This document shows, piece after piece, positions 1-64,000 of a DNA stretch of 64,000 nucleotides. A program made the translations under genes and the position numbers. How positions within the stretch are numbered: position 1 is the stretch's first letter; every line of letters begins with the position of its first letter. This DNA is from an uncultured Flavobacteriales bacterium (lineage in GTDB: Bacteria; Bacteroidota; Bacteroidia; Flavobacteriales_G; Salibacteraceae). The stretch lies in assembly GCA_937121175.1 (NCBI GenBank), contig CAKZKD010000028.1, positions 124,001 through 188,000 of the forward strand, in the 5' to 3' direction. The notes under the pieces were generated by a model. The model had not been told where the DNA came from. It did not search any database and worked only from the letters and a program-made list of their open reading frames with translations.

Positions 1-1289
1 ACTTTATGGAGGTTGCCAAAATGCGTGCAGCCAGAATGCTTTGGGCGAAACTGATAAAACAATTCAACCCTAAAAGTGAAAAATCCATGGCTCTGAGAAC
101 ACACAGCCAAACATCGGGATGGAGCCTTACCGAACAAGACCCATTTAATAATGTGGCTAGAACCTGCGTAGAAGCAATGGCTGCAGCAATGGGCGGAACC
201 CAATCGTTGCACACCAATGCATTGGACGAAGCTATTGCGCTCCCAACAGATTTTTCAGCCAGAATTGCTAGAAACACACAAATATTTTTACAGCAAGAGG
301 CTAACGTTACAGGTGTGGTTGACCCATGGGGAGGTTCTTATTATGTAGAAAAACTTACACACGATATTGCGCACAGAGCTTGGGAATTGATTCAAGAAGT
401 GGAGGAATTAGGTGGAATGGCCAAGGCTATTGAAACTGGATTACCAAAAATGAGAATTGAAGAAGCTGCAGCTAGGCGTCAGGCAAAAATTGACAGTGGG
501 ACTGATGTAATTGTTGGCGTCAATCGTTACGAAACAGATTCCAAAGAAGAAATTGAGCTATTAGAAGTCGATAACGAATCAGTCCGAAAATCACAAATTG
601 AAAGACTACAAAAACTGCGTGCCGAACGCAATGATTTAGAGGTTCAAACTGCGCTAAACAATTTAGCACAAGTTGCTGCCGGTGGAGAAGGAAACTTATT
701 GGCTGCTGCAATTGATTGCGCCAGAAAAAGAGCATCACTAGGTGAAATTAGCGATGCCATGGAAAAATCATTCGGCAGGTACAAGGCAGTAATTAAGAGT
801 ATTTCCGGCGTATATTCTTCAGAAGTTATGGAAGACAAAAATTTTATTGAAGCAAGAAGATTATCCGATGAGTTTTCGGAATTAGACGGAAGACGACCAC
901 GAATTATGGTTGCCAAAATGGGTCAGGATGGTCACGATAGAGGAGCTAAAGTCATTGCGACTTCTTTCGCCGACATAGGTTTTGACGTAGATATTGGCCC
1001 CTTGTTTCAGACGCCTAAAGAAGCTGCAAAACAGGCAATCGAAAATGATGTTCACATACTAGGCGTGTCAAGCTTGGCGGCCGGGCACAAAACACTAGTA
1101 CCTAAAGTTATTGAAGCGTTGAAGGAATTTGGTAGAGAAGACATTTTAGTTATTGCTGGAGGAGTAATTCCACCGAACGACTACGATTTTCTTTTCGAAA
1201 GCGGGGTTGCTGGGGTTTATGGACCTGGGACAAAAATCCCGAAAGCGGCGCAAGAAATTTTAAATATTTTAATTGAAGCATACAAGTAA
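1..1289 (+). CDS. mutB: Methylmalonyl-CoA mutase large subunit, C-terminal part (5' end outside window)
   Basis: Adenosylcobalamin-dependent enzyme that interconverts succinyl-CoA and (R)-methylmalonyl-CoA. The reading frame is open back to the window edge, and the codon before the first ATG (position 6) encodes F, giving [15 protein letters not shown], an internal motif of the TIM-barrel domain, so the true start lies upstream. The 427 visible residues cover the end of the substrate barrel ([21 protein letters not shown]) and the whole C-terminal B12-binding domain. The cobalt-ligand His is at about residue 310 of the fragment, in DGHDRGAK, and a Rossmann-like [12 protein letters not shown] and AGGVIPP follow. 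Full-length family members have about 710 residues. The GTPase chaperone MeaB is encoded at 21.7 kb. The assignment is very secure. Confidence 0.95.
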
Positions 1290-1294
1290 TTACC

Positions 1295-1627
1295 ATGTTA
1301 GGATTAGGCGGATTTAAAGAAAAAATAGAACAAGCAAAAATTAAGGCGGAAGAAACTAAACAACGATTAGACTCTGTTCATGTTGATGGTTCTTCAGGAG
1401 AATACGTGCGCGTAATTTCTACTGCCAACAGTAGAATTGTTCAGATATTATTGAATGACGAAGCCAAAACTTTTGGTGCCGACGAATTGAGCAGACACAC
1501 GCTTGTTGCTACCAATAATGCTCTGGAAAAAGCACGGAACATTCACGACACTGAAATGGCAGCAGTGGCGAGGGATGCTATGCCGAATATTCCCGGAATG
1601 CCTAGCCTAGGCAATATGTTTAAATAA
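1295..1627 (+). CDS. YbaB/EbfC family nucleoid-associated DNA-binding protein
   Basis: A 110-residue protein of the size and pattern of the YbaB/EbfC family. The N-terminal helix is basic and charged (about residues 6-30: KEKIEQAKIKAEETKQRLD), followed by the short beta section (VDGSSGEYVRVISTANSRIVQILLNDE) and a C-terminal helix ending in the usual MP-rich tail (AMPNIPGMPSLGNMFK). Family members form dimers that bind DNA with low specificity and influence nucleoid structure. It starts 5 bp after the mutase stop codon, so the two are probably cotranscribed. The usual dnaX or recR neighbours of ybaB are absent, as is common for Bacteroidota paralogues. I infer the DNA-binding role from the family only. 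Confidence 0.8.
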   Translation: MLGLGGFKEKIEQAKIKAEETKQRLDSVHVDGSSGEYVRVISTANSRIVQILLNDEAKTFGADELSRHTLVATNNALEKARNIHDTEMAAVARDAMPNIPGMPSLGNMFK

Positions 1628-1668
1628 AAAAACAGCACTCCACTCACAACTTCTAAAACTCACTCAGC

Positions 1669-2436
1669 ATGGAAATTTTCTTACTCCCTGAAACCTACAT
1701 CGCCTTATTAACTTTAACCTTTCTTGAAATCGTATTGGGTGTCGATAATATCATATTCATATCCATTCTAGCCAACCGATTACCAAAAGAAGAAAGAGCC
1801 AAAACCAGAAATACAGGACTAATGCTGGCATTAATTTTCCGAATTGGATTGCTCTTAGGCATTTCATGGATAATTGGATTTTCGGAACCTCTGTTCAGCA
1901 TTTTTGGACATGGAGTTAGCGGACGCGATATTATTTTGGCCGTTGGCGGATTGTTTTTAATTGCCAAAAGCACCAGTGAAATTCACCATAAAATGGAAGG
2001 TGAAGAAGAACATCATGACTCAAATAAACCTGCGAAATCTGGAGCAAAAATCATACTCCAAATCATTGCAATGGATATTATTTTTTCATTTGATTCTATT
2101 CTGACCGCCGTAGGACTTACTCAACAAATTGCCATTATGATTATTGCTGTGGTAATAGCTATGATGGTCATGATGTCTTTTGCAGGAAGAATAGCCGACT
2201 TCATTCAAGGTCATCCGACAATGGAGATTTTAGCCTTGTCCTTTTTGATTTTAATAGGGTTTATGTTGGTTTTAGATGGAGCTGGAGTTCATGTTCCAAA
2301 AGGCTACATCTACTTCGCAGTGTTCTTCTCTTTAGTGGTAGAAGTTCTCAATATTCAAATTAGAGATCGTAGCAAAGCCAAAAAGTTACGATTGAAAAGA
2401 AAAATTAAAGCGGCTGAAGAAAATTCAGCTAATTAG
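1669..2436 (+). CDS. TerC family integral membrane protein
   Basis: The 255-residue polytopic membrane protein has about seven hydrophobic segments and the TerC hallmarks: an acidic intramembrane motif early in the protein (EIVLGVDNIIFISI, residues 20-33) and a second one in the middle (AMDIIFSFDSILTAVGL). The conserved Asp residues in these segments are thought to bind metal ions. Members are linked to tellurite resistance and, for several bacterial relatives, to manganese export or metallation of secreted enzymes; the substrate here is unknown. A histidine/acid-rich loop (EGEEEHHDSN) lies between the two halves. The stop codon overlaps the stop of the convergent downstream gene by 4 nt. The family call is strong and the function is inferred. 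Confidence 0.88.
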   Translation: MEIFLLPETYIALLTLTFLEIVLGVDNIIFISILANRLPKEERAKTRNTGLMLALIFRIGLLLGISWIIGFSEPLFSIFGHGVSGRDIILAVGGLFLIAKSTSEIHHKMEGEEEHHDSNKPAKSGAKIILQIIAMDIIFSFDSILTAVGLTQQIAIMIIAVVIAMMVMMSFAGRIADFIQGHPTMEILALSFLILIGFMLVLDGAGVHVPKGYIYFAVFFSLVVEVLNIQIRDRSKAKKLRLKRKIKAAEENSAN

Positions 2437-3635
2437 AAGCGGTACAATAAACCTGTGTGAAGGTTTAAATTATCCAAATGTCCTTCAAAATAAGTTGGAT
2501 TATTACTCCACAACCCAAACTCATACGCTGGCTTTATGCGTGCCGAAATAGTTGAGGTTAGCGCTACATCAACACCCGCTCCTACAGAAAGATTGATTTG
2601 GGAAAGCCCCTTAGATTCTGCAATAAGTACATTCTTCTTCTGGAAGGTACTATGCATGTTTTGCTCGCCATTTGAAGTAAAATTCAGACTGGAGCCAATG
2701 GAAACAAAAGGGGAAACTTTTCCTAAATCCAAACTATAATTCAGGTGAAGAGGCACTGAAAGAACAGACCTTGATACAACAGTAGATATCGTATCCATAT
2801 CCGTTTCTTGAACAAAATCGCTGCTATAAAATGCCTGAACATCATCTTCTCCAGAAACAATCCATTCTAAACGTTGAATTTCTTTCTCGTATATATGTTC
2901 AACCGCGTACCTGGCAGTTCCACTCATTTCATTATACGCCACACCCATTTCTAGGCTTATACCATTTTTGAATTGAACTCCGGCATATACGTTGCCTCCA
3001 ACTCCCCAAACCAACGATTTATTTTCACTGACCAATTCAGAGTTAATATGTGTAGTGAAGGTTTCAGAAGTAAATTCCTGGGCAAAATTTCTGTTATAAT
3101 AATTGGATACGCCGAAAGCAGGCTGAAACCCGAGACCAACGTAATAATTGAATTTTTTTAAATTCAAATCATTAGCTAAGGCGTATTCTACATTTCCTGT
3201 TTCAACGATTGAACTATTGACAAAGGGTCTCGGCTCCATAAAGGAAACATTGTTCACCTGCAGATTTCCTCTGGAAGGTATCAAAACTTCATGGCTTGCT
3301 CCTGCAACTGTAGGTTGAAAATCCGCCAAGGTTCCTTTATTTAGAACATTCAAATCTTCTTCAAGCAAATTGGCATCCACCTCAAAACTCTCAAATGCAT
3401 AATTATCGAATGCTTGTCGTGCAAAATTTCGTTCAGAAATACCGGCGTAGCTATCTGCTATTCTGGCATCTACCCGTTTTGTGCGAATTTCATTGTTCGC
3501 CAAGTACTTGGCCGCTTTGGAGCCCGAAACTTCATAGCGTACATACCAATTGAAAGCAATAAAGGAAGCAATAAATAGCGAAGCAATGCTTACAGCAAAT
3601 GCGTTACTAGACATATTTTTATCCCCTATCTTCAT
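2433..3635 (-). CDS. Hypothetical membrane-anchored protein with C-terminal beta-barrel-like domain
   Basis: I do not recognise a named family. The 400-residue product begins with a short basic stretch and one hydrophobic segment (about residues 9-30, FAVSIASLFIASFIAFNW) that could be an uncleaved signal anchor. A polar region of about 110 residues follows. From about residue 150 to the end there are alternating amphipathic strands with aromatic girdles (YYVGLGFQPAFG, GISLEMGVAYNEMSG, LHLNYSLDLGKVSPFVSIGSSL, LHTGLLYRF), the pattern of small Bacteroidota outer-membrane beta-barrels, with a C-terminal Phe. A TM anchor joined to a barrel is odd; the start could instead be the second Met (residue 8). 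It is transcribed alone and converges on terC. Confidence 0.6.
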   Translation of the reverse strand: MKIGDKNMSSNAFAVSIASLFIASFIAFNWYVRYEVSGSKAAKYLANNEIRTKRVDARIADSYAGISERNFARQAFDNYAFESFEVDANLLEEDLNVLNKGTLADFQPTVAGASHEVLIPSRGNLQVNNVSFMEPRPFVNSSIVETGNVEYALANDLNLKKFNYYVGLGFQPAFGVSNYYNRNFAQEFTSETFTTHINSELVSENKSLVWGVGGNVYAGVQFKNGISLEMGVAYNEMSGTARYAVEHIYEKEIQRLEWIVSGEDDVQAFYSSDFVQETDMDTISTVVSRSVLSVPLHLNYSLDLGKVSPFVSIGSSLNFTSNGEQNMHSTFQKKNVLIAESKGLSQINLSVGAGVDVALTSTISARIKPAYEFGLWSNNPTYFEGHLDNLNLHTGLLYRF

Positions 3636-3760
3636 TTGTTCCCCTAAATTTATAGACCACTAAAATGTGATTTTTTTAATGGATTCACGTTCATTTTTTA
3701 TGAACCATTGTTAATAGATTCCTACGTTGAGAATCTTACTAATATCAAAGGAACATAAGT

Positions 3761-4348
3761 CTAAGACAATCTTGCTTTGAATTCGTTTAGCAGCTCCTTA
3801 TGACGATTTTTAGCGTACCACAAATGCATCTCTTCGGATACTTTTTCGTAGCTAAAATCGTCTGCAGATTTTTTGTCTAGATACCACTCTTGCAATTCTT
3901 GTGGTCTTGGTCCCCAATCCCAAAGTGGCTCGAAGGTTTCAGAATCAAATGCAATTAACTTTGGTATAGACCTGCCACCATTCGTCAGAAACTCATCTAT
4001 CAAGTCCAGGTTTTCGTCTCTAAGAATCAACCTTAATTCAATACCTGCTGCATCCGCAATTTTTTTCAACGGAACTAAGTTCTGTCCTACATCACCACAC
4101 CAAGCTTCCACGATCATTAACCAGTTTACTTTCTTACCAGAGTCAAGTTGTTGAGCGTCTTCCTCGTTCAATTTAAATATTTTTTGCCACTTGTGTATGC
4201 GCTGAGCGGCCATTTTAGTATGATGCGCCATAGTCTCAGACTGATTTGGCCCAGTTGTTTTTCCTTCTTCTACCAATCTTTCAAGCAACGAAATGTACTC
4301 CTCGTAACTCATTGATTTCTCCCACTTATCTCTTACTAAATTGCTCAT
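3761..4348 (-). CDS. Thioredoxin-fold protein with single active-site cysteine
   Basis: A 195-residue cytoplasmic protein resembling the thioredoxin family proteins common in Bacteroidota. An N-terminal helical stretch (residues 1-70) precedes a thioredoxin-like core: a hydrophobic strand and active-site loop (LMIVEAWCGDVGQN), then RLILRDEN, and the cis-Pro region (GGRSIPKLIAFD). The usual CxxC is replaced by CGDV, so only the first Cys is retained, which argues against a classical dithiol oxidoreductase. A monothiol or peroxide/thiol-handling role is possible. It lies downstream of yaaA on the same strand (68 bp gap), so the two may be cotranscribed, which would fit an oxidative-stress theme. 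Function is inferred. Confidence 0.7.
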   Translation of the reverse strand: MSNLVRDKWEKSMSYEEYISLLERLVEEGKTTGPNQSETMAHHTKMAAQRIHKWQKIFKLNEEDAQQLDSGKKVNWLMIVEAWCGDVGQNLVPLKKIADAAGIELRLILRDENLDLIDEFLTNGGRSIPKLIAFDSETFEPLWDWGPRPQELQEWYLDKKSADDFSYEKVSEEMHLWYAKNRHKELLNEFKARLS

Positions 4349-4416
4349 CGTTCATATTTTATGCTGCAAATTTCAATCAACTTTATTCTACAAACTGTAA
4401 CCTTCGGTACAATCCA

Positions 4417-5190
4417 CTATTCATTATCTCTTGTGAATACCCATTTGTTTTCAGCTGACAATTCGGCATTGTAAATGTATCCTTCGTAATCAAAAGCTTT
4501 AATATCTTCAACGGTATCCACCTTGTTTTTAATTATGAATCGACTCATTAGCCCTCGAGCCTTCTTTGCGAAAAATGAAATCACTTTGTACTTGCCATTC
4601 TTCTTATCCATAAAAACTGGCTGGATAATTTCACCCTTTATGGCTTTGGCAGAAAGCACATGGAAATATTCATCACTGGCTAAATTTAATAAAACAGCAT
4701 TTTCATGTTGTTCTAATTCTGCGTTAATAATATCAGTTACTCTGTTTTTCCAAAAGGCATAAACATCCTTGCCCCTTTTGGTTTTTAGTTTGGTTCCCAT
4801 TTCTAGTCGGTACGGCATTATTTGGTCTGTTGGTTTTAAAATACCATACAGACCTGACAAAATTCTAAAATGTTCAATTGCAAACTCATCATCGGCAGCA
4901 GAAAAATCTTGCGCATTCAACCCCACATAAACATCCCCTTGGAATGAGGTTAGTGCTGATCTTGTTTGACTTGATTTATGTTCTTGATTCCAAACCTGAT
5001 TTCGTTCGTAATTTAACTCTGCCAAGTTTCTACTTATGGATTGTAGCTCCATCAATTTCTTTACGCTTTTCTTCTTCAACGCTTCCATGAGCTTAGCAGA
5101 TTCTTCAACGAGTTGTGGGGTAGTTTTTAGTTGTAACGCTCTGCTATTTTCAAAGTCTAACGTTTTTGATGGAGATACGATTGTAATCAT
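4417..5190 (-). CDS. yaaA: Peroxide stress protein YaaA (DUF328)
   Basis: The 257-residue protein has the near-invariant YaaA start (MITIVSPSKTLDFE) and internal family blocks: ALTSFQGDVYVGLNA around residues 80-95, LSGLYGILKPTDQIMPYRLEMGTKL, and the C-terminal HVLSAKAIKGEIIQPVF and FFAKKARGLMSRFI. In E. coli, YaaA limits free iron and DNA damage during hydrogen peroxide stress and has been reported to bind DNA. Length agrees with the family (about 255). The upstream region is shared divergently with a 48-codon ORF. The identification is strong. Confidence 0.92.
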   Translation of the reverse strand: MITIVSPSKTLDFENSRALQLKTTPQLVEESAKLMEALKKKSVKKLMELQSISRNLAELNYERNQVWNQEHKSSQTRSALTSFQGDVYVGLNAQDFSAADDEFAIEHFRILSGLYGILKPTDQIMPYRLEMGTKLKTKRGKDVYAFWKNRVTDIINAELEQHENAVLLNLASDEYFHVLSAKAIKGEIIQPVFMDKKNGKYKVISFFAKKARGLMSRFIIKNKVDTVEDIKAFDYEGYIYNAELSAENKWVFTRDNE

Positions 5191-5287
5191 AATTTACTGA
5201 CTTAATTCATTTTAACACTAACACAGAAACAAATCTAAACCCTGATCCGTTCATAGATAGAACGTAAATTTTTAAAATTCACAAAAC

Positions 5288-5434
5288 ATGAAAAACTCAG
5301 TAGATAGATTAAAAAAAGCAGCAAAGAAGATTAAAGTAAAATTGGATAATAGAACGACAATTACGTTGGCTAACATCAACGCATTGGAAATTTGGAAAGA
5401 ACGATATCCTAATCTTCAAATAATATCGCAGTAA
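5288..5434 (+). CDS. Small hypothetical ORF, 48 codons
   Basis: An open frame from ATG at 5288 to TAA at 5434 encodes a basic N-terminal half (MKNSVDRLKKAAKKIKVKLD) followed by a more ordinary stretch ending in WKERYPNLQIISQ. It sits alone between the divergent yaaA and the Nudix gene, in about 290 bp otherwise lacking any gene. The Lys-rich helix could bind nucleic acid, but I recognise no family and there is no clear ribosome-binding site. Codon use (A/T-ending Lys, Ile and Asn) resembles the neighbours. It could be real or a chance ORF. Confidence 0.35.
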   Translation: MKNSVDRLKKAAKKIKVKLDNRTTITLANINALEIWKERYPNLQIISQ

Positions 5435-5483
5435 AATATCATGGGCATTTCAAATCAGAAATGTCCTTTTTATTGAAAACCAC

Positions 5484-6041
5484 CTAATATCCGTTTGCTT
5501 TTAACCATAGGCCAGCACAAACGGTTAGGCTGTCGTTTATTTCACCCTGTTCAATTCGTTGGACCAACTCATCAGTATTGCACTTATAGTGTTTGAGGTT
5601 TTCGGTTTGTTCGGGCTCAGGCTCGCCTACCAATTCACATTCGGTTGCTAAAAATAGCTGACATTCTTCGTCGGAAACTGAATTGCTCAAGTGCATATCA
5701 ATCACCTTTTTCCAAGTACCTGAAACCATACCCGTTTCTTCTTTCAATTCTCGCTTAGCTGCCTCCAACGGTATTTCGGAAATAGGACAACCGCCCGCAG
5801 GTATTTCCCAGCTGTATGACTTGTGAGGATACCTAAATTGCCCCACCAAGGTCAACAGCCCATTTTTATCAAACGCTATGATTCCTATTGCTATGTTTTT
5901 AAAATGTACTTCCCCGTAAACACCTTTTTCGCCTCCTGGCGTAATAACATCGTTGTGTTTTACTTCAATCCAGTTGTTTTCATACACACTTTCAGATTTT
6001 TTGGTGATCCAATCATTGGGAGAAGTAGGTAACAATTTCAT
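5484..6041 (-). CDS. Nudix hydrolase, ADP-ribose pyrophosphatase-like
   Basis: The 185-residue protein contains a complete Nudix box, GX5EX7REUXEEXGU, spanning GGCPISE through REL, KEE and TGM at about residues 80-102. It is preceded by the ADP-ribose pyrophosphatase-type beta strand (LTLVGQFRYPHKSYSWEIPAGG). Nudix enzymes hydrolyse nucleoside diphosphates linked to another group, using metal bound by the REUXEE glutamates. The QFRYP...WEIPAGG context favours ADP-ribose or a related NDP-sugar. It is transcribed divergently from the Smr gene, with about 64 bp between starts. The exact substrate cannot be read from sequence. Confidence 0.88.
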   Translation of the reverse strand: MKLLPTSPNDWITKKSESVYENNWIEVKHNDVITPGGEKGVYGEVHFKNIAIGIIAFDKNGLLTLVGQFRYPHKSYSWEIPAGGCPISEIPLEAAKRELKEETGMVSGTWKKVIDMHLSNSVSDEECQLFLATECELVGEPEPEQTENLKHYKCNTDELVQRIEQGEINDSLTVCAGLWLKANGY

Positions 6042-6105
6042 TTCAAATTAGATTTTGAACAATAATAAACTCTCTTAATTAGATTCGAGAAATTAGATTT
6101 GCACT

Positions 6106-6672
6106 ATGCAATTTGCAATTGGAAATAAAGTCAAAATTACTGATGAAAATGCAGAGGGTACCGTAGTATCAATTCAAAATGACCAAATAAAAGTTGATGT
6201 TGATGGGTTTGATTTTATGTACAAACCCAGTGAACTAATTTTAATTTCTGAATTTGAGAATCTCACTAAGCTATACGAAAATCATATACCAACTCAGTCG
6301 AATATAAAAACGGAAGACAAACCCAGTAAAAAACCTAAAGAACCTTTTAGCAATGCTGTTGAATTGGGGCGTGTTAGAGGTAAAAGAAACACTAAAAATA
6401 TTCTCGAATTTGATTTACACATTCACGATTTGCTTGTAAAACACAGCCACATGAGCTCTGGTGAAATGCTGAACTACCAACTTGATTATGCAGTAAATTG
6501 CCTTGAGGAAGCCATTAAAAAGAATGAGGCAATAGTCGTTTTTATTCACGGCATAGGCAAAGGAGTGCTAAAAGTGGAACTACACCAAATTTTCAAAGCG
6601 TATGGCTTAGACTTTCATGATGGTTTTATGCAAGAATATGGTTACGGAGCCACCAGAGTAGAGCTTCGCTGA
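6106..6672 (+). CDS. Smr domain protein with N-terminal DUF2027-like region
   Basis: The 188-residue product has an N-terminal beta-rich section (residues 1-50: IGNKVKITDENAEGTVVSIQ...VDVDGFDFMYKPSEL), as in the short DUF2027/Smr proteins of Bacteroidota. A Lys/Pro-rich linker (about residues 65-80) and an Smr domain follow (residues 100-188). The Smr domain shows the family pattern: an FDLHIHDLL strand, a helix AVNCLEEAIKKN, the IVVFIHGIGKGVLK loop matching the HGxGxGxL signature, and the ending YGYGATRVEL. Smr domains are nucleases or nucleic-acid binders associated with MutS2 and ribosome rescue. A TAnnTTTG box at 6094-6101 ends only 5 nt before the ATG, so the transcript may have almost no leader. 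Confidence 0.82.
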   Translation: MQFAIGNKVKITDENAEGTVVSIQNDQIKVDVDGFDFMYKPSELILISEFENLTKLYENHIPTQSNIKTEDKPSKKPKEPFSNAVELGRVRGKRNTKNILEFDLHIHDLLVKHSHMSSGEMLNYQLDYAVNCLEEAIKKNEAIVVFIHGIGKGVLKVELHQIFKAYGLDFHDGFMQEYGYGATRVELR

Positions 6673-6686
6673 TTGAAGTTAATCCT

Positions 6687-6694
6687 TAATTTTG
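6687..6694 (+). promoter_or_regulatory. Bacteroidota -7 box in front of rnpB
   Basis: TAATTTTG matches the Bacteroidota -7 consensus TAnnTTTG. It ends six bases before position 6701, where the RNase P P1 helix begins, which places the transcription start exactly where the mature RNA should start. No good -33 TTG is visible at the usual spacing. Confidence 0.6.
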
Positions 6695-6700
6695 CGATGC

Positions 6701-7027
6701 TGTAAATTGTTCTATCGCTTCATTTAATTGAAGAGGAAAGTCCAGACACCACAGAGTACCATACCACTTGAAAAAGTGGGCAGAAATACGGAAGTATTTT
6801 TGACAGAAAGTGCAACAGAAAATAAACCGCTTCAATTGAATTGAAGTAAGGGTGAAAAGGTGCGGTAAGAGCGCACCGTAGATTCAGTAATGAATTTAGC
6901 TTGGTAAACCTTTTGGGGTGCAAGATCATGTAAACCAGAGCTTAGAGTTACTCGCTCAATCTGGAGGGTAGATCGCACAGATAAATGATAGATTAAAAAC
7001 AGAATCTGGCTTATTTCATTTTACAGT
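6701..7027 (+). ncRNA. rnpB: RNase P RNA, bacterial type A
   Basis: Catalytic RNA that removes 5' leaders from tRNA precursors. The universally conserved blocks occur in order: GAGGAAAGTCC at 6733-6743, the ACAGAAAGTGC...ACAGAAAATA block near 6803-6824, AGGGTGAAAAGGTGCGGTAAG around 6847-6868 followed by GAGCGCACC, GGTAAACC near 6903, and AGATAAATGA followed by ACAGAATCTGGCTTAT near 6980-7014. The ends pair as P1 (TGTAAA at 6701 with TTTACA ending at 7025). P2 carries a compensatory change: CCAGA (6742-6746) pairs with TCTGG (7005-7009) where most bacteria have CCGGG/CCCGG. A -7 box lies just upstream and a terminator follows. No protein-coding ORF on the plus strand fits here. Confidence 0.95.
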
Positions 7028-7029
7028 AC

Positions 7030-7057
7030 AAAAAAGAGCTTTTACGGCTCTTTTTTT
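7030..7057 (+). terminator. Rho-independent terminator of rnpB
   Basis: AAAAAGAGC pairs with GCTCTTTTT around a seven-base loop, and the descending arm runs into a tract of T residues. It starts within a few bases of the 3' end of the RNase P RNA. Confidence 0.85.
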
Positions 7058-7104
7058 ATGAATCACATTTTTGTAATATCTTGTGAGACCAATAATTCCA
7101 AAAA

Positions 7105-9411
7105 ATGCAATCGGCAAAAAATTACTTAGAACAAGAACTCGAAGAGCTCGTGCAGAACGATACTTCAATTTTTCAATTCATAGGTGAATACGCAACTGAC
7201 GGAATGTGGTATTGGGATTTGGAAAATCCAGAAGAAGAGTGGATGAATGCCAATTTTTGGAAAACTCTAGGATACGACCCACAAAAAATGCCTCATAAAT
7301 CCAATGCATGGAAAAACATTATTGACCCAGATGATTTAAAAACAGCCACCGAAAACTTTCTAAGCCATTGTGAAAACCCTAAACACGCTTACGACCAAAT
7401 TGTAAAATATACGCACCAATACGGCAGCCCCGTTTGGGTGCGTTGCAGAGGTATTGCTGTAAGGAATAGCGAGGGAAAACCAATAAGAATGCTTGGTGTA
7501 CACCAAGATGTTACCCAATTAAAAAAAGCTCAATTACAACTAGATTCAGAGTTAGAATTAAAAAATCAAATTATTGAAAGCTCCGATATTGGAACCTGGG
7601 AATGGGACATTGAAAAGGAAACTATTACCGTCAACGAAGTTTGGTTGAATCAAATTAACAAACCCGACAAAAGTGGTCTGGAGTACTCTTTTAATTACTG
7701 GATTTCTTTGCTGCATCCTGAGTCTAAGCAGGAAACTTTACGTGAACTAAATGATTTTTTAAACGGAAATACTGACAAACTTTACATTGAGACCCAACTC
7801 AAAACAGAAAAAGACGATTGGATTTGGGTTCTTTTTAAAGGAAGTATAACCCGCAGGTCGATTGATGGAAAACCAGTTATACTTTCAGCAACACAACAAG
7901 ACATTACCGAACGTAAAAAACACGTACTAACCTTAACCAAATACAAGTCAATTGTTGAAACTACCAATTCAATTCGAGGGATAGGTACATGGGAGGTCGA
8001 TTTAATCACTAAAACCTCAACGTGGAGTTCCATTACTAAAAAAATCCATGAAACACCTGACGATTTTATATCAACGATTGACAATGGAATTAACTTTTAC
8101 AAGGAAGGTGAAAATCGGGAGCGAATTACGAAATTATTCACTGAAGCGATTACATCTGGTAAATCCTTTGATTCGGTATTTGAAATCATCAGCTACACAG
8201 GTAAAAATAAATGGGTACGTTCTATTGGGGTTCCCATTCAAGAAAATGGAACTGTAATTTCAGTAAATGGATTGTTCGAAGACTTAACCAAGGAAAGAGA
8301 ACTAAATGAACAGCTTCGTTTAAATGAAGAGCAATTCCGACAAACTTTTGACTTTGCAGCAATTGGCATGGCTATAGTTAGTCTGACCGGAAAATGGGTT
8401 AGAGTGAACCGTTCATTAACTAAAATGCTTGGATATACAGCAACGGAACTTATGGGAACTACCTTCCAAAATGTTACCCATCCAGAAGATTTAAAGAACG
8501 ATTTAAGTCAGCTCAATCAACTTGTTATGGGTGAAATTGAAAGTTACCAAATGGAGAAACGTTATTTTGCTAAAGATGGATCAATAGTCTGGGTCTTACT
8601 TTCTGTTTCTATGGTTAAGGATAATAGCGGAAAACCAAAACATTTCGTTTCTCAAATAAATAATATTACTGACGAGAAAAAAGCCCAACAAATTTCTGAC
8701 GACTCCTTTCGCCTGCTGGAATCTCAGAACACCCAATTAAAAAACTTTGCTCACATAGTATCACACAACCTCAGGTCGCATTCTTCTAACCTTTCTATGC
8801 TTGCAGATATCTTTAAAACTGACCACCCTGAGTCTTCTAATAATGATGTTTTTCCACTGATAGAAAATGTTTCTAAATCCTTGTCTGAAACAATTCTTCA
8901 TCTCAACGAAGTAGTTCAAATTCAAATGGAAGAAATTGAGTTGAGACCCCTTAAGTTATTTCCAGCTATTCAATCTACAATTGATTCTCTTAAAGGTGAA
9001 ATCCATTATTCCAAGACGAAAATTGAGCTTGACATAAAAGAGAAGATAGAGATTATGGGCATTGCTGCTTATTTGGATAGCATTATCTTAAATCTAATTA
9101 CAAATGCTATCAAGTACAAACATCCTGATAGACCCCCTCGGATTAAAATATCAGGTGTTTTGAAGCCAAACAACACATACTCACTATCTATTAGAGATAA
9201 TGGAATTGGATTGGATGTCCAAAAACACCAAGAAAACTTATTTAAGCTTTACAAAGTATTTCATGATCATTCAGATGCAAGAGGGGTAGGATTGTTTCTT
9301 ACGAAATGGCAAGTTGATGCAATGAACGGAAATATTCTGTTCGAAAGTGAAGAAAATATTGGGAGTACGATTACGGTTACCTTAAATTTGAGAAAACTAA
9401 CTGAACATTAA
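7105..9411 (+). CDS. Multi-PAS sensor histidine kinase
   Basis: The 768-residue kinase has no membrane segment, so it is a soluble sensor. Four PAS domains of the PAS_3 fold type are readable at about residues 20-145, 155-272, 280-395 and 405-530. Each ends in a linker such as HQDVTQLKKAQ, QQDITERKK, FEDLTKERE and INNITDEKK. A dimerisation/phosphoacceptor helix follows with the H-box FAHIVSHNLRSH (about residue 552), then the ATPase domain with an N-box (NLITNAIKYK), G1 (RDNGIGLD) and G2-like RGVGLFL. The response regulator starts 4 bp after its stop. The signal is unknown; PAS_3 domains often bind small ligands or flavin. Confidence 0.92.
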   Translation: MQSAKNYLEQELEELVQNDTSIFQFIGEYATDGMWYWDLENPEEEWMNANFWKTLGYDPQKMPHKSNAWKNIIDPDDLKTATENFLSHCENPKHAYDQIVKYTHQYGSPVWVRCRGIAVRNSEGKPIRMLGVHQDVTQLKKAQLQLDSELELKNQIIESSDIGTWEWDIEKETITVNEVWLNQINKPDKSGLEYSFNYWISLLHPESKQETLRELNDFLNGNTDKLYIETQLKTEKDDWIWVLFKGSITRRSIDGKPVILSATQQDITERKKHVLTLTKYKSIVETTNSIRGIGTWEVDLITKTSTWSSITKKIHETPDDFISTIDNGINFYKEGENRERITKLFTEAITSGKSFDSVFEIISYTGKNKWVRSIGVPIQENGTVISVNGLFEDLTKERELNEQLRLNEEQFRQTFDFAAIGMAIVSLTGKWVRVNRSLTKMLGYTATELMGTTFQNVTHPEDLKNDLSQLNQLVMGEIESYQMEKRYFAKDGSIVWVLLSVSMVKDNSGKPKHFVSQINNITDEKKAQQISDDSFRLLESQNTQLKNFAHIVSHNLRSHSSNLSMLADIFKTDHPESSNNDVFPLIENVSKSLSETILHLNEVVQIQMEEIELRPLKLFPAIQSTIDSLKGEIHYSKTKIELDIKEKIEIMGIAAYLDSIILNLITNAIKYKHPDRPPRIKISGVLKPNNTYSLSIRDNGIGLDVQKHQENLFKLYKVFHDHSDARGVGLFLTKWQVDAMNGNILFESEENIGSTITVTLNLRKLTEH

Positions 9412-9415
9412 TAAA

Positions 9416-9823
9416 ATGGAAGCACGTTTTAAAAAAGCAGCAATAGTGGATGATGACCATATATATGTGTATGGTGCAAAAAGAGCCATGCAAAAAATTG
9501 ATTTTGCTAAGGAAGTTCTTGTGTATTCCAATGGAAAAGAAGCACTTGATGGGCTTAGTTACATTATTGAAAAGAATGATGAATTACCCGATGTTCTTTT
9601 CTTAGACCTTAACATGCCAGTATTAGACGGTTGGCAATTTTTGGATGAGTTTAGCTTGCTGAACCCAAATAAAGAAATGATTATTTACATCGTTACGTCT
9701 TCCATTAATCCCGATGATCAAGAGCGAGCCAAACAATATAGCTTGAATGGAAAGTATGTAGTAAAGCCAATTACAATGAAGAAATTGGTCGCATTATTCG
9801 GAATAGATAAAGATTCAATGTAA
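9416..9823 (+). CDS. Single-domain response regulator (CheY-like receiver)
   Basis: The 135-residue receiver domain has no output domain. It shows the acidic pocket (AIVDDDHI, residues 9-16), the phosphoacceptor Asp in VLFLDLNMPVLDGW, the switch Thr/Ser (YIVTSS) and the conserved Lys in KYVVKPI. It is cotranscribed with the PAS histidine kinase (4 bp gap), so it is the likely cognate partner. Lacking a DNA-binding domain, it must act through protein contacts or as a phosphorelay intermediate. A strong terminator follows directly. Confidence 0.92.
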   Translation: MEARFKKAAIVDDDHIYVYGAKRAMQKIDFAKEVLVYSNGKEALDGLSYIIEKNDELPDVLFLDLNMPVLDGWQFLDEFSLLNPNKEMIIYIVTSSINPDDQERAKQYSLNGKYVVKPITMKKLVALFGIDKDSM

Positions 9824-9852
9824 AAAAGGGCGTCCATGGACGCCCTTTTTTT
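9822..9852. terminator. Bidirectional terminator with perfect 18-bp palindrome
   Basis: GGGCGTCCATGGACGCCC (9828-9845) is a perfect palindrome with an A tract on the left and a T tract on the right, so it can terminate the kinase/regulator operon on the plus strand and the convergent dipeptidase gene on the minus strand. Confidence 0.9.
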
Positions 9853-9870
9853 ATGTTGAATTTAGCTAGC

Positions 9871-11898
9871 TTACAACCAAGAATGATTCTTGGCGTAGTC
9901 TAGCATTTGTTCTGTAAAGTCTGCTGGATACTCAATTTTTACATTAATAATCTTTCCGTCTTGTTCCGAGGCAACCATTTTAGGATTAATAAAACCTCCG
10001 TACGGTGCGATATTCAATTTTTCTGAACGCTCAAGCACTTCTGCATGTATTGCGCCATCAACCTGAACTCCATAGTTTTCAACTAAAGCTTTGCCAGCCT
10101 CGTAATCTCCTTTCGATTTTATTCGCTGAATTTCGGCCAATAACTCTCCAAACAGAACTTGCAATTTTTCGTAATCGTTGATTACAAAAAACGTTTTTCC
10201 ATCTTTTAGCTTCTTTTCAATTACATTTTCGGCTTGCCCTTTTTCATATACCCATCCAGCAACCATCTGACGGTTTCTCATGTGCGCTTCTTCAATGATT
10301 TCTCCTTTTTCAATTCTTCGTAACTGAGCCATTAATCCGTTTCGGATATAACTATCGTACTCAGCCTTTCCTACTTCTAAAGATTCCATTAGTCCTAGTT
10401 CTACCATTTTAGGGTTAAGCAAGTAGTACAGTGCTACTAAATCAGCTCTACCTTCTTCCAAGGTGCTTGCGTAACTTTTAAGCGTCTCTTTTGGCGTACC
10501 AATTCCCGCTTCTAACTTACCAGAAGCATGACCTACAACTTCGTGCAAGGCTGTGTGTAGCTTCGAAGCTAATTTCCCATGCTTTTTAGAACGTTGATAT
10601 TCTTCGTCTGAATAACAAAATTCTTCCAACATTTTACTTCCACCAGCTTGTGCGTATGCTTCAACAATGTTTCCTAACGATACGGATTTTGATCCATGCT
10701 TTGCTCTTATCCAATTGGCGTTTGGCAAATTAACCCCTATCGGAGTACTTGGGGCAGCATCACCACTTTCAATAGCGGCGTTAACCACTTTGTATGTAAC
10801 ACCTGTAACGTTTTCTTTTTTGTGATTTGGAGCAATTGAAGAGTTATCCTCGAACCATTGCACATTGTCTTGCAACACTTTCATTCTTTCAGAGGCATCA
10901 AAGTCTTTGATTTGAATAATAGATTCATAAGTTGCTCTGTAACCCATTGCATCACCATAAACTTCAATAAAACCATTGATATAATCAATGACATCACCGG
11001 TGGTACCAGCCCATTGGATATTATAATCGTCCCAGATTTTTAAGTCTCCAGTTTTATAGTATTCAATTAGCAATTCAAAACCTTTTTTCTGACCTTCAGA
11101 CTCAGCAACAGTCGTTGCTTTTTCTAACCAATACACCATTTTTTCGATGGCTCCAGAGTAACGACCACCTACTTTCCATACTTCTTCTTTTAAAGCACCG
11201 TTTTCATCTCGCACTAAAGTTGAATTCAAACCATACGAAATAGGAGTGTCATCGTTTTTATCGATTTTAGCCTTGTAATAAGCTTCAACCTCAGCCTGAG
11301 TAATCCCATCCTCGTAAAAGTTGTTAGCTGATCCAGCAATTAGATCTTTTTCTGGGTCGAGGTTCACTCGTTTCATTGCCGTTGAATCATCAAACATAAT
11401 TTCAACAATCGAAGCATCTAAATCTGTTTTTGTGTCCGTCAGAAGTTGAATGAAAAACTCCTTTGAACAACCTGGCTTTAATTTCTGGGTGGAATAATGA
11501 TGGTGAATACCATTGGAAAACCAAACTCGTTTGGTATAGGTCAAAAACTCACTCCATTCATCATTAGTTTCATCCCCGCTGTAAGATTCAACGATGTTCT
11601 CCAATGCTTTTCGAATAACTAAATTATGCTTGTAGTTCTGATCGTAAATGATATCTCTACCACTAAGGCTAACTTGGTACAAATAATAGGCAAGTTCCTT
11701 TTGTTGCGCAGATAATTTATTGAAACCTGGCACTTTGTACCTAATGATTTTCAGGTCGGCAAATTGCTCTGTCATATATTTGAATTCTTCCGTTTTTACG
11801 GTATCTGATTTGGACGTGGTCATATCAGACTTCGCCCCTTCGTTATTACATGCTGTCATACTTCCAAGTACTAATGCAGCCATTGCTATTTTTTTCAT
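9871..11898 (-). CDS. Dipeptidyl-peptidase III (peptidase M49) lipoprotein
   Basis: A zinc metallopeptidase that releases dipeptides from the N-terminus of oligopeptides. The M49 zinc motif HEXXGH is present as HEVVGH (His452 and His457). The second motif appears about 25-30 residues later as EEGRAD, supplying the third ligand. The N-terminus is a lipoprotein signal peptide (MKKIAMAALVLGSMTAC) with the lipobox cysteine at residue 17, so the enzyme is probably anchored in the cell envelope and would process peptides in the periplasm or at the surface. The length of 675 fits bacterial M49 proteins. Such genes in Bacteroidota are sometimes mislabelled dihydrofolate reductase. It is a single gene ending at a shared terminator. 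Confidence 0.92.
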   Translation of the reverse strand: MKKIAMAALVLGSMTACNNEGAKSDMTTSKSDTVKTEEFKYMTEQFADLKIIRYKVPGFNKLSAQQKELAYYLYQVSLSGRDIIYDQNYKHNLVIRKALENIVESYSGDETNDEWSEFLTYTKRVWFSNGIHHHYSTQKLKPGCSKEFFIQLLTDTKTDLDASIVEIMFDDSTAMKRVNLDPEKDLIAGSANNFYEDGITQAEVEAYYKAKIDKNDDTPISYGLNSTLVRDENGALKEEVWKVGGRYSGAIEKMVYWLEKATTVAESEGQKKGFELLIEYYKTGDLKIWDDYNIQWAGTTGDVIDYINGFIEVYGDAMGYRATYESIIQIKDFDASERMKVLQDNVQWFEDNSSIAPNHKKENVTGVTYKVVNAAIESGDAAPSTPIGVNLPNANWIRAKHGSKSVSLGNIVEAYAQAGGSKMLEEFCYSDEEYQRSKKHGKLASKLHTALHEVVGHASGKLEAGIGTPKETLKSYASTLEEGRADLVALYYLLNPKMVELGLMESLEVGKAEYDSYIRNGLMAQLRRIEKGEIIEEAHMRNRQMVAGWVYEKGQAENVIEKKLKDGKTFFVINDYEKLQVLFGELLAEIQRIKSKGDYEAGKALVENYGVQVDGAIHAEVLERSEKLNIAPYGGFINPKMVASEQDGKIINVKIEYPADFTEQMLDYAKNHSWL

Positions 11899-11962
11899 TG
11901 AACGCTAAATTTATCGCCCAAATATCGTACAACTAAAACGGGAATGAAAGTTAATTCGAGGT

Positions 11963-14515
11963 TTATTCTTTGATGATTGGAACGCTTATAATATCGATAT
12001 TCGACTTGATACGGATAAAATATTGCCCTTTTGGTAAGTTTGATATATCGACCGAAAATTCACCGGGCTTTAATTTCGAAACTTCCAGTGTTTCAATTAA
12101 TTCTCCAATAATGGAATAAACGGAAACCGACTCAACTGAATTTAAATCATCCCTTAAAATATTAAGATTGTTTGGAACAGGATTTGGAAAAACAACTACA
12201 CTTCTATCCGCATCCAACTTGTTTATCCCTAAACAAATAGCATCATAATCTACTCGAATTTCATCTTCAGTTTTACATTGTTTTAAGTTCGTTGTATCAG
12301 TAACTGTAACTCTAAAAATTGCGCTTTCTTGAATCTTTATTTTCCGTTCTGTTTGCCCTGTGCTCCAACTATAGATTGCACTGTCGATTCCCGCGTCTAG
12401 TACTCCAGAATCTGCGCCACAAATAAACAGGTCTAAACCTAAAAACAACTTTGGATTTTCTATAATTTCAATTTGCCGAATCACGGAATCAACACACCCA
12501 TCGAGTGTGGTATACTGATATTTAACTCTTGTAAATACTCCAAATGACTTTTGGGGTTGAAGAAAAAATCGTCCACTCGCACTTGATACTGCTTTTCCTT
12601 TATAAGTTCCATTAAGAGGTAAACCTCCCGATAGCAGCAGGGAGTCATCATTTTGGCAAACCGAACTTACAGTAGAAAAGGAAACCATTGGTTTTTCAAA
12701 AATGGAAATCACCTCGAATGCGGTGTCCTTGCACGAATTATTCGAAGTATAGATATAGGAAAGCGTGTCAAATCCAATTCCAGAACGACTAGCATCAAAC
12801 AGTGAATCTGTAACACCACTGCCCGTATAAATACCTCCTTTCGGATTACCATGGGTTAATTTAAACACTGGAGAATTGTTGCAAAGTGAATTAAAAGCTG
12901 ATAACGAAACCTTCGGAGATTGGTCAACTAAAAAAATCGTTGTTTCAGTGTTGGTGCAGCCAAAATAATTCGTGTATGAATATGCAATGGTATCATTACC
13001 AAAACTTGTTGGGGTATATCGATTTGACGAAACATTTTTTCCAAAATAAACACCTCCTGTTGGCAATGCAATTTCCAAAACAAAAGGCGTGTCATTATCA
13101 CAAAGTTGAGGAACATTAGAAAGAACAACGGGTGTAATAGAGTCAACACGTATGGTTCGCATGCTCGTATCGGAGCAACCATTAGTAGCCGTGTAATGAT
13201 AAAAAACAGAATCGACTCCTAACCTTCTAGGAAAATAATAACTCCCTAAAACATTATTTCCAAAATAGGAACCTCCCCCTGGCATTCCAGCTCTAATACG
13301 TACAGAGTCTGTACTTTTGCAAGCTGAATCAACTAAAGCAAAGCTAGATTCAGTTAAAGTGTCCAATCTAAATACAATACTATCCGCTCCAGTACAGCCG
13401 TTTGTATCAGTGTATGTGTACTTCAGATTATGAAAAAATAAATTTCTTAAACTGTCCAATAAAACATAATTAGTATCCGAACTAAACCCATTTCCAAAAT
13501 ATAATCCATTCCTAGGTCGGCCTGCGAGGCGAATGCTATCTTGATTTGAACACACAACACTCGGGAAGTTAAGATTAACCTTAGGTAATTTATGAACAAA
13601 AAGGGGTAACAAAAACGTATCGCTGCATGTACTTGTGTTATATATATACTCTAGTTCGTGGTCTCCAGGCCCAAGCCTTTCTGGGTCAAGTTTGGTAGAT
13701 ACAATTTCATCAATTCGGTACAAGTCTGTCCCACCCGTAGGAAAACCTATTCCTTGATTCAAAATCAATGCTGTGTCATTAACACAAAATGTATCAGTTA
13801 TATTAATTGTCGTCTTACAACTCTTGAATACCAGTGAAACTTTACTTAGTCTTATGCCTGAAATAGTATCGTATTCTGTAGTTGAAGAGCCGTAAGCTTG
13901 GTTACTCAACTCACCAATCGAATAAAAAGCACCAGTACCTGAAGTAGAATCAGAAATTCCTATGGACGCACTCTTTGCCAGACTGTTTGAGTTTTCCAAT
14001 TTGTATCGAAACTTCACTAGATTGGTACTTTCCGATAATAACAATTGGAAAGACAGGGTAGGTAAGATTGCGGTAGAGGGCCATTTCCAATTTTTCCATT
14101 CTAATACAAATGTTCGATTTGGCGCTGTACCAATGGTTAAATAACTAGCCGTACCTGCATCCCCATTCAAATCATCCCATAATGGAGCAATTATGGGTCT
14201 AAAACCTAATGAATTTTTTAGGCTATTATTTGTTTGCAATGTCGGCGATAGAATTCCAAAGTTGGTATCGAATGAAACCCATCCGTTGGAGTTTACTTTT
14301 AATGAATCGTAAAGATTTCCATCCCAAAAAAATGAAAAACCAATTGGAATTGCATCACTTGTAGAGTCATCAGACTGAATCTGCGTTATGGAGTTCCCAC
14401 CCACCAAATAGTGCAGAGGCAATACTCCCAATTCAACATCATAAGCAGCAGCTTGCGCGTATCCATGACCTTTACAGAGAAAGAAAAGAGTTATTACAAA
14501 CAATACTTTTCTCAT
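11963..14515 (-). CDS. T9SS-secreted protein with Ig-like repeats, 850 residues
   Basis: A surface or secreted protein exported by the type IX system. It starts with a Sec signal peptide (VLFVITLFFLCKGHGYAQA). Residues 30-210 form a domain of the kind seen in nidogen-like or adhesin-type Bacteroidota proteins (IPIGFSFFWDG...VSFDTNFG...APLWDDLNGD...WKNWKWP). From about 235 to 690 there are five or six tandem Ig-like units of about 75 residues, each with a GGxYxGxxV-type turn and paired cysteines. The last 80 residues are a type A sorting domain (VVVFPNPVPNNLNI...VYSIIGELIETL...LPKGQYFIRI). It lies just downstream of the larger paralogue-like gene on the same strand. No enzymatic motif is seen. 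Confidence 0.85.
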   Translation of the reverse strand: MRKVLFVITLFFLCKGHGYAQAAAYDVELGVLPLHYLVGGNSITQIQSDDSTSDAIPIGFSFFWDGNLYDSLKVNSNGWVSFDTNFGILSPTLQTNNSLKNSLGFRPIIAPLWDDLNGDAGTASYLTIGTAPNRTFVLEWKNWKWPSTAILPTLSFQLLLSESTNLVKFRYKLENSNSLAKSASIGISDSTSGTGAFYSIGELSNQAYGSSTTEYDTISGIRLSKVSLVFKSCKTTINITDTFCVNDTALILNQGIGFPTGGTDLYRIDEIVSTKLDPERLGPGDHELEYIYNTSTCSDTFLLPLFVHKLPKVNLNFPSVVCSNQDSIRLAGRPRNGLYFGNGFSSDTNYVLLDSLRNLFFHNLKYTYTDTNGCTGADSIVFRLDTLTESSFALVDSACKSTDSVRIRAGMPGGGSYFGNNVLGSYYFPRRLGVDSVFYHYTATNGCSDTSMRTIRVDSITPVVLSNVPQLCDNDTPFVLEIALPTGGVYFGKNVSSNRYTPTSFGNDTIAYSYTNYFGCTNTETTIFLVDQSPKVSLSAFNSLCNNSPVFKLTHGNPKGGIYTGSGVTDSLFDASRSGIGFDTLSYIYTSNNSCKDTAFEVISIFEKPMVSFSTVSSVCQNDDSLLLSGGLPLNGTYKGKAVSSASGRFFLQPQKSFGVFTRVKYQYTTLDGCVDSVIRQIEIIENPKLFLGLDLFICGADSGVLDAGIDSAIYSWSTGQTERKIKIQESAIFRVTVTDTTNLKQCKTEDEIRVDYDAICLGINKLDADRSVVVFPNPVPNNLNILRDDLNSVESVSVYSIIGELIETLEVSKLKPGEFSVDISNLPKGQYFIRIKSNIDIISVPIIKE

Positions 14516-14577
14516 GCTCTAATACACAGGTTTCATTTCGAAAAATGGTTAAATACCTGCATCCTCTTCTTGTAGAT

Positions 14578-17500
14578 TTATTTACTGACCTGAAACTTTT
14601 TTCGGGTTATTTTCTCCTCTCCAATTAACTCAACAGTGTAAAGTCCCACTGCAAATTCAGTAACGTCAATAGTTTCAGTATCGGCATTAGCAACTACTCT
14701 ATCCAAAACAAGATTTCCAATTGCGTCAAATACTCGCAAGGATTTATAGTCACCAGAAACAAAAGCAACTGTTAATTCTGTTTGTACCGGATTTGGAAAT
14801 AGAGAAACCGTGTTATCAAGTACAAACTCCTCCTGACCAACACAAATTGCCTTGTATGATACCTGAATCGTATCTTCGGTAATACACCCGTTAAGGTTTA
14901 CTCGAACACCGTATTCCCCGCTTCTTGTTACCGAAATAGTTCTTGATGTTGCCCCAGTGCTCCAGAAATAAAATGCACCTAAGTTTTTAGCATCTAACTC
15001 AAGAGCATTAGATCCACAAATTTGTTGATTCCCACCTAAATTTAGAAACGGAGCCTGCTTAACTACAACATTCTGAGTGATTTCTTCAGAGCATCCATAA
15101 GTATCTTCATATTTGTAGGTTACTGGAAATGAGCCAATACCTGCCGCATCAACATCAAATGTACTTGCAACGTCATCTACAAAGCCTCCAGAAAGGGTGC
15201 CTCCTGCGGGGGTACCTCTTACAATTGTATAATCACCTGTACCTTCACAAACATCCAACAAGGGAGTAAATACAACATTCGGTTTCTCAAGAACTTCTAT
15301 TCCTTTAGCAATTCTACGTGAACAACCATTGGTGTAATCTGCCTTGTAGTAAACATAGTGAAATCCAGGTAGAGCAACCGACGGGTCAAATGAATTACCG
15401 GTTACACCAGGGCCCGAATACGTTCCTGTTGCTGGAGACCCTAACAAGGTGATTGCAGGCTCGTTTTCACATAATGTATCGGAAGCTACTAGCGTTGGAA
15501 TCGGAGCTGAGAGAACATTTATTGTCCTGCTTACAGTGTCTTTACATCCATTCTGAGCGAAGCCAACATAATATATGGTATCTAATCCAGCATCACTTGG
15601 TAAATACTCCGCAAAACCAGCTTTATTTTCATTGTCAAAATAGTAACCAGGTGCAGGAGTTCCTCCTGAAAGGCCAACTTTCGTTTTACTTTCACACACA
15701 TCGGCAATTGCTGGTAGGGCAGCTGTAGGAGCACCATCAATGTGTATTTGCCCAGAAATTTGACCCACACAACCCATTCCATCGGCGTAAGAATAATTTA
15801 GATTGTACACTCCTGGACCTGATGAAGTATTAAAATGCGTTCCATTTACTACTCCGGTTCCGCTGTAAACACCTCCAACTCTGGTTGCAGAATACAATTG
15901 AACATTTCCAATATTATCACAAAACCTACTTGAGCTCCAAGCCATCACAGGTTGTTGAATCTCTTCTATTTCGATGGAATCTAATCCTAAACATCCGTTA
16001 GTTCCTGTTGCAGTAACTGAATATATGCCCTGAGTTGTTAGATTACGAGTTGGACTAGTCGAACCATTATCCCAGATGTATTGGCCCGCACCAGGGGAAG
16101 TGGCATCCGCCGTCAAATTAATAGTTGTTCCTACACAATAGCCAGTATCGTTTCCTAAATCTACTTGTGGAGTTGGTCTAGTATCAATAGGAACCATACC
16201 TATTCCAGCATCACATCCATCAACAGATATTTTAATGTCATAAAAGAAATAATAGTTACCAGTTCCTCCAAAATTATCGCTCTTTAAAACCATACTTGTG
16301 TCAGAATCTCGATAAGGGTACCTACCTCCAAAGTGATACTCCAGACCATAGGTTCCGGCAGAAGTACCAATAGCAGTTCCATTAGCCGTAATTCTGTAAT
16401 CCTTACCAGGTGGCAAGGTAAATCCTAAAGCTATTTTGCTTCCTGCTTGTGGAAACACTGTTTCTTGTTTTGTTCCCATAATGTTGTTATCCTTATCGAA
16501 AACCGTGATTTCCACAGTACCTGAATCATTAGGGAACACGGTAACCGTATCAATGCTTAAGTTTCTATTTACGTCGAAAATAAAACCGCGATCAAATCCA
16601 AATCTCCATATATTGCTAGTACCTGTTACATTCGAGTTCAATGCGCCAACCGATGAGGAGTAATCGTCCGATAGTTGAACATAAAGGGTATCACTGGTTG
16701 TAGTATTCACGGTTATGCTGTCGCCAACGTGTAATAAATTACCATTAGTTAGGGCATCGTACCATTCAACCGACTTTGCATTAGAACCGCTAGTAATTAC
16801 CGTGTCCAGGCCTGAGCACACTACTATTGGATTCGTAATGTTTGGCAAACTTGGTATCTTATCAACCCTTACTTCGTCCACCCACAAGGTGTCATTACCA
16901 TCGTAGGAATCTAAAGCCAAACCAGACCATACCTTAAAATTAAGTTTACCACCAACAGTAGTATTAATATAACCTACATCAACCGTATCGTATGTTGCGG
17001 AGTTAATTGTTCCGGTATAATTTGTAGTTAAAGAAGCAGTTACAGGTCCTGTAACATCTACAGAAATTGGAAAATTACTTTGCCCAATCAATCCATTATT
17101 CAATATCAACACTCTTACTAATTGTGAATCTGTTCCACAATTACCTTCGAGAGGTGCAATTAGCTGTACGATGCCGATATCGTTAGAATCAACCGTAAAC
17201 TCGTCGGCTCCAACATCTGGCGTGGTTGACCTTGCCTCACCATCAATATCAGATGTAACCGCTGGGATATATAACCCCCTATTATTCAGAAAAATTGACT
17301 TCACATGCAAATCTTCAGCGGATTGAAAAAATGGATTCAAATTAAATTCATTAGGAAATAATGGAATATTAGACGTAGTTCCTCCAGGTGCGTATATATT
17401 ATTATGACTTGAAACAACACGTGTATCTCTATTCACGGCAGTTCCAGAACCATTCATCACGGCTATATTATTCCTAAAATTTAAACTACTATTAAACCTG

Positions 17501-20079
17501 AGGTTCAGTGTGAACGAAGCGCTTCCATTTGCACTATAGTACATGCTATTATGATAGACGTCAATAAAGTTACTTGATTGAATATAGACCAAATCGGAAA
17601 GATTCGCAGCTGGATGAAATGCAGTAACCATGTTATTAATAAACTGAGAACGACTAGACGTGTTAGCGCCATCACAATCACTTAAATAAACTCCCCTACC
17701 AGCTGTCGTATGAGACAATTGAACATTATTATTAGATACAATTGCATTGTCATTACTAACAAGAAACAACGCACTGCGTCTAACACTAAGTGAAACGACA
17801 TCTTTATCTTTTATGTTGTTTTTACGTATCTCTGTTCCTTCTTGGTTGTACGCATATATCCCATATAAATACCAATTTCGAATTTCATTGTTTACTACAC
17901 GCATATTACTATCTGGAGAAGTAGTTGACGTTCCATACAAGTACATGGAATAATATCCACCGTCCAAAATGGAATTTGACACCTCTAATCCTGATAAAAA
18001 ATTGTTACGGTCATTAGAAATTATCCTTGCATTAAAGCCTGGTCTCGCCGAGGTATCGGACCGTAATTCACAGCTATCAATTCTTATGTTTCTGTTGGTT
18101 TGTTGAAAAAGAAAAACAGCCCTATTTGGTAAATTATTCTGTACAGATAAGTTTCTGAAAGTAACATGTTCAACTCCACTAAACGTAAAGGTATTTCCGA
18201 GCGTGTCGTATATAATTGGTTTAGTTGTTATGCCAGTATCGGCTTCAAATACGATGGTATCTGTCGCTGACACACCTCGAACAGTAGTAAAGTCACCTCC
18301 TCGTTCGTAAGTACCTTGGCGTATTTTGAAAATTGTTGTTCCACAAATCCCAGAAGATGTAAGTCTATCAATTGCTGATTTGACATCAACAAAATCAGGA
18401 TTTACACCCCCAATAGTTTTAATTCCAGCAATAGCAGTTGAAAATTGATGTGTCGTATCTACATTGTTGTTCAAAACCGTGTCTGGTTTTCCATTCAAGG
18501 AGTCAATTACCACTCTAAATTGATACATCGTATCAGGTAAAAAGTTAATGTTCTGAAGCGACATGCTACCCGTTGAACCTGAAGGAATGGAGCCATTGAA
18601 AGAATACGTAGAATATTGGTATGGGCGGCCATTAACGCTTGTCCCCAATCGAATCTTAGCTGTAAATATAGTATCCAATCCAAAGTTTAATATGTCTGCC
18701 AGTACGTCGTTTGGTCCTGCACAATAGACATCCTTCACATCAATTACGGCTGCATCTAACGAATCCGGGTCAAATTCATCAGCTCCAATGTCTGTTAAAG
18801 TTGGCCGCGTATCGCCATCAACGTCTGTTGTGATTCCGGTAATGCTTAGTGCTTTTCCGTTTAGTTGCACATTCGAAATATGAAAATCAGTAGTTGAAGT
18901 AAATAATGGATCAACCGACATGGAGTTTGCACCTACTACAGGCACTGATCTTCCTGGTGAATAATAATTGTTGTAATCTGGCTGCAGAGCCAAAGCCCTA
19001 TTATCCATAACTACTCCGGTATTGCTGTTATTGACTAAAATATTATTCTTAAAGTTAGAAAGTTGATTTAGATTCAAGTATGCAGTTGTTGGATTAAATG
19101 ACCCCCCATCAATTACGATGGTATTGAAATATATATCGGTAAAATTGGAGGAGGTTGCATAGAACCCATAACGAGCACCAACTACGTGAATAATATTATT
19201 CGAAATATTTCCTCTTGCTGTGGCTGTGCTGTTGCAACCGAAAAAGTAAAACCCATAACCACCAAAACTTGAACTACTGAAGAACGTATTGCCCGTTATA
19301 GTGAGCGACGCATTGTAATAAATAGACATACCACGGGCGGAGCCAGAGGCAAAAATACCCGTCGCCATATTGTTGTTCTGAATTTTGATATTCTTATTGT
19401 AGTAGGAATAAATCGAATACGAATACCAGCCCGTTATGTCGTTATTTTCAATTACCCATCCATCTTGTTGACCAGTTAGAGCTGAGCTCGTTCCTCTTAT
19501 GTACATTCCATAAGAGCCATTTTTTATTTCATTGTTTCTGAAGATAATATTCTCAGACATATTGGTTACTCCTAAATCATCGTAAATAACTGAAGCAAAT
19601 GTGCTGGTTGTAAAACCTGACACCCCTTCGAGCAAATTTCCATCGAAGGTTACATTACTGCACGTATCATTAAATCTAATTACGGTCGAAAAGGTTGCAG
19701 TTGTATTTCGAATCGTCAATGAATCGAACTGAACGAACTTCGCCGATTTCAATAAAACCGTGTAATTATCCGCTGATGTAGCTCCTCCGAAAGTCAGTAC
19801 TACTGGACTCGTAGCACCAGTATCTGGCCTAAAAAGAATGGTATTAGTTGCAGACGCTCCAGTAATATTTCCAATGGTGTATTGGCCGGTATAGGTCGCT
19901 GGACGAATGTTAAAGGTAACGGCACCACTCACCCCGTTTGCATTTAAAGTGTCAATTGCAGCAGCTACAGAAGGAAAATCAGGAGTCGTTCCTCCAACTG
20001 TGTATGATCCACTAAGTTGTGCATTGGCAGTGAATGCTACTAAAAAAGCTACAAGAGTTATATATAAATTCTTCATCAT
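14578..20079 (-). CDS. Giant T9SS-secreted protein with duplicated beta-helix regions, 1833 residues
   Basis: The signal peptide (NLYITLVAFLVAFTANAQ) is followed by a right-handed beta-helix region at about residues 20-430, rich in NN and short hydrophobic rungs (WVIENNDITGW, IKIQNNNMATG). The region ends in DIGADEFDPDS. After an Ig/CARDB-like spacer, a second homologous beta-helix region runs from about 550 to 960 and ends in DVGADEFTVDS. Ig-like repeats occupy about 1320-1740, and the type A sorting domain the last 80 residues (VSLFPNPVQTELTV...VFDAIGNLVLDR...FAVGLYTVELIG). Beta-helices of this type occur in polysaccharide lyases and adhesins. No catalytic residues can be assigned, so an adhesive or carbohydrate-binding surface role is inference. 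Confidence 0.85.
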   Translation of the reverse strand: MMKNLYITLVAFLVAFTANAQLSGSYTVGGTTPDFPSVAAAIDTLNANGVSGAVTFNIRPATYTGQYTIGNITGASATNTILFRPDTGATSPVVLTFGGATSADNYTVLLKSAKFVQFDSLTIRNTTATFSTVIRFNDTCSNVTFDGNLLEGVSGFTTSTFASVIYDDLGVTNMSENIIFRNNEIKNGSYGMYIRGTSSALTGQQDGWVIENNDITGWYSYSIYSYYNKNIKIQNNNMATGIFASGSARGMSIYYNASLTITGNTFFSSSSFGGYGFYFFGCNSTATARGNISNNIIHVVGARYGFYATSSNFTDIYFNTIVIDGGSFNPTTAYLNLNQLSNFKNNILVNNSNTGVVMDNRALALQPDYNNYYSPGRSVPVVGANSMSVDPLFTSTTDFHISNVQLNGKALSITGITTDVDGDTRPTLTDIGADEFDPDSLDAAVIDVKDVYCAGPNDVLADILNFGLDTIFTAKIRLGTSVNGRPYQYSTYSFNGSIPSGSTGSMSLQNINFLPDTMYQFRVVIDSLNGKPDTVLNNNVDTTHQFSTAIAGIKTIGGVNPDFVDVKSAIDRLTSSGICGTTIFKIRQGTYERGGDFTTVRGVSATDTIVFEADTGITTKPIIYDTLGNTFTFSGVEHVTFRNLSVQNNLPNRAVFLFQQTNRNIRIDSCELRSDTSARPGFNARIISNDRNNFLSGLEVSNSILDGGYYSMYLYGTSTTSPDSNMRVVNNEIRNWYLYGIYAYNQEGTEIRKNNIKDKDVVSLSVRRSALFLVSNDNAIVSNNNVQLSHTTAGRGVYLSDCDGANTSSRSQFINNMVTAFHPAANLSDLVYIQSSNFIDVYHNSMYYSANGSASFTLNLRFNSSLNFRNNIAVMNGSGTAVNRDTRVVSSHNNIYAPGGTTSNIPLFPNEFNLNPFFQSAEDLHVKSIFLNNRGLYIPAVTSDIDGEARSTTPDVGADEFTVDSNDIGIVQLIAPLEGNCGTDSQLVRVLILNNGLIGQSNFPISVDVTGPVTASLTTNYTGTINSATYDTVDVGYINTTVGGKLNFKVWSGLALDSYDGNDTLWVDEVRVDKIPSLPNITNPIVVCSGLDTVITSGSNAKSVEWYDALTNGNLLHVGDSITVNTTTSDTLYVQLSDDYSSSVGALNSNVTGTSNIWRFGFDRGFIFDVNRNLSIDTVTVFPNDSGTVEITVFDKDNNIMGTKQETVFPQAGSKIALGFTLPPGKDYRITANGTAIGTSAGTYGLEYHFGGRYPYRDSDTSMVLKSDNFGGTGNYYFFYDIKISVDGCDAGIGMVPIDTRPTPQVDLGNDTGYCVGTTINLTADATSPGAGQYIWDNGSTSPTRNLTTQGIYSVTATGTNGCLGLDSIEIEEIQQPVMAWSSSRFCDNIGNVQLYSATRVGGVYSGTGVVNGTHFNTSSGPGVYNLNYSYADGMGCVGQISGQIHIDGAPTAALPAIADVCESKTKVGLSGGTPAPGYYFDNENKAGFAEYLPSDAGLDTIYYVGFAQNGCKDTVSRTINVLSAPIPTLVASDTLCENEPAITLLGSPATGTYSGPGVTGNSFDPSVALPGFHYVYYKADYTNGCSRRIAKGIEVLEKPNVVFTPLLDVCEGTGDYTIVRGTPAGGTLSGGFVDDVASTFDVDAAGIGSFPVTYKYEDTYGCSEEITQNVVVKQAPFLNLGGNQQICGSNALELDAKNLGAFYFWSTGATSRTISVTRSGEYGVRVNLNGCITEDTIQVSYKAICVGQEEFVLDNTVSLFPNPVQTELTVAFVSGDYKSLRVFDAIGNLVLDRVVANADTETIDVTEFAVGLYTVELIGEEKITRKKFQVSK

Positions 20080-20170
20080 GAGTGTTTTAAGCTTGTTATC
20101 GCCAAATTTAACGAATAAATGTGCATTTCAAAGGGAATAAAATACACACTTATTCAAGGGTATAGACGTC

Positions 20171-20200
20171 AAAAAAAAAGCGGCCGTTGGCCGCTTTTCA
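20171..20200 (-). terminator. Terminator downstream of trxB
   Basis: Read on the minus strand, AAAAGCGGCC and GGCCGCTTTT form a ten-base-pair stem around AAC, followed by a run of nine T residues. It lies 23 bp beyond the trxB stop and insulates it from the T9SS genes. Confidence 0.88.
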
Positions 20201-20222
20201 AATAGTTTAAAAAAGTCGAGTT

Positions 20223-21170
20223 CTAGTGAATTCCCTTCTCGGCCAAATACCGTTCCGCATCAAGGGCAGCCATACAACCTGTTCCCGCTGCTGTTACGGC
20301 TTGTCGATAAACTTTATCTGCTGCATCACCACCAACAAATACACCATCAACATTGGTTTTAGATGTTCCTGGAATTACTTTTAAATACCCTACTTCATCC
20401 ATTTCTAAGTAGTCCTTAAAAATATCAGTATTCGGTTTGTGTCCAATCGCTACAAAAAATCCGTCAACTTTCAAATCGCGTTTTTCGTCCGTTTGGTTAT
20501 TTCTAATTCGCACTCCTTCAACAACTTGGTCGCCCAACACTTCATCGGTTTCGGCATTAAAAATCACTTCAATATTTTCAGCATTTTCAACTCTATGTTG
20601 CATAGCTTTTGAAGCTCTAAAGTGGTCTTTTCTCACAATCATATATACCTTATTGCACAATTTGGCAAGGTAAGTTGCTTCTTCAGCAGCAGTATCTCCA
20701 GCTCCTACAATAGCAACGTCTTTTCCTTTGTAGAAAAATCCATCACAGACTGCACAGGCAGAAACACCACCTCCCATATCTCTCAATCTAAATTCAGATT
20801 CAAGGCCTAACCACTTTGCAGATGCACCAGTTGAAATAATAATAGAATCAGCCGAGAGCCACTCTTTATTATCAACTTCTACTTTATGAACATCACCACT
20901 AAAGTCAACTTTAGTCACAAAACCAAAACGAACATCTGTGTCAAAGCGTTCGGCCTGTTTCTTCAAATCTTCCATCATAACTGGCCCAGTAATACCTTCT
21001 GGATAACCAGGGAAATTATCAACTTCTGTCGTGTCCATTAACTGGCCACCCGGTTGCATTCCTTGAATCATTACAGGTTTCAAATCTGCTCTTGCTGCGT
21101 AAATTGCTGCTGTATAACCAGAAGGACCACTGCCTATAATTATACACTTGTGATGCTCTTTTATTTCCAT
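20223..21170 (-). CDS. trxB: Thioredoxin reductase
   Basis: Flavoprotein that reduces thioredoxin with NADPH in the cytoplasm. The 315-residue sequence has the FAD-binding GSGPSG motif (13-18), the redox-active pair Cys139 and Cys142 in SACAVCDGFF (CAVC instead of the more common CATC), the NADPH-binding GAGDTA (about 156-161) and the C-terminal FAD motif (DGVFVGGDAADK...AAGTGCMAALDAE). Size agrees with the low-molecular-weight class. It is monocistronic, with its own terminator, and transcribed divergently from the lipoprotein/meaB pair. Confidence 0.96.
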   Translation of the reverse strand: MEIKEHHKCIIIGSGPSGYTAAIYAARADLKPVMIQGMQPGGQLMDTTEVDNFPGYPEGITGPVMMEDLKKQAERFDTDVRFGFVTKVDFSGDVHKVEVDNKEWLSADSIIISTGASAKWLGLESEFRLRDMGGGVSACAVCDGFFYKGKDVAIVGAGDTAAEEATYLAKLCNKVYMIVRKDHFRASKAMQHRVENAENIEVIFNAETDEVLGDQVVEGVRIRNNQTDEKRDLKVDGFFVAIGHKPNTDIFKDYLEMDEVGYLKVIPGTSKTNVDGVFVGGDAADKVYRQAVTAAGTGCMAALDAERYLAEKGIH

Positions 21171-21346
21171 TTTTATTCTTCTAAAATTCCAAGCAAAAGT
21201 AACTTTACCTTCACAACTATTGCACGTCTTTAAACTGACATTTCGTTAAGGTTTAAAAACAAACCGAATAAAAACAATCGTTGATTATGTACGGGTTTTC
21301 AAATTGATATTGATTAGGTTTGAAATTCCATAAAAACTACGTTGAA

Positions 21347-21706
21347 ATGAAACTATTCACACCTCTTTTGCTAATACTGTTTATCGCACCAAGTTGTTCC
21401 AACAGCAATTCGAATGGCCCGTGCGAATGGCACGAGCGAAAGTTTAGAGCAACCGTTACTTCGGTAAAATTTGACAAATTGAACGAGGCAGGCGATTCCA
21501 CGTTTGCTGTAATTATGGAATTTGATGCTGGTTCATTAAGTGAAGAACCACAAAATCTTGCAAAACTCAAAAACTATGAATTGACCAGTGAACGCATGAA
21601 AAAAAATAAAATCAAAGAAGGGCTAACCTACACTGGAAAAATCAATGATCTGAAAGCCGGAAATTGTGAAACACCAATAGTTGCTTTTGACCAGCGAATG
21701 AAGTAA
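21347..21706 (+). CDS. Small hypothetical lipoprotein
   Basis: The start chosen is the ATG at 21347, because it yields a clean lipoprotein signal peptide (MKLFTPLLLILFIAPSC) with the lipobox cysteine in APSC. An in-frame codon further upstream would add nine polar residues ahead of it. The mature part has about 100 residues, mostly beta/polar (FRATVTSVKFDKLNEAGDSTFAVIMEFD...TYTGKINDLKAGNCETPIVAFDQ) with a few cysteines. No family is recognised. Its stop is 2 bp before the meaB start, so the two are almost certainly cotranscribed, although a functional link to cobalamin enzymes is not evident. Confidence 0.65.
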   Translation: MKLFTPLLLILFIAPSCSNSNSNGPCEWHERKFRATVTSVKFDKLNEAGDSTFAVIMEFDAGSLSEEPQNLAKLKNYELTSERMKKNKIKEGLTYTGKINDLKAGNCETPIVAFDQRMK

Positions 21707-21708
21707 AA

Positions 21709-22743
21709 ATGGCAATTAAACCAAAAATATCAATAAATAAAAGGCCTCCACTTGATGCTAAAATCTTGTTCAAAGGCATTCAAGACGGAAAACGTGAAGC
21801 ACTTAGCAAAGCGCTTACCTTAGTTGAAAGTACGAAGCTTGAACACAGAAAAATTGCCAAAGAGTTAGTCCAATTAGCAACACCACATTCAGGTAGTTCA
21901 ATACGAATTGGAATTACTGGTGTGCCTGGAGTTGGCAAATCAACTTTTATAGAATCCTTTGGATTGTTTGCTATTCAAAAACAAAAAAAAGTTTGTGTTC
22001 TCGCCATTGACCCTAGTAGTGAAATTTCTAAAGGAAGCTTACTCGGCGACAAAACTCGAATGGAGCAACTGAGCGTGCATTCGGATGCCTACATAAGACC
22101 TAGCCCTACTTCTGGAACACTTGGAGGGGTGGCAAGAGCAACTCGAGAAAGTATATTACTCTGCGAAGCATTCGGATTTGACTACCTGCTTATTGAAACC
22201 GTTGGTGTAGGTCAATCAGAAACTAAAGTACATTCCATGACCGACATTTTTTTAATGTTGTTACTTTCTAACGCTGGCGATGAAATTCAGGGGATAAAAC
22301 GTGGAATAATGGAAATGGCGGATATTCTAGTGGTGAATAAAGCCGATGGAGAAAACAAACGAAATGCGAAAATTGCGGCCAACCAGCTACAACAAGCGTT
22401 ACATTATTTTCCTCTAGCCAAGTCGGGCTGGACACCTGCGGTAGAAACCATGAGCGCATTAAACCAAGAAAAAATAGATGTTATTTGGTCTAAAATTCAG
22501 CAGTTTATTGACCATACGAAACAAAATAATTACTTTGAAAACAACCGAAAATCCCAAGCGGTGAATTGGTTTAAGCAAAGCTTGACCGACCAATTAGTTG
22601 AACGAATTGAAAAGGATAGTCGTTTTACGGAGGAGTTAAGAAAATTAGAATTGTCAGTAGAATCAGGAAACACCGACCCGTTTATTGCTGCCGATAAAAT
22701 GATTGATTTCTATTTCAAATATTCTTCCGAAGCTCCTGCTTAA
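21709..22743 (+). CDS. meaB: Methylmalonyl-CoA mutase-associated GTPase MeaB (ArgK family)
   Basis: G-protein chaperone that gates cofactor loading and protects methylmalonyl-CoA mutase from inactivation. The 344-residue sequence has Walker A GVPGVGKST (71-79), the ArgK-type segment VLAIDPSSEISKGSLLGDKTRM, the switch region SPTSGTLGGVARAT, the Walker B/G3 context FDYLLIETVGVGQSE, and NKAD as the G4 guanine-specificity motif. The substrate enzyme MutB is encoded about 20 kb upstream rather than adjacent. It overlaps the convergent downstream gene at its 3' end. Confidence 0.95.
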   Translation: MAIKPKISINKRPPLDAKILFKGIQDGKREALSKALTLVESTKLEHRKIAKELVQLATPHSGSSIRIGITGVPGVGKSTFIESFGLFAIQKQKKVCVLAIDPSSEISKGSLLGDKTRMEQLSVHSDAYIRPSPTSGTLGGVARATRESILLCEAFGFDYLLIETVGVGQSETKVHSMTDIFLMLLLSNAGDEIQGIKRGIMEMADILVVNKADGENKRNAKIAANQLQQALHYFPLAKSGWTPAVETMSALNQEKIDVIWSKIQQFIDHTKQNNYFENNRKSQAVNWFKQSLTDQLVERIEKDSRFTEELRKLELSVESGNTDPFIAADKMIDFYFKYSSEAPA

Positions 22744-23236
22744 GGTAATCCTTGGCTAAATCAACCGGATTCTTTTCGATTTTACTAAGCAATTGAAAAA
22801 TCATATTACTTAAATCAATTCCAGAAGCCTCTTTCGGCATTTTAGCCGCGGATACATTTACCATCTTAATAGTTTCTTCTTTTGCCGTCTTAATTAAATG
22901 CCAAGTTGTGTTAGAGACATATAATTGCTGAGTTAAGTTGTGTTGAAATTCAGTTCGAATAGTTTTTATTAATTCTTGTTGAAACGCACGACCACTCATA
23001 CCTTTTTGGTGTACCCTTAGCACCATGTCAGCTGGGTGAATTCGCTCCAAAAACAACGTCAATCTTTCGTATGCATTTATTTTATTGGGAGTAAACGACT
23101 TTTTTTCGGCCTTTCTAAGCTCCAGCTCTCTTCGTTTAAATTGACCTTCCATTACCTGTTTTAGAACATAGTAACTGGTTGCAAAAACAATAAGTCCCGG
23201 AATTGTAATTTTTAAAATCTCAAGTAAAAAATCCAT
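22715..23236 (-). CDS. Conserved Bacteroidota membrane-anchored protein (DUF7935-like)
   Basis: The start is placed at the ATG at 23236, which gives MDFLLEILKITIPGLIVFATSYYVL, a single N-terminal transmembrane segment. A charged helical stretch (about 30-50, QFKRRELELRKAEKK) and an all-helical domain with NKINAYERLTLFLERIHP follow. I recall this as a widespread uncharacterised Bacteroidota protein of about 175 residues; no activity is known to me. Its 3' end overlaps the meaB stop region by 29 nt in a convergent arrangement. The cytoplasmic domain lacks recognisable motifs. Confidence 0.65.
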   Translation of the reverse strand: MDFLLEILKITIPGLIVFATSYYVLKQVMEGQFKRRELELRKAEKKSFTPNKINAYERLTLFLERIHPADMVLRVHQKGMSGRAFQQELIKTIRTEFQHNLTQQLYVSNTTWHLIKTAKEETIKMVNVSAAKMPKEASGIDLSNMIFQLLSKIEKNPVDLAKDYLKQELRKNI

Positions 23237-23344
23237 TGTAATTTCTTTAGTCCGCCAAATATCGTAAAATGCATTAACTGACGGTGCATGATTAACAAGT
23301 TTCAGCAATAGGAATTATATAGCTTTGCAGCTAGAATTTTACCT

Positions 23345-24541
23345 ATGGAAAAGTATCTTTCAGATAGAATTAAATCACTTTCGGAATCACAAACGTTGGC
23401 GATGGCAGCCAAAAGTCGAGAGTTAAAAGCGCAAGGAATTGATATTATTAGTCTAAGCCTTGGAGAGCCTGACTTCAATACCCCAGATTTCATTAAAGAA
23501 GCTGCAAAGCAAGCAATTGATGACAACTTCACCCATTACCCTCCGGTTGCAGGGTATTCGGAAGTATTGGACGCGATTTCCAAAAAATTTAAACGAGACA
23601 ATAACCTGAATTATAACTCGAAGCAAATTGTGGTGTCGAATGGGGCGAAACAATCTCTTGCCAACGTAATGCTAACCTTGATTGACCCAGGTGACGAAGT
23701 TATTGTGCCGACTCCTTTTTGGGTGAGTTATGCCGAAATCATTAAACTAGCAGGAGGAATTCCTGTTTATGTAAAATCAGGCGTTTCCTCCGATTTTAAA
23801 ATCACTGCCAATCAATTGGAAGGGGCTATTACAGAAAAAACTAAACTTATGATGTTTAGTTCTCCTTGCAACCCTAGTGGCTCGGTTTATTCGAAAGAAG
23901 AACTACGTTCTCTAAAAGATGTATTAGTAAAACACCCCAATATTTTTGTAATTGCAGATGAAATTTACGAACTGATAAATTTTGGAGAAAAACACTTTTC
24001 AATCGCTTGTTTCGAAGACTTGTATAATCAAGTAATTACGGTAAACGGAGTATCGAAAGGATTTGCAATGACAGGCTGGCGAATTGGGTACATTGGCGCA
24101 CCAGAATGGCTTGCAAAAGCCATTATAAAAATGCAAGGTCAAATTACTTCGGCTCCGTCATCCATTGCGCAAAAAGCTGCACAAGCTGCAGTTGAAGCGG
24201 ACCCTGGCATGGTAAGTAACATGAAAACTTCATTCCTGAAACGAAGAGATTTCATGCTGAATGAATTAAATCAAATTGAAGGAATGAAATGCTCTACTCC
24301 TACCGGAGCTTTCTACCTATTCCCTGATGTAGAAAATTTCTTTGGTAAATCATTCAACGGAAAAAGAGTCGAAAATGCTGATGACCTAAGCATGTATTTG
24401 TTAGAAGAAGCTCGTGTTGCTGTTGTAACCGGAAATGCATTTGGTAACCCAGAATGCATTCGACTTTCCTATGCTGCGTCTGATGAAATATTGCAAGAAG
24501 CGGCCTCACGTTTAAAACAAGCATTTGCTCAATTAAACTAG
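23345..24541 (+). CDS. Class I/II PLP-dependent aminotransferase, aspartate aminotransferase-like
   Basis: The 398-residue fold-type I enzyme has the family landmarks: the N-terminal SLSLGEPDFNTP, VSNGAKQSL, SPCNPSGSVYS (substrate/PLP contacts), ADEIYE, the PLP-binding Lys238 in VSKGFAMTGWRIGY, and the C-terminal substrate-carboxylate Arg in CIRLSYA. The pattern matches the subgroup I aspartate/prephenate aminotransferases. It is followed after 3 bp by the sugar kinase gene, beginning a run of plus-strand genes to porT. A TAnnTTTG box (TAGCTTTG, 23320-23327) lies 17 bp before the ATG. The enzyme class is secure and the exact amino acid substrate is not. Confidence 0.88.
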   Translation: MEKYLSDRIKSLSESQTLAMAAKSRELKAQGIDIISLSLGEPDFNTPDFIKEAAKQAIDDNFTHYPPVAGYSEVLDAISKKFKRDNNLNYNSKQIVVSNGAKQSLANVMLTLIDPGDEVIVPTPFWVSYAEIIKLAGGIPVYVKSGVSSDFKITANQLEGAITEKTKLMMFSSPCNPSGSVYSKEELRSLKDVLVKHPNIFVIADEIYELINFGEKHFSIACFEDLYNQVITVNGVSKGFAMTGWRIGYIGAPEWLAKAIIKMQGQITSAPSSIAQKAAQAAVEADPGMVSNMKTSFLKRRDFMLNELNQIEGMKCSTPTGAFYLFPDVENFFGKSFNGKRVENADDLSMYLLEEARVAVVTGNAFGNPECIRLSYAASDEILQEAASRLKQAFAQLN

Positions 24542-24544
24542 CGT

Positions 24545-25531
24545 ATGAATTCAAAAATCAAGACGGCTTTTGAATCTTTCAAGGACATGACGGTTCTAAT
24601 TATTGGAGATGCAATGATTGACGCTTATGTGTATGGAAAAGTAAACCGAATGTCGCCAGAGGCCCCAGTGCCTGTTGTAGATGTTGACCATAAAGAAAAT
24701 CGTTTAGGAGGTGCTGCAAACGTGGCAAGAAACGTAAAATCGATGGGTGCAAAACCTATTCTTTGCACCACCATTGGCAAAGATTTCCCCGGAGAACAGT
24801 TTCTTGAACTCATGCGCATCGACGAATTGGACAACTCTGGTATTGTTATGTCTAGAAGTAGAACAACTACTGTAAAAACCAGAATTATAAGCGGGGGCAG
24901 ACAAATTGCTCGGGTCGATGAAGAAATCATTGAGCCGCTTTCCCGAAACGATGAAAATGTTTTGGTAAATAACATCCAACAACTAATGGAAAGCCAAAAG
25001 GTGGCGGCTATTATTTTTGAAGATTACGACAAAGGCAGTATTTCTGTAGGGTTGATTCAGCGAATTGTAGAGTTAGCCAAGACAAAAAATATCCCAACTT
25101 CGGTTGACCCAAAAAAGGAACGCTTTTTAAAGTATAATGGTGTAACACTCTTCAAACCAAATTTCAAAGAATTGGAGGAAGGGTTAGACCTGAAAATCCA
25201 GAAAAACCATGAAGGAATTTCAGAAGCAGACGAAAAATTAAGATCTCAATTGGGTCATGAAATTTCTTTGATAACTCTTTCAGAGAAAGGTGTTTTTGTT
25301 TCTACTCATACCGAAAAAACCACCTACCCTGCTCACGTAAGAAACATTTCAGATGTAAGTGGAGCTGGCGATACAGTTATTGCAGTTGCATCGTTGTGTT
25401 TGGCGGCAGACCTTCCACCGTCTATTATTGCTCAAATAGCTAACCTTGCAGGCGGACTTGTTTGCGAAGAAACTGGAGTAGTTTCAATAAATAAAGAGAA
25501 CTTGTTAGCCGAAAGTTTGTCGGTACTTTAA
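24545..25531 (+). CDS. PfkB-family sugar kinase, RfaE1/HldE kinase-domain type
   Basis: A 328-residue ribokinase-fold enzyme. The N-terminus (VLIIGDAMIDAYVYGKVNRMSPEAPVPVV) and GGAANVARNV closely follow the D-glycero-beta-D-manno-heptose-7-phosphate kinase domain of HldE/RfaE. The C-terminal PfkB signature VSGAGDTV carries the catalytic Asp276. The cytidylyltransferase domain of bifunctional HldE is absent, so if it acts in ADP-heptose synthesis a separate RfaE2 is needed. It is cotranscribed with the preceding aminotransferase and the following menG. Confidence 0.82.
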   Translation: MNSKIKTAFESFKDMTVLIIGDAMIDAYVYGKVNRMSPEAPVPVVDVDHKENRLGGAANVARNVKSMGAKPILCTTIGKDFPGEQFLELMRIDELDNSGIVMSRSRTTTVKTRIISGGRQIARVDEEIIEPLSRNDENVLVNNIQQLMESQKVAAIIFEDYDKGSISVGLIQRIVELAKTKNIPTSVDPKKERFLKYNGVTLFKPNFKELEEGLDLKIQKNHEGISEADEKLRSQLGHEISLITLSEKGVFVSTHTEKTTYPAHVRNISDVSGAGDTVIAVASLCLAADLPPSIIAQIANLAGGLVCEETGVVSINKENLLAESLSVL

Positions 25532-25542
25532 ACGATAATTTT

Positions 25543-26271
25543 ATGTCACAGGTCACGCCCTATCAAAAAGAAAATGCGAGTAAAAAAGAGCAAGTTGCTG
25601 AAATGTTCGACAACATTGCGCCCAAGTATGATTTCCTGAATCATGTACTTTCCATGGGAATAGATATTCTATGGCGAAAAAAGGCTATTAAAATGCTTAT
25701 GCCCTACCAACCAAAGCAAATGTTGGATATTGCAACAGGAACCGGGGACTTTGCTTTGGAGGCATTAGCCTTGAATCCAGACAAAATAATTGGAGCAGAT
25801 ATTAGCAACGACATGCTTGCGGTTGGAGTTGAAAAAATCAAGAAAAAAAGCCTAGAAGATAAAATCTCCTTTCAATACGGAGATTCGGAGAATCTCCCAT
25901 TTGAGACTGATTCTTTTGATGCTATTACCGTTTCTTTTGGAGTTCGAAACTTCGAAAATCTGGAAAAGGGTTTGACAGACATGCATCGTGTACTAAAACC
26001 TAAAGGAGCAGTCGCGATTATTGAATTCAGCAAGCCCCAAAATTTTCCAATAAAACAACTCTACAATTTCTATTTCAAAAACATTTTACCAGGAATTGGT
26101 AGAATGATTTCCAAGGATGCCCGAGCATACACCTACTTACCAGAATCTGTGGACGCATTTCCATTTGGGAAAGCATTTACAGAAATTATGGATAAAGTTG
26201 GCTACACTAATATCAAGGCTGTTCCGTTGACCTTTGGAATTGCAAGTATATACTTAGGCGAAAAAAAATAA
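25543..26271 (+). CDS. ubiE: Demethylmenaquinone methyltransferase (UbiE/MenG)
   Basis: SAM-dependent C-methyltransferase of the last step of menaquinone synthesis. The 242-residue protein has the UbiE signature VAEMFDNIAPKYDFLNHVLSMG near residue 18 (given here in parts: MFDNIAPKYDFLN, HVLSMGID), motif I LDIATGTGDFAL (61-72), the acidic DSFDAITVSFGVRNFEN block and RVLKPKGAVAIIEFS. The C-terminal YTYLPESVDAFP is also characteristic. Because Bacteroidota use menaquinone, MenG activity is expected. It is followed 5 bp later by porT, a conserved gene order in the phylum. Confidence 0.95.
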   Translation: MSQVTPYQKENASKKEQVAEMFDNIAPKYDFLNHVLSMGIDILWRKKAIKMLMPYQPKQMLDIATGTGDFALEALALNPDKIIGADISNDMLAVGVEKIKKKSLEDKISFQYGDSENLPFETDSFDAITVSFGVRNFENLEKGLTDMHRVLKPKGAVAIIEFSKPQNFPIKQLYNFYFKNILPGIGRMISKDARAYTYLPESVDAFPFGKAFTEIMDKVGYTNIKAVPLTFGIASIYLGEKK

Positions 26272-26276
26272 AAACC

Positions 26277-27011
26277 ATGTTACGCTGGAAACACATAGTT
26301 CTGTTGATGAGCATTTTAATATGCAACGCCATCATTGCCCAGCGAAACAGATATACCAAGACCCACATCACCAATCTATCCGAGTTTGACAAAAAATTCA
26401 TGCATTTCGGATTCTCGTTAGGCATTAATTCTTCAGACTTTACTATGGAATACGACCTATCAAGAAATGATTCTTTGAAGCGATTGGAAGTTGACCCTCA
26501 GCTGGGTTTCAATTTAGGAATTGTTTCGGACTTGCATTTGGGAACTCATTTTAATTTGCGTTTTATTCCAACCCTTTCATTCTCGCAGCGGAATGTAAAC
26601 TATGAGTTTACACAATTTAGAGGCGAAGAAGATAAAAAGTACAGCAAACCAGTAGAAAGCACCTATCTAGATTTTCCATTAAACCTCAAAATGCGGAGTG
26701 CAAGAGATAAAAATTTCGCTGCTTATGTGGTCGGCGGGTTCATGTATAGTTACGATTTAGTAAGCCAAGAAAACTCGAATAATAATTCAGTTAATCCTGA
26801 CGACATTGTCATTAAGCTAAAACGAAGCACGTATAATTACCAAGCTGGTTTCGGTTTTGACTTTTTTCTTCAATATTTCAAATTTAGTCCGGAATTCAAG
26901 CTATCAATGGGGTTAGGCGACCAACTCAAACAAGACGGAACTTTATTTGCCAATCCATTAGATCGAGTTCGTTCAAGAATCTTCCTTGTTTCCCTCACCT
27001 TCGAAGGATAA
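26277..27011 (+). CDS. porT: PorT-type outer-membrane beta-barrel, type IX secretion component
   Basis: The 244-residue product starts with a Sec signal peptide (IVLLMSILICNAIIAQ). It continues as a beta-barrel of about eight strands with aromatic girdles (KFMHFGFSLGINSSDF, LHLGTHFNLRFIPTLSFSQR, STYLDFPLNLKMRS, YNYQAGFGFDFFLQYFKF, RIFLVSLTFEG). Sequence, length and position immediately after ubiE match PorT, required for T9SS-dependent secretion and gliding in Porphyromonas and flavobacteria. The two large sorting-domain proteins at 12-20 kb are expected clients. Confidence 0.88.
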   Translation: MLRWKHIVLLMSILICNAIIAQRNRYTKTHITNLSEFDKKFMHFGFSLGINSSDFTMEYDLSRNDSLKRLEVDPQLGFNLGIVSDLHLGTHFNLRFIPTLSFSQRNVNYEFTQFRGEEDKKYSKPVESTYLDFPLNLKMRSARDKNFAAYVVGGFMYSYDLVSQENSNNNSVNPDDIVIKLKRSTYNYQAGFGFDFFLQYFKFSPEFKLSMGLGDQLKQDGTLFANPLDRVRSRIFLVSLTFEG

Positions 27012-27026
27012 AATTTAACGCTTATT

Positions 27027-27044
27027 TACTATGCTCGCATAGTA
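27027..27044 (+). promoter_or_regulatory. Inverted-repeat operator candidate for the beta-oxidation MarR
   Basis: TACTATGC-TC-GCATAGTA is a perfect 8-2-8 inverted repeat located 10 bp upstream of a TAGCTTTG -7 box and 23 bp before the marR ATG. Its position between the expected -33 and -7 elements fits repression by the MarR protein it precedes. It is followed by TTTTTT, so a secondary role as a weak terminator for porT cannot be excluded. Confidence 0.65.
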
Positions 27045-27053
27045 TTTTTTCTT

Positions 27054-27061
27054 TAGCTTTG
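27054..27061 (+). promoter_or_regulatory. Bacteroidota -7 box of the beta-oxidation operon
   Basis: TAGCTTTG fits TAnnTTTG. It ends five bases before the marR ATG, implying a very short or absent leader. Confidence 0.55.
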
Positions 27062-27066
27062 GGTGC

Positions 27067-27531
27067 ATGAAACCCGAAGAAACATTTGATTACCCTTTAC
27101 GATGGTCTTGGCACAGAGTTCAAAAACACTACAACTTAGTAGCTTCTCGTCACGACTTGACCATGACTATGGGATATGTTCTGTTGAACATTGACCAAGA
27201 AAATGGAACACCCAGCACTCAACTCGGACCTAAAATTGGGATGGAACCCGGAAGCCTAACTCGCACTTTAAAAACCATGGAAGATAAAGGGTACATCTAC
27301 AAACAATCCAACGATTTTGACCGTAGGAAAGTACACATCTGCCTTACCGAACTAGGTAAAATAAAACGAGATGCTTCTCGTGAAGCCGTATTGCATTTTA
27401 ACCAATACCTAGACAAAAAAATCAGTGCCAACCAAAAGAAGAAATTCTTTGAGGTGATGGAAATAATTAACGACGTTTTAAGTAACGAAAACATATTTGA
27501 AGAACTCCCTGAGTATGAAGAGAAGAATTAA
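27067..27531 (+). CDS. MarR family transcriptional regulator of beta-oxidation genes
   Basis: The 154-residue winged-helix repressor has the recognisable MarR core: LTMTMGYVLLNIDQENGTPS, the recognition helix region (LGPKIGMEPGSLTRTLKTMEDKGYIYK), and the wing with the conserved DxRxxxxxLT pattern (DFDRRKVHICLTELGK). It overlaps the start of the FadN gene by 17 nt and heads the operon. A perfect inverted repeat sits at its promoter. By analogy with other MarR/TetR-type fatty-acid regulators it probably responds to acyl-CoA; the ligand is inference. Confidence 0.88.
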   Translation: MKPEETFDYPLRWSWHRVQKHYNLVASRHDLTMTMGYVLLNIDQENGTPSTQLGPKIGMEPGSLTRTLKTMEDKGYIYKQSNDFDRRKVHICLTELGKIKRDASREAVLHFNQYLDKKISANQKKKFFEVMEIINDVLSNENIFEELPEYEEKN

Positions 27532-29920
27532 AAAAGTTGCCGTTTTAGGTTCTGGAGTAATGGGCTCGCGCATTGCTTGCCACTTTGCCAATGTTGGTTT
27601 AGAAGTGATGCTGTTAGATATAGTTCCAAAAGAACCAAACGAGAAAGAACAAGCCAAAGGTCTTTCAATAGAAGACCAAGCAGTGCGAAATAGAATCGTC
27701 AACGATTCCTTGACTTTTGCCCTCAAAAGCAACCCGTCCCCAATTTATCGAAAGTCTTTTGCCAACCGAATTTCCACTGGAAACTTCACTGACGATTTAG
27801 ATAAAATAAAAGATTGCGATTGGATTATAGAAGTCATAATAGAAAACCTAAACATCAAAAAATCGCTTTTCGAAAAGGTAGAAGAGCACAGAACCCCTGG
27901 AACTTTAATCACGTCCAATACTTCAGGAATTCCGATAAATTTAATGACTGCTGGACGTAGCGAGGATTTCAACAAACATTTTTGTGGTACTCACTTCTTT
28001 AACCCTCCAAGGTACTTACCACTTTTAGAGATAATTCCAACCACACATACCTCACCAGATGTAACCGATTTCATTATGGATTTCGGTCAACGCTTTCTGG
28101 GAAAAGAGACCGTTTTGTGTAAAGACACTCCGGCTTTTATTGCAAACCGTGTAGGTGTATTTTCTATTATGGCATTGTTTCACATTGTGGAAGAAATGGG
28201 ACTCACCGTTGATGAGGTTGACAAGCTCACTGGACCAGTTATTGGCAGACCCAAATCAGCAACATTCAGAACTTGTGATGTAGTTGGGTTAGACACTTTA
28301 GTTCATGTTGCAAACGGATTAAATGCAGCTGCTCCAAACGACGAAAAAAACCACACGTTCCAAATCCCGTCTTACGTTTCTAAAATGGTCGAAAACGGCT
28401 GGTTAGGTAGCAAATCAAAACAAGGGTTTTACAAGAAGGTAAAAGACGAAAAAGGCAAATCTCAAATTCTGTCCTTGAATCTCAAAACCCTTGAATATGA
28501 GCCTAAACAACGGGCAAAGTTTGCTACGCTTGAAATGACCAAACCCATTGATGACCTAAACAAAAGGTTACCAATGCTTTTGCAAGGAAAAGACAAAGCG
28601 GGTGAATTTTACCGCAAGATGTTCTTTTCTATGCTGGAATATGCTTCCAATCGTATTCCGGAAATTGCAGACGAACTCTACAAAATAGACGATGCCGTTT
28701 GTGCTGGGTTTGGCTACAAATTAGGCCCGTTTGCTACTTGGGATGTGTTGGGTGTTGAACAAACTCTACAGCAAATGAAATCCGAAGGCTACTCCCCTGC
28801 TCCATGGGTGGAAGAAATGATTGCTTCTGGTTCAACAAGTTTTTATTCCAATGAAAACGGCGCCAAAACGCACTTCGACATAGCTTCGAAAAAACAAATC
28901 ATAATTCCAGGTGCAGACCAAGTTATAGACCTGAATGTACTCCGGGAAAGCAACACCGTTTGGAAAAACTCTGGAACTACAATTACTGATATCGGCGACG
29001 GTATTCTAAATCTGGAATTCCACACCAAAATGAACACCATTGGCGGTGAAGTAATTGCGGGAATCAACAAAGCCATTGACTTAGCCGAAGCGGATTATGA
29101 AGGATTAGTTATTTCAAATACTGGTGATAATTTCTCTGCTGGTGCTAATGTGGGAATGATATTTATGATGGCTGTGGAGCAAGAATACGACGAATTAGAT
29201 TTCGCGATTCGAGCCTTCCAAAACACGATGATGCGCATTCGTTATTCGAGTATTCCAATAATTGTTGCTCCACATAATTTGGCGTTAGGCGGCGGTTGCG
29301 AAATGAGTATGCACGCCGACAAAGTGGTTGCACATTCCGAACTATACATGGGACTTGTAGAATTTGGTGTCGGTGTTATTCCAGGAGGTGGGGGCAGTAA
29401 GGAATTTGCATTACGTTGCAGCGATGCATTTCGAGATGGTGACATTAAAATAAATTCCCTCCGAAATAAATTCCTAACGATAGGACAAGCCAAAGTGGCA
29501 ACATCGGCTCATGAAGCTTTTGACTTAGGATATCTTAGAGAGGGAATTGATGAAGTTGTTGTAAGCAGAAAATTACAATTGACCAGAGCCAAAGAAGCAG
29601 CAATTCAACTGGCAAGCAACGGCTACACTCAACCTCAACAACGAACAGACATTACGGTACTTGGTCAAGAGGGATTGGGTATTGTGTACGTTGGTGCTGA
29701 CTCTATGAAATCGGGTAATTACATGTCGGAGCACGACCAATTGATATCTGAGAAACTCGGTTGGGTACTCTGTGGTGGTGATTTATCTGAAGAAACACAA
29801 GTATCTGAGCAGTATTTACTGGATATGGAAAGAAGAGCATTTTTAGAGTTGTGCGCTGAGAGGAAGACATTGGAAAGGTTGCAGAGTATAATTAAAACGG
29901 GGAAAGTTCTTCGAAATTGA
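27515..29920 (+). CDS. fadN: 3-hydroxyacyl-CoA dehydrogenase / enoyl-CoA hydratase fusion (FadN-type)
   Basis: Bifunctional beta-oxidation enzyme of 801 residues catalysing hydration of enoyl-CoA and NAD-dependent oxidation of 3-hydroxyacyl-CoA. The order is that of FadN: an N-terminal Rossmann domain (VAVLGSGVMGSRIACHFANVG), the HAD signature (HFFNPPRYLPLLEIIPT...KDTPAFIANRVGVF), a second HAD C-terminal domain, and a C-terminal crotonase domain (GDNFSAGANVGMI, LALGGGCEMSMHAD, GLVEFGVGVIPGGGG). The start is taken as the ATG at 27515, overlapping the marR stop; an upstream TTG in the same frame is less likely. It is the second gene of the beta-oxidation operon. Confidence 0.93.
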   Translation: MKRRIKKVAVLGSGVMGSRIACHFANVGLEVMLLDIVPKEPNEKEQAKGLSIEDQAVRNRIVNDSLTFALKSNPSPIYRKSFANRISTGNFTDDLDKIKDCDWIIEVIIENLNIKKSLFEKVEEHRTPGTLITSNTSGIPINLMTAGRSEDFNKHFCGTHFFNPPRYLPLLEIIPTTHTSPDVTDFIMDFGQRFLGKETVLCKDTPAFIANRVGVFSIMALFHIVEEMGLTVDEVDKLTGPVIGRPKSATFRTCDVVGLDTLVHVANGLNAAAPNDEKNHTFQIPSYVSKMVENGWLGSKSKQGFYKKVKDEKGKSQILSLNLKTLEYEPKQRAKFATLEMTKPIDDLNKRLPMLLQGKDKAGEFYRKMFFSMLEYASNRIPEIADELYKIDDAVCAGFGYKLGPFATWDVLGVEQTLQQMKSEGYSPAPWVEEMIASGSTSFYSNENGAKTHFDIASKKQIIIPGADQVIDLNVLRESNTVWKNSGTTITDIGDGILNLEFHTKMNTIGGEVIAGINKAIDLAEADYEGLVISNTGDNFSAGANVGMIFMMAVEQEYDELDFAIRAFQNTMMRIRYSSIPIIVAPHNLALGGGCEMSMHADKVVAHSELYMGLVEFGVGVIPGGGGSKEFALRCSDAFRDGDIKINSLRNKFLTIGQAKVATSAHEAFDLGYLREGIDEVVVSRKLQLTRAKEAAIQLASNGYTQPQQRTDITVLGQEGLGIVYVGADSMKSGNYMSEHDQLISEKLGWVLCGGDLSEETQVSEQYLLDMERRAFLELCAERKTLERLQSIIKTGKVLRN

Positions 29921-29921
29921 A

Positions 29922-29966
29922 AATTTCGAAAATTTTGAATGTTGAATTTTAAGTTTTTAATTATTA
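29922..29966. repeat. Left flank of four-helix-bundle gene, imperfect inverted repeat
   Basis: AT-rich flank containing TGTTGAATT, which recurs inverted in the right flank (30341-30379). About 26 of 34 positions match when the right flank is reverse-complemented. The pair brackets the four-helix-bundle gene almost exactly, between the stop of fadN and the start of fadA. Confidence 0.5.
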
Positions 29967-29995
29967 GCAAGACGGAAATACTGAATTGGTAGAAG

Positions 29996-30340
29996 ATGAA
30001 AAAGGATAATGTAATACAAGAGAAAAGTTTTCAGTTTGCACTGAAGATTATTGGACTGTACAAAATTCTTATCGCTCAAAAAGAGTTCATTATTTCTAAA
30101 CAATTATTGCGCTCTGCAACAAGTATCGGGGCAAACGTGCAGGAGTCAACTGCTGCCTATTCGCGTAAGGACTTCACACATAAATTGTCTATTTCCTCTA
30201 AAGAAGCAAGAGAAACAAAATATTGGCTGATGCTATTGAACGAAAGTGATTTAGTGGAGGTTGACCTAAAAGAATACATAAATGATGTTGATGAGCTCAT
30301 TCGAATATTAACCGCAATTGTAAAATCTAGCCAAGGTTAA
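29996..30340 (+). CDS. Four-helix-bundle protein (23S rRNA intervening-sequence family)
   Basis: A 114-residue, almost wholly helical protein of the family annotated as four helix bundle or S23/IVS-encoded protein. It shows the conserved central LRSATSIGANVQESTAAYSR segment (residues 38-57) and the KLSISSKEARETKYWLMLL helix. Relatives are found within 23S rRNA intervening sequences and as the Avd accessory protein of diversity-generating retroelements, and scattered as stand-alone genes in Bacteroidota. No rRNA or reverse transcriptase is nearby. It lies inside the beta-oxidation operon between fadN and fadA and is bracketed by imperfect inverted repeats, suggesting it arrived as a small mobile cassette. 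Function in this context is unknown. Confidence 0.85.
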   Translation: MKKDNVIQEKSFQFALKIIGLYKILIAQKEFIISKQLLRSATSIGANVQESTAAYSRKDFTHKLSISSKEARETKYWLMLLNESDLVEVDLKEYINDVDELIRILTAIVKSSQG

Positions 30341-30379
30341 TCGAATTCAAAATTGAGAATTCAACATTAAGAATTAAAA
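30341..30379. repeat. Right flank of four-helix-bundle gene, imperfect inverted repeat
   Basis: Counterpart of the 29922-29966 flank: AATTCAACATTAAGAATTAA here pairs with the TGTTGAATT-containing left flank. It begins right after the stop codon and ends just before the thiolase start at 30385. Confidence 0.5.
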
Positions 30380-30384
30380 AATAT

Positions 30385-31557
30385 ATGGAAGCATACATTA
30401 TAGCAGCAAAAAGAAGTGCCGTAGGCAAAGCCAACAAAGGCGGATTTAGGTTCTTAAGACCTGATGATTTAGCGGCCCAAGTTATCAAAGGACTATTGGC
30501 TGAAGTTCCAGAATTGGATGCAGAAAGAGTTGACGATTTAATCGTTGGTAATGCAATGCCCGAAGCGGAACAAGGTTTGAATGTGGGTCGTTTGATTTCG
30601 TTAATGAGTTTTGATTCGGATAAGATTCCTGGACAAACGGTAAATCGTTATTGCAGTTCTGGGCTAGAAACCATCGCTATCGCAACTGCAAAAATTAGAG
30701 CCGGAATGGCCGATTGTATTATAGCTGGAGGTGCCGAAAGTATGAGCCTTATTCCTATGGGCGGCTGGAGGGTTGTTCCAAACCATAAAGTTGGAAAACA
30801 AAACCCGGGTTGGTATTGGGGAATGGGACTTACTGCAGAAGAAGTTGCAAAACGCTACAAGATTTCGAGAGAAGAGCAAGATGAGTTTGCTTTTCACTCG
30901 CACCGAAAAGCGGCAGAAGCAATCAAAAACGGAAACTTTAAGGACGGAATTGTACCAATTGAAGTTGAAGAAGTATTCTTGAATAACGGAAAACGAGAAA
31001 CCAAAAAATATACGGTTAATACCGACGAAGGTGTAAGGCAAAATACCAATACGGAAATATTGGCCAAACTGAGGCCTGTGTTTAATGCAACCGGTTCAGT
31101 AACCGCAGGGAACTCTTCTCAAACCAGCGACGGTGCTGCATTCGCCATTGTAATGAGCGAAAAGATGGTTAATGAATTGGGGCTCAAACCAATTGCCAAG
31201 TTACTATCGTACGCTCCGGTTGGCGTCGAACCAAAAATTATGGGAATGGGTCCTGTAAAAGCAGTTCCAAAAGCGTTGGAACAAGCAGGTCTTACCCTTA
31301 ACGATATTGAACAAGTTGAACTGAACGAAGCCTTCGCTTCACAGAGCGTTGCGGTTATTCGAGAATTGGGTCTTAATCCAGACATCGTAAATGTAAACGG
31401 TGGTGCCATTGCATTGGGTCATCCCTTGGGTTGTACTGGTGCAAAACTTTCGGTTCAATTATTTAATGAAATGAAAAGAAGAAATCAGAAGTACGGGTTA
31501 GTTACCATGTGTGTGGGAACAGGTCAAGGTGCGGCTGGAGTATATGAGATTTTATAA
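30385..31557 (+). CDS. fadA: Acetyl-CoA C-acyltransferase (3-ketoacyl-CoA thiolase, FadA-type)
   Basis: The last enzyme of each beta-oxidation round, cleaving 3-ketoacyl-CoA with CoA. The 390-residue protein has the nucleophile Cys90 in NRYCSSGLETIA, the GGAESMSL loop, the ELNEAFA motif, the catalytic-His block NGGAIALGHPLGCTGAK and the C-terminal CVGTGQGAAG with the proton-relay Cys. Length and motifs fit degradative thiolases. It is the third enzyme-coding position of the operon, in the same order as the Bacillus fadNAE operon. Confidence 0.95.
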   Translation: MEAYIIAAKRSAVGKANKGGFRFLRPDDLAAQVIKGLLAEVPELDAERVDDLIVGNAMPEAEQGLNVGRLISLMSFDSDKIPGQTVNRYCSSGLETIAIATAKIRAGMADCIIAGGAESMSLIPMGGWRVVPNHKVGKQNPGWYWGMGLTAEEVAKRYKISREEQDEFAFHSHRKAAEAIKNGNFKDGIVPIEVEEVFLNNGKRETKKYTVNTDEGVRQNTNTEILAKLRPVFNATGSVTAGNSSQTSDGAAFAIVMSEKMVNELGLKPIAKLLSYAPVGVEPKIMGMGPVKAVPKALEQAGLTLNDIEQVELNEAFASQSVAVIRELGLNPDIVNVNGGAIALGHPLGCTGAKLSVQLFNEMKRRNQKYGLVTMCVGTGQGAAGVYEIL

Positions 31558-31569
31558 TGTATAACGCGT

Positions 31570-31633
31570 AAACGTATTACGTATCACGTCTCAAGGCAAC
31601 GTCCAGACGTTTTGCGTAATACCTAATACGTTT
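31570..31633. repeat. Imperfect inverted repeat between fadA and fadE
   Basis: AAACGTATTACGTATCACG...TCT on the left pairs with AGACGTTTTGCGTAAT followed by ACCTAATACGTTT on the right, around a centre of about 13 bases. The composition, with repeated ACGTATTAC/GCGTAAT words, is unlike the surrounding genes. It is most likely an extragenic repeat or the remnant of a small insert; a regulatory hairpin is the alternative. Confidence 0.6.
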
Positions 31634-31645
31634 AAAAAGCGAAGT

Positions 31646-33418
31646 ATGAGCATTAAAGGTGGAGAATTCTTAATCAAAGAAACAGAGGCGAAAAACATAT
31701 TTATTCCAGAAGAGTGGGATGAAGAACAAAAAATGATTGCTCAAACGTGTAATGATTTTTTAGAGCAGGAAGTATTTCCAAACTTAGACCGGATAGATGC
31801 TATGGAAGAAGGTCTTATGCCTTCGTTGCTCGAAAAAGCTGGCGAATTAGGCATGCTCAGTGTTTCTATTCCCGAAGAATATGGTGGTATGGCAAAAGAC
31901 TTTGTTACGGGAATGTTGGTTACAGAGGTGACTGGAGCTGGTCATTCATTTGCGGTTGCTTTTTCTGCCCATTCTGGTATTGGAACATTACCTATCCTCT
32001 ACTACGGTAATAAGGAACAAAAAGACAAGTACATTCCTAAACTGGCAACTGCCGAATGGAAAGCTTCTTACTGCCTAACGGAACCTAGCTCAGGTTCGGA
32101 TGCGAACTCTGGCAAAACAAAAGCTACCCTCACCGAAGACGGAAAAAACTACGTGCTCAACGGCCAAAAAATGTGGATTACCAACGGTGGTTTTGCGGAC
32201 GTTTATACCGTTTTTGCCAAAATAGACGATGACGAAAACCTATCAGCATTTATCGTTGAACGCGATTATCCAGGCATCTCTTTTGGTGCAGAAGAAAAGA
32301 AAATGGGCATTAAAGGTTCTTCTACGGTTCAAGTGTTTTTTAACGACTGCAAAGTACCTGTAGAGAATCTACTTTCAGAACGAGGCAAAGGTTTTAAAAT
32401 AGCCTTGAACATCCTGAACATTGGCCGAATTAAGTTGGCCGGAGCTTGTTTGGGCGGATGTAAAAAAGGCATTGACATGTCGGTTAACTATACTAACGAA
32501 CGTAACCAGTTTGGCAGACCTATTTCTAAATACGGTGCTATCCGTCATAAAATTGCCGAACAAGCTATTCAAACCTATGTTTTAGAATCTGCGCTGTACC
32601 GATGTACACGAGACATGGGCAATGCAATTAAGCAACTCGAAGCCGACGGCATGGAACACGGAAAAGCACTTTTGAAAGGTGTGGAACAGTTTGCTGCTGA
32701 GGCCGCAATTCTTAAAGTATTGGGTTCTGAAGTAACTGATTACGTTGTCGATGAAGGTGTTCAGATATATGGCGGAATAGGCTTCTCTGCCGAAGCACCT
32801 ATGGACCGTGCTTACCGCGATGCGCGTATCAATAGAATTTTTGAAGGCACCAACGAAATCAACCGTATGCTGATTGTAGATATGCTCCTCAAAAAAGCCA
32901 TGAAAGGCGAATTAGATTTAATGGGCCCCGCTATGAAAGTAGCCGATGAACTGATGTCTATTCCTGATTTCTCTGAACCGGGGGATGCCTTGTTTGAACG
33001 CGAAAAAGGCTATATCCAAAACTTTAAAAAATCGGTGCTTATGGTGGCCGGTTCTGCTGCCCAAAAGCTAATGATGACATTGGCAAAAGAGCAGGAAATA
33101 TTGACCAACATTGCCGACATGGCAATATGGACTTACGCTGCCGAAAGTGTCTTGCTGCGAGTAGAAAAACTAGCAGGAATGAAAGGCGAAGAAAACGTTC
33201 AAGAGCAAATTGCTATGGTACAAACGTACATTTACGATGTTGCCGATAAAATCAATAAAGCGGGAAAAGACGCACTCAATTCATTTGCCGAAGGCGATGA
33301 ATTGCGCATGCAACTCATGGGCATAAAACGTTTTACCAAGGTGCAACCGTTTAATCCAAAAGTGGCTAGGCAACGTATTGCACTGAAGATTATTGGGGGG
33401 AATAAGTATTGTTATTAA
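31646..33418 (+). CDS. fadE: Acyl-CoA dehydrogenase (FadE-type, long form)
   Basis: FAD-dependent enzyme of the first beta-oxidation step. The 590-residue sequence carries the ACAD N-terminal helical domain, the FAD/substrate motif CLTEPSSGSDANSGKT, MWITNGGFADVYTVFAKI, the NERNQFGRPISKYGAI segment, and the C-terminal YGGIGFSAEAPMDRAYRDARINRIFEGTNEI region (quoted in part: QIYGGIGFSAEAPMDRAYRD) with the catalytic Glu context FEGTNEI. An additional C-terminal domain of about 180 residues makes it the Bacillus FadE-like long type. It is the last gene of the operon, followed by a terminator. Confidence 0.94.
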   Translation: MSIKGGEFLIKETEAKNIFIPEEWDEEQKMIAQTCNDFLEQEVFPNLDRIDAMEEGLMPSLLEKAGELGMLSVSIPEEYGGMAKDFVTGMLVTEVTGAGHSFAVAFSAHSGIGTLPILYYGNKEQKDKYIPKLATAEWKASYCLTEPSSGSDANSGKTKATLTEDGKNYVLNGQKMWITNGGFADVYTVFAKIDDDENLSAFIVERDYPGISFGAEEKKMGIKGSSTVQVFFNDCKVPVENLLSERGKGFKIALNILNIGRIKLAGACLGGCKKGIDMSVNYTNERNQFGRPISKYGAIRHKIAEQAIQTYVLESALYRCTRDMGNAIKQLEADGMEHGKALLKGVEQFAAEAAILKVLGSEVTDYVVDEGVQIYGGIGFSAEAPMDRAYRDARINRIFEGTNEINRMLIVDMLLKKAMKGELDLMGPAMKVADELMSIPDFSEPGDALFEREKGYIQNFKKSVLMVAGSAAQKLMMTLAKEQEILTNIADMAIWTYAAESVLLRVEKLAGMKGEENVQEQIAMVQTYIYDVADKINKAGKDALNSFAEGDELRMQLMGIKRFTKVQPFNPKVARQRIALKIIGGNKYCY

Positions 33419-33495
33419 AATGCGATTTAATTTACCCAAATATTTGATATTCTGGAAACTTAAATATTGCAAATTTTTATTAGCCGAGAATAAAT

Positions 33496-33526
33496 AAAAC
33501 CGAGGATGCACCTCGGTTTTATCCTT
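33496..33526 (+). terminator. Terminator of the beta-oxidation operon
   Basis: AAAACCGAGG pairs with CCTCGGTTTT around ATGCA, with T-rich sequence on the 3' side. It lies 78 bp after the fadE stop, and the A-rich left arm could also serve the convergent lipoprotein gene. Confidence 0.85.
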
Positions 33527-33576
33527 ATTTCATGAAATTAGTCAACTTTTTTCAAAGTTCTACTTTCAACGAAAGA

Positions 33577-34182
33577 TTAAAAACCAGTATCTTCAAAAGT
33601 CCTCACGGGACAGACGCAACGTTTCTTTTTCTTCTCATCTTGAAGCATTACCCCATTCTTTTCTGTAGATATTGAAATATTGTAAATATCATCTTCTATC
33701 ATTAAATCATCAGGAATTGCCACAATATAAGTCTTGTGAGTTGATAACGTATTTTCATTTTCCCATTCTATAGAATGTTCAAAATCACCATTAACATTTA
33801 CTTGATTATTCAACCAAGTTGTATTTTCATCTGCATTTAATGAAATTACCCAACACCAATATTGAGTATTGTTTAAAGAAACAGAGATTAAATCCCCATT
33901 TAAAGTTCCAAATACTTCCCCAATATCTGATTCAGAAAAATCGGCTAAATTCATTGTCGATTCGAAGAACATAGTGTTTAGCCCAATATTATACACTGTC
34001 GAATTGTTAAGAGCCGAATTAAAATCATTTTGAATAGTGATATCATGGGAAGCCCCATTTCTTTTTTCCTTTTGTTGGTATTCCTCAGTCTCTTTGGCAC
34101 CAGGATTTGCAGTTAATTTTTCCTTTTGGCAAGACCCAAAAAATAGAGTAGAACCTAATAATAATATCATTGTCTTTTTCAT
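33577..34182 (-). CDS. Hypothetical lipoprotein
   Basis: The 201-residue product has a lipoprotein signal peptide (MKKTMILLLGSTLFFGSC) with lipobox FGSC, then a charged, probably disordered stretch (residues 20-50, many K/E/Q). A beta-rich polar domain follows (ISVSLNNTQYWCWVISLNADE...HKTYIVAIPDD). The C-terminus has a cluster KKKKRCVCPVR with two closely spaced cysteines, which is unusual. No family is recognised. It is transcribed alone, converging on the beta-oxidation operon. Confidence 0.6.
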   Translation of the reverse strand: MKKTMILLLGSTLFFGSCQKEKLTANPGAKETEEYQQKEKRNGASHDITIQNDFNSALNNSTVYNIGLNTMFFESTMNLADFSESDIGEVFGTLNGDLISVSLNNTQYWCWVISLNADENTTWLNNQVNVNGDFEHSIEWENENTLSTHKTYIVAIPDDLMIEDDIYNISISTEKNGVMLQDEKKKKRCVCPVRTFEDTGF

Positions 34183-34569
34183 AATACTTGTTTTTAGTTT
34201 AACAAATCATTGACAATGGTAGGAAAAAAAAAGAAACCTCAAACAACATTTATATAAAGGCATCTATTTTATTGATGAAGGTCAGTATTTTTTTTACAAG
34301 CGCATAAAACCTTTACATTAAATTGAAATTCATTTCTCAATTTGTACGCGGTTTTAGTTATTTAATTCTGACTTTAGAATTTTTTCCCTTTAGGACATCT
34401 AGCCAATGTTATTGCAAATCAAAGACAGCTTATGTTGTTTCGAGCTTCAAGTGAGGTCAAACAAGCTCGTGCTCGATTGCATCACGTTCTATAAAAATTA
34501 TAGTCGTCTTTTCTATTCTTATTTTTTGCTGCTTGGTTTTGCTCAAAAATTGAATACACTTGAATTGTC
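34183..34569. other. Gene-free AT-rich interval with repeat material
   Basis: These 387 bp between the lipoprotein gene and the truncated DUF2867 copy contain no credible ORF. Features seen are a hairpin with arms CGAGCTT (34441-34447) and AAGCTCG (34463-34469), and the first copy of a short repeat at 34465-34502 that recurs at 34768-34808. Confidence 0.6.
34465..34502. repeat. Short dispersed repeat, copy A
   Basis: Begins GCTCGTGCTCGATTGCATCA and continues CGTTCTATAAA..AATTATA. It matches copy B at 34768-34808 at about four in five positions. The two copies flank the truncated DUF2867 fragment. Confidence 0.55.
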
Positions 34570-34869
34570 ATGAAAGTAAGACTAGAGTCCCTTCCCCAAA
34601 CCGGAGGCATTAAAACTACCCTTCCAAAAATTGATTTTGCCGATACTTTTTCGACCACCAATCACCAAGATAGTTTGGCAGAAATATCGAGACTAGTATT
34701 TGCAAAAGTTCCGAAATGGATAGAGTATTTAATGCGACTCCGGAATTCTTTGGTAAAAGTATTCCCCGCTCGTGCGCGATTGTATCGCGTTCGACAAACA
34801 AATTATAAATTACCAAAACCTTCCGCTCTACTTATATTTGATATAAGTGCATTTCAACAAACAGTATGA
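34570..34869 (+). pseudogene. Truncated duplicate of the DUF2867 gene
   Basis: The first 65 codons (34570-34764) duplicate the start of the intact DUF2867 gene at 36648. Over the 153 nt from 34612 to 34764 there are only three differences from 36690-36842 (98% identical), while the first 42 nt differ at seven positions. After 34764 homology stops abruptly and the frame runs on for 34 unrelated codons (PARARLYRVRQTNYKLPKPS) through repeat copy B. The fold-forming two thirds of DUF2867 are missing, so the product is unlikely to function. Confidence 0.8.
34768..34808. repeat. Short dispersed repeat, copy B, at the duplication breakpoint
   Basis: Begins GCTCGTGCGCGATTGTATCG and continues CGTTCGACAAACAAATTATA, similar to copy A at 34465-34502. 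It starts three bases after the last base shared with the intact DUF2867 gene, so it marks the junction of the rearrangement. Confidence 0.6.
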
Positions 34870-34882
34870 AATCAATTGAGTA

Positions 34883-35473
34883 ATGGAAGAAGAGTTTAGA
34901 GCATTTGTATCCAGTTTTCCTTTTCTGCGGCCTGATGAAACCGATATCATTGTCGAGCACACCAACTTAAAGGAATTTAAAAAAGGTGATGTGTTACTGA
35001 GAGAAGGAATGATAAGTAAATCTTGTCATGCTGTGGTTCGCGGTTGCGTTAGAGAATATTATATTAAAGACGGAATTGAAAAAACCATCGCCTTCTACAC
35101 CGAAGGCGACGCGGTAAATTCTTTTTCAAGCTACAGCAACCAAACCCCTTCTAAACACTTTTTAGAATGTGCCGAAGATTGTCTGCTCACAGTCGGCAGC
35201 CAGTCGTTGATTGATGAAATGTGCGACCGCATTCCTAGACTTGCAGAGTTTATAAAATTTGAAGTAGAAAAAGATGCAGGCAAACTCCAAGAGCGTATGG
35301 CCTCTTTTATGACTTCTTCTCCGGAAGAACGTTTTAATGATTTAATGGAAAAAAATCCTAGCCTCATTAACCGCGTACCTCAACATCAAATCGCAAGTTA
35401 TATTGGCGTTACTCCAGAATCGTTGAGCCGTATCCGAAAACGAATTCTTCAAAAAGAACAACAAAAAAAGTAG
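34883..35473 (+). CDS. Crp/Fnr-type transcriptional regulator
   Basis: The 196-residue protein has an N-terminal cyclic-nucleotide-binding fold (FKKGDVLLREGMISKSCHAVVRGC, IAFYTEGDAVNSFSSY) and a compact C-terminal winged helix ending in VPQHQIASYIGVTPESLSRIRKRI. The recognition helix resembles the usual TxETLSRxxxx pattern. Residues for cAMP binding are not conserved, as is typical for this Bacteroidota group, and no Fnr cysteine cluster is present. It lies 13 bp after the truncated DUF2867 ORF. Its ligand and targets are unknown, although the intact DUF2867 gene 1.2 kb downstream may originally have belonged with it. Confidence 0.85.
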   Translation: MEEEFRAFVSSFPFLRPDETDIIVEHTNLKEFKKGDVLLREGMISKSCHAVVRGCVREYYIKDGIEKTIAFYTEGDAVNSFSSYSNQTPSKHFLECAEDCLLTVGSQSLIDEMCDRIPRLAEFIKFEVEKDAGKLQERMASFMTSSPEERFNDLMEKNPSLINRVPQHQIASYIGVTPESLSRIRKRILQKEQQKK

Positions 35474-35475
35474 CG

Positions 35476-36459
35476 CTATTCGTTTATTGACTTCCCTCCT
35501 TTGACAATCATCCATAAGGCGTAAAGTACCTCACCCAAAATCATAGGAAGAATAAAAACAGGTTCTATTAACGCTGCAAATGCTAGTGGATTTGCTACCA
35601 CCAATATTCCAATATATTGAATTAAATACCCTACACCTGCAGCTATGAGCAAGGACTTTATAAGAATATTTACCCATTTCTTACCGCCTTCATTGTTATA
35701 TAGAAACCCAAGGCAAATCAAGTGTACGCCAAAGGCTATTAAACCTATTCCCCAAATGTGATTGAACATTGCAACACTTCCAGCTATATGATGACCAATT
35801 GCAACTCCCAAAATGGCTGTGTAAATCAGTCTAAAAAGACTCGTTAACTTAGAGAGTTTTGGTTGTTCTTTTTTATGGTATTTGAGCATGCAAATAGAAA
35901 CCACTGCATCCAATATAAAAATACCTATTAGGCAAATACTTGCAGTTAAAGTTCCTAATGACGGAATTGCCAATCCAGCAAGAACCGCCATAAATATTAG
36001 GCTCCAACCATTTACCAACGCAGTTTTGCGCTGAATTGTCATTTTCTTTCTATCGGCATTGTTAGTTAGGGTATCTTCTTTTACTGTTTTCATTTTGTTT
36101 CTTTTTAAGGGTTCTATTTTCTTTTTTTCTTGTGTTCCAATTTTCGTCTCTAATATTATTTCTGTTTCCAATTTTTCTAATTGAGGTATTTCATTTAAGT
36201 ACCTTCCTTCACCAACATTGGCCACTAAAGGAGTTGATTTCATAAGAGACAAATCCGATTGTACCTCTACCAATTCTTGTTTATTGTTAGCGTTTTCGTT
36301 CTTTTCCTTTCTGGCTTTTTTTGCTGCCTTATTTTTATCACCAAGGTTTGAGGTTATATGATATCCCTTCATATGCACTCTTTTTTCAATGGTGCAAGAA
36401 GACATCAGGAGGAGGAAATTGATAGTGAATAAAAATGCTATTGTACTTGTCTGCTTCAT
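35476..36459 (-). CDS. Lipoprotein with C-terminal multi-pass membrane region
   Basis: The start is set at the ATG at 36459 because it gives a lipoprotein signal (MKQTSTIAFLFTINFLLLMSSC), after which comes TIEKRVHMKGYHI, a motif common after the lipobox in Bacteroidota lipoproteins. Residues 35-150 are highly charged and probably unstructured. The last 160 residues contain five hydrophobic segments (WSLIFMAVLAGLAIPSLG, TASICLIGIFILDAVVSICM, LIYTAILGVAIGHHIAGSV, IGLIAFGVHLICLGF, SLLIAAGVGYLIQYIGILVV, LAFAALIEPVFILPMILGEV), the latter resembling DUF4386-like proteins. I cannot assign a role. Confidence 0.6.
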   Translation of the reverse strand: MKQTSTIAFLFTINFLLLMSSCTIEKRVHMKGYHITSNLGDKNKAAKKARKEKNENANNKQELVEVQSDLSLMKSTPLVANVGEGRYLNEIPQLEKLETEIILETKIGTQEKKKIEPLKRNKMKTVKEDTLTNNADRKKMTIQRKTALVNGWSLIFMAVLAGLAIPSLGTLTASICLIGIFILDAVVSICMLKYHKKEQPKLSKLTSLFRLIYTAILGVAIGHHIAGSVAMFNHIWGIGLIAFGVHLICLGFLYNNEGGKKWVNILIKSLLIAAGVGYLIQYIGILVVANPLAFAALIEPVFILPMILGEVLYALWMIVKGGKSINE

Positions 36460-36647
36460 ACATTCTGTGCTTGTAAAATTTACTGAGACAAAGGTGATTT
36501 GGCTGCATTTCAAATCCATTGACTTAAGATAAGAGTTGAAAAAAATTAGCGATAAAATCCCCCTTGGTTAAAAGCGAAGAGTAGATAAAATATAGTTTTG
36601 AAATACACGCCACCTATATGTTACGGTGGTGGCATTCTATTAAAATC

Positions 36648-37133
36648 ATGAAAGTAAAACTCGAACCCATTCCCAAAACCGAAGGCATTAAAACTACCCT
36701 TCCAAAAATTGATTTTACCGATACTTTTTCGACCACCAATCACCAAGATAGTTTGGCAGAAATATCGAGACTAGTATTTGCAAAAGTTCCAAAATGGATA
36801 GAGTTTTTAATGCGACTCCGGAATTCTTTGGTAAAAGTATTCGGGCTAAAAACAGAGAAACCAGCAGACTTTCATGAAAACTTTAAAGTAGGTGGTTATG
36901 TTGGTTTCTTCAAAATATTCAGCATTGAACCTAATGAAATTATAATGGGTGCAGATGATAAACACCTCAATTTTAGAGTAAGCATTTATAACTCAGGTGA
37001 GGCTACATTCAACATAAAAGTGACCACCTTGGTTGAATACAACAACAGCTTTGGGCGTTGGTATATGGCTATTGTAAAACCCTTCCACCATATAGTGGTT
37101 AAGGTTATGGTGAAGCAGGCGTATAAAAGTTGA
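36648..37133 (+). CDS. DUF2867 family protein
   Basis: The start is the ATG at 36648, matching the start of the duplicated fragment at 34570. The 161-residue product has the DUF2867 pattern: IDFTDTFSTTNH, a VPKWIEFLMRLRNSLVKVFGLK helix (in parts VPKWIEFLMRLRNSLV, KVFGLK), FFKIFSIEPNEIIMGADDKHLNFRVSI, and the C-terminal LVEYNNSFGRWYMAIVKPFH followed by HIVVKVMV. DUF2867 proteins are uncharacterised and resemble SRPBCC/lipid-binding folds. A near-identical truncated copy lies 2 kb upstream, beyond a Crp/Fnr regulator and a minus-strand membrane protein. Confidence 0.8.
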   Translation: MKVKLEPIPKTEGIKTTLPKIDFTDTFSTTNHQDSLAEISRLVFAKVPKWIEFLMRLRNSLVKVFGLKTEKPADFHENFKVGGYVGFFKIFSIEPNEIIMGADDKHLNFRVSIYNSGEATFNIKVTTLVEYNNSFGRWYMAIVKPFHHIVVKVMVKQAYKS

Positions 37134-37220
37134 TGACTGTTTGAGCTGGTCTAAAGGGATAAATTAAAAGCCATTTTATTACTAATCTGGTTTAACCCAA
37201 TCCATAAAATGAATCCCAGT

Positions 37221-38279
37221 TTAAAAAATCAGAAGTGACAGGAAAAGCTCTAGCGTAGTTGCAATAAGCAGGAATATAGAATATAAACCTCCGGTAATGA
37301 TAAATTTAAAAAGCGTCTTTTTGTGCCGCTGCTGATACACCCTTTTAAAGGAAAAATAAGCGTAAACAGCTACAGTAAATAAGGCAACGTATTTCAACTA
37401 ACTGATGTCAACCAACCAAATTGTAACAGAAAGGGACAAACCATAAATAAGGAATGCAAATGAGTGTATATGGAGTGTATGCACCAGATGCTTTATAAAA
37501 AGCGTCTTCCTTCTCACATAAAGCAACTTAAGAATTAAGGCAAAAATGGGCAGCAATAAAAACATCATGATGGATAGGTTTTTAAAGAAAAAAGCCCACA
37601 CAAATTCTTTGTCACTTTTCTTAACTCGAATCATTTGCCTAACCACATGCTGGTTAAATGGAGTTCTGTTTTCTACCCGCATTGAATCGTACAACTGGTC
37701 AGCAGTCATATCTTGAGTTTCTTTGCTAAAAAAAACGTTCCACTGTTCACTTGACAATGGCCAACCTGAAGAGGTATCTACATTTATGGTAGCCCCAGAA
37801 TTCGTTGGAATAACATATTTTTTTTTTTCAGAAAGGGTATCAAATAGTTCTGTTTGAAGCGTATCCCCAATTACAACTTCTGCGATTTCAGTTGAATCAT
37901 TGCTTAACTGAGCTTTAGCAACAGGTTTCATAGCCTCAGCCATATTTCCTGCTAAAAAGCTAAGGACAAAAAAATAGAAAAAACTAATAATTATGTACAA
38001 TCGAACTGGGTTCGCATACGATTGCCTCTCCCCTTCAATAAAGCGGAGGGTTAGTGCACCTGGCTTGAATAAGAAGGGAATTATAGACCGAACAAACTTG
38101 GAATCTAACGTAAAATAGTTCGTAAGGAAATCCCCAGCTAATTGCCCAAAAGAAAGGTTGGTATTGGTGTTCTTTTGCCCACAATACGGACAAAACTTAA
38201 ATTCATCGGCCAATTCTTTCTTACAATTAAGGCACTTCGAGCTTTTAGTATTTGGTTCGACGGAATCCATTTGAAACAA
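37221..38279 (-). pseudogene. DUF3667 zinc-ribbon membrane protein interrupted by an in-frame TAG
   Basis: The frame starting at 38279 encodes a zinc ribbon (CLNCKKEL...FCPYCGQK, residues 16-38) followed by the DUF3667 core (TLDSKFVRSIIPFLFKPGAL, FIEGERQSYANPVRLYIIIS) and membrane segments. It reaches a TAG at 37398-37400 after LVDIS. In the same frame it continues for 58 codons (LKYVALFTVAVYAYFSFKRV...TGGLYSIFLLIATTLELFL) to TAA at 37221-37223. The continuation supplies two further hydrophobic segments, as expected for the full-length protein of about 350 residues. A single substitution in one codon therefore splits an otherwise intact gene. Confidence 0.78.
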
Positions 38280-38572
38280 AAATAATTTTCCAATTAGAAT
38301 GTCGCACTAAAACTGGGTAACCAATCAAATTCAATTACGAATGGTAAATGCGTTGGATTTTAGCATGCTTACAAAACCTCAGCATCACACAAAATGATTA
38401 CCAATAAAGGTTTCTGTTTTTTTGAAAGTAAGAATTGATAATCCTATTCAAATTCAATAAGCAGTTGATTACATTTGAATCAAGAGAAATTTGCATGTGC
38501 TCGAAAATTGAATTACCCCCGCATTAGTATTGATTTTGGTAGTGAAACCAAATACCTCCAGAAAATAAAATT

Positions 38573-39907
38573 ATGGACAGACGCACATTTATTGCAAAAT
38601 CACTTTTAGCCACCCTCGCTTTGGGCATCAGTCCTGCCCTGTTCAGTTCCTGTAGAAAGGAAACATTACTTGTAGATTCAAATTTTTCTGGCAAAGTTCT
38701 TATCGTTGGCGCAGGCGTGGCAGGACTATACGCAGGTTATCTTCTAAAATTACATGGAATAGACTTTACCATTTTGGAAGCCTCAGCTATTGTAGGCGGT
38801 AGAATTGGCAAAAGAACCGATTTTGCTGATTTCCCGATAGACCTTGGAGCACAGTGGTTGCATGGACGAAATTCTATTTTAGGAGATTTAGCAAAAAGTT
38901 CAAAGGCTAAATTCACGAAGGACAATTCTGCAGCCGTGTATTGGTTTAAAAATCAAATAACGTCTTCAATTCCCAAGGATGTGGAATCTATTATAGCTAC
39001 AAACGGAGAACTCCCTGATATTTCATTCGCTGAATATGCACAACAACAAGGATTGGGGGATGACTACAACTATCTGGTAGAGCAAATTGCGGGAGATTTC
39101 GGCGCAGATTCAAATGAACTTTCTATCAAGTGGACCGGAGCCGAAGAAGAAAATTGGAATTCAGGGAATGCAGACTACAAATTCGAAGAAACTATTTACG
39201 ATTTAATTGACAAAAACGTAACCAAGACCATAAAAGATTCCATTCAATTAAATACCCCGATTAATAAAATTGAATACTCCGAAAGCACTGTGATAGTATC
39301 AGATGCAAACGGTACCTCTTACCAAGGTGACAAGGTAATTATTACGATTCCTATTCCAATATTGCAAGAAGGGTACATTGAATTCGTCCCTGCACTTCCG
39401 TCAACAAAAACTGGAGCATTTAATAAAATCGGCATGGGCGCCAGTCTAAAAGTTTTCTTGAAGTTTAGTTCTAAATTTTACGACGAAAATATTGCCGGAG
39501 GAGAAATTTGTGCTGCATACGCAGATGAAATAATTGGCAAGAAAGGTAATGACCATGTGCTATTAGCATTTGTAATGGGCAAACAAGCTGAATACTTAAC
39601 ATCATTAGGAAGTGATGTCGCTATAACAACTGCCCTCCTCGGTGAACTAGACGAAATGTATTCAGGCCAAGCGACTGCTTCTTTTTTAGATGCTCATGTA
39701 GAAAATTGGACAACAAAACCATTCATTAAAGGTGCGTATTCGTATAGTAAAGTTGGCATCGGAAATGCCAGAAATATTGCAGCCGAATCCATTGATGATA
39801 AACTGTTTTTCGCAGGAGAAGCAATGAATTTAAACGGGCACCACCAAACGGTTCATGGTGCAATGGAAACAGGCTATCGTGAAGTAATGAACATTCTTCA
39901 ATCGTAA
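38573..39907 (+). CDS. FAD-dependent amine oxidase-type flavoprotein
   Basis: The 444-residue oxidoreductase starts with a twin-arginine-like signal (MDRRTFIAKSLLATLALGIS) and a possible lipobox (FSSC), so it may be exported. The dinucleotide-binding motif VLIVGAGVAGLYAGYLL is followed by LEASAIVGGRIGKR, and DLGAQWLHG matches the amine oxidase GAxWxHG block. The C-terminus carries LFFAGEAMNLNGHHQTVHGA, the second FAD-contact region, ending in the typical GAMETGYREV. Members oxidise amines or related substrates; the substrate is unknown. It is followed after 6 bp by a small barrel protein gene and may be cotranscribed with it. Confidence 0.88.
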   Translation: MDRRTFIAKSLLATLALGISPALFSSCRKETLLVDSNFSGKVLIVGAGVAGLYAGYLLKLHGIDFTILEASAIVGGRIGKRTDFADFPIDLGAQWLHGRNSILGDLAKSSKAKFTKDNSAAVYWFKNQITSSIPKDVESIIATNGELPDISFAEYAQQQGLGDDYNYLVEQIAGDFGADSNELSIKWTGAEEENWNSGNADYKFEETIYDLIDKNVTKTIKDSIQLNTPINKIEYSESTVIVSDANGTSYQGDKVIITIPIPILQEGYIEFVPALPSTKTGAFNKIGMGASLKVFLKFSSKFYDENIAGGEICAAYADEIIGKKGNDHVLLAFVMGKQAEYLTSLGSDVAITTALLGELDEMYSGQATASFLDAHVENWTTKPFIKGAYSYSKVGIGNARNIAAESIDDKLFFAGEAMNLNGHHQTVHGAMETGYREVMNILQS

Positions 39908-39913
39908 TCGGAA

Positions 39914-40588
39914 ATGAAATTATTCGTTTCCATATTGGCCCTTTCTTTAAGTTATTTGTGCCACGGGCAAAGTTTAAATTTTGGTATCGGTTATGACTAT
40001 CTGTATGCTAAACAATTTGACAATCTAATTCAAACCTACAATTACAGCCGTCCTTTCTTAAATGAAAAACAGCCCTTGCTTTCTCATGGATTCAGCTCGA
40101 ATATATCGTACCTATTTAAATCAAAAAAACAATTCAGTTCAGGTATTGCCATAAATTTTTCACGCACTAGCAGTAAGACAAAAAATGACAATCTAAATAT
40201 AAATTTATCCTTCAACACCTTAGAACTAGGCTACCTAGTACATTGTGAAAACAGAGATAAATTCGGTGATTTTTTTGGGGAATTGGGATTAAATTTAATG
40301 ACTGGCCTATTGAATAAGAAGGTGAATAATGAATCTTATGTTATTGACGATGCAAAAGTAAAGTCCTTACATATTGGAGCATCGTTCAGTTTGACCGCAG
40401 GATATTGGTTTAAGCTTAACGAAAAATTAAATATCGCACCTAAAGTTGGATTTCATTATGCTCCTTACCTAACGGAAGGAACTTCAGAGACAGTTATAAA
40501 TCAAACAACGAGTCTAGTGAAGGAGCAGTGCAATGCACTATTAAAATTTGATGTTGGTGTACTTGTTCAAATTTGGAATAAGAGGTAG
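39914..40588 (+). CDS. Small outer-membrane beta-barrel-like protein
   Basis: The 224-residue protein has a signal peptide (MKLFVSILALSLSYLCHGQ) and alternating amphipathic strands with aromatic edges (LNFGIGYDYLYAK, HGFSSNISYLFKSK, FSSGIAINFSRTS, FFGELGLNLMTGLL, HIGASFSLTAGYWFK, LNIAPKVGFHYAPYL, KFDVGVLVQIW). This is the general pattern of small OmpA/OprF-like barrels in Bacteroidota. No named family is recognised. It directly follows the flavoprotein gene. Confidence 0.65.
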   Translation: MKLFVSILALSLSYLCHGQSLNFGIGYDYLYAKQFDNLIQTYNYSRPFLNEKQPLLSHGFSSNISYLFKSKKQFSSGIAINFSRTSSKTKNDNLNINLSFNTLELGYLVHCENRDKFGDFFGELGLNLMTGLLNKKVNNESYVIDDAKVKSLHIGASFSLTAGYWFKLNEKLNIAPKVGFHYAPYLTEGTSETVINQTTSLVKEQCNALLKFDVGVLVQIWNKR

Positions 40589-40869
40589 AAAGCATGTCGA
40601 GAGCTATCAGATTAAACAACAACTGATTCGTTTTTAAAAGCAATAAGAGACGAGTTCTACAATTATCACCGAAATCGCATGTACGGTATTATAAAATCAA
40701 AAGCTACATCCTTTTCGTAATTGAAAATAAAAATTCGAAGGTTATTGTCTCATTTACCGTCTTATTAAATATACACTGTCATATCGCTCGAGCTATTCAT
40801 TAAAATCATTCTATAGTTAATCGTTGATATGAGGTATTTCTTGAAAAAAACACAATTAAAATTTAAGAC

Positions 40870-41184
40870 ATGATGAATCAAAAAAACGGAAACTTAAAAT
40901 ATCAGAGTTCAATTATCCTAGTTATTGCCTTTGTTTCAATAGCTAATCTTTCCTTTGGTCAAGACCGACCTCAACAAGAACGAAAAACGCCTCCAACCTA
41001 TACTCAGTTGTTGTCAAAAATGGATACCAACAAAGACGGAAAACTTGCACAAACTGAAGTAAAAGGACCATTAAAAGAGCGGTTTGTAAAAATAGACACC
41101 AATCAAGATGGTTTTATTACTGAAGAGGAATTACAGAATGCACCAAAACCTAAGAAAGGCCAAAGACCTCCTCGAAACAATTAA
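40870..41184 (+). CDS. Secreted EF-hand calcium-binding protein
   Basis: The 104-residue product has a signal peptide (residues 12-31, IILVIAFVSIANLSFG) and two EF-hand loops, DTNKDGKLAQTE and DTNQDGFITEEE, each with Asp/Asn at positions 1, 3 and 5 and Glu at 12, so both should bind Ca2+. The C-terminus is Pro/Lys-rich (APKPKKGQRPPRNN). Such small periplasmic or surface EF-hand proteins are common in marine Bacteroidota and largely uncharacterised. It is preceded by about 280 bp without a convincing gene. Confidence 0.85.
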   Translation: MMNQKNGNLKYQSSIILVIAFVSIANLSFGQDRPQQERKTPPTYTQLLSKMDTNKDGKLAQTEVKGPLKERFVKIDTNQDGFITEEELQNAPKPKKGQRPPRNN

Positions 41185-41318
41185 GAAACTTCAATATTCG
41201 TACGCTATTAGCATCACTGCTTATCCGGTCATTTGTTTGGCTTGCTAACAAATCGGTTTAAAACAAAAGCAACTGCTTATTTTTGGAATCCATAAATTCT
41301 GATTGGAATACCAAACTC

Positions 41319-41858
41319 ATGGAGTTCACAATAAATACCGATACTTGGTTTCTCATTTGCGTTTTTTTTATCTCCGCAATGGCTTTATACATGGTGCTAT
41401 TTATTGCCATTCCATTTTTTAAAAGACGAGAACAACTGGGTAGAATTAAAGACAAAACTTCAAGGAGCCAGCAACTAGTTGAAGAGATTGAAAAAAGACA
41501 ACAACAGCAAACGCTTACCCAACAGGAATTAAATATTGAGCGATTAGAAACGGACTTATTAAAACACATAAAGGCTCTACTCAACTCGAATCCTGACAGC
41601 ATCAATTTGACCACATTTTATGCTGATTTTGAAAAAGTATATCCAAATTTCAAGACATCCTTGAAAGCTAAGAGTGACAACTTAAGTGCAAACGATGTAA
41701 AACTATCGGCCTTTTTAAGGCTAAATCTAAGCACCAAGGACATTGCTAAGCTGCAAAACATAACACCGGACAGTGTAAATAAAGCCCGGTATCGCTTGCG
41801 AAAAAAGTTAGAGCTTAATAAGAACGATAACCTATTTCACATACTATCAGAGCTTTAG
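41319..41858 (+). CDS. Membrane-anchored LuxR-type HTH protein with short coiled coil
   Basis: The start is placed at the ATG at 41319 (MEFTINTDTWFLICV). The 179-residue protein has one transmembrane segment (about residues 8-34), a glutamine/glutamate-rich coiled coil (about 48-85, KRQQQQTLTQQELNIERLE) and a C-terminal helix-turn-helix of the LuxR/GerE type used by many Bacteroidota TPR regulators (LSANDVKLSAFLRLNLSTKDIAKLQ, ITPDSVNKARYRLRKKLEL). The usual TPR or PAS sensor domain is missing. It immediately precedes the membrane esterase-like gene and may control it. Target and signal are unknown. Confidence 0.75.
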   Translation: MEFTINTDTWFLICVFFISAMALYMVLFIAIPFFKRREQLGRIKDKTSRSQQLVEEIEKRQQQQTLTQQELNIERLETDLLKHIKALLNSNPDSINLTTFYADFEKVYPNFKTSLKAKSDNLSANDVKLSAFLRLNLSTKDIAKLQNITPDSVNKARYRLRKKLELNKNDNLFHILSEL

Positions 41859-41940
41859 AAAGTAATTTTTAGCTGTCCATTGGTTGTCCATAGGGTTATT
41901 TTGGTTGCTCATCTCCTCCATTCCTTTCTTTGACCAAAAA

Positions 41941-43407
41941 ATGAGAACCCTAGAAATCACTTTACTCCTTCTTTCGGCAATACTTCCCATACTTTCAGCT
42001 CAATTGTTGTTCAAATTACCACTGAAATCACGTCGTATTGCAATTGCCGGATTTATTAGTATCCTTTTAACTCATTTAGTATTTGAAGGGTATCGTTGGC
42101 AGATGATTCCAATTTACTTCTTGTCATTTTTTTTCGTGATAACTGCAATCCAGAACAAGTCTTTTTTTGGAACATCGCGATTCAAAAAAATTGTAACGTC
42201 ATTAATCTTAGGTTTTTCTTTGATTCTGGGCAGTGTTTTATCTATTGGTCTTCCGATTTTTGAACTTCCGCAACCGACCGGAAAATATGCAGTTGGCGCG
42301 CTGCATTACCATCTCAAAACTGGCGCACCAGAAATAATTTCACCAGAACCAAGCGACAACCGAGAATTGATGCTCAAAATTTGGTACCCAGCAGCATTAA
42401 ATAACGAACCTACTGAACCCTATTTAACAAAAGCAGAGCGAGTGGGTTTTGCCCGTAAATATGGTATACCAGATGCCGCATTAAATTACCTCGATTGCAT
42501 TGAAACAAACACATATGTGAATCCTAACACTGCTAAAGGCAAATTTCCTGTTCTTATATTTTCACCAGGCATCTATACAAATGCCACAGGCTATTATGCT
42601 TTGTTAGAAGAGCTTACCAGTCGCGGTTTTATTGTAGTTAATATCAATCCTACTTACGAGAGCACCGGTTCGTCTTTCCCAGATGGAAGCATGCTATTTT
42701 ACAATCAAGAATTTGACCGAAAACACAACACTAAAGCCATGAGCAAATTGGCTTGGGGTTCCACTCAAGATTACTTAAAAGCAAAAACAAAAAAAGAAGA
42801 GTTTGCAGCTGTAGAAGAATTACTTCGAAACTACGTGGCGAATATCATAACCCTGCGATGGGCTAAAGACATTTCATTAGTCATTGACCACCTCTACAAC
42901 TTAAAAACAGAGATTCCATTGGCTCAACACATGAACCTTACAAAGATTGGAGTCTTTGGTCACTCTCAAGGTGGAGCTGCCGCAGGAGAGGCATTGATTT
43001 ACGATTCAAGAATAAAAGCTGGCCTCAACTTAGATGGCGTTCAATGGGGCAATGTTCTGGATACTTCCTTTTCTAAACCATTTGCTTACTTGTCTTCAGA
43101 CTGGCCAGAAGACCACCCCAACCTTAATGAACACATCTACCAAAGAGGCAATTCTACTGACTTTTATGAAGGGAAAATTCTACACTCGGGTCACGCTAGC
43201 TTTATGGATATCCCACTCATGATAAACATTCCTGTTATCAACGAATCGGGTTCCATAGCCCCAACCCTAGCTCACAAAATTAGCAGTACGTTCGTATTGC
43301 AATTTTTTGAAAAGTACTTACAGGACGAGCCGCACCAAATTCTTGAATTAGAAGACAAATTCGAAAATTTGAACCTTAAAATGAATACAATAAAGACGAA
43401 AAGATAA
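41941..43407 (+). CDS. Membrane alpha/beta hydrolase, platelet-activating-factor acetylhydrolase-like
   Basis: The ATG at 41941 gives MRTLEITLLLLSAILPILS. Four or so N-terminal hydrophobic segments (residues 1-120) precede a soluble alpha/beta-hydrolase domain with the oxyanion region FPVLIFSPGIYTNATGYYALLEEL (in parts FPVLIFSPG, YALLEEL), the nucleophile elbow GVFGHSQGGAAA, and a candidate catalytic His late in the protein (HSGHASFMD). The arrangement matches Bacteroidota hydrolases assigned to the PAF acetylhydrolase/esterase group. The length is 488 residues. The substrate is unknown; ester or lipid hydrolysis near the membrane is likely. Confidence 0.8.
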   Translation: MRTLEITLLLLSAILPILSAQLLFKLPLKSRRIAIAGFISILLTHLVFEGYRWQMIPIYFLSFFFVITAIQNKSFFGTSRFKKIVTSLILGFSLILGSVLSIGLPIFELPQPTGKYAVGALHYHLKTGAPEIISPEPSDNRELMLKIWYPAALNNEPTEPYLTKAERVGFARKYGIPDAALNYLDCIETNTYVNPNTAKGKFPVLIFSPGIYTNATGYYALLEELTSRGFIVVNINPTYESTGSSFPDGSMLFYNQEFDRKHNTKAMSKLAWGSTQDYLKAKTKKEEFAAVEELLRNYVANIITLRWAKDISLVIDHLYNLKTEIPLAQHMNLTKIGVFGHSQGGAAAGEALIYDSRIKAGLNLDGVQWGNVLDTSFSKPFAYLSSDWPEDHPNLNEHIYQRGNSTDFYEGKILHSGHASFMDIPLMINIPVINESGSIAPTLAHKISSTFVLQFFEKYLQDEPHQILELEDKFENLNLKMNTIKTKR

Positions 43408-43471
43408 CTTGCTGCACTCAGGTGGTATTTTCAGCTGATTCAGACACAAAAAACGAGGTAAGTTTGTAGTT

Positions 43472-43816
43472 GTGAAAATTGACTACAACAACAAAAAATT
43501 CAGACCCATTCAGAACTCAGAGAACGGAGAAACCTCAGCAGAAACCGTTTTCGAATACCAGCAACATGGAAATGTGCTTACTTCCAGCTATACGGGTGGT
43601 CAAATAAGAACAGGACATTTAATGGGCTTGGTTGATGAGGATGGAAACATAGAAATGTGCTACCACCAAGTAAACCATAAAGGCGAACTGATGACCGGTG
43701 TTTGTTTCTCTAAACCCGAAATACTTGCCAACGGAAAAATCCGCTTGCACGAAACGTGGCAGTGGACCAGCGGCGATAAATCAGAAGGAAGTTCGGTTTT
43801 GGAAGAGATAGAATAG
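43472..43816 (+). CDS. Conserved small protein, often labelled N-acetylglutamate synthase-like
   Basis: A 114-residue protein with a GTG start (43472), preceded by a TAAGTTTG -7-like box at 43459-43466, so the leader is very short. The body is a regular beta-strand repeat (TVFEYQQHGNVLTSSYTGGQ, HLMGLVDEDGNIEMCYHQVN, ILANGKIRLHETWQWTSGDK) of the kind found in a small family widely annotated as n-acetylglutamate synthase without evidence of that activity. It has no acetyltransferase motif. It precedes the second Crp/Fnr regulator. Confidence 0.7.
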   Translation: MKIDYNNKKFRPIQNSENGETSAETVFEYQQHGNVLTSSYTGGQIRTGHLMGLVDEDGNIEMCYHQVNHKGELMTGVCFSKPEILANGKIRLHETWQWTSGDKSEGSSVLEEIE

Positions 43817-43843
43817 CAGCTAACATCATGAGTAAGTCTATTT

Positions 43844-44440
43844 TTGGCAACTAGTGCACTATCCTTGGAAGAGCTTATTAAAAAAATAAAAGGACAAATA
43901 GACCTTAGCCCAGATGCTGAAGAATACTTGTATTTAATCTCTAAAGAAAGGTTGTTTCACAAAGGGTCTGTTTTACTGCGCGAGGGGCAACCCGTAAAGA
44001 AGGTGTACTTTGTAACTGATGGTTGCCTAAGGTCTTATTGCATTGATAAAACCGGCAAAGAACATACCCTCCAATTTGCCATTAAAAATTGGTGGATAAG
44101 CGACTACATTGCCATTCATAACAAAGAAACGGCTACGCTCTCGGTCGAATGTCTTAAGGACTCTACCGTTATTGAATTTAACGCCGCCAAGCTAAATGAA
44201 ATGCTAGCTTTATTTCCAGAATACGAACCATTTCAGCGCTTTATTTTAGAACGCCATGTGGTTAGTTTACACAAACGAATATTGAACCAATTGCAGCTAA
44301 CTGCTGCCGAACGCTACGATTTGTTCATTGAACAATACCCTAACATTGAGCAATCTACCCGTAACTACCACATTGCCTCATACCTTGGCATAACCCAGGA
44401 AAGCCTGAGTCGAATTCGAGTCGAAAAAGCAAAAAAATAG
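43844..44440 (+). CDS. Crp/Fnr-type transcriptional regulator
   Basis: The frame has no ATG at its beginning; the most upstream plausible start is TTG at 43844, giving 198 residues. The N-terminal effector domain (LFHKGSVLLREGQPVKKVYFVTDGC in parts, LQFAIKNWWISDYIAIHN) and the C-terminal winged helix (NYHIASYLGITQESLSRIRVEKAKK) are like those of the regulator at 34883. No Fnr-type cysteines are present. It is followed by an oxidoreductase and a DJ-1/PfpI gene, whose promoter region contains an inverted repeat that could be its target. Confidence 0.83.
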   Translation: MATSALSLEELIKKIKGQIDLSPDAEEYLYLISKERLFHKGSVLLREGQPVKKVYFVTDGCLRSYCIDKTGKEHTLQFAIKNWWISDYIAIHNKETATLSVECLKDSTVIEFNAAKLNEMLALFPEYEPFQRFILERHVVSLHKRILNQLQLTAAERYDLFIEQYPNIEQSTRNYHIASYLGITQESLSRIRVEKAKK

Positions 44441-44451
44441 TTTTCTTACCA

Positions 44452-44489
44452 TAGGTCAATTTCTGCCCAAAAGACCTACTCTACTTTTG
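44452..44489 (+). promoter_or_regulatory. Promoter and possible operator upstream of the oxidoreductase/DJ-1 pair
   Basis: TACTTTTG at 44482-44489 fits the -7 consensus TAnnTTTG and leaves a leader of about 27 nt to the ATG at 44523. Just upstream, TAGGTC (44452-44457) and GACCTA (44473-44478) form a spaced inverted repeat with a 15-bp gap, suitable for a Crp/Fnr-type dimer such as the one encoded immediately upstream. Confidence 0.45.
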
Positions 44490-44522
44490 CCTCATATAAG
44501 TGAAACCATAAGTAGAAAGAGC

Positions 44523-45506
44523 ATGAAAGCACTGCAGTTAAAAGCATACGGAGAAATAAACGAAAGTTTAATCTTCAACGAAATTCCAAAACCGAACATG
44601 GGGCCCAACGATGTAATGATTGAGGTAAAAGCGGCAGCCATTAACCCAATTGACAAAAGCATAATTCTTGGGAACTTACAAAGTTTACTTCCTATTCCAC
44701 TACCATGTACCTTGGCCTATGATGTAAGTGGTACTGTGGTTGAAAAAGGAAACGACGTAGGTAATTTTGAAATTGGTGATTTGGTGCACTCACGTGTTCC
44801 TCAAGAACAAATGGGCACACTTGCAGAGTACGTTGCCGTCACCAATAGCGCGGTATCAAAAAAACCAGGTAATGTCTCTTTTGAAGAAGCGGCAAGCATT
44901 CCTTTAGCCGGACTTACTGCAATGCAATCCCTCGAATATGCTCAGCTCAAAGAAAACGATAGAATACTTATCCATGCTGGTTCAGGTGGTGTTGGTAGCT
45001 TGGCCATTCAATACGCAAAATCAAAAGGTGCATTTGTTTACACCACCACAAGCACTGCCAACGTAGAGTGGGTCAAGGCCTTAGGTGCAGACCGAGTAAT
45101 TGATTACAAAACTGAAGATTACAAAACCATTGCAAATGATGTTGACATTGTATTCGACACCCTAGGTAAAGCCTACACTACTGAATCCTTTGAGGTGGTA
45201 AAACCCGGTGGTAAAGTAGTGAGTATTGTTGGTCCGTTGGATGAAGAAAGTGCTCAAATGTTTGGGATGACTGACTACAAGCTGTCTGATGAAATTGCGA
45301 CATTAAGTAGAGAAAAGAATGCTGCGTACAAATTCATTTTCATGCACCCCAATGGAGCTCATTTAGAAATAATAAAAGCGTTAATCGAGGATGAAAAAAT
45401 GAAGCCTATTATCGATAAGGTATATCCATTCGAGGAAGCAATAGAAGCGTTCAAACACCTAGCCTCTGGCAGAGCAAAAGGAAAAATTGTAATCAAAATA
45501 AATTAG
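44523..45506 (+). CDS. NADP-dependent quinone oxidoreductase-like MDR protein
   Basis: The start is the ATG at 44523 (MKALQLKAYGE), typical for the family; the upstream TTG extension is not convincing. The 327-residue medium-chain dehydrogenase/reductase has the N-terminal GroES-like domain (VKAAAINPIDKSI, LAYDVSGTVVEKG) without zinc-ligand cysteines, the NADP-binding motif ILIHAGSGGVGSLAIQYAK and the C-terminal GRAKGKIVIKI. It is expected to reduce quinones or reactive enones and protect against electrophiles. A DJ-1-type gene follows after 29 bp, suggesting a detoxification pair. Confidence 0.87.
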   Translation: MKALQLKAYGEINESLIFNEIPKPNMGPNDVMIEVKAAAINPIDKSIILGNLQSLLPIPLPCTLAYDVSGTVVEKGNDVGNFEIGDLVHSRVPQEQMGTLAEYVAVTNSAVSKKPGNVSFEEAASIPLAGLTAMQSLEYAQLKENDRILIHAGSGGVGSLAIQYAKSKGAFVYTTTSTANVEWVKALGADRVIDYKTEDYKTIANDVDIVFDTLGKAYTTESFEVVKPGGKVVSIVGPLDEESAQMFGMTDYKLSDEIATLSREKNAAYKFIFMHPNGAHLEIIKALIEDEKMKPIIDKVYPFEEAIEAFKHLASGRAKGKIVIKIN

Positions 45507-45535
45507 AATATATAACACCTCAAAAACAAAAAATC

Positions 45536-46438
45536 ATGATTAAAAAAATTGGAATTGGATTAGTAGCCGTTGTAGTAATTGCCTTTGTGGCAATTTACGT
45601 AAGTACTCAACCTAAACAGGAAGCCGATGGTTCATACAGCCCTTCTTCTCTTGCATTAACATTAGGTACGGTAGCTACAACCGATTATGAAAATATCGAT
45701 TACGAAAAGTACCAAGGAAGTAAATCGAAGATACTTGTCATTTTTACTGAGCAAAAAAATCTGAAGATGAAAAATGACAAATTGTTTTCTACAGGAAATC
45801 ACCCAATAGAAGCTTTAGTACCTATGTTGCATTTGAAGAACGCTGGTTTCGATTTCGAAATTGTAACGCCTACAGGCAAACCAGTAGTATTTGAAATGTG
45901 GGCATTTCCGAACGAAGACGAAAATGTAAAAGCCATTTACGCTGAATATAAAAATCAGCTAGAAAGCCCAAGAAGCTTGGCCGATTTCATAGCGGATACA
46001 TTGACAGACGTAAATGACTATGCAGCGGTATTTGTGCCCGGCGGACATGGAGCAATGATTGGAATTCCTGAAGATAGAAATGTAGGAAACACATTAAAAT
46101 GGGCACACGAAAACGACTTATTCACCATTACACTTTGTCATGGACCAGGTTCATTGTTGTCAACTACTCTTGACAACAATGAGTTCATATACAAAGGATA
46201 CAACATGGCTGTTTTTCCTGATGAAGTCGATGAAATGACTCCTATGGTTGGATATCTGCCAGGTCACATGATGGCTGGTGTAAGTGAACGACTTAAAAAC
46301 TTGGGTGCCAATATTGTCAATACAGAATCTGATGAAACTGTAGTCGTTGACCGAAAGCTAATTACAGGTGCAAGTCCTTTAGCTTCAAACGAATTGGGCA
46401 AGCTTGCAGCAAATACACTATTAAACGAATTGAATTAA
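45536..46438 (+). CDS. DJ-1/PfpI-superfamily protein with N-terminal membrane segment (Hsp31-like)
   Basis: The 300-residue protein has an N-terminal hydrophobic segment (residues 6-24, GIGLVAVVVIAFVAIYVST) and then a class I glutamine-amidotransferase-like fold. The nucleophile elbow is FTITLCHGPGSLL, with the conserved Cys, and YAAVFVPGGHGAMIGIP holds the GGHG motif typical of Hsp31-type glyoxalase III/chaperones. The acidic residue expected before the elbow is plausible. Members act on methylglyoxal or as redox chaperones. It is cotranscribed with the MDR oxidoreductase. Membrane anchoring or periplasmic location is unusual. Confidence 0.83.
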   Translation: MIKKIGIGLVAVVVIAFVAIYVSTQPKQEADGSYSPSSLALTLGTVATTDYENIDYEKYQGSKSKILVIFTEQKNLKMKNDKLFSTGNHPIEALVPMLHLKNAGFDFEIVTPTGKPVVFEMWAFPNEDENVKAIYAEYKNQLESPRSLADFIADTLTDVNDYAAVFVPGGHGAMIGIPEDRNVGNTLKWAHENDLFTITLCHGPGSLLSTTLDNNEFIYKGYNMAVFPDEVDEMTPMVGYLPGHMMAGVSERLKNLGANIVNTESDETVVVDRKLITGASPLASNELGKLAANTLLNELN

Positions 46439-46643
46439 GAAACTAAAATTTCATAGTTGGTTTGGATGGCGGCTTGGGGTTAACCTGGGTCGCTTTTTTT
46501 ATTTGCATAAACCTGAAATCATCCTTTTATCCGCATCCTTCGATGAAATTCTTAGTTATCGAAACCCAGAGAATACAAACACAACCAATTAACCACAAAA
46601 ACACCAAAGATGAAAGGCTAGAAAAATGAAGACAATTATAGTT

Positions 46644-46670
46644 TAGTTAGGACTCCTTACTATATATTTG
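46644..46670 (+). promoter_or_regulatory. Promoter with palindromic operator in front of the thioredoxin-like gene
   Basis: TAGTTAGGACTCCTTACTA (46644-46662) is a palindrome with one mismatch whose core is TTAGGACTCCTTA (46647-46659). It abuts the -7 box TATATTTG (46663-46670). The ATG follows at 46702. The same core recurs at 46954 and 47018. Confidence 0.65.
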
Positions 46671-46701
46671 CAACATGTTTAACTATTAAATCATTATTAA
46701 A

Positions 46702-46935
46702 ATGAAAAAGTCAATTTTTTATCACGCTGGATGTCCAGTATGCTTAAGTGCTGAACAAGAAATCATTAGCCTTATTGGAGCTTCTAACGTAGAAATTGTT
46801 CACCTGGGTGAAGATGCAACCAGAATTGGAGAAGCTGAAAATGCTGGAATAAAGTCTGTTCCCGCGTTGCTTACTCCCAATGGAAATATGCTTCACATCA
46901 ACTATGGTGCTTCTATAGCAGATGTAAAAGGGTAA
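46702..46935 (+). CDS. Thioredoxin/glutaredoxin-like small protein with CPVC
   Basis: The 77-residue protein is close to the minimal thioredoxin fold: a first strand and active site SIFYHAGCPVCLSAEQEI (Cys11 and Cys14), the middle strand VEIVHLGEDA, and the cis-Pro region IKSVPALLTPNG. The CPVC pair is consistent with a dithiol redox or thiol-transfer protein. The last residues before the stop (GASIADVKG) are where the final helix would start. It is the first gene of a compact locus with the four-cysteine MarR regulator and the MOSC protein, and its promoter carries the shared palindrome. Confidence 0.82.
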   Translation: MKKSIFYHAGCPVCLSAEQEIISLIGASNVEIVHLGEDATRIGEAENAGIKSVPALLTPNGNMLHINYGASIADVKG

Positions 46936-46986
46936 AAAATTTACCCTAAATAGTTAGGACTCCTAAACTAGGAGTTCTAACTATTT
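46930..46986. promoter_or_regulatory. Twin hairpins with operator-like core between thioredoxin-like and marR genes
   Basis: GGGTAAA-AAA-TTTACCC (46930-46946) overlaps the stop codon. It is followed by a long stem with 18-base arms (46948-46965 and 46969-46986), one mismatch and a 3-base loop. The left arm contains the perfect palindrome TTAGGACTCCTAA (46954-46966), identical in core to the operator upstream. The stem may serve as terminator and binding site at once; there is no long T run. Confidence 0.6.
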
Positions 46987-47017
46987 CTTAGGTTATGCCT
47001 ATTCCTTCAGAATTTAA

Positions 47018-47035
47018 TTAGGATTACTAACTTTG
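47018..47035 (+). promoter_or_regulatory. Promoter with operator-like palindrome in front of the four-cysteine marR
   Basis: TTAGGATTACTAA (47018-47030) is a variant of the TTAGGANTNCTAA palindrome and overlaps the -7 box TAACTTTG (47028-47035). The ATG follows at 47056, after AAGG. The geometry repeats that of the thioredoxin-like promoter, consistent with autoregulation. Confidence 0.6.
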
Positions 47036-47055
47036 AAATTCAAATCGAATAAGGT

Positions 47056-47667
47056 ATGGCAACTGAGAAAAAAATATTTGATTTAACATCACAACAAAAT
47101 GATACAAGCTCAAAAGTTGTTGTCGGCCTTGAAAGGATTTCAGAAGCATTTAGAGTTTTGCTGTGGGAACACGGTAAAAACTCAGGCCTTAGTCCAATCC
47201 AAATTCAAATTCTTATTTTCCTTAAATACCATAAACAAGAGCTTAGAGGAGTTAGCTATTTAGCCAAGGAATTTAACATGACCAAGCCCACTGTAAGCGA
47301 CGCGGTAAAGGCCCTAGTTGCAAAGGGTTTAGTATCTAAGGAAGTTGGGTTAACGGACAGCCGCAGTCACACACTTTCTTTAACTAGCGCAGGCAAAAAA
47401 ATGACCATAGAGGTCGAAAATTTTGCTAACCCAATAAGGCAAAAAATCGAGAAGTTGAAATCTTCTGAACAGCAAGACTTATTGGCAAACATTCTGAATC
47501 TAGTTTCAAAATTGAATGAGTCGGATATCATTGCGGTTCAACGCACTTGCTACTCCTGTAAATTCTACAAAAATTCAGACAATGAGCACTACTGTAATCT
47601 ATTGAAGAGCACATTGTCCAATAACAATATTCGTCTCGATTGTCCTGAATTCGAAGCTCAACACTAA
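47056..47667 (+). CDS. MarR family regulator with C-terminal four-cysteine motif
   Basis: The 203-residue protein has a MarR winged helix (SPIQIQILIFLKYHKQ, LAKEFNMTKPTVSDAVKALV, KEVGLTDSRSHTLSLTSAGK) and an additional C-terminal segment with Cys165, Cys168, Cys180 and Cys196 (C-x2-C-x11-C-x15-C; CYSCKFYKN...YCNLL...DCPEF). This spacing suggests a bound metal, such as an Fe-S cluster or zinc, or a thiol switch, giving the repressor a redox or metal input. Ordinary MarR proteins are about 145-160 residues and lack this tail. It has its own palindrome-containing promoter and is followed by the MOSC gene after 37 bp. Confidence 0.85.
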   Translation: MATEKKIFDLTSQQNDTSSKVVVGLERISEAFRVLLWEHGKNSGLSPIQIQILIFLKYHKQELRGVSYLAKEFNMTKPTVSDAVKALVAKGLVSKEVGLTDSRSHTLSLTSAGKKMTIEVENFANPIRQKIEKLKSSEQQDLLANILNLVSKLNESDIIAVQRTCYSCKFYKNSDNEHYCNLLKSTLSNNNIRLDCPEFEAQH

Positions 47668-47704
47668 TGATTAGTGAAATTAGAAAAACAATAGAGAACA
47701 GTAG

Positions 47705-48250
47705 ATGAAAATGGGAATAGTTCAGTCCGTAAGCAAGCGTTCAACATACAACTTGACCAAAGAAAAGTGCCAGCAAATTACCGTAATCAAAGGCTTGGGA
47801 GTTGAAGGCGACGTGCACCTAGGTAAAACTGTTAAGCACCGGTACCTAGTTGGCAAAAACCCAAATAAGCCTAACCTGCGGCAAGTACACCTTATGCATT
47901 CCGAATTATTTGAAGAGCTAAAAACGAAAGGTTTTGAAGTTCATGCTGCTGAAATGGGCGAGAACATCACAACCGAAGGTCTAGATATACTTGACCTTCC
48001 AAGAGGTACTATTCTATCTTTTGGAGATACGGCTAAAATTGAAATAACAGGGCTGTGCAATCCCTGCAACCAACTCGAAGGCATTCAAAAGGGCTTAATG
48101 AAGGCGGTACTCGACAGAGATAAAGAAGGAAACTTAATCCGAAAATCTGGAATTATGGCCATTGTTTTAGAAAGTGGACCCGTTTCAGTTGGAGATGAAA
48201 TCAAAGTACAACTCCCCCAAAAGCCGTACTTGAAATTAGAGCCGGTGTAA
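47705..48250 (+). CDS. MOSC domain protein
   Basis: The 181-residue protein has the MOSC beta-barrel features: GLGVEGDVHLGKTVKHRYLV, VHLMHSELFEELK, EMGENITTEGLDILDLPRG in parts, and the conserved cysteine in ITGLCNPCNQLEGIQKGL, where a sulfur or molybdenum centre is expected, followed by GIMAIVLESGPVSVGD. MOSC domains occur in molybdenum cofactor sulfurases and YiiM-type reductases of N-hydroxylated compounds. This stand-alone protein lacks a reductase domain. It lies downstream of the four-cysteine MarR and the CPVC protein, which suggests a shared sulfur/redox function. Confidence 0.87.
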   Translation: MKMGIVQSVSKRSTYNLTKEKCQQITVIKGLGVEGDVHLGKTVKHRYLVGKNPNKPNLRQVHLMHSELFEELKTKGFEVHAAEMGENITTEGLDILDLPRGTILSFGDTAKIEITGLCNPCNQLEGIQKGLMKAVLDRDKEGNLIRKSGIMAIVLESGPVSVGDEIKVQLPQKPYLKLEPV

Positions 48251-48368
48251 ATAGTTATCCTTCTTATTAACTAGCCATATATCAATTGTACAAAGAGTAT
48301 TTAGAATTAAAGTGGGCTAGGATAGCAGTTGATTTGTTTTGGATATACTTGTACCAAATTCATTTTTT

Positions 48369-48989
48369 ATGAAATACAGCAAATTAACGGTTTTGTTTCT
48401 CAGTATTCAGTTATTCTCAGTATTACCAGGTTTCTCTCAGGACGATGCTGAGGCCAAAGAACTCGGACGACACATTTTCTTACCGTCTATTGAAATGGGT
48501 TATGTCGGCAACAATGCCTCAGCACTTTCTGGCGGAATCATCACCAAAACTTCTATAGAATTTAGGCTCAGAAATAACAACGATATCTTTGCTCGAATCA
48601 ACTACGATAATATAGGTGCCGAATATTCTTTAGAAAACATAAACACTACCAATATCATTGGCGGAAAAACTTCATTTAACGATATTCTTGCTGGTGTTGG
48701 CTATCGTTTTGGAGACGAAAAATTTCGTTGCTTTCTAATGGTTCAACCGGGTATTCGATTATACAATTATCCATTCGCAACAATCAACGGAAATGAAATA
48801 ACGATAGACCAAACAGGAAATTCTATTTTCTTAACTCGAGCTACCGTTGGTTTAGAATATTATTTCGACGAAAAAACAGCAATTTCTGTAGATGTATTCC
48901 AAAATCAAGTTTGGGAGCAACGTGATTTTTGGTCAGATAGAGGCGATTCATTCGGGTTTTCAATTGGTGTTATTACGGCTTTATTTTAA
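48369..48989 (+). CDS. Small outer-membrane beta-barrel protein
   Basis: The start is the ATG at 48369, which gives a proper signal peptide (MKYSKLTVLFLSIQLFSVLP, then GFSQDD). The mature 180 residues form amphipathic strands (FLPSIEMGYVGNNASALSGG, IFARINYDNIGAEYSLEN, FNDILAGVGYRFGDE, RCFLMVQPGIRLYNYPFA, FLTRATVGLEYYFDEK, FGFSIGVITALF) with a terminal Phe, as expected for an outer-membrane barrel. No named family is recognised. Confidence 0.7.
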   Translation: MKYSKLTVLFLSIQLFSVLPGFSQDDAEAKELGRHIFLPSIEMGYVGNNASALSGGIITKTSIEFRLRNNNDIFARINYDNIGAEYSLENINTTNIIGGKTSFNDILAGVGYRFGDEKFRCFLMVQPGIRLYNYPFATINGNEITIDQTGNSIFLTRATVGLEYYFDEKTAISVDVFQNQVWEQRDFWSDRGDSFGFSIGVITALF

Positions 48990-49010
48990 TTAAATCTTAG
49001 TTTAGCCTTA

Positions 49011-49040
49011 TTTGAAAATGGGCTTTACACATTATTTTTG
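49011..49040 (+). promoter_or_regulatory. Bacteroidota promoter upstream of the deaminase gene
   Basis: TTTG (49011-49014) is followed after 18 bp by TATTTTTG (49033-49040), close to the TTTG-N19-TAnnTTTG consensus. The start codon at 49119 leaves a leader of roughly 70 nt. Confidence 0.55.
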
Positions 49041-49118
49041 CCCTTAATTTTCGAGCTCAAATTGAAGTCTGATTGCTTTAACTTGTAGAACAAAAAAATC
49101 AGAAAAACATAAAACTTC

Positions 49119-50144
49119 ATGGAATCATCTCACTTAGAAAACATAATTCAAGGCATTCCCAAAGCAGAACTTCACCTTCATATTGAGGGGAGTTTTGAGC
49201 CGGAACTGATGTTTGAAATTGCCAAAAGAAATAAGATCGCCCTAAAATATGATTCTATTGAATCGTTGAAGAAGGCATACAATTTCAATAACCTTCAAGA
49301 ATTTTTAGATATCTATTACGCTGGTGCGCAAGTGTTAATTCATGAGCAGGATTTTTTCGACTTAACTTGGGCTTACCTAAAAAAAGTAAGCAGCCAAAAC
49401 GTGGTCCACGTTGAGGTATTCTTTGACCCCCAAACACATACCGAAAGAGGAATTGCATTTGAAGTAGTAATCAACGGCATCTATAAAGCCCTTGAAAAAG
49501 CCAAAAAAGAACTAAATATATCTTATAAACTAATTATGTCTTACCTCAGGCATTTGAGCGAAGAAGAAGCATTCAAAACACTTGAATCTTCCATACCATT
49601 CAAACATTGGATTGATGGAATAGGGTTAGATTCATCAGAGTTAGGCAATCCACCGAGTAAGTTTGCAAGGATATTCGAAGCATCTGCAAAACAGGGTTAC
49701 AAAGTAGTTGCCCATGCTGGTGAGGAGGGTCCAGTAGAGTATATTTGGGAAGCCCTTGACCTTTTAAGGGTGATAAGAATAGACCACGGGAACCGTTGTT
49801 TGGACGACGATAAATTGGTGCATCGGTTAGTAGAAGAACAGATTCCTTTGACCCTTTGTCCGCTCAGTAATTTAGAACTCAAAGTCATCGAAAAAATGGA
49901 AGACCATCCAGTTGCAGAAATGCTGGATAAAGGAATCTTAGCAACCATTCATTCAGATGACCCTGCTTATTTTGGAGGTTATATGAATGAGAATTATTAC
50001 GCTCCGGCCAAGGCCCTTAACCTAACTAAAAATCAACTGATGCAATTGGCCATTAACGGTTTTAAAGCAAGTTGGTTAGGTGACGAAGACAAGGAAAAAC
50101 ACATTTCTAAAGTCCGAAGTTATTTTGAAACTGTGAGTTTGTAA
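49119..50144 (+). CDS. Adenine deaminase-type member of the adenosine deaminase family
   Basis: Zinc amidohydrolase of 341 residues. Metal ligands are seen as His19 and His21 in ELHLHIEGS, a His in VVAHAGEEGP, and the catalytic Glu in the same motif. HGNRCLDD and the Asp pair in TIHSDDPAYFGGYMNENYY complete the site. The SDDPAYFGGY signature and CPLSNLELKV are those of the Aah1-type adenine deaminases rather than classical adenosine deaminases, so conversion of adenine to hypoxanthine for purine salvage is the better prediction. It is transcribed alone, with a promoter at about 49.0 kb. Confidence 0.87.
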   Translation: MESSHLENIIQGIPKAELHLHIEGSFEPELMFEIAKRNKIALKYDSIESLKKAYNFNNLQEFLDIYYAGAQVLIHEQDFFDLTWAYLKKVSSQNVVHVEVFFDPQTHTERGIAFEVVINGIYKALEKAKKELNISYKLIMSYLRHLSEEEAFKTLESSIPFKHWIDGIGLDSSELGNPPSKFARIFEASAKQGYKVVAHAGEEGPVEYIWEALDLLRVIRIDHGNRCLDDDKLVHRLVEEQIPLTLCPLSNLELKVIEKMEDHPVAEMLDKGILATIHSDDPAYFGGYMNENYYAPAKALNLTKNQLMQLAINGFKASWLGDEDKEKHISKVRSYFETVSL

Positions 50145-50316
50145 TTAAAATAATCGCCTTTTGACATTGAAGTTTTGATGAGAAAACAGTTATCGCCCAA
50201 TTGCTAGCAGATGTCACATAAGAAATAAACCGTTCTGTTGTAAATTTGAAACTAATCAGAAATTTAATCTTGGGCTTTCTCGAATATACTGAAAAGGCAC
50301 ATGGTCGAAAATACAT

Positions 50317-50631
50317 ATGAAAATGGACGTTTTTACTGAAGAAAATCGCAATCGATACTTAAATGAAACCACAGAAAGTCTAAATGCTCTGTTGAATGAT
50401 GCTTTTCTGGAAGACCAGAATCAAATTCGCGCTGAATTCCCTAAAGGTTCTGAACGAACAGATATTAGCGTTGAGCACACCAAAGTTTCATTGTGTTATT
50501 TAAATGATTCAAAAACACCTCTCATCGAGGTTGCAATTCAGGTCAGTTATCAGGATGTAATCATAGCAGAATACAAAAGTGTTTATGATTCAACTGGCGA
50601 GCTAGAGGAAGAGTTTTTCTATTTTGAATAA
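50317..50631 (+). CDS. Hypothetical protein, 104 residues
   Basis: The acidic product starts MKMDVFTEENRNRYLNETTE and contains an N-terminal helical part and several likely strands (ISVEHTKVSLCYLNDSKTPL, IEVAIQVSYQDVIIAEYKSV) ending in EEEFFYFE. No signal peptide, membrane segment or recognised motif is seen. Codon use matches the neighbours. It lies between the deaminase and helicase genes, with more than 150 bp of gene-free sequence on each side. I do not recognise a family. Confidence 0.55.
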   Translation: MKMDVFTEENRNRYLNETTESLNALLNDAFLEDQNQIRAEFPKGSERTDISVEHTKVSLCYLNDSKTPLIEVAIQVSYQDVIIAEYKSVYDSTGELEEEFFYFE

Positions 50632-50824
50632 TTATTAGAATTTGAACCCTCGGAGTTCGACGTAACCTCACTTGTAAGACCTTTGATTAGAGGAAATTCG
50701 CTAAAACAACTCAATCGATTTTTGAGTTCTAATCAATGCCGTTCTCACCGAGTCTCACTTAAATTTGTTGTAGGCTTTTTGCCGAATTCTATTTCTACAT
50801 TAAATTAATTAGCACATTTACGAA

Positions 50825-52180
50825 ATGGCTGAGAACAATCCAGAACAAAAAGAGATAATAAGCAACGAACGAACACGCTCTTTGCTCAGTAAATTTGAGA
50901 TAACCGACCTCAATCCAATGCAGAAAGAGGCGTATAAGTCTATTCATTCTAAGTCGGATGTGGTACTTCTCTCTCCTACCGGTACCGGAAAAACACTGGC
51001 GTTTCTTTTGCCATTAATAGAACAATTAGATGCAAACTGCGGTGAATTACAATTGCTCATACTGGTTCCTTCGCGCGAATTGGCTCAACAGATAGAACAG
51101 GTCACTCGAAAAATGGGTTCAGGATTTAAAGTAAATTCCGTTTACGGTGGCAGAGCTGGAACCAAGGATAAAATTGACTTAAAACACAGACCTGCTATTC
51201 TGATTGGTACACCCGGCCGAGTAGCCGACAGGTTTAGAAGGGATAACTATCCATTGGAACACATAAACACACTTGTGCTTGACGAGTTTGATAAATCGCT
51301 TGAAATAGGTTTTGAAGCGGAAATGACAGAAATTCTTGATGCCTTGCCAAACGTTCAACAACGCATCTTAACGTCCGCTACCAATGAGGCCGAAATACCC
51401 GATTTTGTTGGATTGCAAAAACCCGTTCTCATCGATTTTATTGAAGATGGAGATGCGCAATTGACTATTAAAACGATATTCTCTCCAGAAAAAGACAAAT
51501 TAGAGTCCTTAGGAAAAGCACTGGCATTTATTGGTCAGTACGAACCTGGCATCATTTTTTGCAACTACAAAGAGACCATTCAACGCGTAAGTGAATTTCT
51601 GAATAATAATGGCTTTGACCACGAGTGTTTTCATGGCGGAATGGAACAGTTTGACAGAGAACGAGCACTTATAAAATTCAGAAATGGAACGAACCAACTG
51701 TTATTAGCAACAGACTTGGCTGCTCGTGGATTAGATATTCCCGAAATCAAGTTTATTCTCCATTATCAGCTCCCACCTCACCTAAAAGAATTTACGCACA
51801 GAAACGGTAGAACTGCTCGTATGAACAGGAACGGGAGTGCTTACATTCTGCATTATGAAAGAGAGCCGCTACCCAATTTTATCCAGGATATCAATCCAAA
51901 GAACATAAACATTAAGAACCAAGACATCGCTGCACTTTCTATTCCCGTAAAATGGAAAACGGTATACATAACAGGTGGTAGAAGAGATAAAATATCGAAA
52001 GGTGATATTGCAGGTTTGTTCTTCAAACAAGGTCAACTCCAAAAAGACCAATTAGGCGTAATTGAACTACAACAAACTTGTGCTTATGTTGGTGTAAATG
52101 CGGAAATTGTGCAAGACGTAATCGAAAAAACCAATAACAGTAGGCTAAAGAAAAAGAAGGTGCGAATTAGTTTGATTTGA
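50825..52180 (+). CDS. DEAD-box RNA helicase of DbpA type with DEFD motif
   Basis: The 451-residue ATP-dependent RNA helicase has the Q-motif context (LNPMQKEAYKSI), Walker A SPTGTGKT, motif Ia PSRELAQQ, GTPGR, motif II as LVLDEFDK (DEFD instead of DEAD), motif III SAT, motif V ATDLAARGLDIP and motif VI HRNGRTAR (Ile replaced by Asn). After residue 375 comes a DbpA-like RNA-binding domain (TVYITGGRRDKISKGDIAGLF, ending KKKKVRISLI). DbpA in E. coli acts in 50S assembly by recognising 23S rRNA hairpin 92; the same role is inferred here. The stop overlaps the next frame. Confidence 0.9.
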   Translation: MAENNPEQKEIISNERTRSLLSKFEITDLNPMQKEAYKSIHSKSDVVLLSPTGTGKTLAFLLPLIEQLDANCGELQLLILVPSRELAQQIEQVTRKMGSGFKVNSVYGGRAGTKDKIDLKHRPAILIGTPGRVADRFRRDNYPLEHINTLVLDEFDKSLEIGFEAEMTEILDALPNVQQRILTSATNEAEIPDFVGLQKPVLIDFIEDGDAQLTIKTIFSPEKDKLESLGKALAFIGQYEPGIIFCNYKETIQRVSEFLNNNGFDHECFHGGMEQFDRERALIKFRNGTNQLLLATDLAARGLDIPEIKFILHYQLPPHLKEFTHRNGRTARMNRNGSAYILHYEREPLPNFIQDINPKNINIKNQDIAALSIPVKWKTVYITGGRRDKISKGDIAGLFFKQGQLQKDQLGVIELQQTCAYVGVNAEIVQDVIEKTNNSRLKKKKVRISLI

Positions 52181-52233
52181 TAAGAAACTTAACCTATTTA
52201 CTTGTATTTGAAAACAAAGAGACTAGAAACATT

Positions 52234-52665
52234 ATGAGCATGAAACAATACGTCAAAAAAGGAACTGGAGAGAATTACAACTATTCCCAAGACCACTGCT
52301 TTGTTAAGCTTTCTTCAAGAGACACAAACGGTGAACTTTGTTTGATTGAAGACACCCTAAAACCGGGCTTTCATTTAAAGCGGCATCATCATAAAATAAT
52401 GACCGAAGTCTTCTACATGTTAGAAGGCGAGATGGAACTGGTTTTCGATGAAGAGACAATAATTCTACTTCCAGGAGATACATTAACAATTCCACCAAAC
52501 GTTTGGCATGAAGCTACCTGTAAAGAAGGAGGTAAAATGCTGACGATTTTTAAAAATGGTCGGTTTGATGTATTCTTAGCTGAACTTTCAAAAATGACCG
52601 AAGCCAACTTTGCTGATGCCGAGTTCATGAAAAATTTCGCAGAAAAATTTGATATCTACGAATAG
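52234..52665 (+). CDS. Cupin domain protein
   Basis: The start is set at the ATG at 52234 (MSMKQYVKKGTGENYNYSQD); a TTG further upstream overlapping the helicase is less likely. The product of about 143 residues is a small cupin with the metal-site motifs FHLKRHHHKIMTEVFYMLEGEM (motif 1 with several His and the conserved Glu; quoted as FHLKRHHHKIMTEVFYML) and GDTLTIPPNVWHEA (motif 2, His). Possible roles include sugar isomerase/epimerase or regulatory ligand binding; the substrate is unknown. Confidence 0.8.
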   Translation: MSMKQYVKKGTGENYNYSQDHCFVKLSSRDTNGELCLIEDTLKPGFHLKRHHHKIMTEVFYMLEGEMELVFDEETIILLPGDTLTIPPNVWHEATCKEGGKMLTIFKNGRFDVFLAELSKMTEANFADAEFMKNFAEKFDIYE

Positions 52666-52686
52666 AAATCACATTAAATATTACTT

Positions 52687-53178
52687 ATGACTTTTATAGA
52701 ACACGCAAATACATGGGTTAAAAACGAAGTACTTCAAGGCCGAATAATGGTCGGAATTGGTGTTCTGGTTTTATGGACATTTATTGTCATTGTTAAAAGT
52801 CAAAACGAATTTTTTAGAGGCTCCCTAATTCCACTCGGACTTCTACTCTTTGTTTTATTAGGGTACGGAAGCTACATTTTGTACAGTCGTCCAGCACATG
52901 TTAAAGAAAGTATAGAACTTTACCAAAAATCAGAAAAAGAGGCTGTTGCTCAAGAGGAGATAAAACACATAAACGACAACAAAGCAGGCAAAACGTTAAT
53001 GAAGATTTACCCGATTTTAGCTATAATATCTTTAGCTACTTTGTTTTTTGGGTTTGCTCCATATTATAAAGGTATGGCCTTAGGTTTTAGTTTATTGTTT
53101 ATTTCTTTTTATATTGTTGATAATGGATTTGTTTCTCGGTCAGATTTGTTTTTAGCATTTTTAGCTACCCTCAAATAA
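52687..53178 (+). CDS. Hypothetical four-helix membrane protein
   Basis: The 163-residue protein has four hydrophobic segments at about residues 20-38 (VGIGVLVLWTFIVIVK), 45-66 (LIPLGLLLFVLLGYGSYIL), 103-125 (IYPILAIISLATLFFGFAP) and 130-148 (MALGFSLLFISFYIVDNGF). The loop between the second and third is charged (EKEAVAQEEIKHINDNK). No family is recognised. It follows the cupin gene by 21 bp on the same strand and may be cotranscribed. Confidence 0.62.
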   Translation: MTFIEHANTWVKNEVLQGRIMVGIGVLVLWTFIVIVKSQNEFFRGSLIPLGLLLFVLLGYGSYILYSRPAHVKESIELYQKSEKEAVAQEEIKHINDNKAGKTLMKIYPILAIISLATLFFGFAPYYKGMALGFSLLFISFYIVDNGFVSRSDLFLAFLATLK

Positions 53179-53200
53179 GTACTCTTTATTGTAGCAAGCG

Positions 53201-54085
53201 TTACTTTACCAGCTTCCCATTCCTCCAAATTTCCGTTTTCAATACTGAACCATCTGCGTTGTAATAGAGCCAATTACCGTTTTTCAAACCAGTTGTGTAG
53301 TTACCTTCCGTTGCTATTCGTCCGTTTGGGTGATAACGCAAATAAGCTCCTTTTCGAATCAATTTGCCCCTTGGGTCGTTTTTGTAAACGGTGTACATTT
53401 CTTTAGCCATACCTTGAATAATGGCCTGGTGGTCTTGCGAAACATATTGATATCGGATGAGTCCTTTAAAGTGTCTCTTTTCAAAAATGCTATCTTCTGA
53501 CTGAAATTTACCAGTAGAATCGTAACTCCATTTTAGCAGGGTTTTATTTTTTTCGGTGATGAGTTTCCAATTCCCAACCTTCATTCCATTATAAAACTTG
53601 CCTTCAATTGAGTATATCTGGTCGTGACTTATAATAGCATCGTTGTAAAAAAAATGTGGAATTAAAAACCGCAATACAGCTCCTCTGAAATAGGCTTTAT
53701 ATTGTCCATGAAGTTGCATTTCCGACACTCCGAAAATCACTCCTTCTGCATCTCCGTTTTCTGCAAAAACACCCCAAACGCCATCGGATAATTGTGGGCC
53801 GTAGCGCGGCATTCCGCCTTGTTGAAATGGCTCTGGAATTGCATAAAATCGAAAAGAACGGTAGGCTTGCTTCACGACATATGGCAAAGCATTCTGACCA
53901 GGTTTTCCAAAACCAGCAGAATGACTTTGATAATCCCAAGGTTTTAGAAATGGAATTCCGTTTAAGCTGTCCAAATTCTGAAGTGCCAGCTTGGTATATC
54001 TTGGTGATATCCTGTCCGAATTTTGAGCTTCTAACTTGGAAAGCGTAGAGGCAATGCATAACATCAAGACAATGAGTTTTTTCAC
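53201..54085 (-). CDS. MORN/YwqK-type repeat protein, secreted
   Basis: The 294-residue protein has a signal peptide (MKKLIVLMLCIASTLSKLEA) and C-terminal repeats with the pattern G-x2-NGxKxGxW seen in MORN-variant/YwqK proteins: KFYNGMKVGNWKLI, YLRYHPNGRIATEGNYTTGL, KNGNWLYYNADGSVLKTEIW. YwqK proteins are annotated as antitoxins in Bacillus (the YwqJ/YwqK system), but secreted Bacteroidota relatives generally carry no such partner, and no toxin gene is adjacent here. It converges on the four-helix membrane protein gene. Confidence 0.75.
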   Translation of the reverse strand: MKKLIVLMLCIASTLSKLEAQNSDRISPRYTKLALQNLDSLNGIPFLKPWDYQSHSAGFGKPGQNALPYVVKQAYRSFRFYAIPEPFQQGGMPRYGPQLSDGVWGVFAENGDAEGVIFGVSEMQLHGQYKAYFRGAVLRFLIPHFFYNDAIISHDQIYSIEGKFYNGMKVGNWKLITEKNKTLLKWSYDSTGKFQSEDSIFEKRHFKGLIRYQYVSQDHQAIIQGMAKEMYTVYKNDPRGKLIRKGAYLRYHPNGRIATEGNYTTGLKNGNWLYYNADGSVLKTEIWRNGKLVK

Positions 54086-54211
54086 GCTTCCAATTTACCA
54101 GTTTTCATGCCAACAATTCTTCGAATTCAAATGAAAATACATTTCTTGTTAGGTACATCAGTGGGGCTAAACATAGCAACTTTCAGCACTAAAAGCTGTA
54201 TCTTCACGTCT

Positions 54212-55240
54212 ATGAAAACAGGGTTACTTTTCAATCGAAACTTCGCCATTTTCGGAATTCCTTTTTTGCTTTTCGGAGCAATAATTATGCTTCTTAAATC
54301 ACCTATACCACTCGAATCTAATTCATTTGCATTAGCCTTTACTATTGATTTGCTTATCACCATTCCGGCAGTTTATTTTTTATTGATTCGAAAAACTACA
54401 ATTCCAAAAACCACTACAGTTCCAGTTATGATAATTGGATTACTAATAGGCTCGTTTCTACTCCCTGAACACCAACAGGGTTATTTAAATTTATTCAAGA
54501 CTTGGGCTCTACCAGTTATTGAATTGTCGGTAATTACTTATCTGGTATTCAATGTTCGAAAAGCTCTCAAAAAATACAAGGATTTAAAATCAAATGCCCC
54601 CGACTTTTATACTGCCCTTAAGAACACTTCCAAGGAGCTTTTTCCTGGAATGGCAGCTCACTTAATTACTACCGAAGTAGCTGTGTTTTATTATGGGTTT
54701 GTACACTGGAAGGCTATTCCAATCAAGGAAAATGAATTTAGCTACCACAAAAAAAGCAGCACTCCAACTTTACTCATTGCATTCATATTAGTCATCGCCA
54801 TTGAAGCGGTTGGCCTTCACGCATTAATTGCCAAATGGAGCATAACATTGGCTTGGATAATGTCCATACTTTCTGTTTATTCTGCTTTTCAGTTGCTAGG
54901 AATTTCTAAATCAATCTCTAAACGCCCGATTCGAATTATGGATAAAAGTGTAATTCTTAGGTTTGGAATACTGAATGAGGTTGAGATTCCGTTTTCCGCA
55001 ATCGAATCAATAGAATTATCAAACAAACAAATTGACAAAGATGCAGGAATTAAAACAATTTCGCCATTAAGCGGAATGGACAGTACAAATACAATACTTC
55101 ACTTGAACTCCGAGTTGATTTTGACCGGTTTATACGGAATAAAAAAACCATTTCAATCGCTTGCTTTTCATGTTGATGAAGCTGCCGATTTTAAACTCGC
55201 ATTAGAGAATAAACTACATTCAATTACTGCAATAAAATAA
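54212..55240 (+). CDS. Hypothetical multi-pass membrane protein
   Basis: The start at 54212 (MKTGLLFNRNFAIFGIPFLL) is preferred over the ATG at 54107, which adds 35 residues of unlikely sequence. The protein of about 342 residues has some six hydrophobic segments (for example IPFLLFGAIIML, LLITIPAVYFLLI, VPVMIIGLLIGSFLLP, LLIAFILVIAIEAVGLHALI, ITLAWIMSILSVYSAFQLLG) and a C-terminal soluble beta-rich domain (IRIMDKSVILRFGILNEVEI, LHLNSELILTGLYGIK) reminiscent of PH-like bacterial domains. I recognise no family. Confidence 0.6.
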   Translation: MKTGLLFNRNFAIFGIPFLLFGAIIMLLKSPIPLESNSFALAFTIDLLITIPAVYFLLIRKTTIPKTTTVPVMIIGLLIGSFLLPEHQQGYLNLFKTWALPVIELSVITYLVFNVRKALKKYKDLKSNAPDFYTALKNTSKELFPGMAAHLITTEVAVFYYGFVHWKAIPIKENEFSYHKKSSTPTLLIAFILVIAIEAVGLHALIAKWSITLAWIMSILSVYSAFQLLGISKSISKRPIRIMDKSVILRFGILNEVEIPFSAIESIELSNKQIDKDAGIKTISPLSGMDSTNTILHLNSELILTGLYGIKKPFQSLAFHVDEAADFKLALENKLHSITAIK

Positions 55241-55280
55241 TGACTTTTCCGATTATTTGTTCTGCCTTAATCAAATAACA

Positions 55281-56030
55281 ATGAAAATCAAACTTGGACT
55301 TATTATCCTGACGCTCACTTTGTTTGGCTTTCAAACAGATACCTTTAGAGAAAGTCAACGCAAATTTCCAAGAGTTCGAGAAGCATACAAAACCAAAGAA
55401 GTCAACTTAAATGAACTGCTACAACAAAATAACATCATACGAAATCAGCTTAAAATCTACCTAAGGGCGTTTAAGCAAGAACAACAGATAGAATTGTGGG
55501 GTAAAAACAAATCGGAAGAGAAGTATAAACTAATTAAAATCTATGGCGTTTGCGAATCTTCTGGCGGAATTGGACCCAAAAGGAAGCAAGGAGATTTGCA
55601 AGTTCCAGAAGGCTATTACCACATAAATCGATTCAATCCGTACAGTAATTTTTACTTGTCATTAGGAATAAACTATCCAAATCCTTCAGACCGAATATTA
55701 GGGTCAAAAACCAACTTGGGTGGAGATATATTCATTCATGGAAATTGTGTAACCGTTGGATGTTTGCCCATTACCGACGATAAAATAATGGAACTTTATA
55801 TCTTCTGTATAGAAGCTAAAAACAACGGACAAAGTAAAATTCCAGTTACTATTTTTCCAGCCAAATTATCCCAGCAGAAATACAGTGCCCTACTATCTGA
55901 ATATCCAAATGACAAGGATAAAAAGGGGTTATGGACAGACCTAAAAAAAGGATATGATTTGTTCAATGAAACCAAAACATTGCCTACAATCGGATTTTTA
56001 AATTCCGGTAGATACTCCGTAAGTAAGTAA
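55281..56030 (+). CDS. L,D-transpeptidase-type (YkuD) murein protein
   Basis: The start at the ATG at 55281 gives a signal peptide (MKIKLGLIILTLTLFGFQTD). The 249-residue protein contains the L,D-transpeptidase catalytic pattern HGNCVTVGCLPI (H-x-X-S/T-x-G-C, with the nucleophile Cys), preceded by DIFIHG and by GPKRKQGDLQVPEGYYHIN, as in YafK-type family members. These act on peptidoglycan crosslinks in the periplasm, or cleave the peptidoglycan-lipoprotein linkage in the YafK/DpaA branch. It is followed by a hydrolase gene after 10 bp. Confidence 0.87.
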   Translation: MKIKLGLIILTLTLFGFQTDTFRESQRKFPRVREAYKTKEVNLNELLQQNNIIRNQLKIYLRAFKQEQQIELWGKNKSEEKYKLIKIYGVCESSGGIGPKRKQGDLQVPEGYYHINRFNPYSNFYLSLGINYPNPSDRILGSKTNLGGDIFIHGNCVTVGCLPITDDKIMELYIFCIEAKNNGQSKIPVTIFPAKLSQQKYSALLSEYPNDKDKKGLWTDLKKGYDLFNETKTLPTIGFLNSGRYSVSK

Positions 56031-56040
56031 TTTAGTATTC

Positions 56041-56943
56041 ATGTTTCTACGAGTTGCACTGTGCTCAATACTGTTGTTTTCTACTCTCATGGGTTTTGCC
56101 CAAAACGGAAAAATACTCTCCAAAAGATTAGTCGATATTTCTAAAACACCAATCTGGAATAGAATAGCACCAAATGGCGAACTGAAACCAGCTTTTAAGC
56201 ACGTTAACGACCTCAACTTTTACGCTATCACTTACCTCAGCGACAGTATTCGTGTAAAGGGAATTATTGTCGAACCAAAATCTGAAGGCATCTACCCTAC
56301 CATAATCCTGAACCGGGGCGGTAACCGAACCTTTGGTCAACTCACCATTGGCACTGCCGTTCTTTTTGCGTCGAAACTCGCATCGGCGGGTTATGTCATT
56401 ATTGGAAGTAACTATAGGCAGGAAGATGAGTTTGGAGGCACCGAAATAAACGATGTGCTCAATTTATTTGAAACGATAAAGGAAGTCCCAAAAGCTGACA
56501 ATGAAAACATTGGAATGTTGGGTTGGTCTCGGGGTGGAATGATGACCTACTTGGCATTGACAAAAACCGACAAGATAAAAACTGCTGTTGTTGGAAACGG
56601 AGCAACTGACTTATTCAACACCCTTGAATTTAGACCCGGAATGGAAACTAAGGTATTTGCTCAGTGCATACCTAATTATTGGGAGAACAAAGAAGATGAA
56701 CTAAAAAAACGCTCGGCAATTTACTGGACTGAAAAACTCGATAAAAACTGTAGCCTTCTCATTCTGAGTGGAACTAAAGACCAACGCGTAAATCCAAACC
56801 AAGCTGTTGAAATGACTAAAAAACTAAGAGCGATAAACTATAACGTTGTGCATAAAACCTACGAAACCGACCATTTTTTTTCGGATAAAAAGCCGGAGTT
56901 GAACAGAGAGTTGATTAATTGGTTCGATTCAAAGTTGAAATGA
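56041..56943 (+). CDS. Secreted alpha/beta hydrolase, prolyl-oligopeptidase-like
   Basis: The 300-residue protein has a signal peptide (LRVALCSILLFSTLMGFAQ) and the peptidase S9-like fold. The nucleophile elbow is GMLGWSRGGMM, a candidate Asp lies in LSGTKDQRVNP, and the catalytic His is in ETDHFFS near the C-terminus. The family includes dipeptidyl peptidases and esterases. The arrangement suggests a periplasmic or secreted esterase/peptidase. It is probably cotranscribed with the L,D-transpeptidase. Confidence 0.82.
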   Translation: MFLRVALCSILLFSTLMGFAQNGKILSKRLVDISKTPIWNRIAPNGELKPAFKHVNDLNFYAITYLSDSIRVKGIIVEPKSEGIYPTIILNRGGNRTFGQLTIGTAVLFASKLASAGYVIIGSNYRQEDEFGGTEINDVLNLFETIKEVPKADNENIGMLGWSRGGMMTYLALTKTDKIKTAVVGNGATDLFNTLEFRPGMETKVFAQCIPNYWENKEDELKKRSAIYWTEKLDKNCSLLILSGTKDQRVNPNQAVEMTKKLRAINYNVVHKTYETDHFFSDKKPELNRELINWFDSKLK

Positions 56944-57022
56944 AATCCTAACAAGAATTAGAGAATCAATGTTCTGAATTTTCGCACTTTTAAAAATTGC
57001 TTTTGAACCACAAAAAAGAAAA

Positions 57023-57661
57023 GTGTCGCAAAAAAGAATATTCCAGCATCCATTAGCTAAAATCCCCCTAGTTGGCATTTTACTGTTTTTAATTCTTTTT
57101 CTTCATTCTTCAACCCTATACCCCGGAGGTTCACAAGCAGACGCGAACTCCGTAGGTTACGACTGGATAAACAACTATTGGTGCAACCTAATGAACGAAA
57201 TCGCCATGAACGGTGAATCTAATCCAGCCAGACCCTTTGCAATTTCAGGAATGATAATTCTTTGCGGAAGTTTATTCCTGTTTTTCAATCAGTTTGCAGC
57301 CAAAATGATAACCTCTAAACCTCAAAAGCTTATTGTAAAAGGTTGTGCACTTGGCTCAATGGTTTCCGCGGCACTAATGTTTACCGAATTTCATGATATC
57401 CTAACAATGCTGTCTTCCTTGTTTGGATTCGTAGTTATTGTTGCCATTCTGCGATACTTGTTTTTAAGTGACCTGAAATTCTATAAAATCACTGCTATTC
57501 TCATTTTGGCTTTGCTCGCTGTAAATAACTACATTTATTACACTAAACAGTTTATTGAAGTCTTACCTGTTTTACAAAAAGTCAGTATTGGGGTAGTTCT
57601 TTTTTGGATAATTGGAATGAATCGGGTCATATCTCTACCAAAAGATGTTCAGAGCAGATAA
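57023..57661 (+). CDS. DUF998-like membrane protein
   Basis: The 212-residue protein (GTG start at 57023) has about six hydrophobic segments (IPLVGILLFLILFLHSS, FAISGMIILCGSLFLFF, VKGCALGSMVSAALMF, LSSLFGFVVIVAILRYLFL, ITAILILALLAVNNYIYY, VSIGVVLFWIIGMNRVI). The first extracellular loop carries GYDWINNYWCNLMNEIAMNG (a WxN-rich motif similar to DUF998). Function is unknown. It precedes the epimerase gene. Confidence 0.65.
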   Translation: MSQKRIFQHPLAKIPLVGILLFLILFLHSSTLYPGGSQADANSVGYDWINNYWCNLMNEIAMNGESNPARPFAISGMIILCGSLFLFFNQFAAKMITSKPQKLIVKGCALGSMVSAALMFTEFHDILTMLSSLFGFVVIVAILRYLFLSDLKFYKITAILILALLAVNNYIYYTKQFIEVLPVLQKVSIGVVLFWIIGMNRVISLPKDVQSR

Positions 57662-57665
57662 TTCT

Positions 57666-58655
57666 ATGGGGAAGAAAAAAATACTCATCCTGGGCGGAAC
57701 CAGTTTTATTGGCCGAAATCTGGTAGAACATTTGCTCCTAAGAAATGATATTGAGCTAACCCTGTTTAATCGCCAAAAAACGGATTCGGAATTATTCCCA
57801 ACAGTGCAGAAAATAAAAGGTGACCGAGAAACATCAGACATTCAACAAATCTCAAAAGAAAACTGGGATGTTGTAATTGATGTCTCGTGCTATTACCCTG
57901 AATCGCTACGGTTGGTGCTTACTCATTTAAACTCAAAGCCTCAGAAATATATTTTCGTTTCCACTTGCTCCGTTTACGATGCTGAGAAGAACAAATCGCC
58001 ATTAAAATCTGAAAACACCCCCACGTTGCCTTGTACCCAGGAGCAGTCAACTGACCGAACCATTAGCACTTATGGTAATCGAAAAGCAGAATGTGAACGA
58101 ATTTTACAACAATCAGGATTAGACATTACCATTTTTCGACCCGCTTTGGTTTATGGAAAATATGACCCGACGGATAGATTCTATTATTGGCTCTATCAGA
58201 TACAAAAAAAGGACACTTTACTCCTTCCAGAAACCGGGAAAAGAGTATTCTCAACTACCTATGTTATGGATCTTGTAAACCTAATAACAGAATCAATCTA
58301 TAATTCTTCAACTGGAATATATAATGCCACCTCCAGAGTTGAAACATCTATTGGTCAACTAGTAGATTCAGCAAAACTCCAATTGAAAAAGCAACCACAA
58401 AGCATAAACGCTAGCTCTGAATTTCTAAAGAAAGAGAATATCATTCAATGGATGGAAATGCCCCTATGGATTAATGGGGACCATTTTACGTTTAGCAACG
58501 ATAAGGTGCAGAATGATTTCCAATTTAAACCTACTGCTTTTGACCATGCGGTAGGTGAAACTCTAAAATACTACAGTGATCAAAATTGGCCTGAACCAAC
58601 GTATGGAATTTCGGAAAAAGTTCGACTATATTTGATAGCAAAACTTACAGAATAG
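57666..58655 (+). CDS. NAD-dependent epimerase/dehydratase family protein
   Basis: The start is taken as the ATG at 57666 (MGKKKILILGGTSFIGRNLV); the ATG at 57645 would overlap the preceding gene. The 329-residue extended SDR has the glycine-rich NAD(P) motif GGTSFIGR near the start and DVVIDVSCYYP; the usual catalytic YxxxK appears as YGNRKAE (residues 139-145), with an upstream Ser (FVSTCSVYD). This variant resembles the mRNA-binding-protein-like or atypical SDR5 group rather than a sugar epimerase. The substrate is unknown. Confidence 0.78.
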   Translation: MGKKKILILGGTSFIGRNLVEHLLLRNDIELTLFNRQKTDSELFPTVQKIKGDRETSDIQQISKENWDVVIDVSCYYPESLRLVLTHLNSKPQKYIFVSTCSVYDAEKNKSPLKSENTPTLPCTQEQSTDRTISTYGNRKAECERILQQSGLDITIFRPALVYGKYDPTDRFYYWLYQIQKKDTLLLPETGKRVFSTTYVMDLVNLITESIYNSSTGIYNATSRVETSIGQLVDSAKLQLKKQPQSINASSEFLKKENIIQWMEMPLWINGDHFTFSNDKVQNDFQFKPTAFDHAVGETLKYYSDQNWPEPTYGISEKVRLYLIAKLTE

Positions 58656-58659
58656 ATAA

Positions 58660-59097
58660 ATGAAATACTCCTGTTCAGTTGAAATTAACGCCCCTCTAGC
58701 AAAGGTTGTTTCTTTGTGGGAAAATGAAGAAAACTTCAAGGAATGGCAAGACGGATTTGTGAGTTACACACCTCTTAGCGGAAGCCCAAATAAGCCTGGG
58801 GCAAAATCTAAAATCGTTTTGGAAGATCGACAAAGGATTGAGCTAGTTGAGACAATAATTTCAGTTAATCTCCCTGAAGAAAAAACAGCTGAATATTTTC
58901 ACAAACACATGACTAACACCCAAACCTCTCGTTTTAAAGCGCTTGACAAAAACAACACATTGTATATTTCAGAAGTTGAGTACACTAAATTTAATGGTTT
59001 GTTGATAAAGCTGATGGCCAGATTGTTTCCAGGAAAATTCGAACAACAAAGCCAAAAATGGATGGACCAATTCAAAGCTTTTGTAGAGGGCAATTAA
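58660..59097 (+). CDS. SRPBCC family protein
   Basis: The 145-residue product has the START/SRPBCC pattern: CSVEINAPLAKVVSLWENEENFKEWQ (quoted: EINAPLAKVVSLWENEENF), then FVSYTPLSGSPNKPGAKSKI and strands to a C-terminal helix (WMDQFKAFVEG). Such proteins bind hydrophobic ligands in a helix-grip cavity. It follows the epimerase gene by 4 bp and converges on another SDR gene with a 4-nt overlap. The ligand cannot be predicted. Confidence 0.82.
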   Translation: MKYSCSVEINAPLAKVVSLWENEENFKEWQDGFVSYTPLSGSPNKPGAKSKIVLEDRQRIELVETIISVNLPEEKTAEYFHKHMTNTQTSRFKALDKNNTLYISEVEYTKFNGLLIKLMARLFPGKFEQQSQKWMDQFKAFVEGN

Positions 59098-59756
59098 GCC
59101 GTCTCCAAAATATCCTTTGACTCCAAAACTTTTTTACCGTAGCCCTTTTGCGTCAAGTGTATCATGGAATGTCCAATTTGGGTAGTATTCACTATTGATT
59201 CTGGATTCAAGCGTTTCATAATTTTTATCGCCCACAAAAAATAGTCGTACATAAATTGATACATCTTGGTTTTAGACTTAATGCCTCTTAATGGAATTAT
59301 GGCATTTGGACGGTACATGTAAGCCCCTGTAAAGCCAATGGAAAGAATATCATTTTCTACTTTGCCCTTCACTCTTGCCCACATAGTACTTCCTTTTTCT
59401 GAGCTGTCTGTCCCGCGCCCAGAAACATACGTAACAACCATTTTTTCCTTTTCACCGGCCAGAATATTAGCCAAGGACATGGTATAATCGTACGTATATT
59501 TTTTGAACTCCTCCTCACTTTTTCCGGCCGAACTCACCCCCATACATAAATAGGCCGCATCGTAACCTTTCAATTTCTCACCTACAGAATCAAACGACGA
59601 AAAATCTTTATGAATCAATTCTTTAAGCTTTGGATGATTCAATTCAAGCGAGCTTCTAGAAATGGAAAGCACTTCAGTTATGGCTGAGCTGTCCAAACAC
59701 TCTAACAATACTCCTTTGCCCACCATACCTGTAGCTCCTGTAATAATTACTTTCAT
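59094..59756 (-). CDS. NAD(P)-binding epimerase-like protein (YbjT/SDR atypical)
   Basis: The 220-residue Rossmann protein begins MKVIITGATGMVGKGVLLEC with the GATGMVGKG motif, followed by GYDAAYLCMGVSSAGKSEEE and TYVSGRGTDSSEKGSTMWAR. The catalytic YxxxK is not obvious, as in atypical NmrA/YbjT-like SDRs. It is the third gene of a minus-strand group behind the AraC regulator, separated from it by the REP-like repeat. Function is unknown. Confidence 0.8.
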   Translation of the reverse strand: MKVIITGATGMVGKGVLLECLDSSAITEVLSISRSSLELNHPKLKELIHKDFSSFDSVGEKLKGYDAAYLCMGVSSAGKSEEEFKKYTYDYTMSLANILAGEKEKMVVTYVSGRGTDSSEKGSTMWARVKGKVENDILSIGFTGAYMYRPNAIIPLRGIKSKTKMYQFMYDYFLWAIKIMKRLNPESIVNTTQIGHSMIHLTQKGYGKKVLESKDILETA

Positions 59757-59779
59757 CTTTTATCTTTTTCACCCACTTC

Positions 59780-59850
59780 ATTCCCGCGCAGGCGGGAATC
59801 TAATTCAAAACAAGATTAGATTCCTAACTCGCTTCACTCTCGAGAATGAC
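59780..59850. repeat. REP-like palindromic element
   Basis: ATTCCCGC-GCAG-GCGGGAAT (59780-59799) is a strong hairpin, followed by GAATCTAAT (59796-59804) paired with ATTAGATTC (59815-59823), and a right end with GAGAATGAC that mirrors the left ATTC. The nested arrangement resembles the extragenic repeats found in many Bacteroidota genomes. It lies between the AraC and the YbjT-like genes. Confidence 0.7.
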
Positions 59851-59864
59851 GTTTGTGCTAATCT

Positions 59865-60770
59865 TTAATTTATTGTCCGATAATCATTCGGTGTTTGACC
59901 CGTGTGTAATTTGAACATTCGAGTAAAATAATGCGGATAATTAAAGCCCAATTTATAAGCTATTTCACTTACCGTTTGACTCGAATTAAGTAATTCATTT
60001 TTCGCCAGTTCAACCAAGTGTTCATTGATTTGATCCTTTGCATTTTTTCCCGTTTCTTTTTTGAGCAAATCGCTCAAATAATTGCCCGACAAATGCACCT
60101 TATCTGCAAAGTAACCTATACTCGGAATACCTTTTTCAGCTAATAAATCCGAATGCATGTAATCATTGAGTAGAGTTGTAAATTGAGTAACCACATCTTT
60201 GTGGGCATTAGCGCGAGTATGAAACTGACGCTCATAAAACCGACTGCTATAATTCAAAAGCAATTCGATGCTATTAATGATTAACTCTTGAGTGTGCGCG
60301 TCAATATTTTGATTGTACTCGTAAATAATTTTCTCAACCGTATCATAAAGCATTTTGCGCTCTTGGTCGGACAAATGGAGAGCCTCATTCACATCATAAC
60401 TAAAAAAGGAATAATGCTTAATCTTAGGCGCCAGACTTGATTTTCGAATTAAATCGGGGTGAAAAAACAACATCCAACCCGAGTTTTCTCCTTCCTTAAA
60501 TTCTTCGGTTTGTGTTACCACCTGACCGGGAGCAAAGAAGGCCAATACACCTTCTGCAAAATCGTAATTGGTTCTACCGTATTGCAATCCACAATCGTGG
60601 TCTTTCAAAGAAATCATATACATATCCGCCGTCATCGGAACATTCAAAAAATCCTTATTCGACTTCATTTTAGAAACGTCTAGCACCGAAACTAACGGGT
60701 GCTTTGGTTTCTCGTAGCCCATTAATTCATGCAGTTGGGTTATCGTTTGAATGGTCAATGTATTAGCCAT
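59865..60770 (-). CDS. AraC family transcriptional regulator
   Basis: The 301-residue regulator has an N-terminal cupin-like ligand domain (about residues 20-150, YDFAEGVLAFFAPGQVV, NSGWMLFFHPDLI) and a C-terminal double helix-turn-helix (SIGYFADKVHLSGNYLSDLL, KKETGKNAKDQINEHL, QTVSEIAYKLGFNYPHYFTR in parts, TGQTPNDYRTIN). Its ATG directly abuts the stop of the upstream SDR gene, so both are in one operon. The usual target is the neighbouring reductase operon; the inducer is unknown. Confidence 0.9.
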   Translation of the reverse strand: MANTLTIQTITQLHELMGYEKPKHPLVSVLDVSKMKSNKDFLNVPMTADMYMISLKDHDCGLQYGRTNYDFAEGVLAFFAPGQVVTQTEEFKEGENSGWMLFFHPDLIRKSSLAPKIKHYSFFSYDVNEALHLSDQERKMLYDTVEKIIYEYNQNIDAHTQELIINSIELLLNYSSRFYERQFHTRANAHKDVVTQFTTLLNDYMHSDLLAEKGIPSIGYFADKVHLSGNYLSDLLKKETGKNAKDQINEHLVELAKNELLNSSQTVSEIAYKLGFNYPHYFTRMFKLHTGQTPNDYRTIN

Positions 60771-61838
60771 CTATTTGCTGGATTTAATTATTCCTTCATC
60801 AATTAATACCTGAAAAGCCTCTTCCATGGTTGTTTTCATCGGTCTAAATTGAATACCAAGCTCTCTTTTAATCTTTGAGTTATCAGCATTCCATGGAATA
60901 TTCACGTTCTTTTTGACATATTGTCTAGTCATCGTTTTATCTAATAAGGGACCAAATACCAGTACTAACCATTTTGGCAAAGGCCTAGTCGGTAAAGGAA
61001 ATTTATCGCCGTACTTTGGCTGAAGTACCTTCGCCATTTCATAAAAGTTGGTGTTATGCCCTGAAGTAATGTATCTACCTTTGGCCTCTGGAACAAATCC
61101 AGCTTTCAAATGCGCTTCAGCCACATCACGTACATCAACAACACCGACTCCTAATTTGGGTGCGCCCATTTTCAATTCCCCGCTTCCTAACATTTTCACC
61201 GCGCCGAGCGATTGTGACGGTGCATGAGCGTTTAACGCTGGCCCCATCACGAATGAAGGATTAATAGTAACCAAATCCCACTGGTTCTGGGATTCCGCAA
61301 TTCTCCATGCTTCTTTTTCAGCTAACGTTTTAGAATAAGAGTACGGTTGGTACTCAATTGAGGCTGTAGTATTCCACATCTGCTCTGTAATTTTACCTCC
61401 TGGCGCATTAACGGTATCAATAGCATCAGTATATATAGCTGCGCAACTACTTGTTAAAACCACTCTTCGAACCGATTTCACTTCTTTAGCCGTTTCAAGT
61501 ACGTTTTGAGTTCCATTTTTCGCAGGTTCTATTAGCTCCGAGACAGGATCTTTTACATCGGTAAAAAACGGAGAAGCTGTATGATAAACCAATTCACAAC
61601 CCTGCATTGCTTCTTTGTATGATCCCATTGTGAGTAAGTCTGCTTTAAAAAATACAATCTTCCCGCTTGCGTTCTTTTCAAGTTCTGTAAGGTGACCGAC
61701 TTTATTCTCGTCCTCAGGGCTACGCACAGCAGCATGAACTGTAATTCCGTCTTCCACTAATTTTTTCACAAGCCAGCTTGCAACATAGCCATTTGCTCCG
61801 GTTACTAAGACTGGTTTAGATTTATCTATTTGAGTCAT
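60771..61838 (-). CDS. SDR family NAD(P)-dependent oxidoreductase, dihydroflavonol reductase-like
   Basis: The 355-residue extended SDR begins VLVTGANGYVASWLVKKLVEDG (the GANGYVAS motif), with VVLTSSCAAIY and the catalytic YxxxK as YSYSKTLAE. The order and DLVTINPSFVMGP fit aldehyde or dihydroflavonol-type reductases. It is the first gene of the operon with the AraC regulator, so the regulator likely controls its expression in response to a related carbonyl compound. Confidence 0.86.
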   Translation of the reverse strand: MTQIDKSKPVLVTGANGYVASWLVKKLVEDGITVHAAVRSPEDENKVGHLTELEKNASGKIVFFKADLLTMGSYKEAMQGCELVYHTASPFFTDVKDPVSELIEPAKNGTQNVLETAKEVKSVRRVVLTSSCAAIYTDAIDTVNAPGGKITEQMWNTTASIEYQPYSYSKTLAEKEAWRIAESQNQWDLVTINPSFVMGPALNAHAPSQSLGAVKMLGSGELKMGAPKLGVGVVDVRDVAEAHLKAGFVPEAKGRYITSGHNTNFYEMAKVLQPKYGDKFPLPTRPLPKWLVLVFGPLLDKTMTRQYVKKNVNIPWNADNSKIKRELGIQFRPMKTTMEEAFQVLIDEGIIKSSK

Positions 61839-61964
61839 TTTCTTGCTTTATAATTCTTGACAAATTAATCAATGTTCTTCAAAATCAGACCTTCACATTT
61901 TAATGTTTGAGTAACACTTTTTCCTTTTCTAAAGAAATGTACATTTACTCCTCAAACTCTTATC

Positions 61965-62402
61965 ATGAACTCAAATTTAGTAGCTGAAGCCAGTATTGAA
62001 ATAAATGCAAACCCTTCTACTGTGTGGGATGCACTCACTAACCCTGAAAAGATAAAGGTTTACCTGTTTGGGACAGAAACCAAAACCGACTGGAAAGTAG
62101 GAAGCCCCATTGCATTTGAAGGAAATTACGAAGGCCACGTATATCAGGACAAGGGCAATGTATTGGAAGTAAAGAAAAAAGAATTGTTGCGATACAATTA
62201 TTGGAGCAGTATGTCTGGTACTGAGGATAAAATTGAGAATTACTTTATCGTTTCATACATTATTGAACCAGTATCTGAAGGCGCGGTCAAATTCACATGG
62301 CATCAATCGGGTTTTCCGAATGAAGAAAGACGAGCGCATACAGAACAAGGGTTGCAAAGTATGTTGGAACAGATTAAAAATATCGCTGAAATTAATGAGT
62401 AG
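61965..62402 (+). CDS. SRPBCC (AHSA1-like) protein
   Basis: The 145-residue protein has the AHSA1/SRPBCC pattern: EASIEINANPSTVWDALTNPEKIKVYLFG in parts (INANPSTVWDALTNPEKI), TDWKVGSPIAFEGNYEG, VKFTWHQSGFPNEERR, and a C-terminal helix. Ligand-binding or chaperone-like functions are known for this fold. Its stop overlaps the start (62395) of the next, broken, lipoprotein gene as ATGAGTAG, so the two were translationally coupled. Confidence 0.82.
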   Translation: MNSNLVAEASIEINANPSTVWDALTNPEKIKVYLFGTETKTDWKVGSPIAFEGNYEGHVYQDKGNVLEVKKKELLRYNYWSSMSGTEDKIENYFIVSYIIEPVSEGAVKFTWHQSGFPNEERRAHTEQGLQSMLEQIKNIAEINE

Positions 62403-62784
62403 GTACCTCTTACTTGGCATATTACTACTATGAATGGCTTGTAAGCAGGACGATCCAACTGAGTTTGGTGAGGAATATGGTATAATTTTCTATGAATTGG
62501 AATTAAAATATCAGGACATTCAAGCCGTAGCGAACTCTAAACCTTGTATTGATTCTACCGATTGGAAATTCACCTCAATTGGAACTAGGGCCTGCGGTGG
62601 ACCACAAGGTTACATCGCCTATTCTTCAGAAATAGATGAGCCCAACTTCTTACAGAAAGTACGAGAATACAGTGATTTGGAAGACGAATACAATAGAAAA
62701 TCCGGAATTTCTTCAACATGCGACCTTCCTGCGGAACCAACAGGTGTGAGGTGTGAAAATTTGAAGCCAGTGTTTATCTATTGA
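62395..62784 (+). pseudogene. Small lipoprotein gene with in-frame TGA inside the signal peptide
   Basis: From the ATG at 62395 the frame reads MSRYLLLGILLL, then TGA at 62431-62433, then continues in the same frame with MACKQDDPTEFGEEYG to TAA/TGA at 62784. Joined together, these make a normal lipoprotein signal (hydrophobic stretch plus lipobox LxAC) followed by a mature part of about 114 residues with several cysteines (SKPCIDSTDW, RACGGPQGY, STCDLPAEP, VRCENL). Only the ORF from 62434 is open, and it lacks a usable export signal. The stop probably arose from a TGG or similar codon. No family is recognised. Confidence 0.7.
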
Positions 62785-62870
62785 ATCATTTTAAAATTCA
62801 GACAAAAATTCTTTTCAAAGCAAAACTCAGTTTTCGGTAAGTAAACTATTTACACCATCTTTGGCATTAC

Positions 62871-64000
62871 ATGAAATTTGAAGAATTAAACATCTCCGAT
62901 AGCTTAAAAGAAGCAGTTGGATACATGGGGTTTGAAAACTGCACCCCTATACAAGACGAAGCAATACCAACTATACTAAACGGAAAAGATTTAATAGGAT
63001 GTGCCCAAACCGGAACCGGTAAAACGGCGGCATTTCTTATTCCGATGCTGGAAAAACTAACCCAAACAAAAAACGATAAAGTACGAGCATTAATCATTGT
63101 TCCTACAAGAGAGTTAGCGGTTCAAATTGACGAACAAGTACAAGCCATTGGCTATTTCATGGGTATAAGCTCTATTCCGGTTTTTGGTGGAGGCGAAGGC
63201 GGTGATTTCTCTCAACAAAAAACTGCCATTCAGCAAGGAGCTGATTTATTAATTGCTACACCTGGCAGACTGATTGCGCACATGAATTTAGGTTACGTTG
63301 ACCTTTCTGGTTTGGAAATGTTAGTACTGGACGAAGCCGACCGTATGTTAGACATGGGCTTTATCGAAGACATAACCAAAATCATTGAGAAGACGCCTAA
63401 GGAGCGTCAAACGTTAATGTTCTCTGCAACCATGGCAACTCAAATTAGGGTATTGGCGAAACAAATTCTTAAACAACCAGAGCAAATAAACTTGGCAATT
63501 GCAAAACCTGCGGAAGGAGTGAACCAAGTAATTTACAACGTTTACAACCCAAATAAACTAGCCTTAGCCTCTCATATTCTGAAAAATCAAGACATTCAGA
63601 ACATGATAATTTTTGCCTCTCGAAAAGAGATGGTGGATCAAATTGAACGTGCATTAATTAAAGATGGGCATTCGATTAAAAGTTTGCATTCTGGCAGAGA
63701 ACAATCGGAACGTCAGGAACGCTTACGCGATTTTAAAGCAGGCAACATAAAAATATTGGTGGCTACCGATGTTTTGAGCAGAGGAATTGATATTCAAGGA
63801 TTGAGTCATGTAATGAATTTTGACATGCCGAATGACGCTGCAGATTATGTGCATCGTATCGGCAGAACTGCGCGAGCAGACTCAAAGGGAACGGCTATTT
63901 CTTTTGTAAATGAAGAAGACCAGTTGAAAATGATGAATGTTGAGGAACTTATCGAAAGAGTCCTTGACAAACTAGACACTCCTTCCGAAATTGGAGATAG
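62871..64000 (+). CDS. DEAD-box ATP-dependent RNA helicase, RhlE-like (3' end outside window)
   Basis: A frame without stop from the ATG at 62871 to the window end encodes 376 residues of a superfamily 2 helicase. The Q motif (FENCTPIQDEAIP), Walker A CAQTGTGKTAAF, motif Ia PTRELAVQ, GG, TPGR, the DEAD box (LVLDEADRMLDMGF), motif III SATM, motif V ATDVLSRGID and motif VI HRIGRTARA are all present and standard. RhlE-type helicases act on rRNA maturation and mRNA structure, particularly in the cold. The C-terminal tail, which would show the subtype, lies beyond the window. Confidence 0.93.
   Translation, partial: MKFEELNISDSLKEAVGYMGFENCTPIQDEAIPTILNGKDLIGCAQTGTGKTAAFLIPMLEKLTQTKNDKVRALIIVPTRELAVQIDEQVQAIGYFMGISSIPVFGGGEGGDFSQQKTAIQQGADLLIATPGRLIAHMNLGYVDLSGLEMLVLDEADRMLDMGFIEDITKIIEKTPKERQTLMFSATMATQIRVLAKQILKQPEQINLAIAKPAEGVNQVIYNVYNPNKLALASHILKNQDIQNMIIFASRKEMVDQIERALIKDGHSIKSLHSGREQSERQERLRDFKAGNIKILVATDVLSRGIDIQGLSHVMNFDMPNDAADYVHRIGRTARADSKGTAISFVNEEDQLKMMNVEELIERVLDKLDTPSEIGD

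Follow-up and report, generated by a model that had tools for sequence, protein, structure and literature searches.

The window, a 64,000-nucleotide stretch from the draft genome of an uncultured Flavobacteriales bacterium (G000, contig C28, positions 124001–188000; 39 contigs, 3.73 Mb, 2.58% contamination), carries the start of a DUF2867 gene twice in the same orientation: once as a fragment and once, about 2 kb downstream, as part of an intact gene. Between the two lie a Crp/Fnr-family regulator gene (+) and a DUF4386 gene (−), tail to tail and 2 nt apart. The features of the locus, which lies on a contig of 284 kb, are as follows, in window coordinates.

31646..33418, + strand: upstream syntenic anchor gene (acyl-CoA dehydrogenase-like); its counterpart before DUF2867 in the congener G003 is 92% identical
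34465..34489, + strand: REP1, a degenerate REP-like sequence (pattern search; covariance model 39.8 bits, E = 1.8e-9, as one of the ten sequences from which the model was built)
34568..34764, + strand: DUF2867 5′ fragment, the gene's first 195 nt and the 2 nt preceding them, with no continuation (repeat comparison and Pfam)
34570..34869, + strand: open frame of 99 aa, running from 65 DUF2867 codons through the REP (PARARLYRVRQ...) into about 74 nt of unrelated DNA; probably without function as a protein
34764..34795, + strand: REP2 hairpin, CCCCGCTCGTGCGCGATTGTATCGCGTTCGAC (pattern search; DNA fold z −1.8; covariance model 47.7 bits, E = 6.3e-12, likewise as a building sequence of the model)
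34883..35473, + strand: Crp/Fnr-family regulator, 196 aa (cNMP_binding 39.7 bits, cut-off 27.5; HTH_Crp_2 21.5 bits, below the cut-off of 27)
35476..36519, − strand: DUF4386 protein, 347-aa frame (52.8 bits, profile positions 124–210 of 210)
36646..36842, + strand: second copy of the repeat, the start of the intact gene (repeat comparison)
36648..37133, + strand: intact DUF2867 gene, 161 aa (123.2 bits, profile positions 3–142 of 142)

The direct repeat formed by 34568–34764 and 36646–36842 is 197 nt long and 95% identical, with a spacing of 2078 nt. The fragment matches the Pfam DUF2867 profile at positions 3–55 with 24.8 bits, just below the cut-off of 27, and a PF11066 search of the whole genome found two places only, the fragment and the intact gene. 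Counted from the ATG, the two differ at 10 of 195 nt (positions 11, 15, 18, 19, 22, 28, 35, 70, 144 and 158): seven differences in the first 42 nt, all of them in nt 11–35, and three in the following 153 (98.0% identity). The cluster is small, comprising seven sites; any seven of the ten differences fall inside 25 nt with p = 0.0009 (200,000 simulations), and comparison of nt 1–35 with nt 36–195 gives a Fisher p of 0.0003, for a cut at 35 that was picked after seeing the data.

A fast-evolving 5′ end does not by itself account for this step, because the intact gene diverges from its G003 orthologue to a similar degree in both parts (10 of 42 nt, or 24%, and 40 of 153, or 26%); a sharp change in identity between the copies set against flat outgroup divergence is what a conversion tract leaves. 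Using three outgroup genes to assign each difference to one branch, we found four changes for the fragment and three for the intact gene in nt 1–35, and three and none, respectively, in nt 36–195, an early excess on both branches (4/35 versus 3/160, p = 0.02, for the fragment; 3/35 versus 0/160, p = 0.005, for the intact gene). Decay of the fragment alone is insufficient, since the intact gene's branch has also changed in nt 1–35 and not at all in nt 36–195. The pattern is the one expected where a crossover or a conversion tract has made two alleles, which still differ by about 17% at the 5′ end, nearly identical from nt 36 on; the left end of such a tract is visible and its right end hidden, because the homology stops at nt 195. 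These results bear out a preliminary description of the locus, which had reported the partial duplicate with the same coordinates and counts and had read the mosaic as recombination or conversion rather than decay; its further view that the duplication is recent holds for nt 36–195 and fails for the more diverged first 35 nt.

Outside the repeat the likeness ends abruptly. Apart from two bases, the DNA preceding the ATG shows no detectable resemblance between the two copies (219 of 500 shuffles align equally well), and the upstream regions of either copy show no homology to G003 or G001 beyond that of shuffled sequence. DUF2867 sequence past nt 195 is not traceable downstream of REP2 (206 of 500 shuffles align equally well). 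A REP inserted into a full second DUF2867 gene, which would have left DUF2867 sequence past REP2, is rejected on this ground.

The fragment breaks off at the 5′ foot of REP2, and base 34764 may belong to either. We estimate the chance of such a coincidence at about 1.7e-5 (nine sites, ±3 nt, in 3.73 Mb; computed post hoc). The joint, TATTC/CCCGCTCG against TATTC/GGGCTAAA, has an overlap of at most one base and so is not homologous; little or no shared sequence is characteristic of REP-bounded illegitimate junctions, and no REP match was found around nt 195 of the intact gene, unlike at a junction made by homologous recombination between REPs. The REP2 stretch is predicted to form a DNA hairpin (8 of 200 shuffles fold equally well), and the predicted DNA fold of the REP1 stretch differs from the family hairpin. 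We regard REP1 as the older copy; the DNA behind it is not detectably like that behind REP2 (215 of 500 shuffles align equally well), and the DNA before it shows no homology to G003 beyond that of shuffles. The hairpin foot at the broken end does not figure in the preliminary description.

REP1 and REP2 belong to a small family. A scan of the G000 genome found four close copies, REP1, REP2 and a pair in a 91-bp tandem on another contig (C36), where a looser pattern revealed a third, inverted copy. Patterns with a fixed loop length missed the G003 copy, which flexible ones caught (L018:7161–7187). A covariance model built from ten copies places the family in all four of the genus's genomes that were examined and gives nine matches in G000 at E up to 10, seven of them at E < 0.002, or about seven clear copies. 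In a small, hand-picked alignment of nine distinct rows, 84% of cells are paired and covariation is 0.222 against 0.098 after shuffling, with none of 500 shuffles reaching either value; two of the five pair measures do not rise above shuffles (pair changes on both sides, 158/500; further pair types, 433/500). The hairpin structure is thus conserved, as in REP–RAYT systems (REPtrons; RAYT, REP-associated tyrosine transposase) of subclass 2.6. No copy of the family has a GTAG foot, and many have a C-run. The 27-nt exact core of REP2 has no match in viral contigs, nor did the REP pattern match in 80 loci found through the anchor gene (63–74% identity, mostly Bacteroidetes groups).

Among the same REPs on C36 lies a RAYT gene, recognized by NF047646 (92.6 bits, cut-off 80) and PF01797 (Y1_Tnp; 32.2 bits, cut-off 23), whose protein matches TnpArep of PDB entry 4er8. 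Three REPs surround it: two lie past its 3′ end, and the third, in inverted orientation, precedes the conserved domain. Because this inverted copy falls among the opening codons of the longest frame, translation probably begins further downstream. For the second RAYT gene of G000 (contig C2, L129) the covariance model found no REP match.

Gene fragments end at or near REPs at other loci as well. On C36, behind the first REP stands a 60-nt piece of the RAYT 3′ end (58 nt identical) that breaks off at the C-run foot of the REP after it, so that the tandem consists of a 91-bp unit of REP and RAYT tail, 98% identical, that begins at a REP foot and ends inside the gene. In G001 (contig C18), about 80 nt of a RAYT end lie between two REPs and break off about 8 nt short of the following hairpin core. 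A 57-nt RAYT 3′ fragment in G002 (contig C9) likewise ends a few nucleotides before a REP without a C-run, at a locus where no RAYT gene was found. None of 1,000 shuffles aligns as well as the RAYT 3′ fragment at any of these three loci. Three of four RAYT or probable former RAYT loci thus have a fragment at or near a REP, the exception being the RAYT on C2. The recurrent joint is not one fixed site, given that the G002 REP has no C-run foot and that the G001 break lies about 8 nt from the core. The flanks of ten other REPs yielded no gene fragment ending at the REP, in a search of limited sensitivity that scored 40 candidates per genome without a background control; because it missed G000's own DUF2867 when given a short G003 gene end, and scored 40 candidates per genome, only recent copies were detectable in it.

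For the ancestral arrangement we turn to the congener G003, whose anchor gene precedes, in order, a frame of 104 aa, a REP and a single full-length DUF2867 gene (82%); neither the regulator nor a DUF4386 gene lies at the syntenic place. This is thin evidence, from one relative whose genome is 83% complete and whose DUF2867 protein differs by 18%. The REP lies 67 nt upstream of the DUF2867 ATG in G003, and REP1 80 nt upstream of the fragment's ATG here, for which reason the fragment most likely sits at the gene's old place and the DNA from REP2 to about position 36647 is new. G003 has a second DUF2867 gene (63%), 24 kb away, in the context of the only one in G001 (71%). We found no DUF2867 in G002, no related locus with a DUF2867 query against genome_contigs, and no close strain with an empty site.

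The regulator's closest relatives among 35 genomes searched are in other genera, at 74% (G012) and 61% (G004); congeners reach at most 42%. The G012 Crp/Fnr gene has a DUF4386 gene (154.9 bits) as its tail-to-tail neighbour, and a search for DUF2867 near the pair found none in the 13 kb fetched. In the window protein the DUF4386 match is confined to residues 248–341 (its N-terminal part looks lipoprotein-like by eye); among 34 relatives it has weak matches only, in five genomes, the best at 38% over 97 residues, and it resembles its G012 counterpart at 32% over 91 aa only. Because this match is short, it is mainly the regulator and the order of the genes that speak for a common origin of the pair, which is less sure for the DUF4386 half. 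G004 has a distant DUF2867-like gene (31%) at a distance of 3.9 kb from its relative of the regulator, so that regulator and DUF2867 may already have stood close together in the past; the 13 kb fetched there gave no DUF4386 match. A tblastn search of nine DUF2867 loci of relatives (eight places), five of which have flanks of no more than about 1.5 kb, detected no regulator and no DUF4386 protein.

These comparisons bear on the preliminary description, which had suggested that the intervening 2 kb may have been inserted or inverted. Insertion is supported by the lack of the module in G003 and the presence of the same pair in G012, and is favoured over a 2-kb inversion, which we reject, because G012 has the same tail-to-tail order. 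DUF2867 next to a Crp/Fnr regulator, an arrangement that the description proposed to look for in relatives, is not the rule (G004 is a loose exception), and the two full-length genes at these positions that it named as contrary evidence were not seen in G003, the one relative on which this thin evidence draws.

An insert flanked by direct repeats of its target gene, one of them truncated, is the outcome of integration through short homology. On balance we think that the module came to its place through a junction at a REP foot combined with homologous recombination within DUF2867, and that the fragment is what these events left behind. The ancestral locus would have resembled that of G003 (anchor gene, REP, single DUF2867 gene), and the entering DNA would have comprised, in this order, a REP, a ready-made tail-to-tail Crp/Fnr–DUF4386 pair and a DUF2867 allele or part of one, entering through recombination within DUF2867. 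One joint would be homologous, a crossover with a conversion tract over about nt 36–195 that left the first 35 nt with their older allelic difference; the other, a fusion of the REP 5′ foot to DUF2867 nt 195, would be non-homologous, and 34568–34764 would be the scar. That second joint may have been made by RAYT cutting of a single-stranded REP, or by breakage and template switching at the hairpin. The order of events and the direction of transfer, like RAYT cutting or hairpin breakage at the foot, are what we infer from these arrangements.

The main rival is tandem duplication followed by deletion: a 2078-bp unit, from the REP2 foot to DUF2867 nt 195 and therefore equal to the repeat spacing, would have been duplicated head to tail in place, and its left copy would later have lost the Crp/Fnr and DUF4386 genes. 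REP junctions of tandem duplications are already known, and the 91-bp unit on C36 is such a tandem, from a REP foot to a gene interior; yet a second deletion is needed, of about 1.9 kb, which must fuse what is left to a different DUF2867 allele near its nt 35, and the DNA behind the two REPs, as noted above, is not detectably alike. We consider this course of events unlikely. Slightly less likely still is an old pair of full-length DUF2867 genes, the first of which acquired a REP and lost its 3′ part, with the 3′ portion of what remained homogenized by conversion. Older divergence at the 5′ end (7/42) beside a near-identical rest follows naturally from such a history, and G003 does have a second DUF2867; that copy, however, occupies the other gene context that it shares with G001's only copy, the syntenic place in G003 has a single gene, and nothing of DUF2867 beyond nt 195 survives after REP2.

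Plain decay of a recent whole-gene copy, with the 5′ cluster due to chance or pseudogene drift, agrees with the six of seven fragment-branch changes that alter the protein, but is very unlikely in view of the clustering and of the intact gene's own three changes in nt 1–35 and none thereafter. We see hardly any room for an assembly error through a mis-joined repeat: the assembly is indeed a draft in 39 contigs with 2.58% contamination, but the copies differ at ten sites, their flanks differ on both sides and the contig is long. Beyond the preferred reading of a REP-foot junction with recombination inside DUF2867, one may speculate that RAYT acts as a gene mover, cutting a REP foot and joining it to a second cut in a nearby gene to give circles or tandem units that run from a REP to a gene fragment, of 91 bp on C36 and of 2078 bp at this locus; a unit carrying Crp/Fnr and DUF4386 would then have integrated through its captured DUF2867 fragment, leaving repeat, mosaic and joint in one event. 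We hold this to be doubtful, more so than either the tandem duplication or the old pair. The fragments that end at or near REPs, here and at the RAYT loci of the genus, constitute a natural record of REP-linked break rejoining, and if RAYT does make the joints, REPs would not only propagate themselves but also act as agents of small gene captures.

On present evidence we see in the locus a well-preserved rearrangement scar, instructive but fairly ordinary, and both REP-linked junctions and conversion tracts are already known elsewhere. Junctions of duplications and amplifications bounded by REPs in enterobacteria were reportedly described by Shyamala in 1990. In starving Escherichia coli, REPs were the site of 22 of 90 new junctions, and in 14 of these the shared stretch was too short for homologous recombination (PMC3161906). 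The present junction resembles them in being a new joint at a REP whose two sides have too little sequence in common to recombine homologously; unlike them, it is a natural scar in a member of the Bacteroidetes, with a REP on one side only and a mosaic repeat alongside. With gene conversion and single-crossover (Campbell-type) integration it shares direct repeats of a target gene, one truncated, and a tract of near identity beside older differences, whereas its other joint is a REP foot and its donor is only postulated. Among the papers listed by searches of the REP and RAYT literature, none describes REP-bounded gene fragments in Bacteroidetes in its title or abstract opening, and a literature search for DUF2867 or DUF4386 returned a sole match, on osteopontin.

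RAYTs have been described as domesticated transposases that probably mobilize REPs and BIMEs, and a REPtron apparently does not transpose as a whole (PMC8266576, PMC6006769). In vitro, cutting next to REPs has been shown for RAYTs that include those of Stenotrophomonas and Marinomonas (PMC8266576). Classical REPs of enterobacteria and pseudomonads have a GTAG or GTGG foot and more than 100 copies, neither of which applies here. Closer is subclass 2.6 of the TnpAY1 (RAYT) genes of Bacteroidetes, for which the excerpted PMC6006769 offers sequence descriptions: atypical hairpins without a GTAG foot around the gene, copies elsewhere, and the motifs NH[LIV]H, WQ and YIH[QN]NP. By eye, the C36 RAYT has NHIH, FWRH (not WQ) and YVHQNP, and those of G001 and C2 have NHVH, WRH or WRN, and YIHQNP. 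Our system agrees with the excerpted account of subclass 2.6 (PMC6006769) in surrounding hairpins without a GTAG foot and in copies elsewhere, comes close to it in a RAYT with NHIH and YVHQNP or YIHQNP, and differs from it in having about seven clear copies, a mostly C-rich foot, WR in place of WQ, and a copy that edges a gene fragment.

Flanking sequence that looks similar by eye suggests that two loci in congeners of the studied genome (L142, G002:C9:84168-84397; L130, G001:C18) represent one and the same chromosomal place, at which G001 has a gene for the REP-associated tyrosine transposase (RAYT) whereas G002 has none, retaining instead the REPs together with a 57-nt remnant of the RAYT gene. 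In the studied genome itself, two elements of ~120 bp each on contig C1 (L161, G000:C1:130858; L165, G000:C1:61741), alike when compared by eye, each consist of two inverted REPs, the second carrying a short hairpin within its loop; they are a REPIN-like miniature element of the window's REP family. The right flank of a further G002 locus (L146, G002:C25; query 601-720 of the REP-flank search) matches G000 at six sites and G003 at one, all at 75-81%, and is another putative dispersed repeat family.

Adjoining the RAYT gene of contig C36 lies a gene (L009:470-1423) whose product has no Pfam match; by eye, both it and the window's DUF4386 protein (35476-36519) have a lipoprotein-like start, carry a K-R-x-x-x-x-G-Y-H motif there and close with hydrophobic segments.

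In G004, of another genus, a 61% relative of the window's Crp/Fnr regulator lies 3.9 kb from a distant DUF2867-like gene (L180:4563-9621); the two families may have been loosely associated for a long time. The window holds a further Crp/Fnr-like regulator (43844-44440), adjoining a gene (44487-45506) that resembles the gene, presumably quinone oxidoreductase-like, next to that 61% relative in G004.
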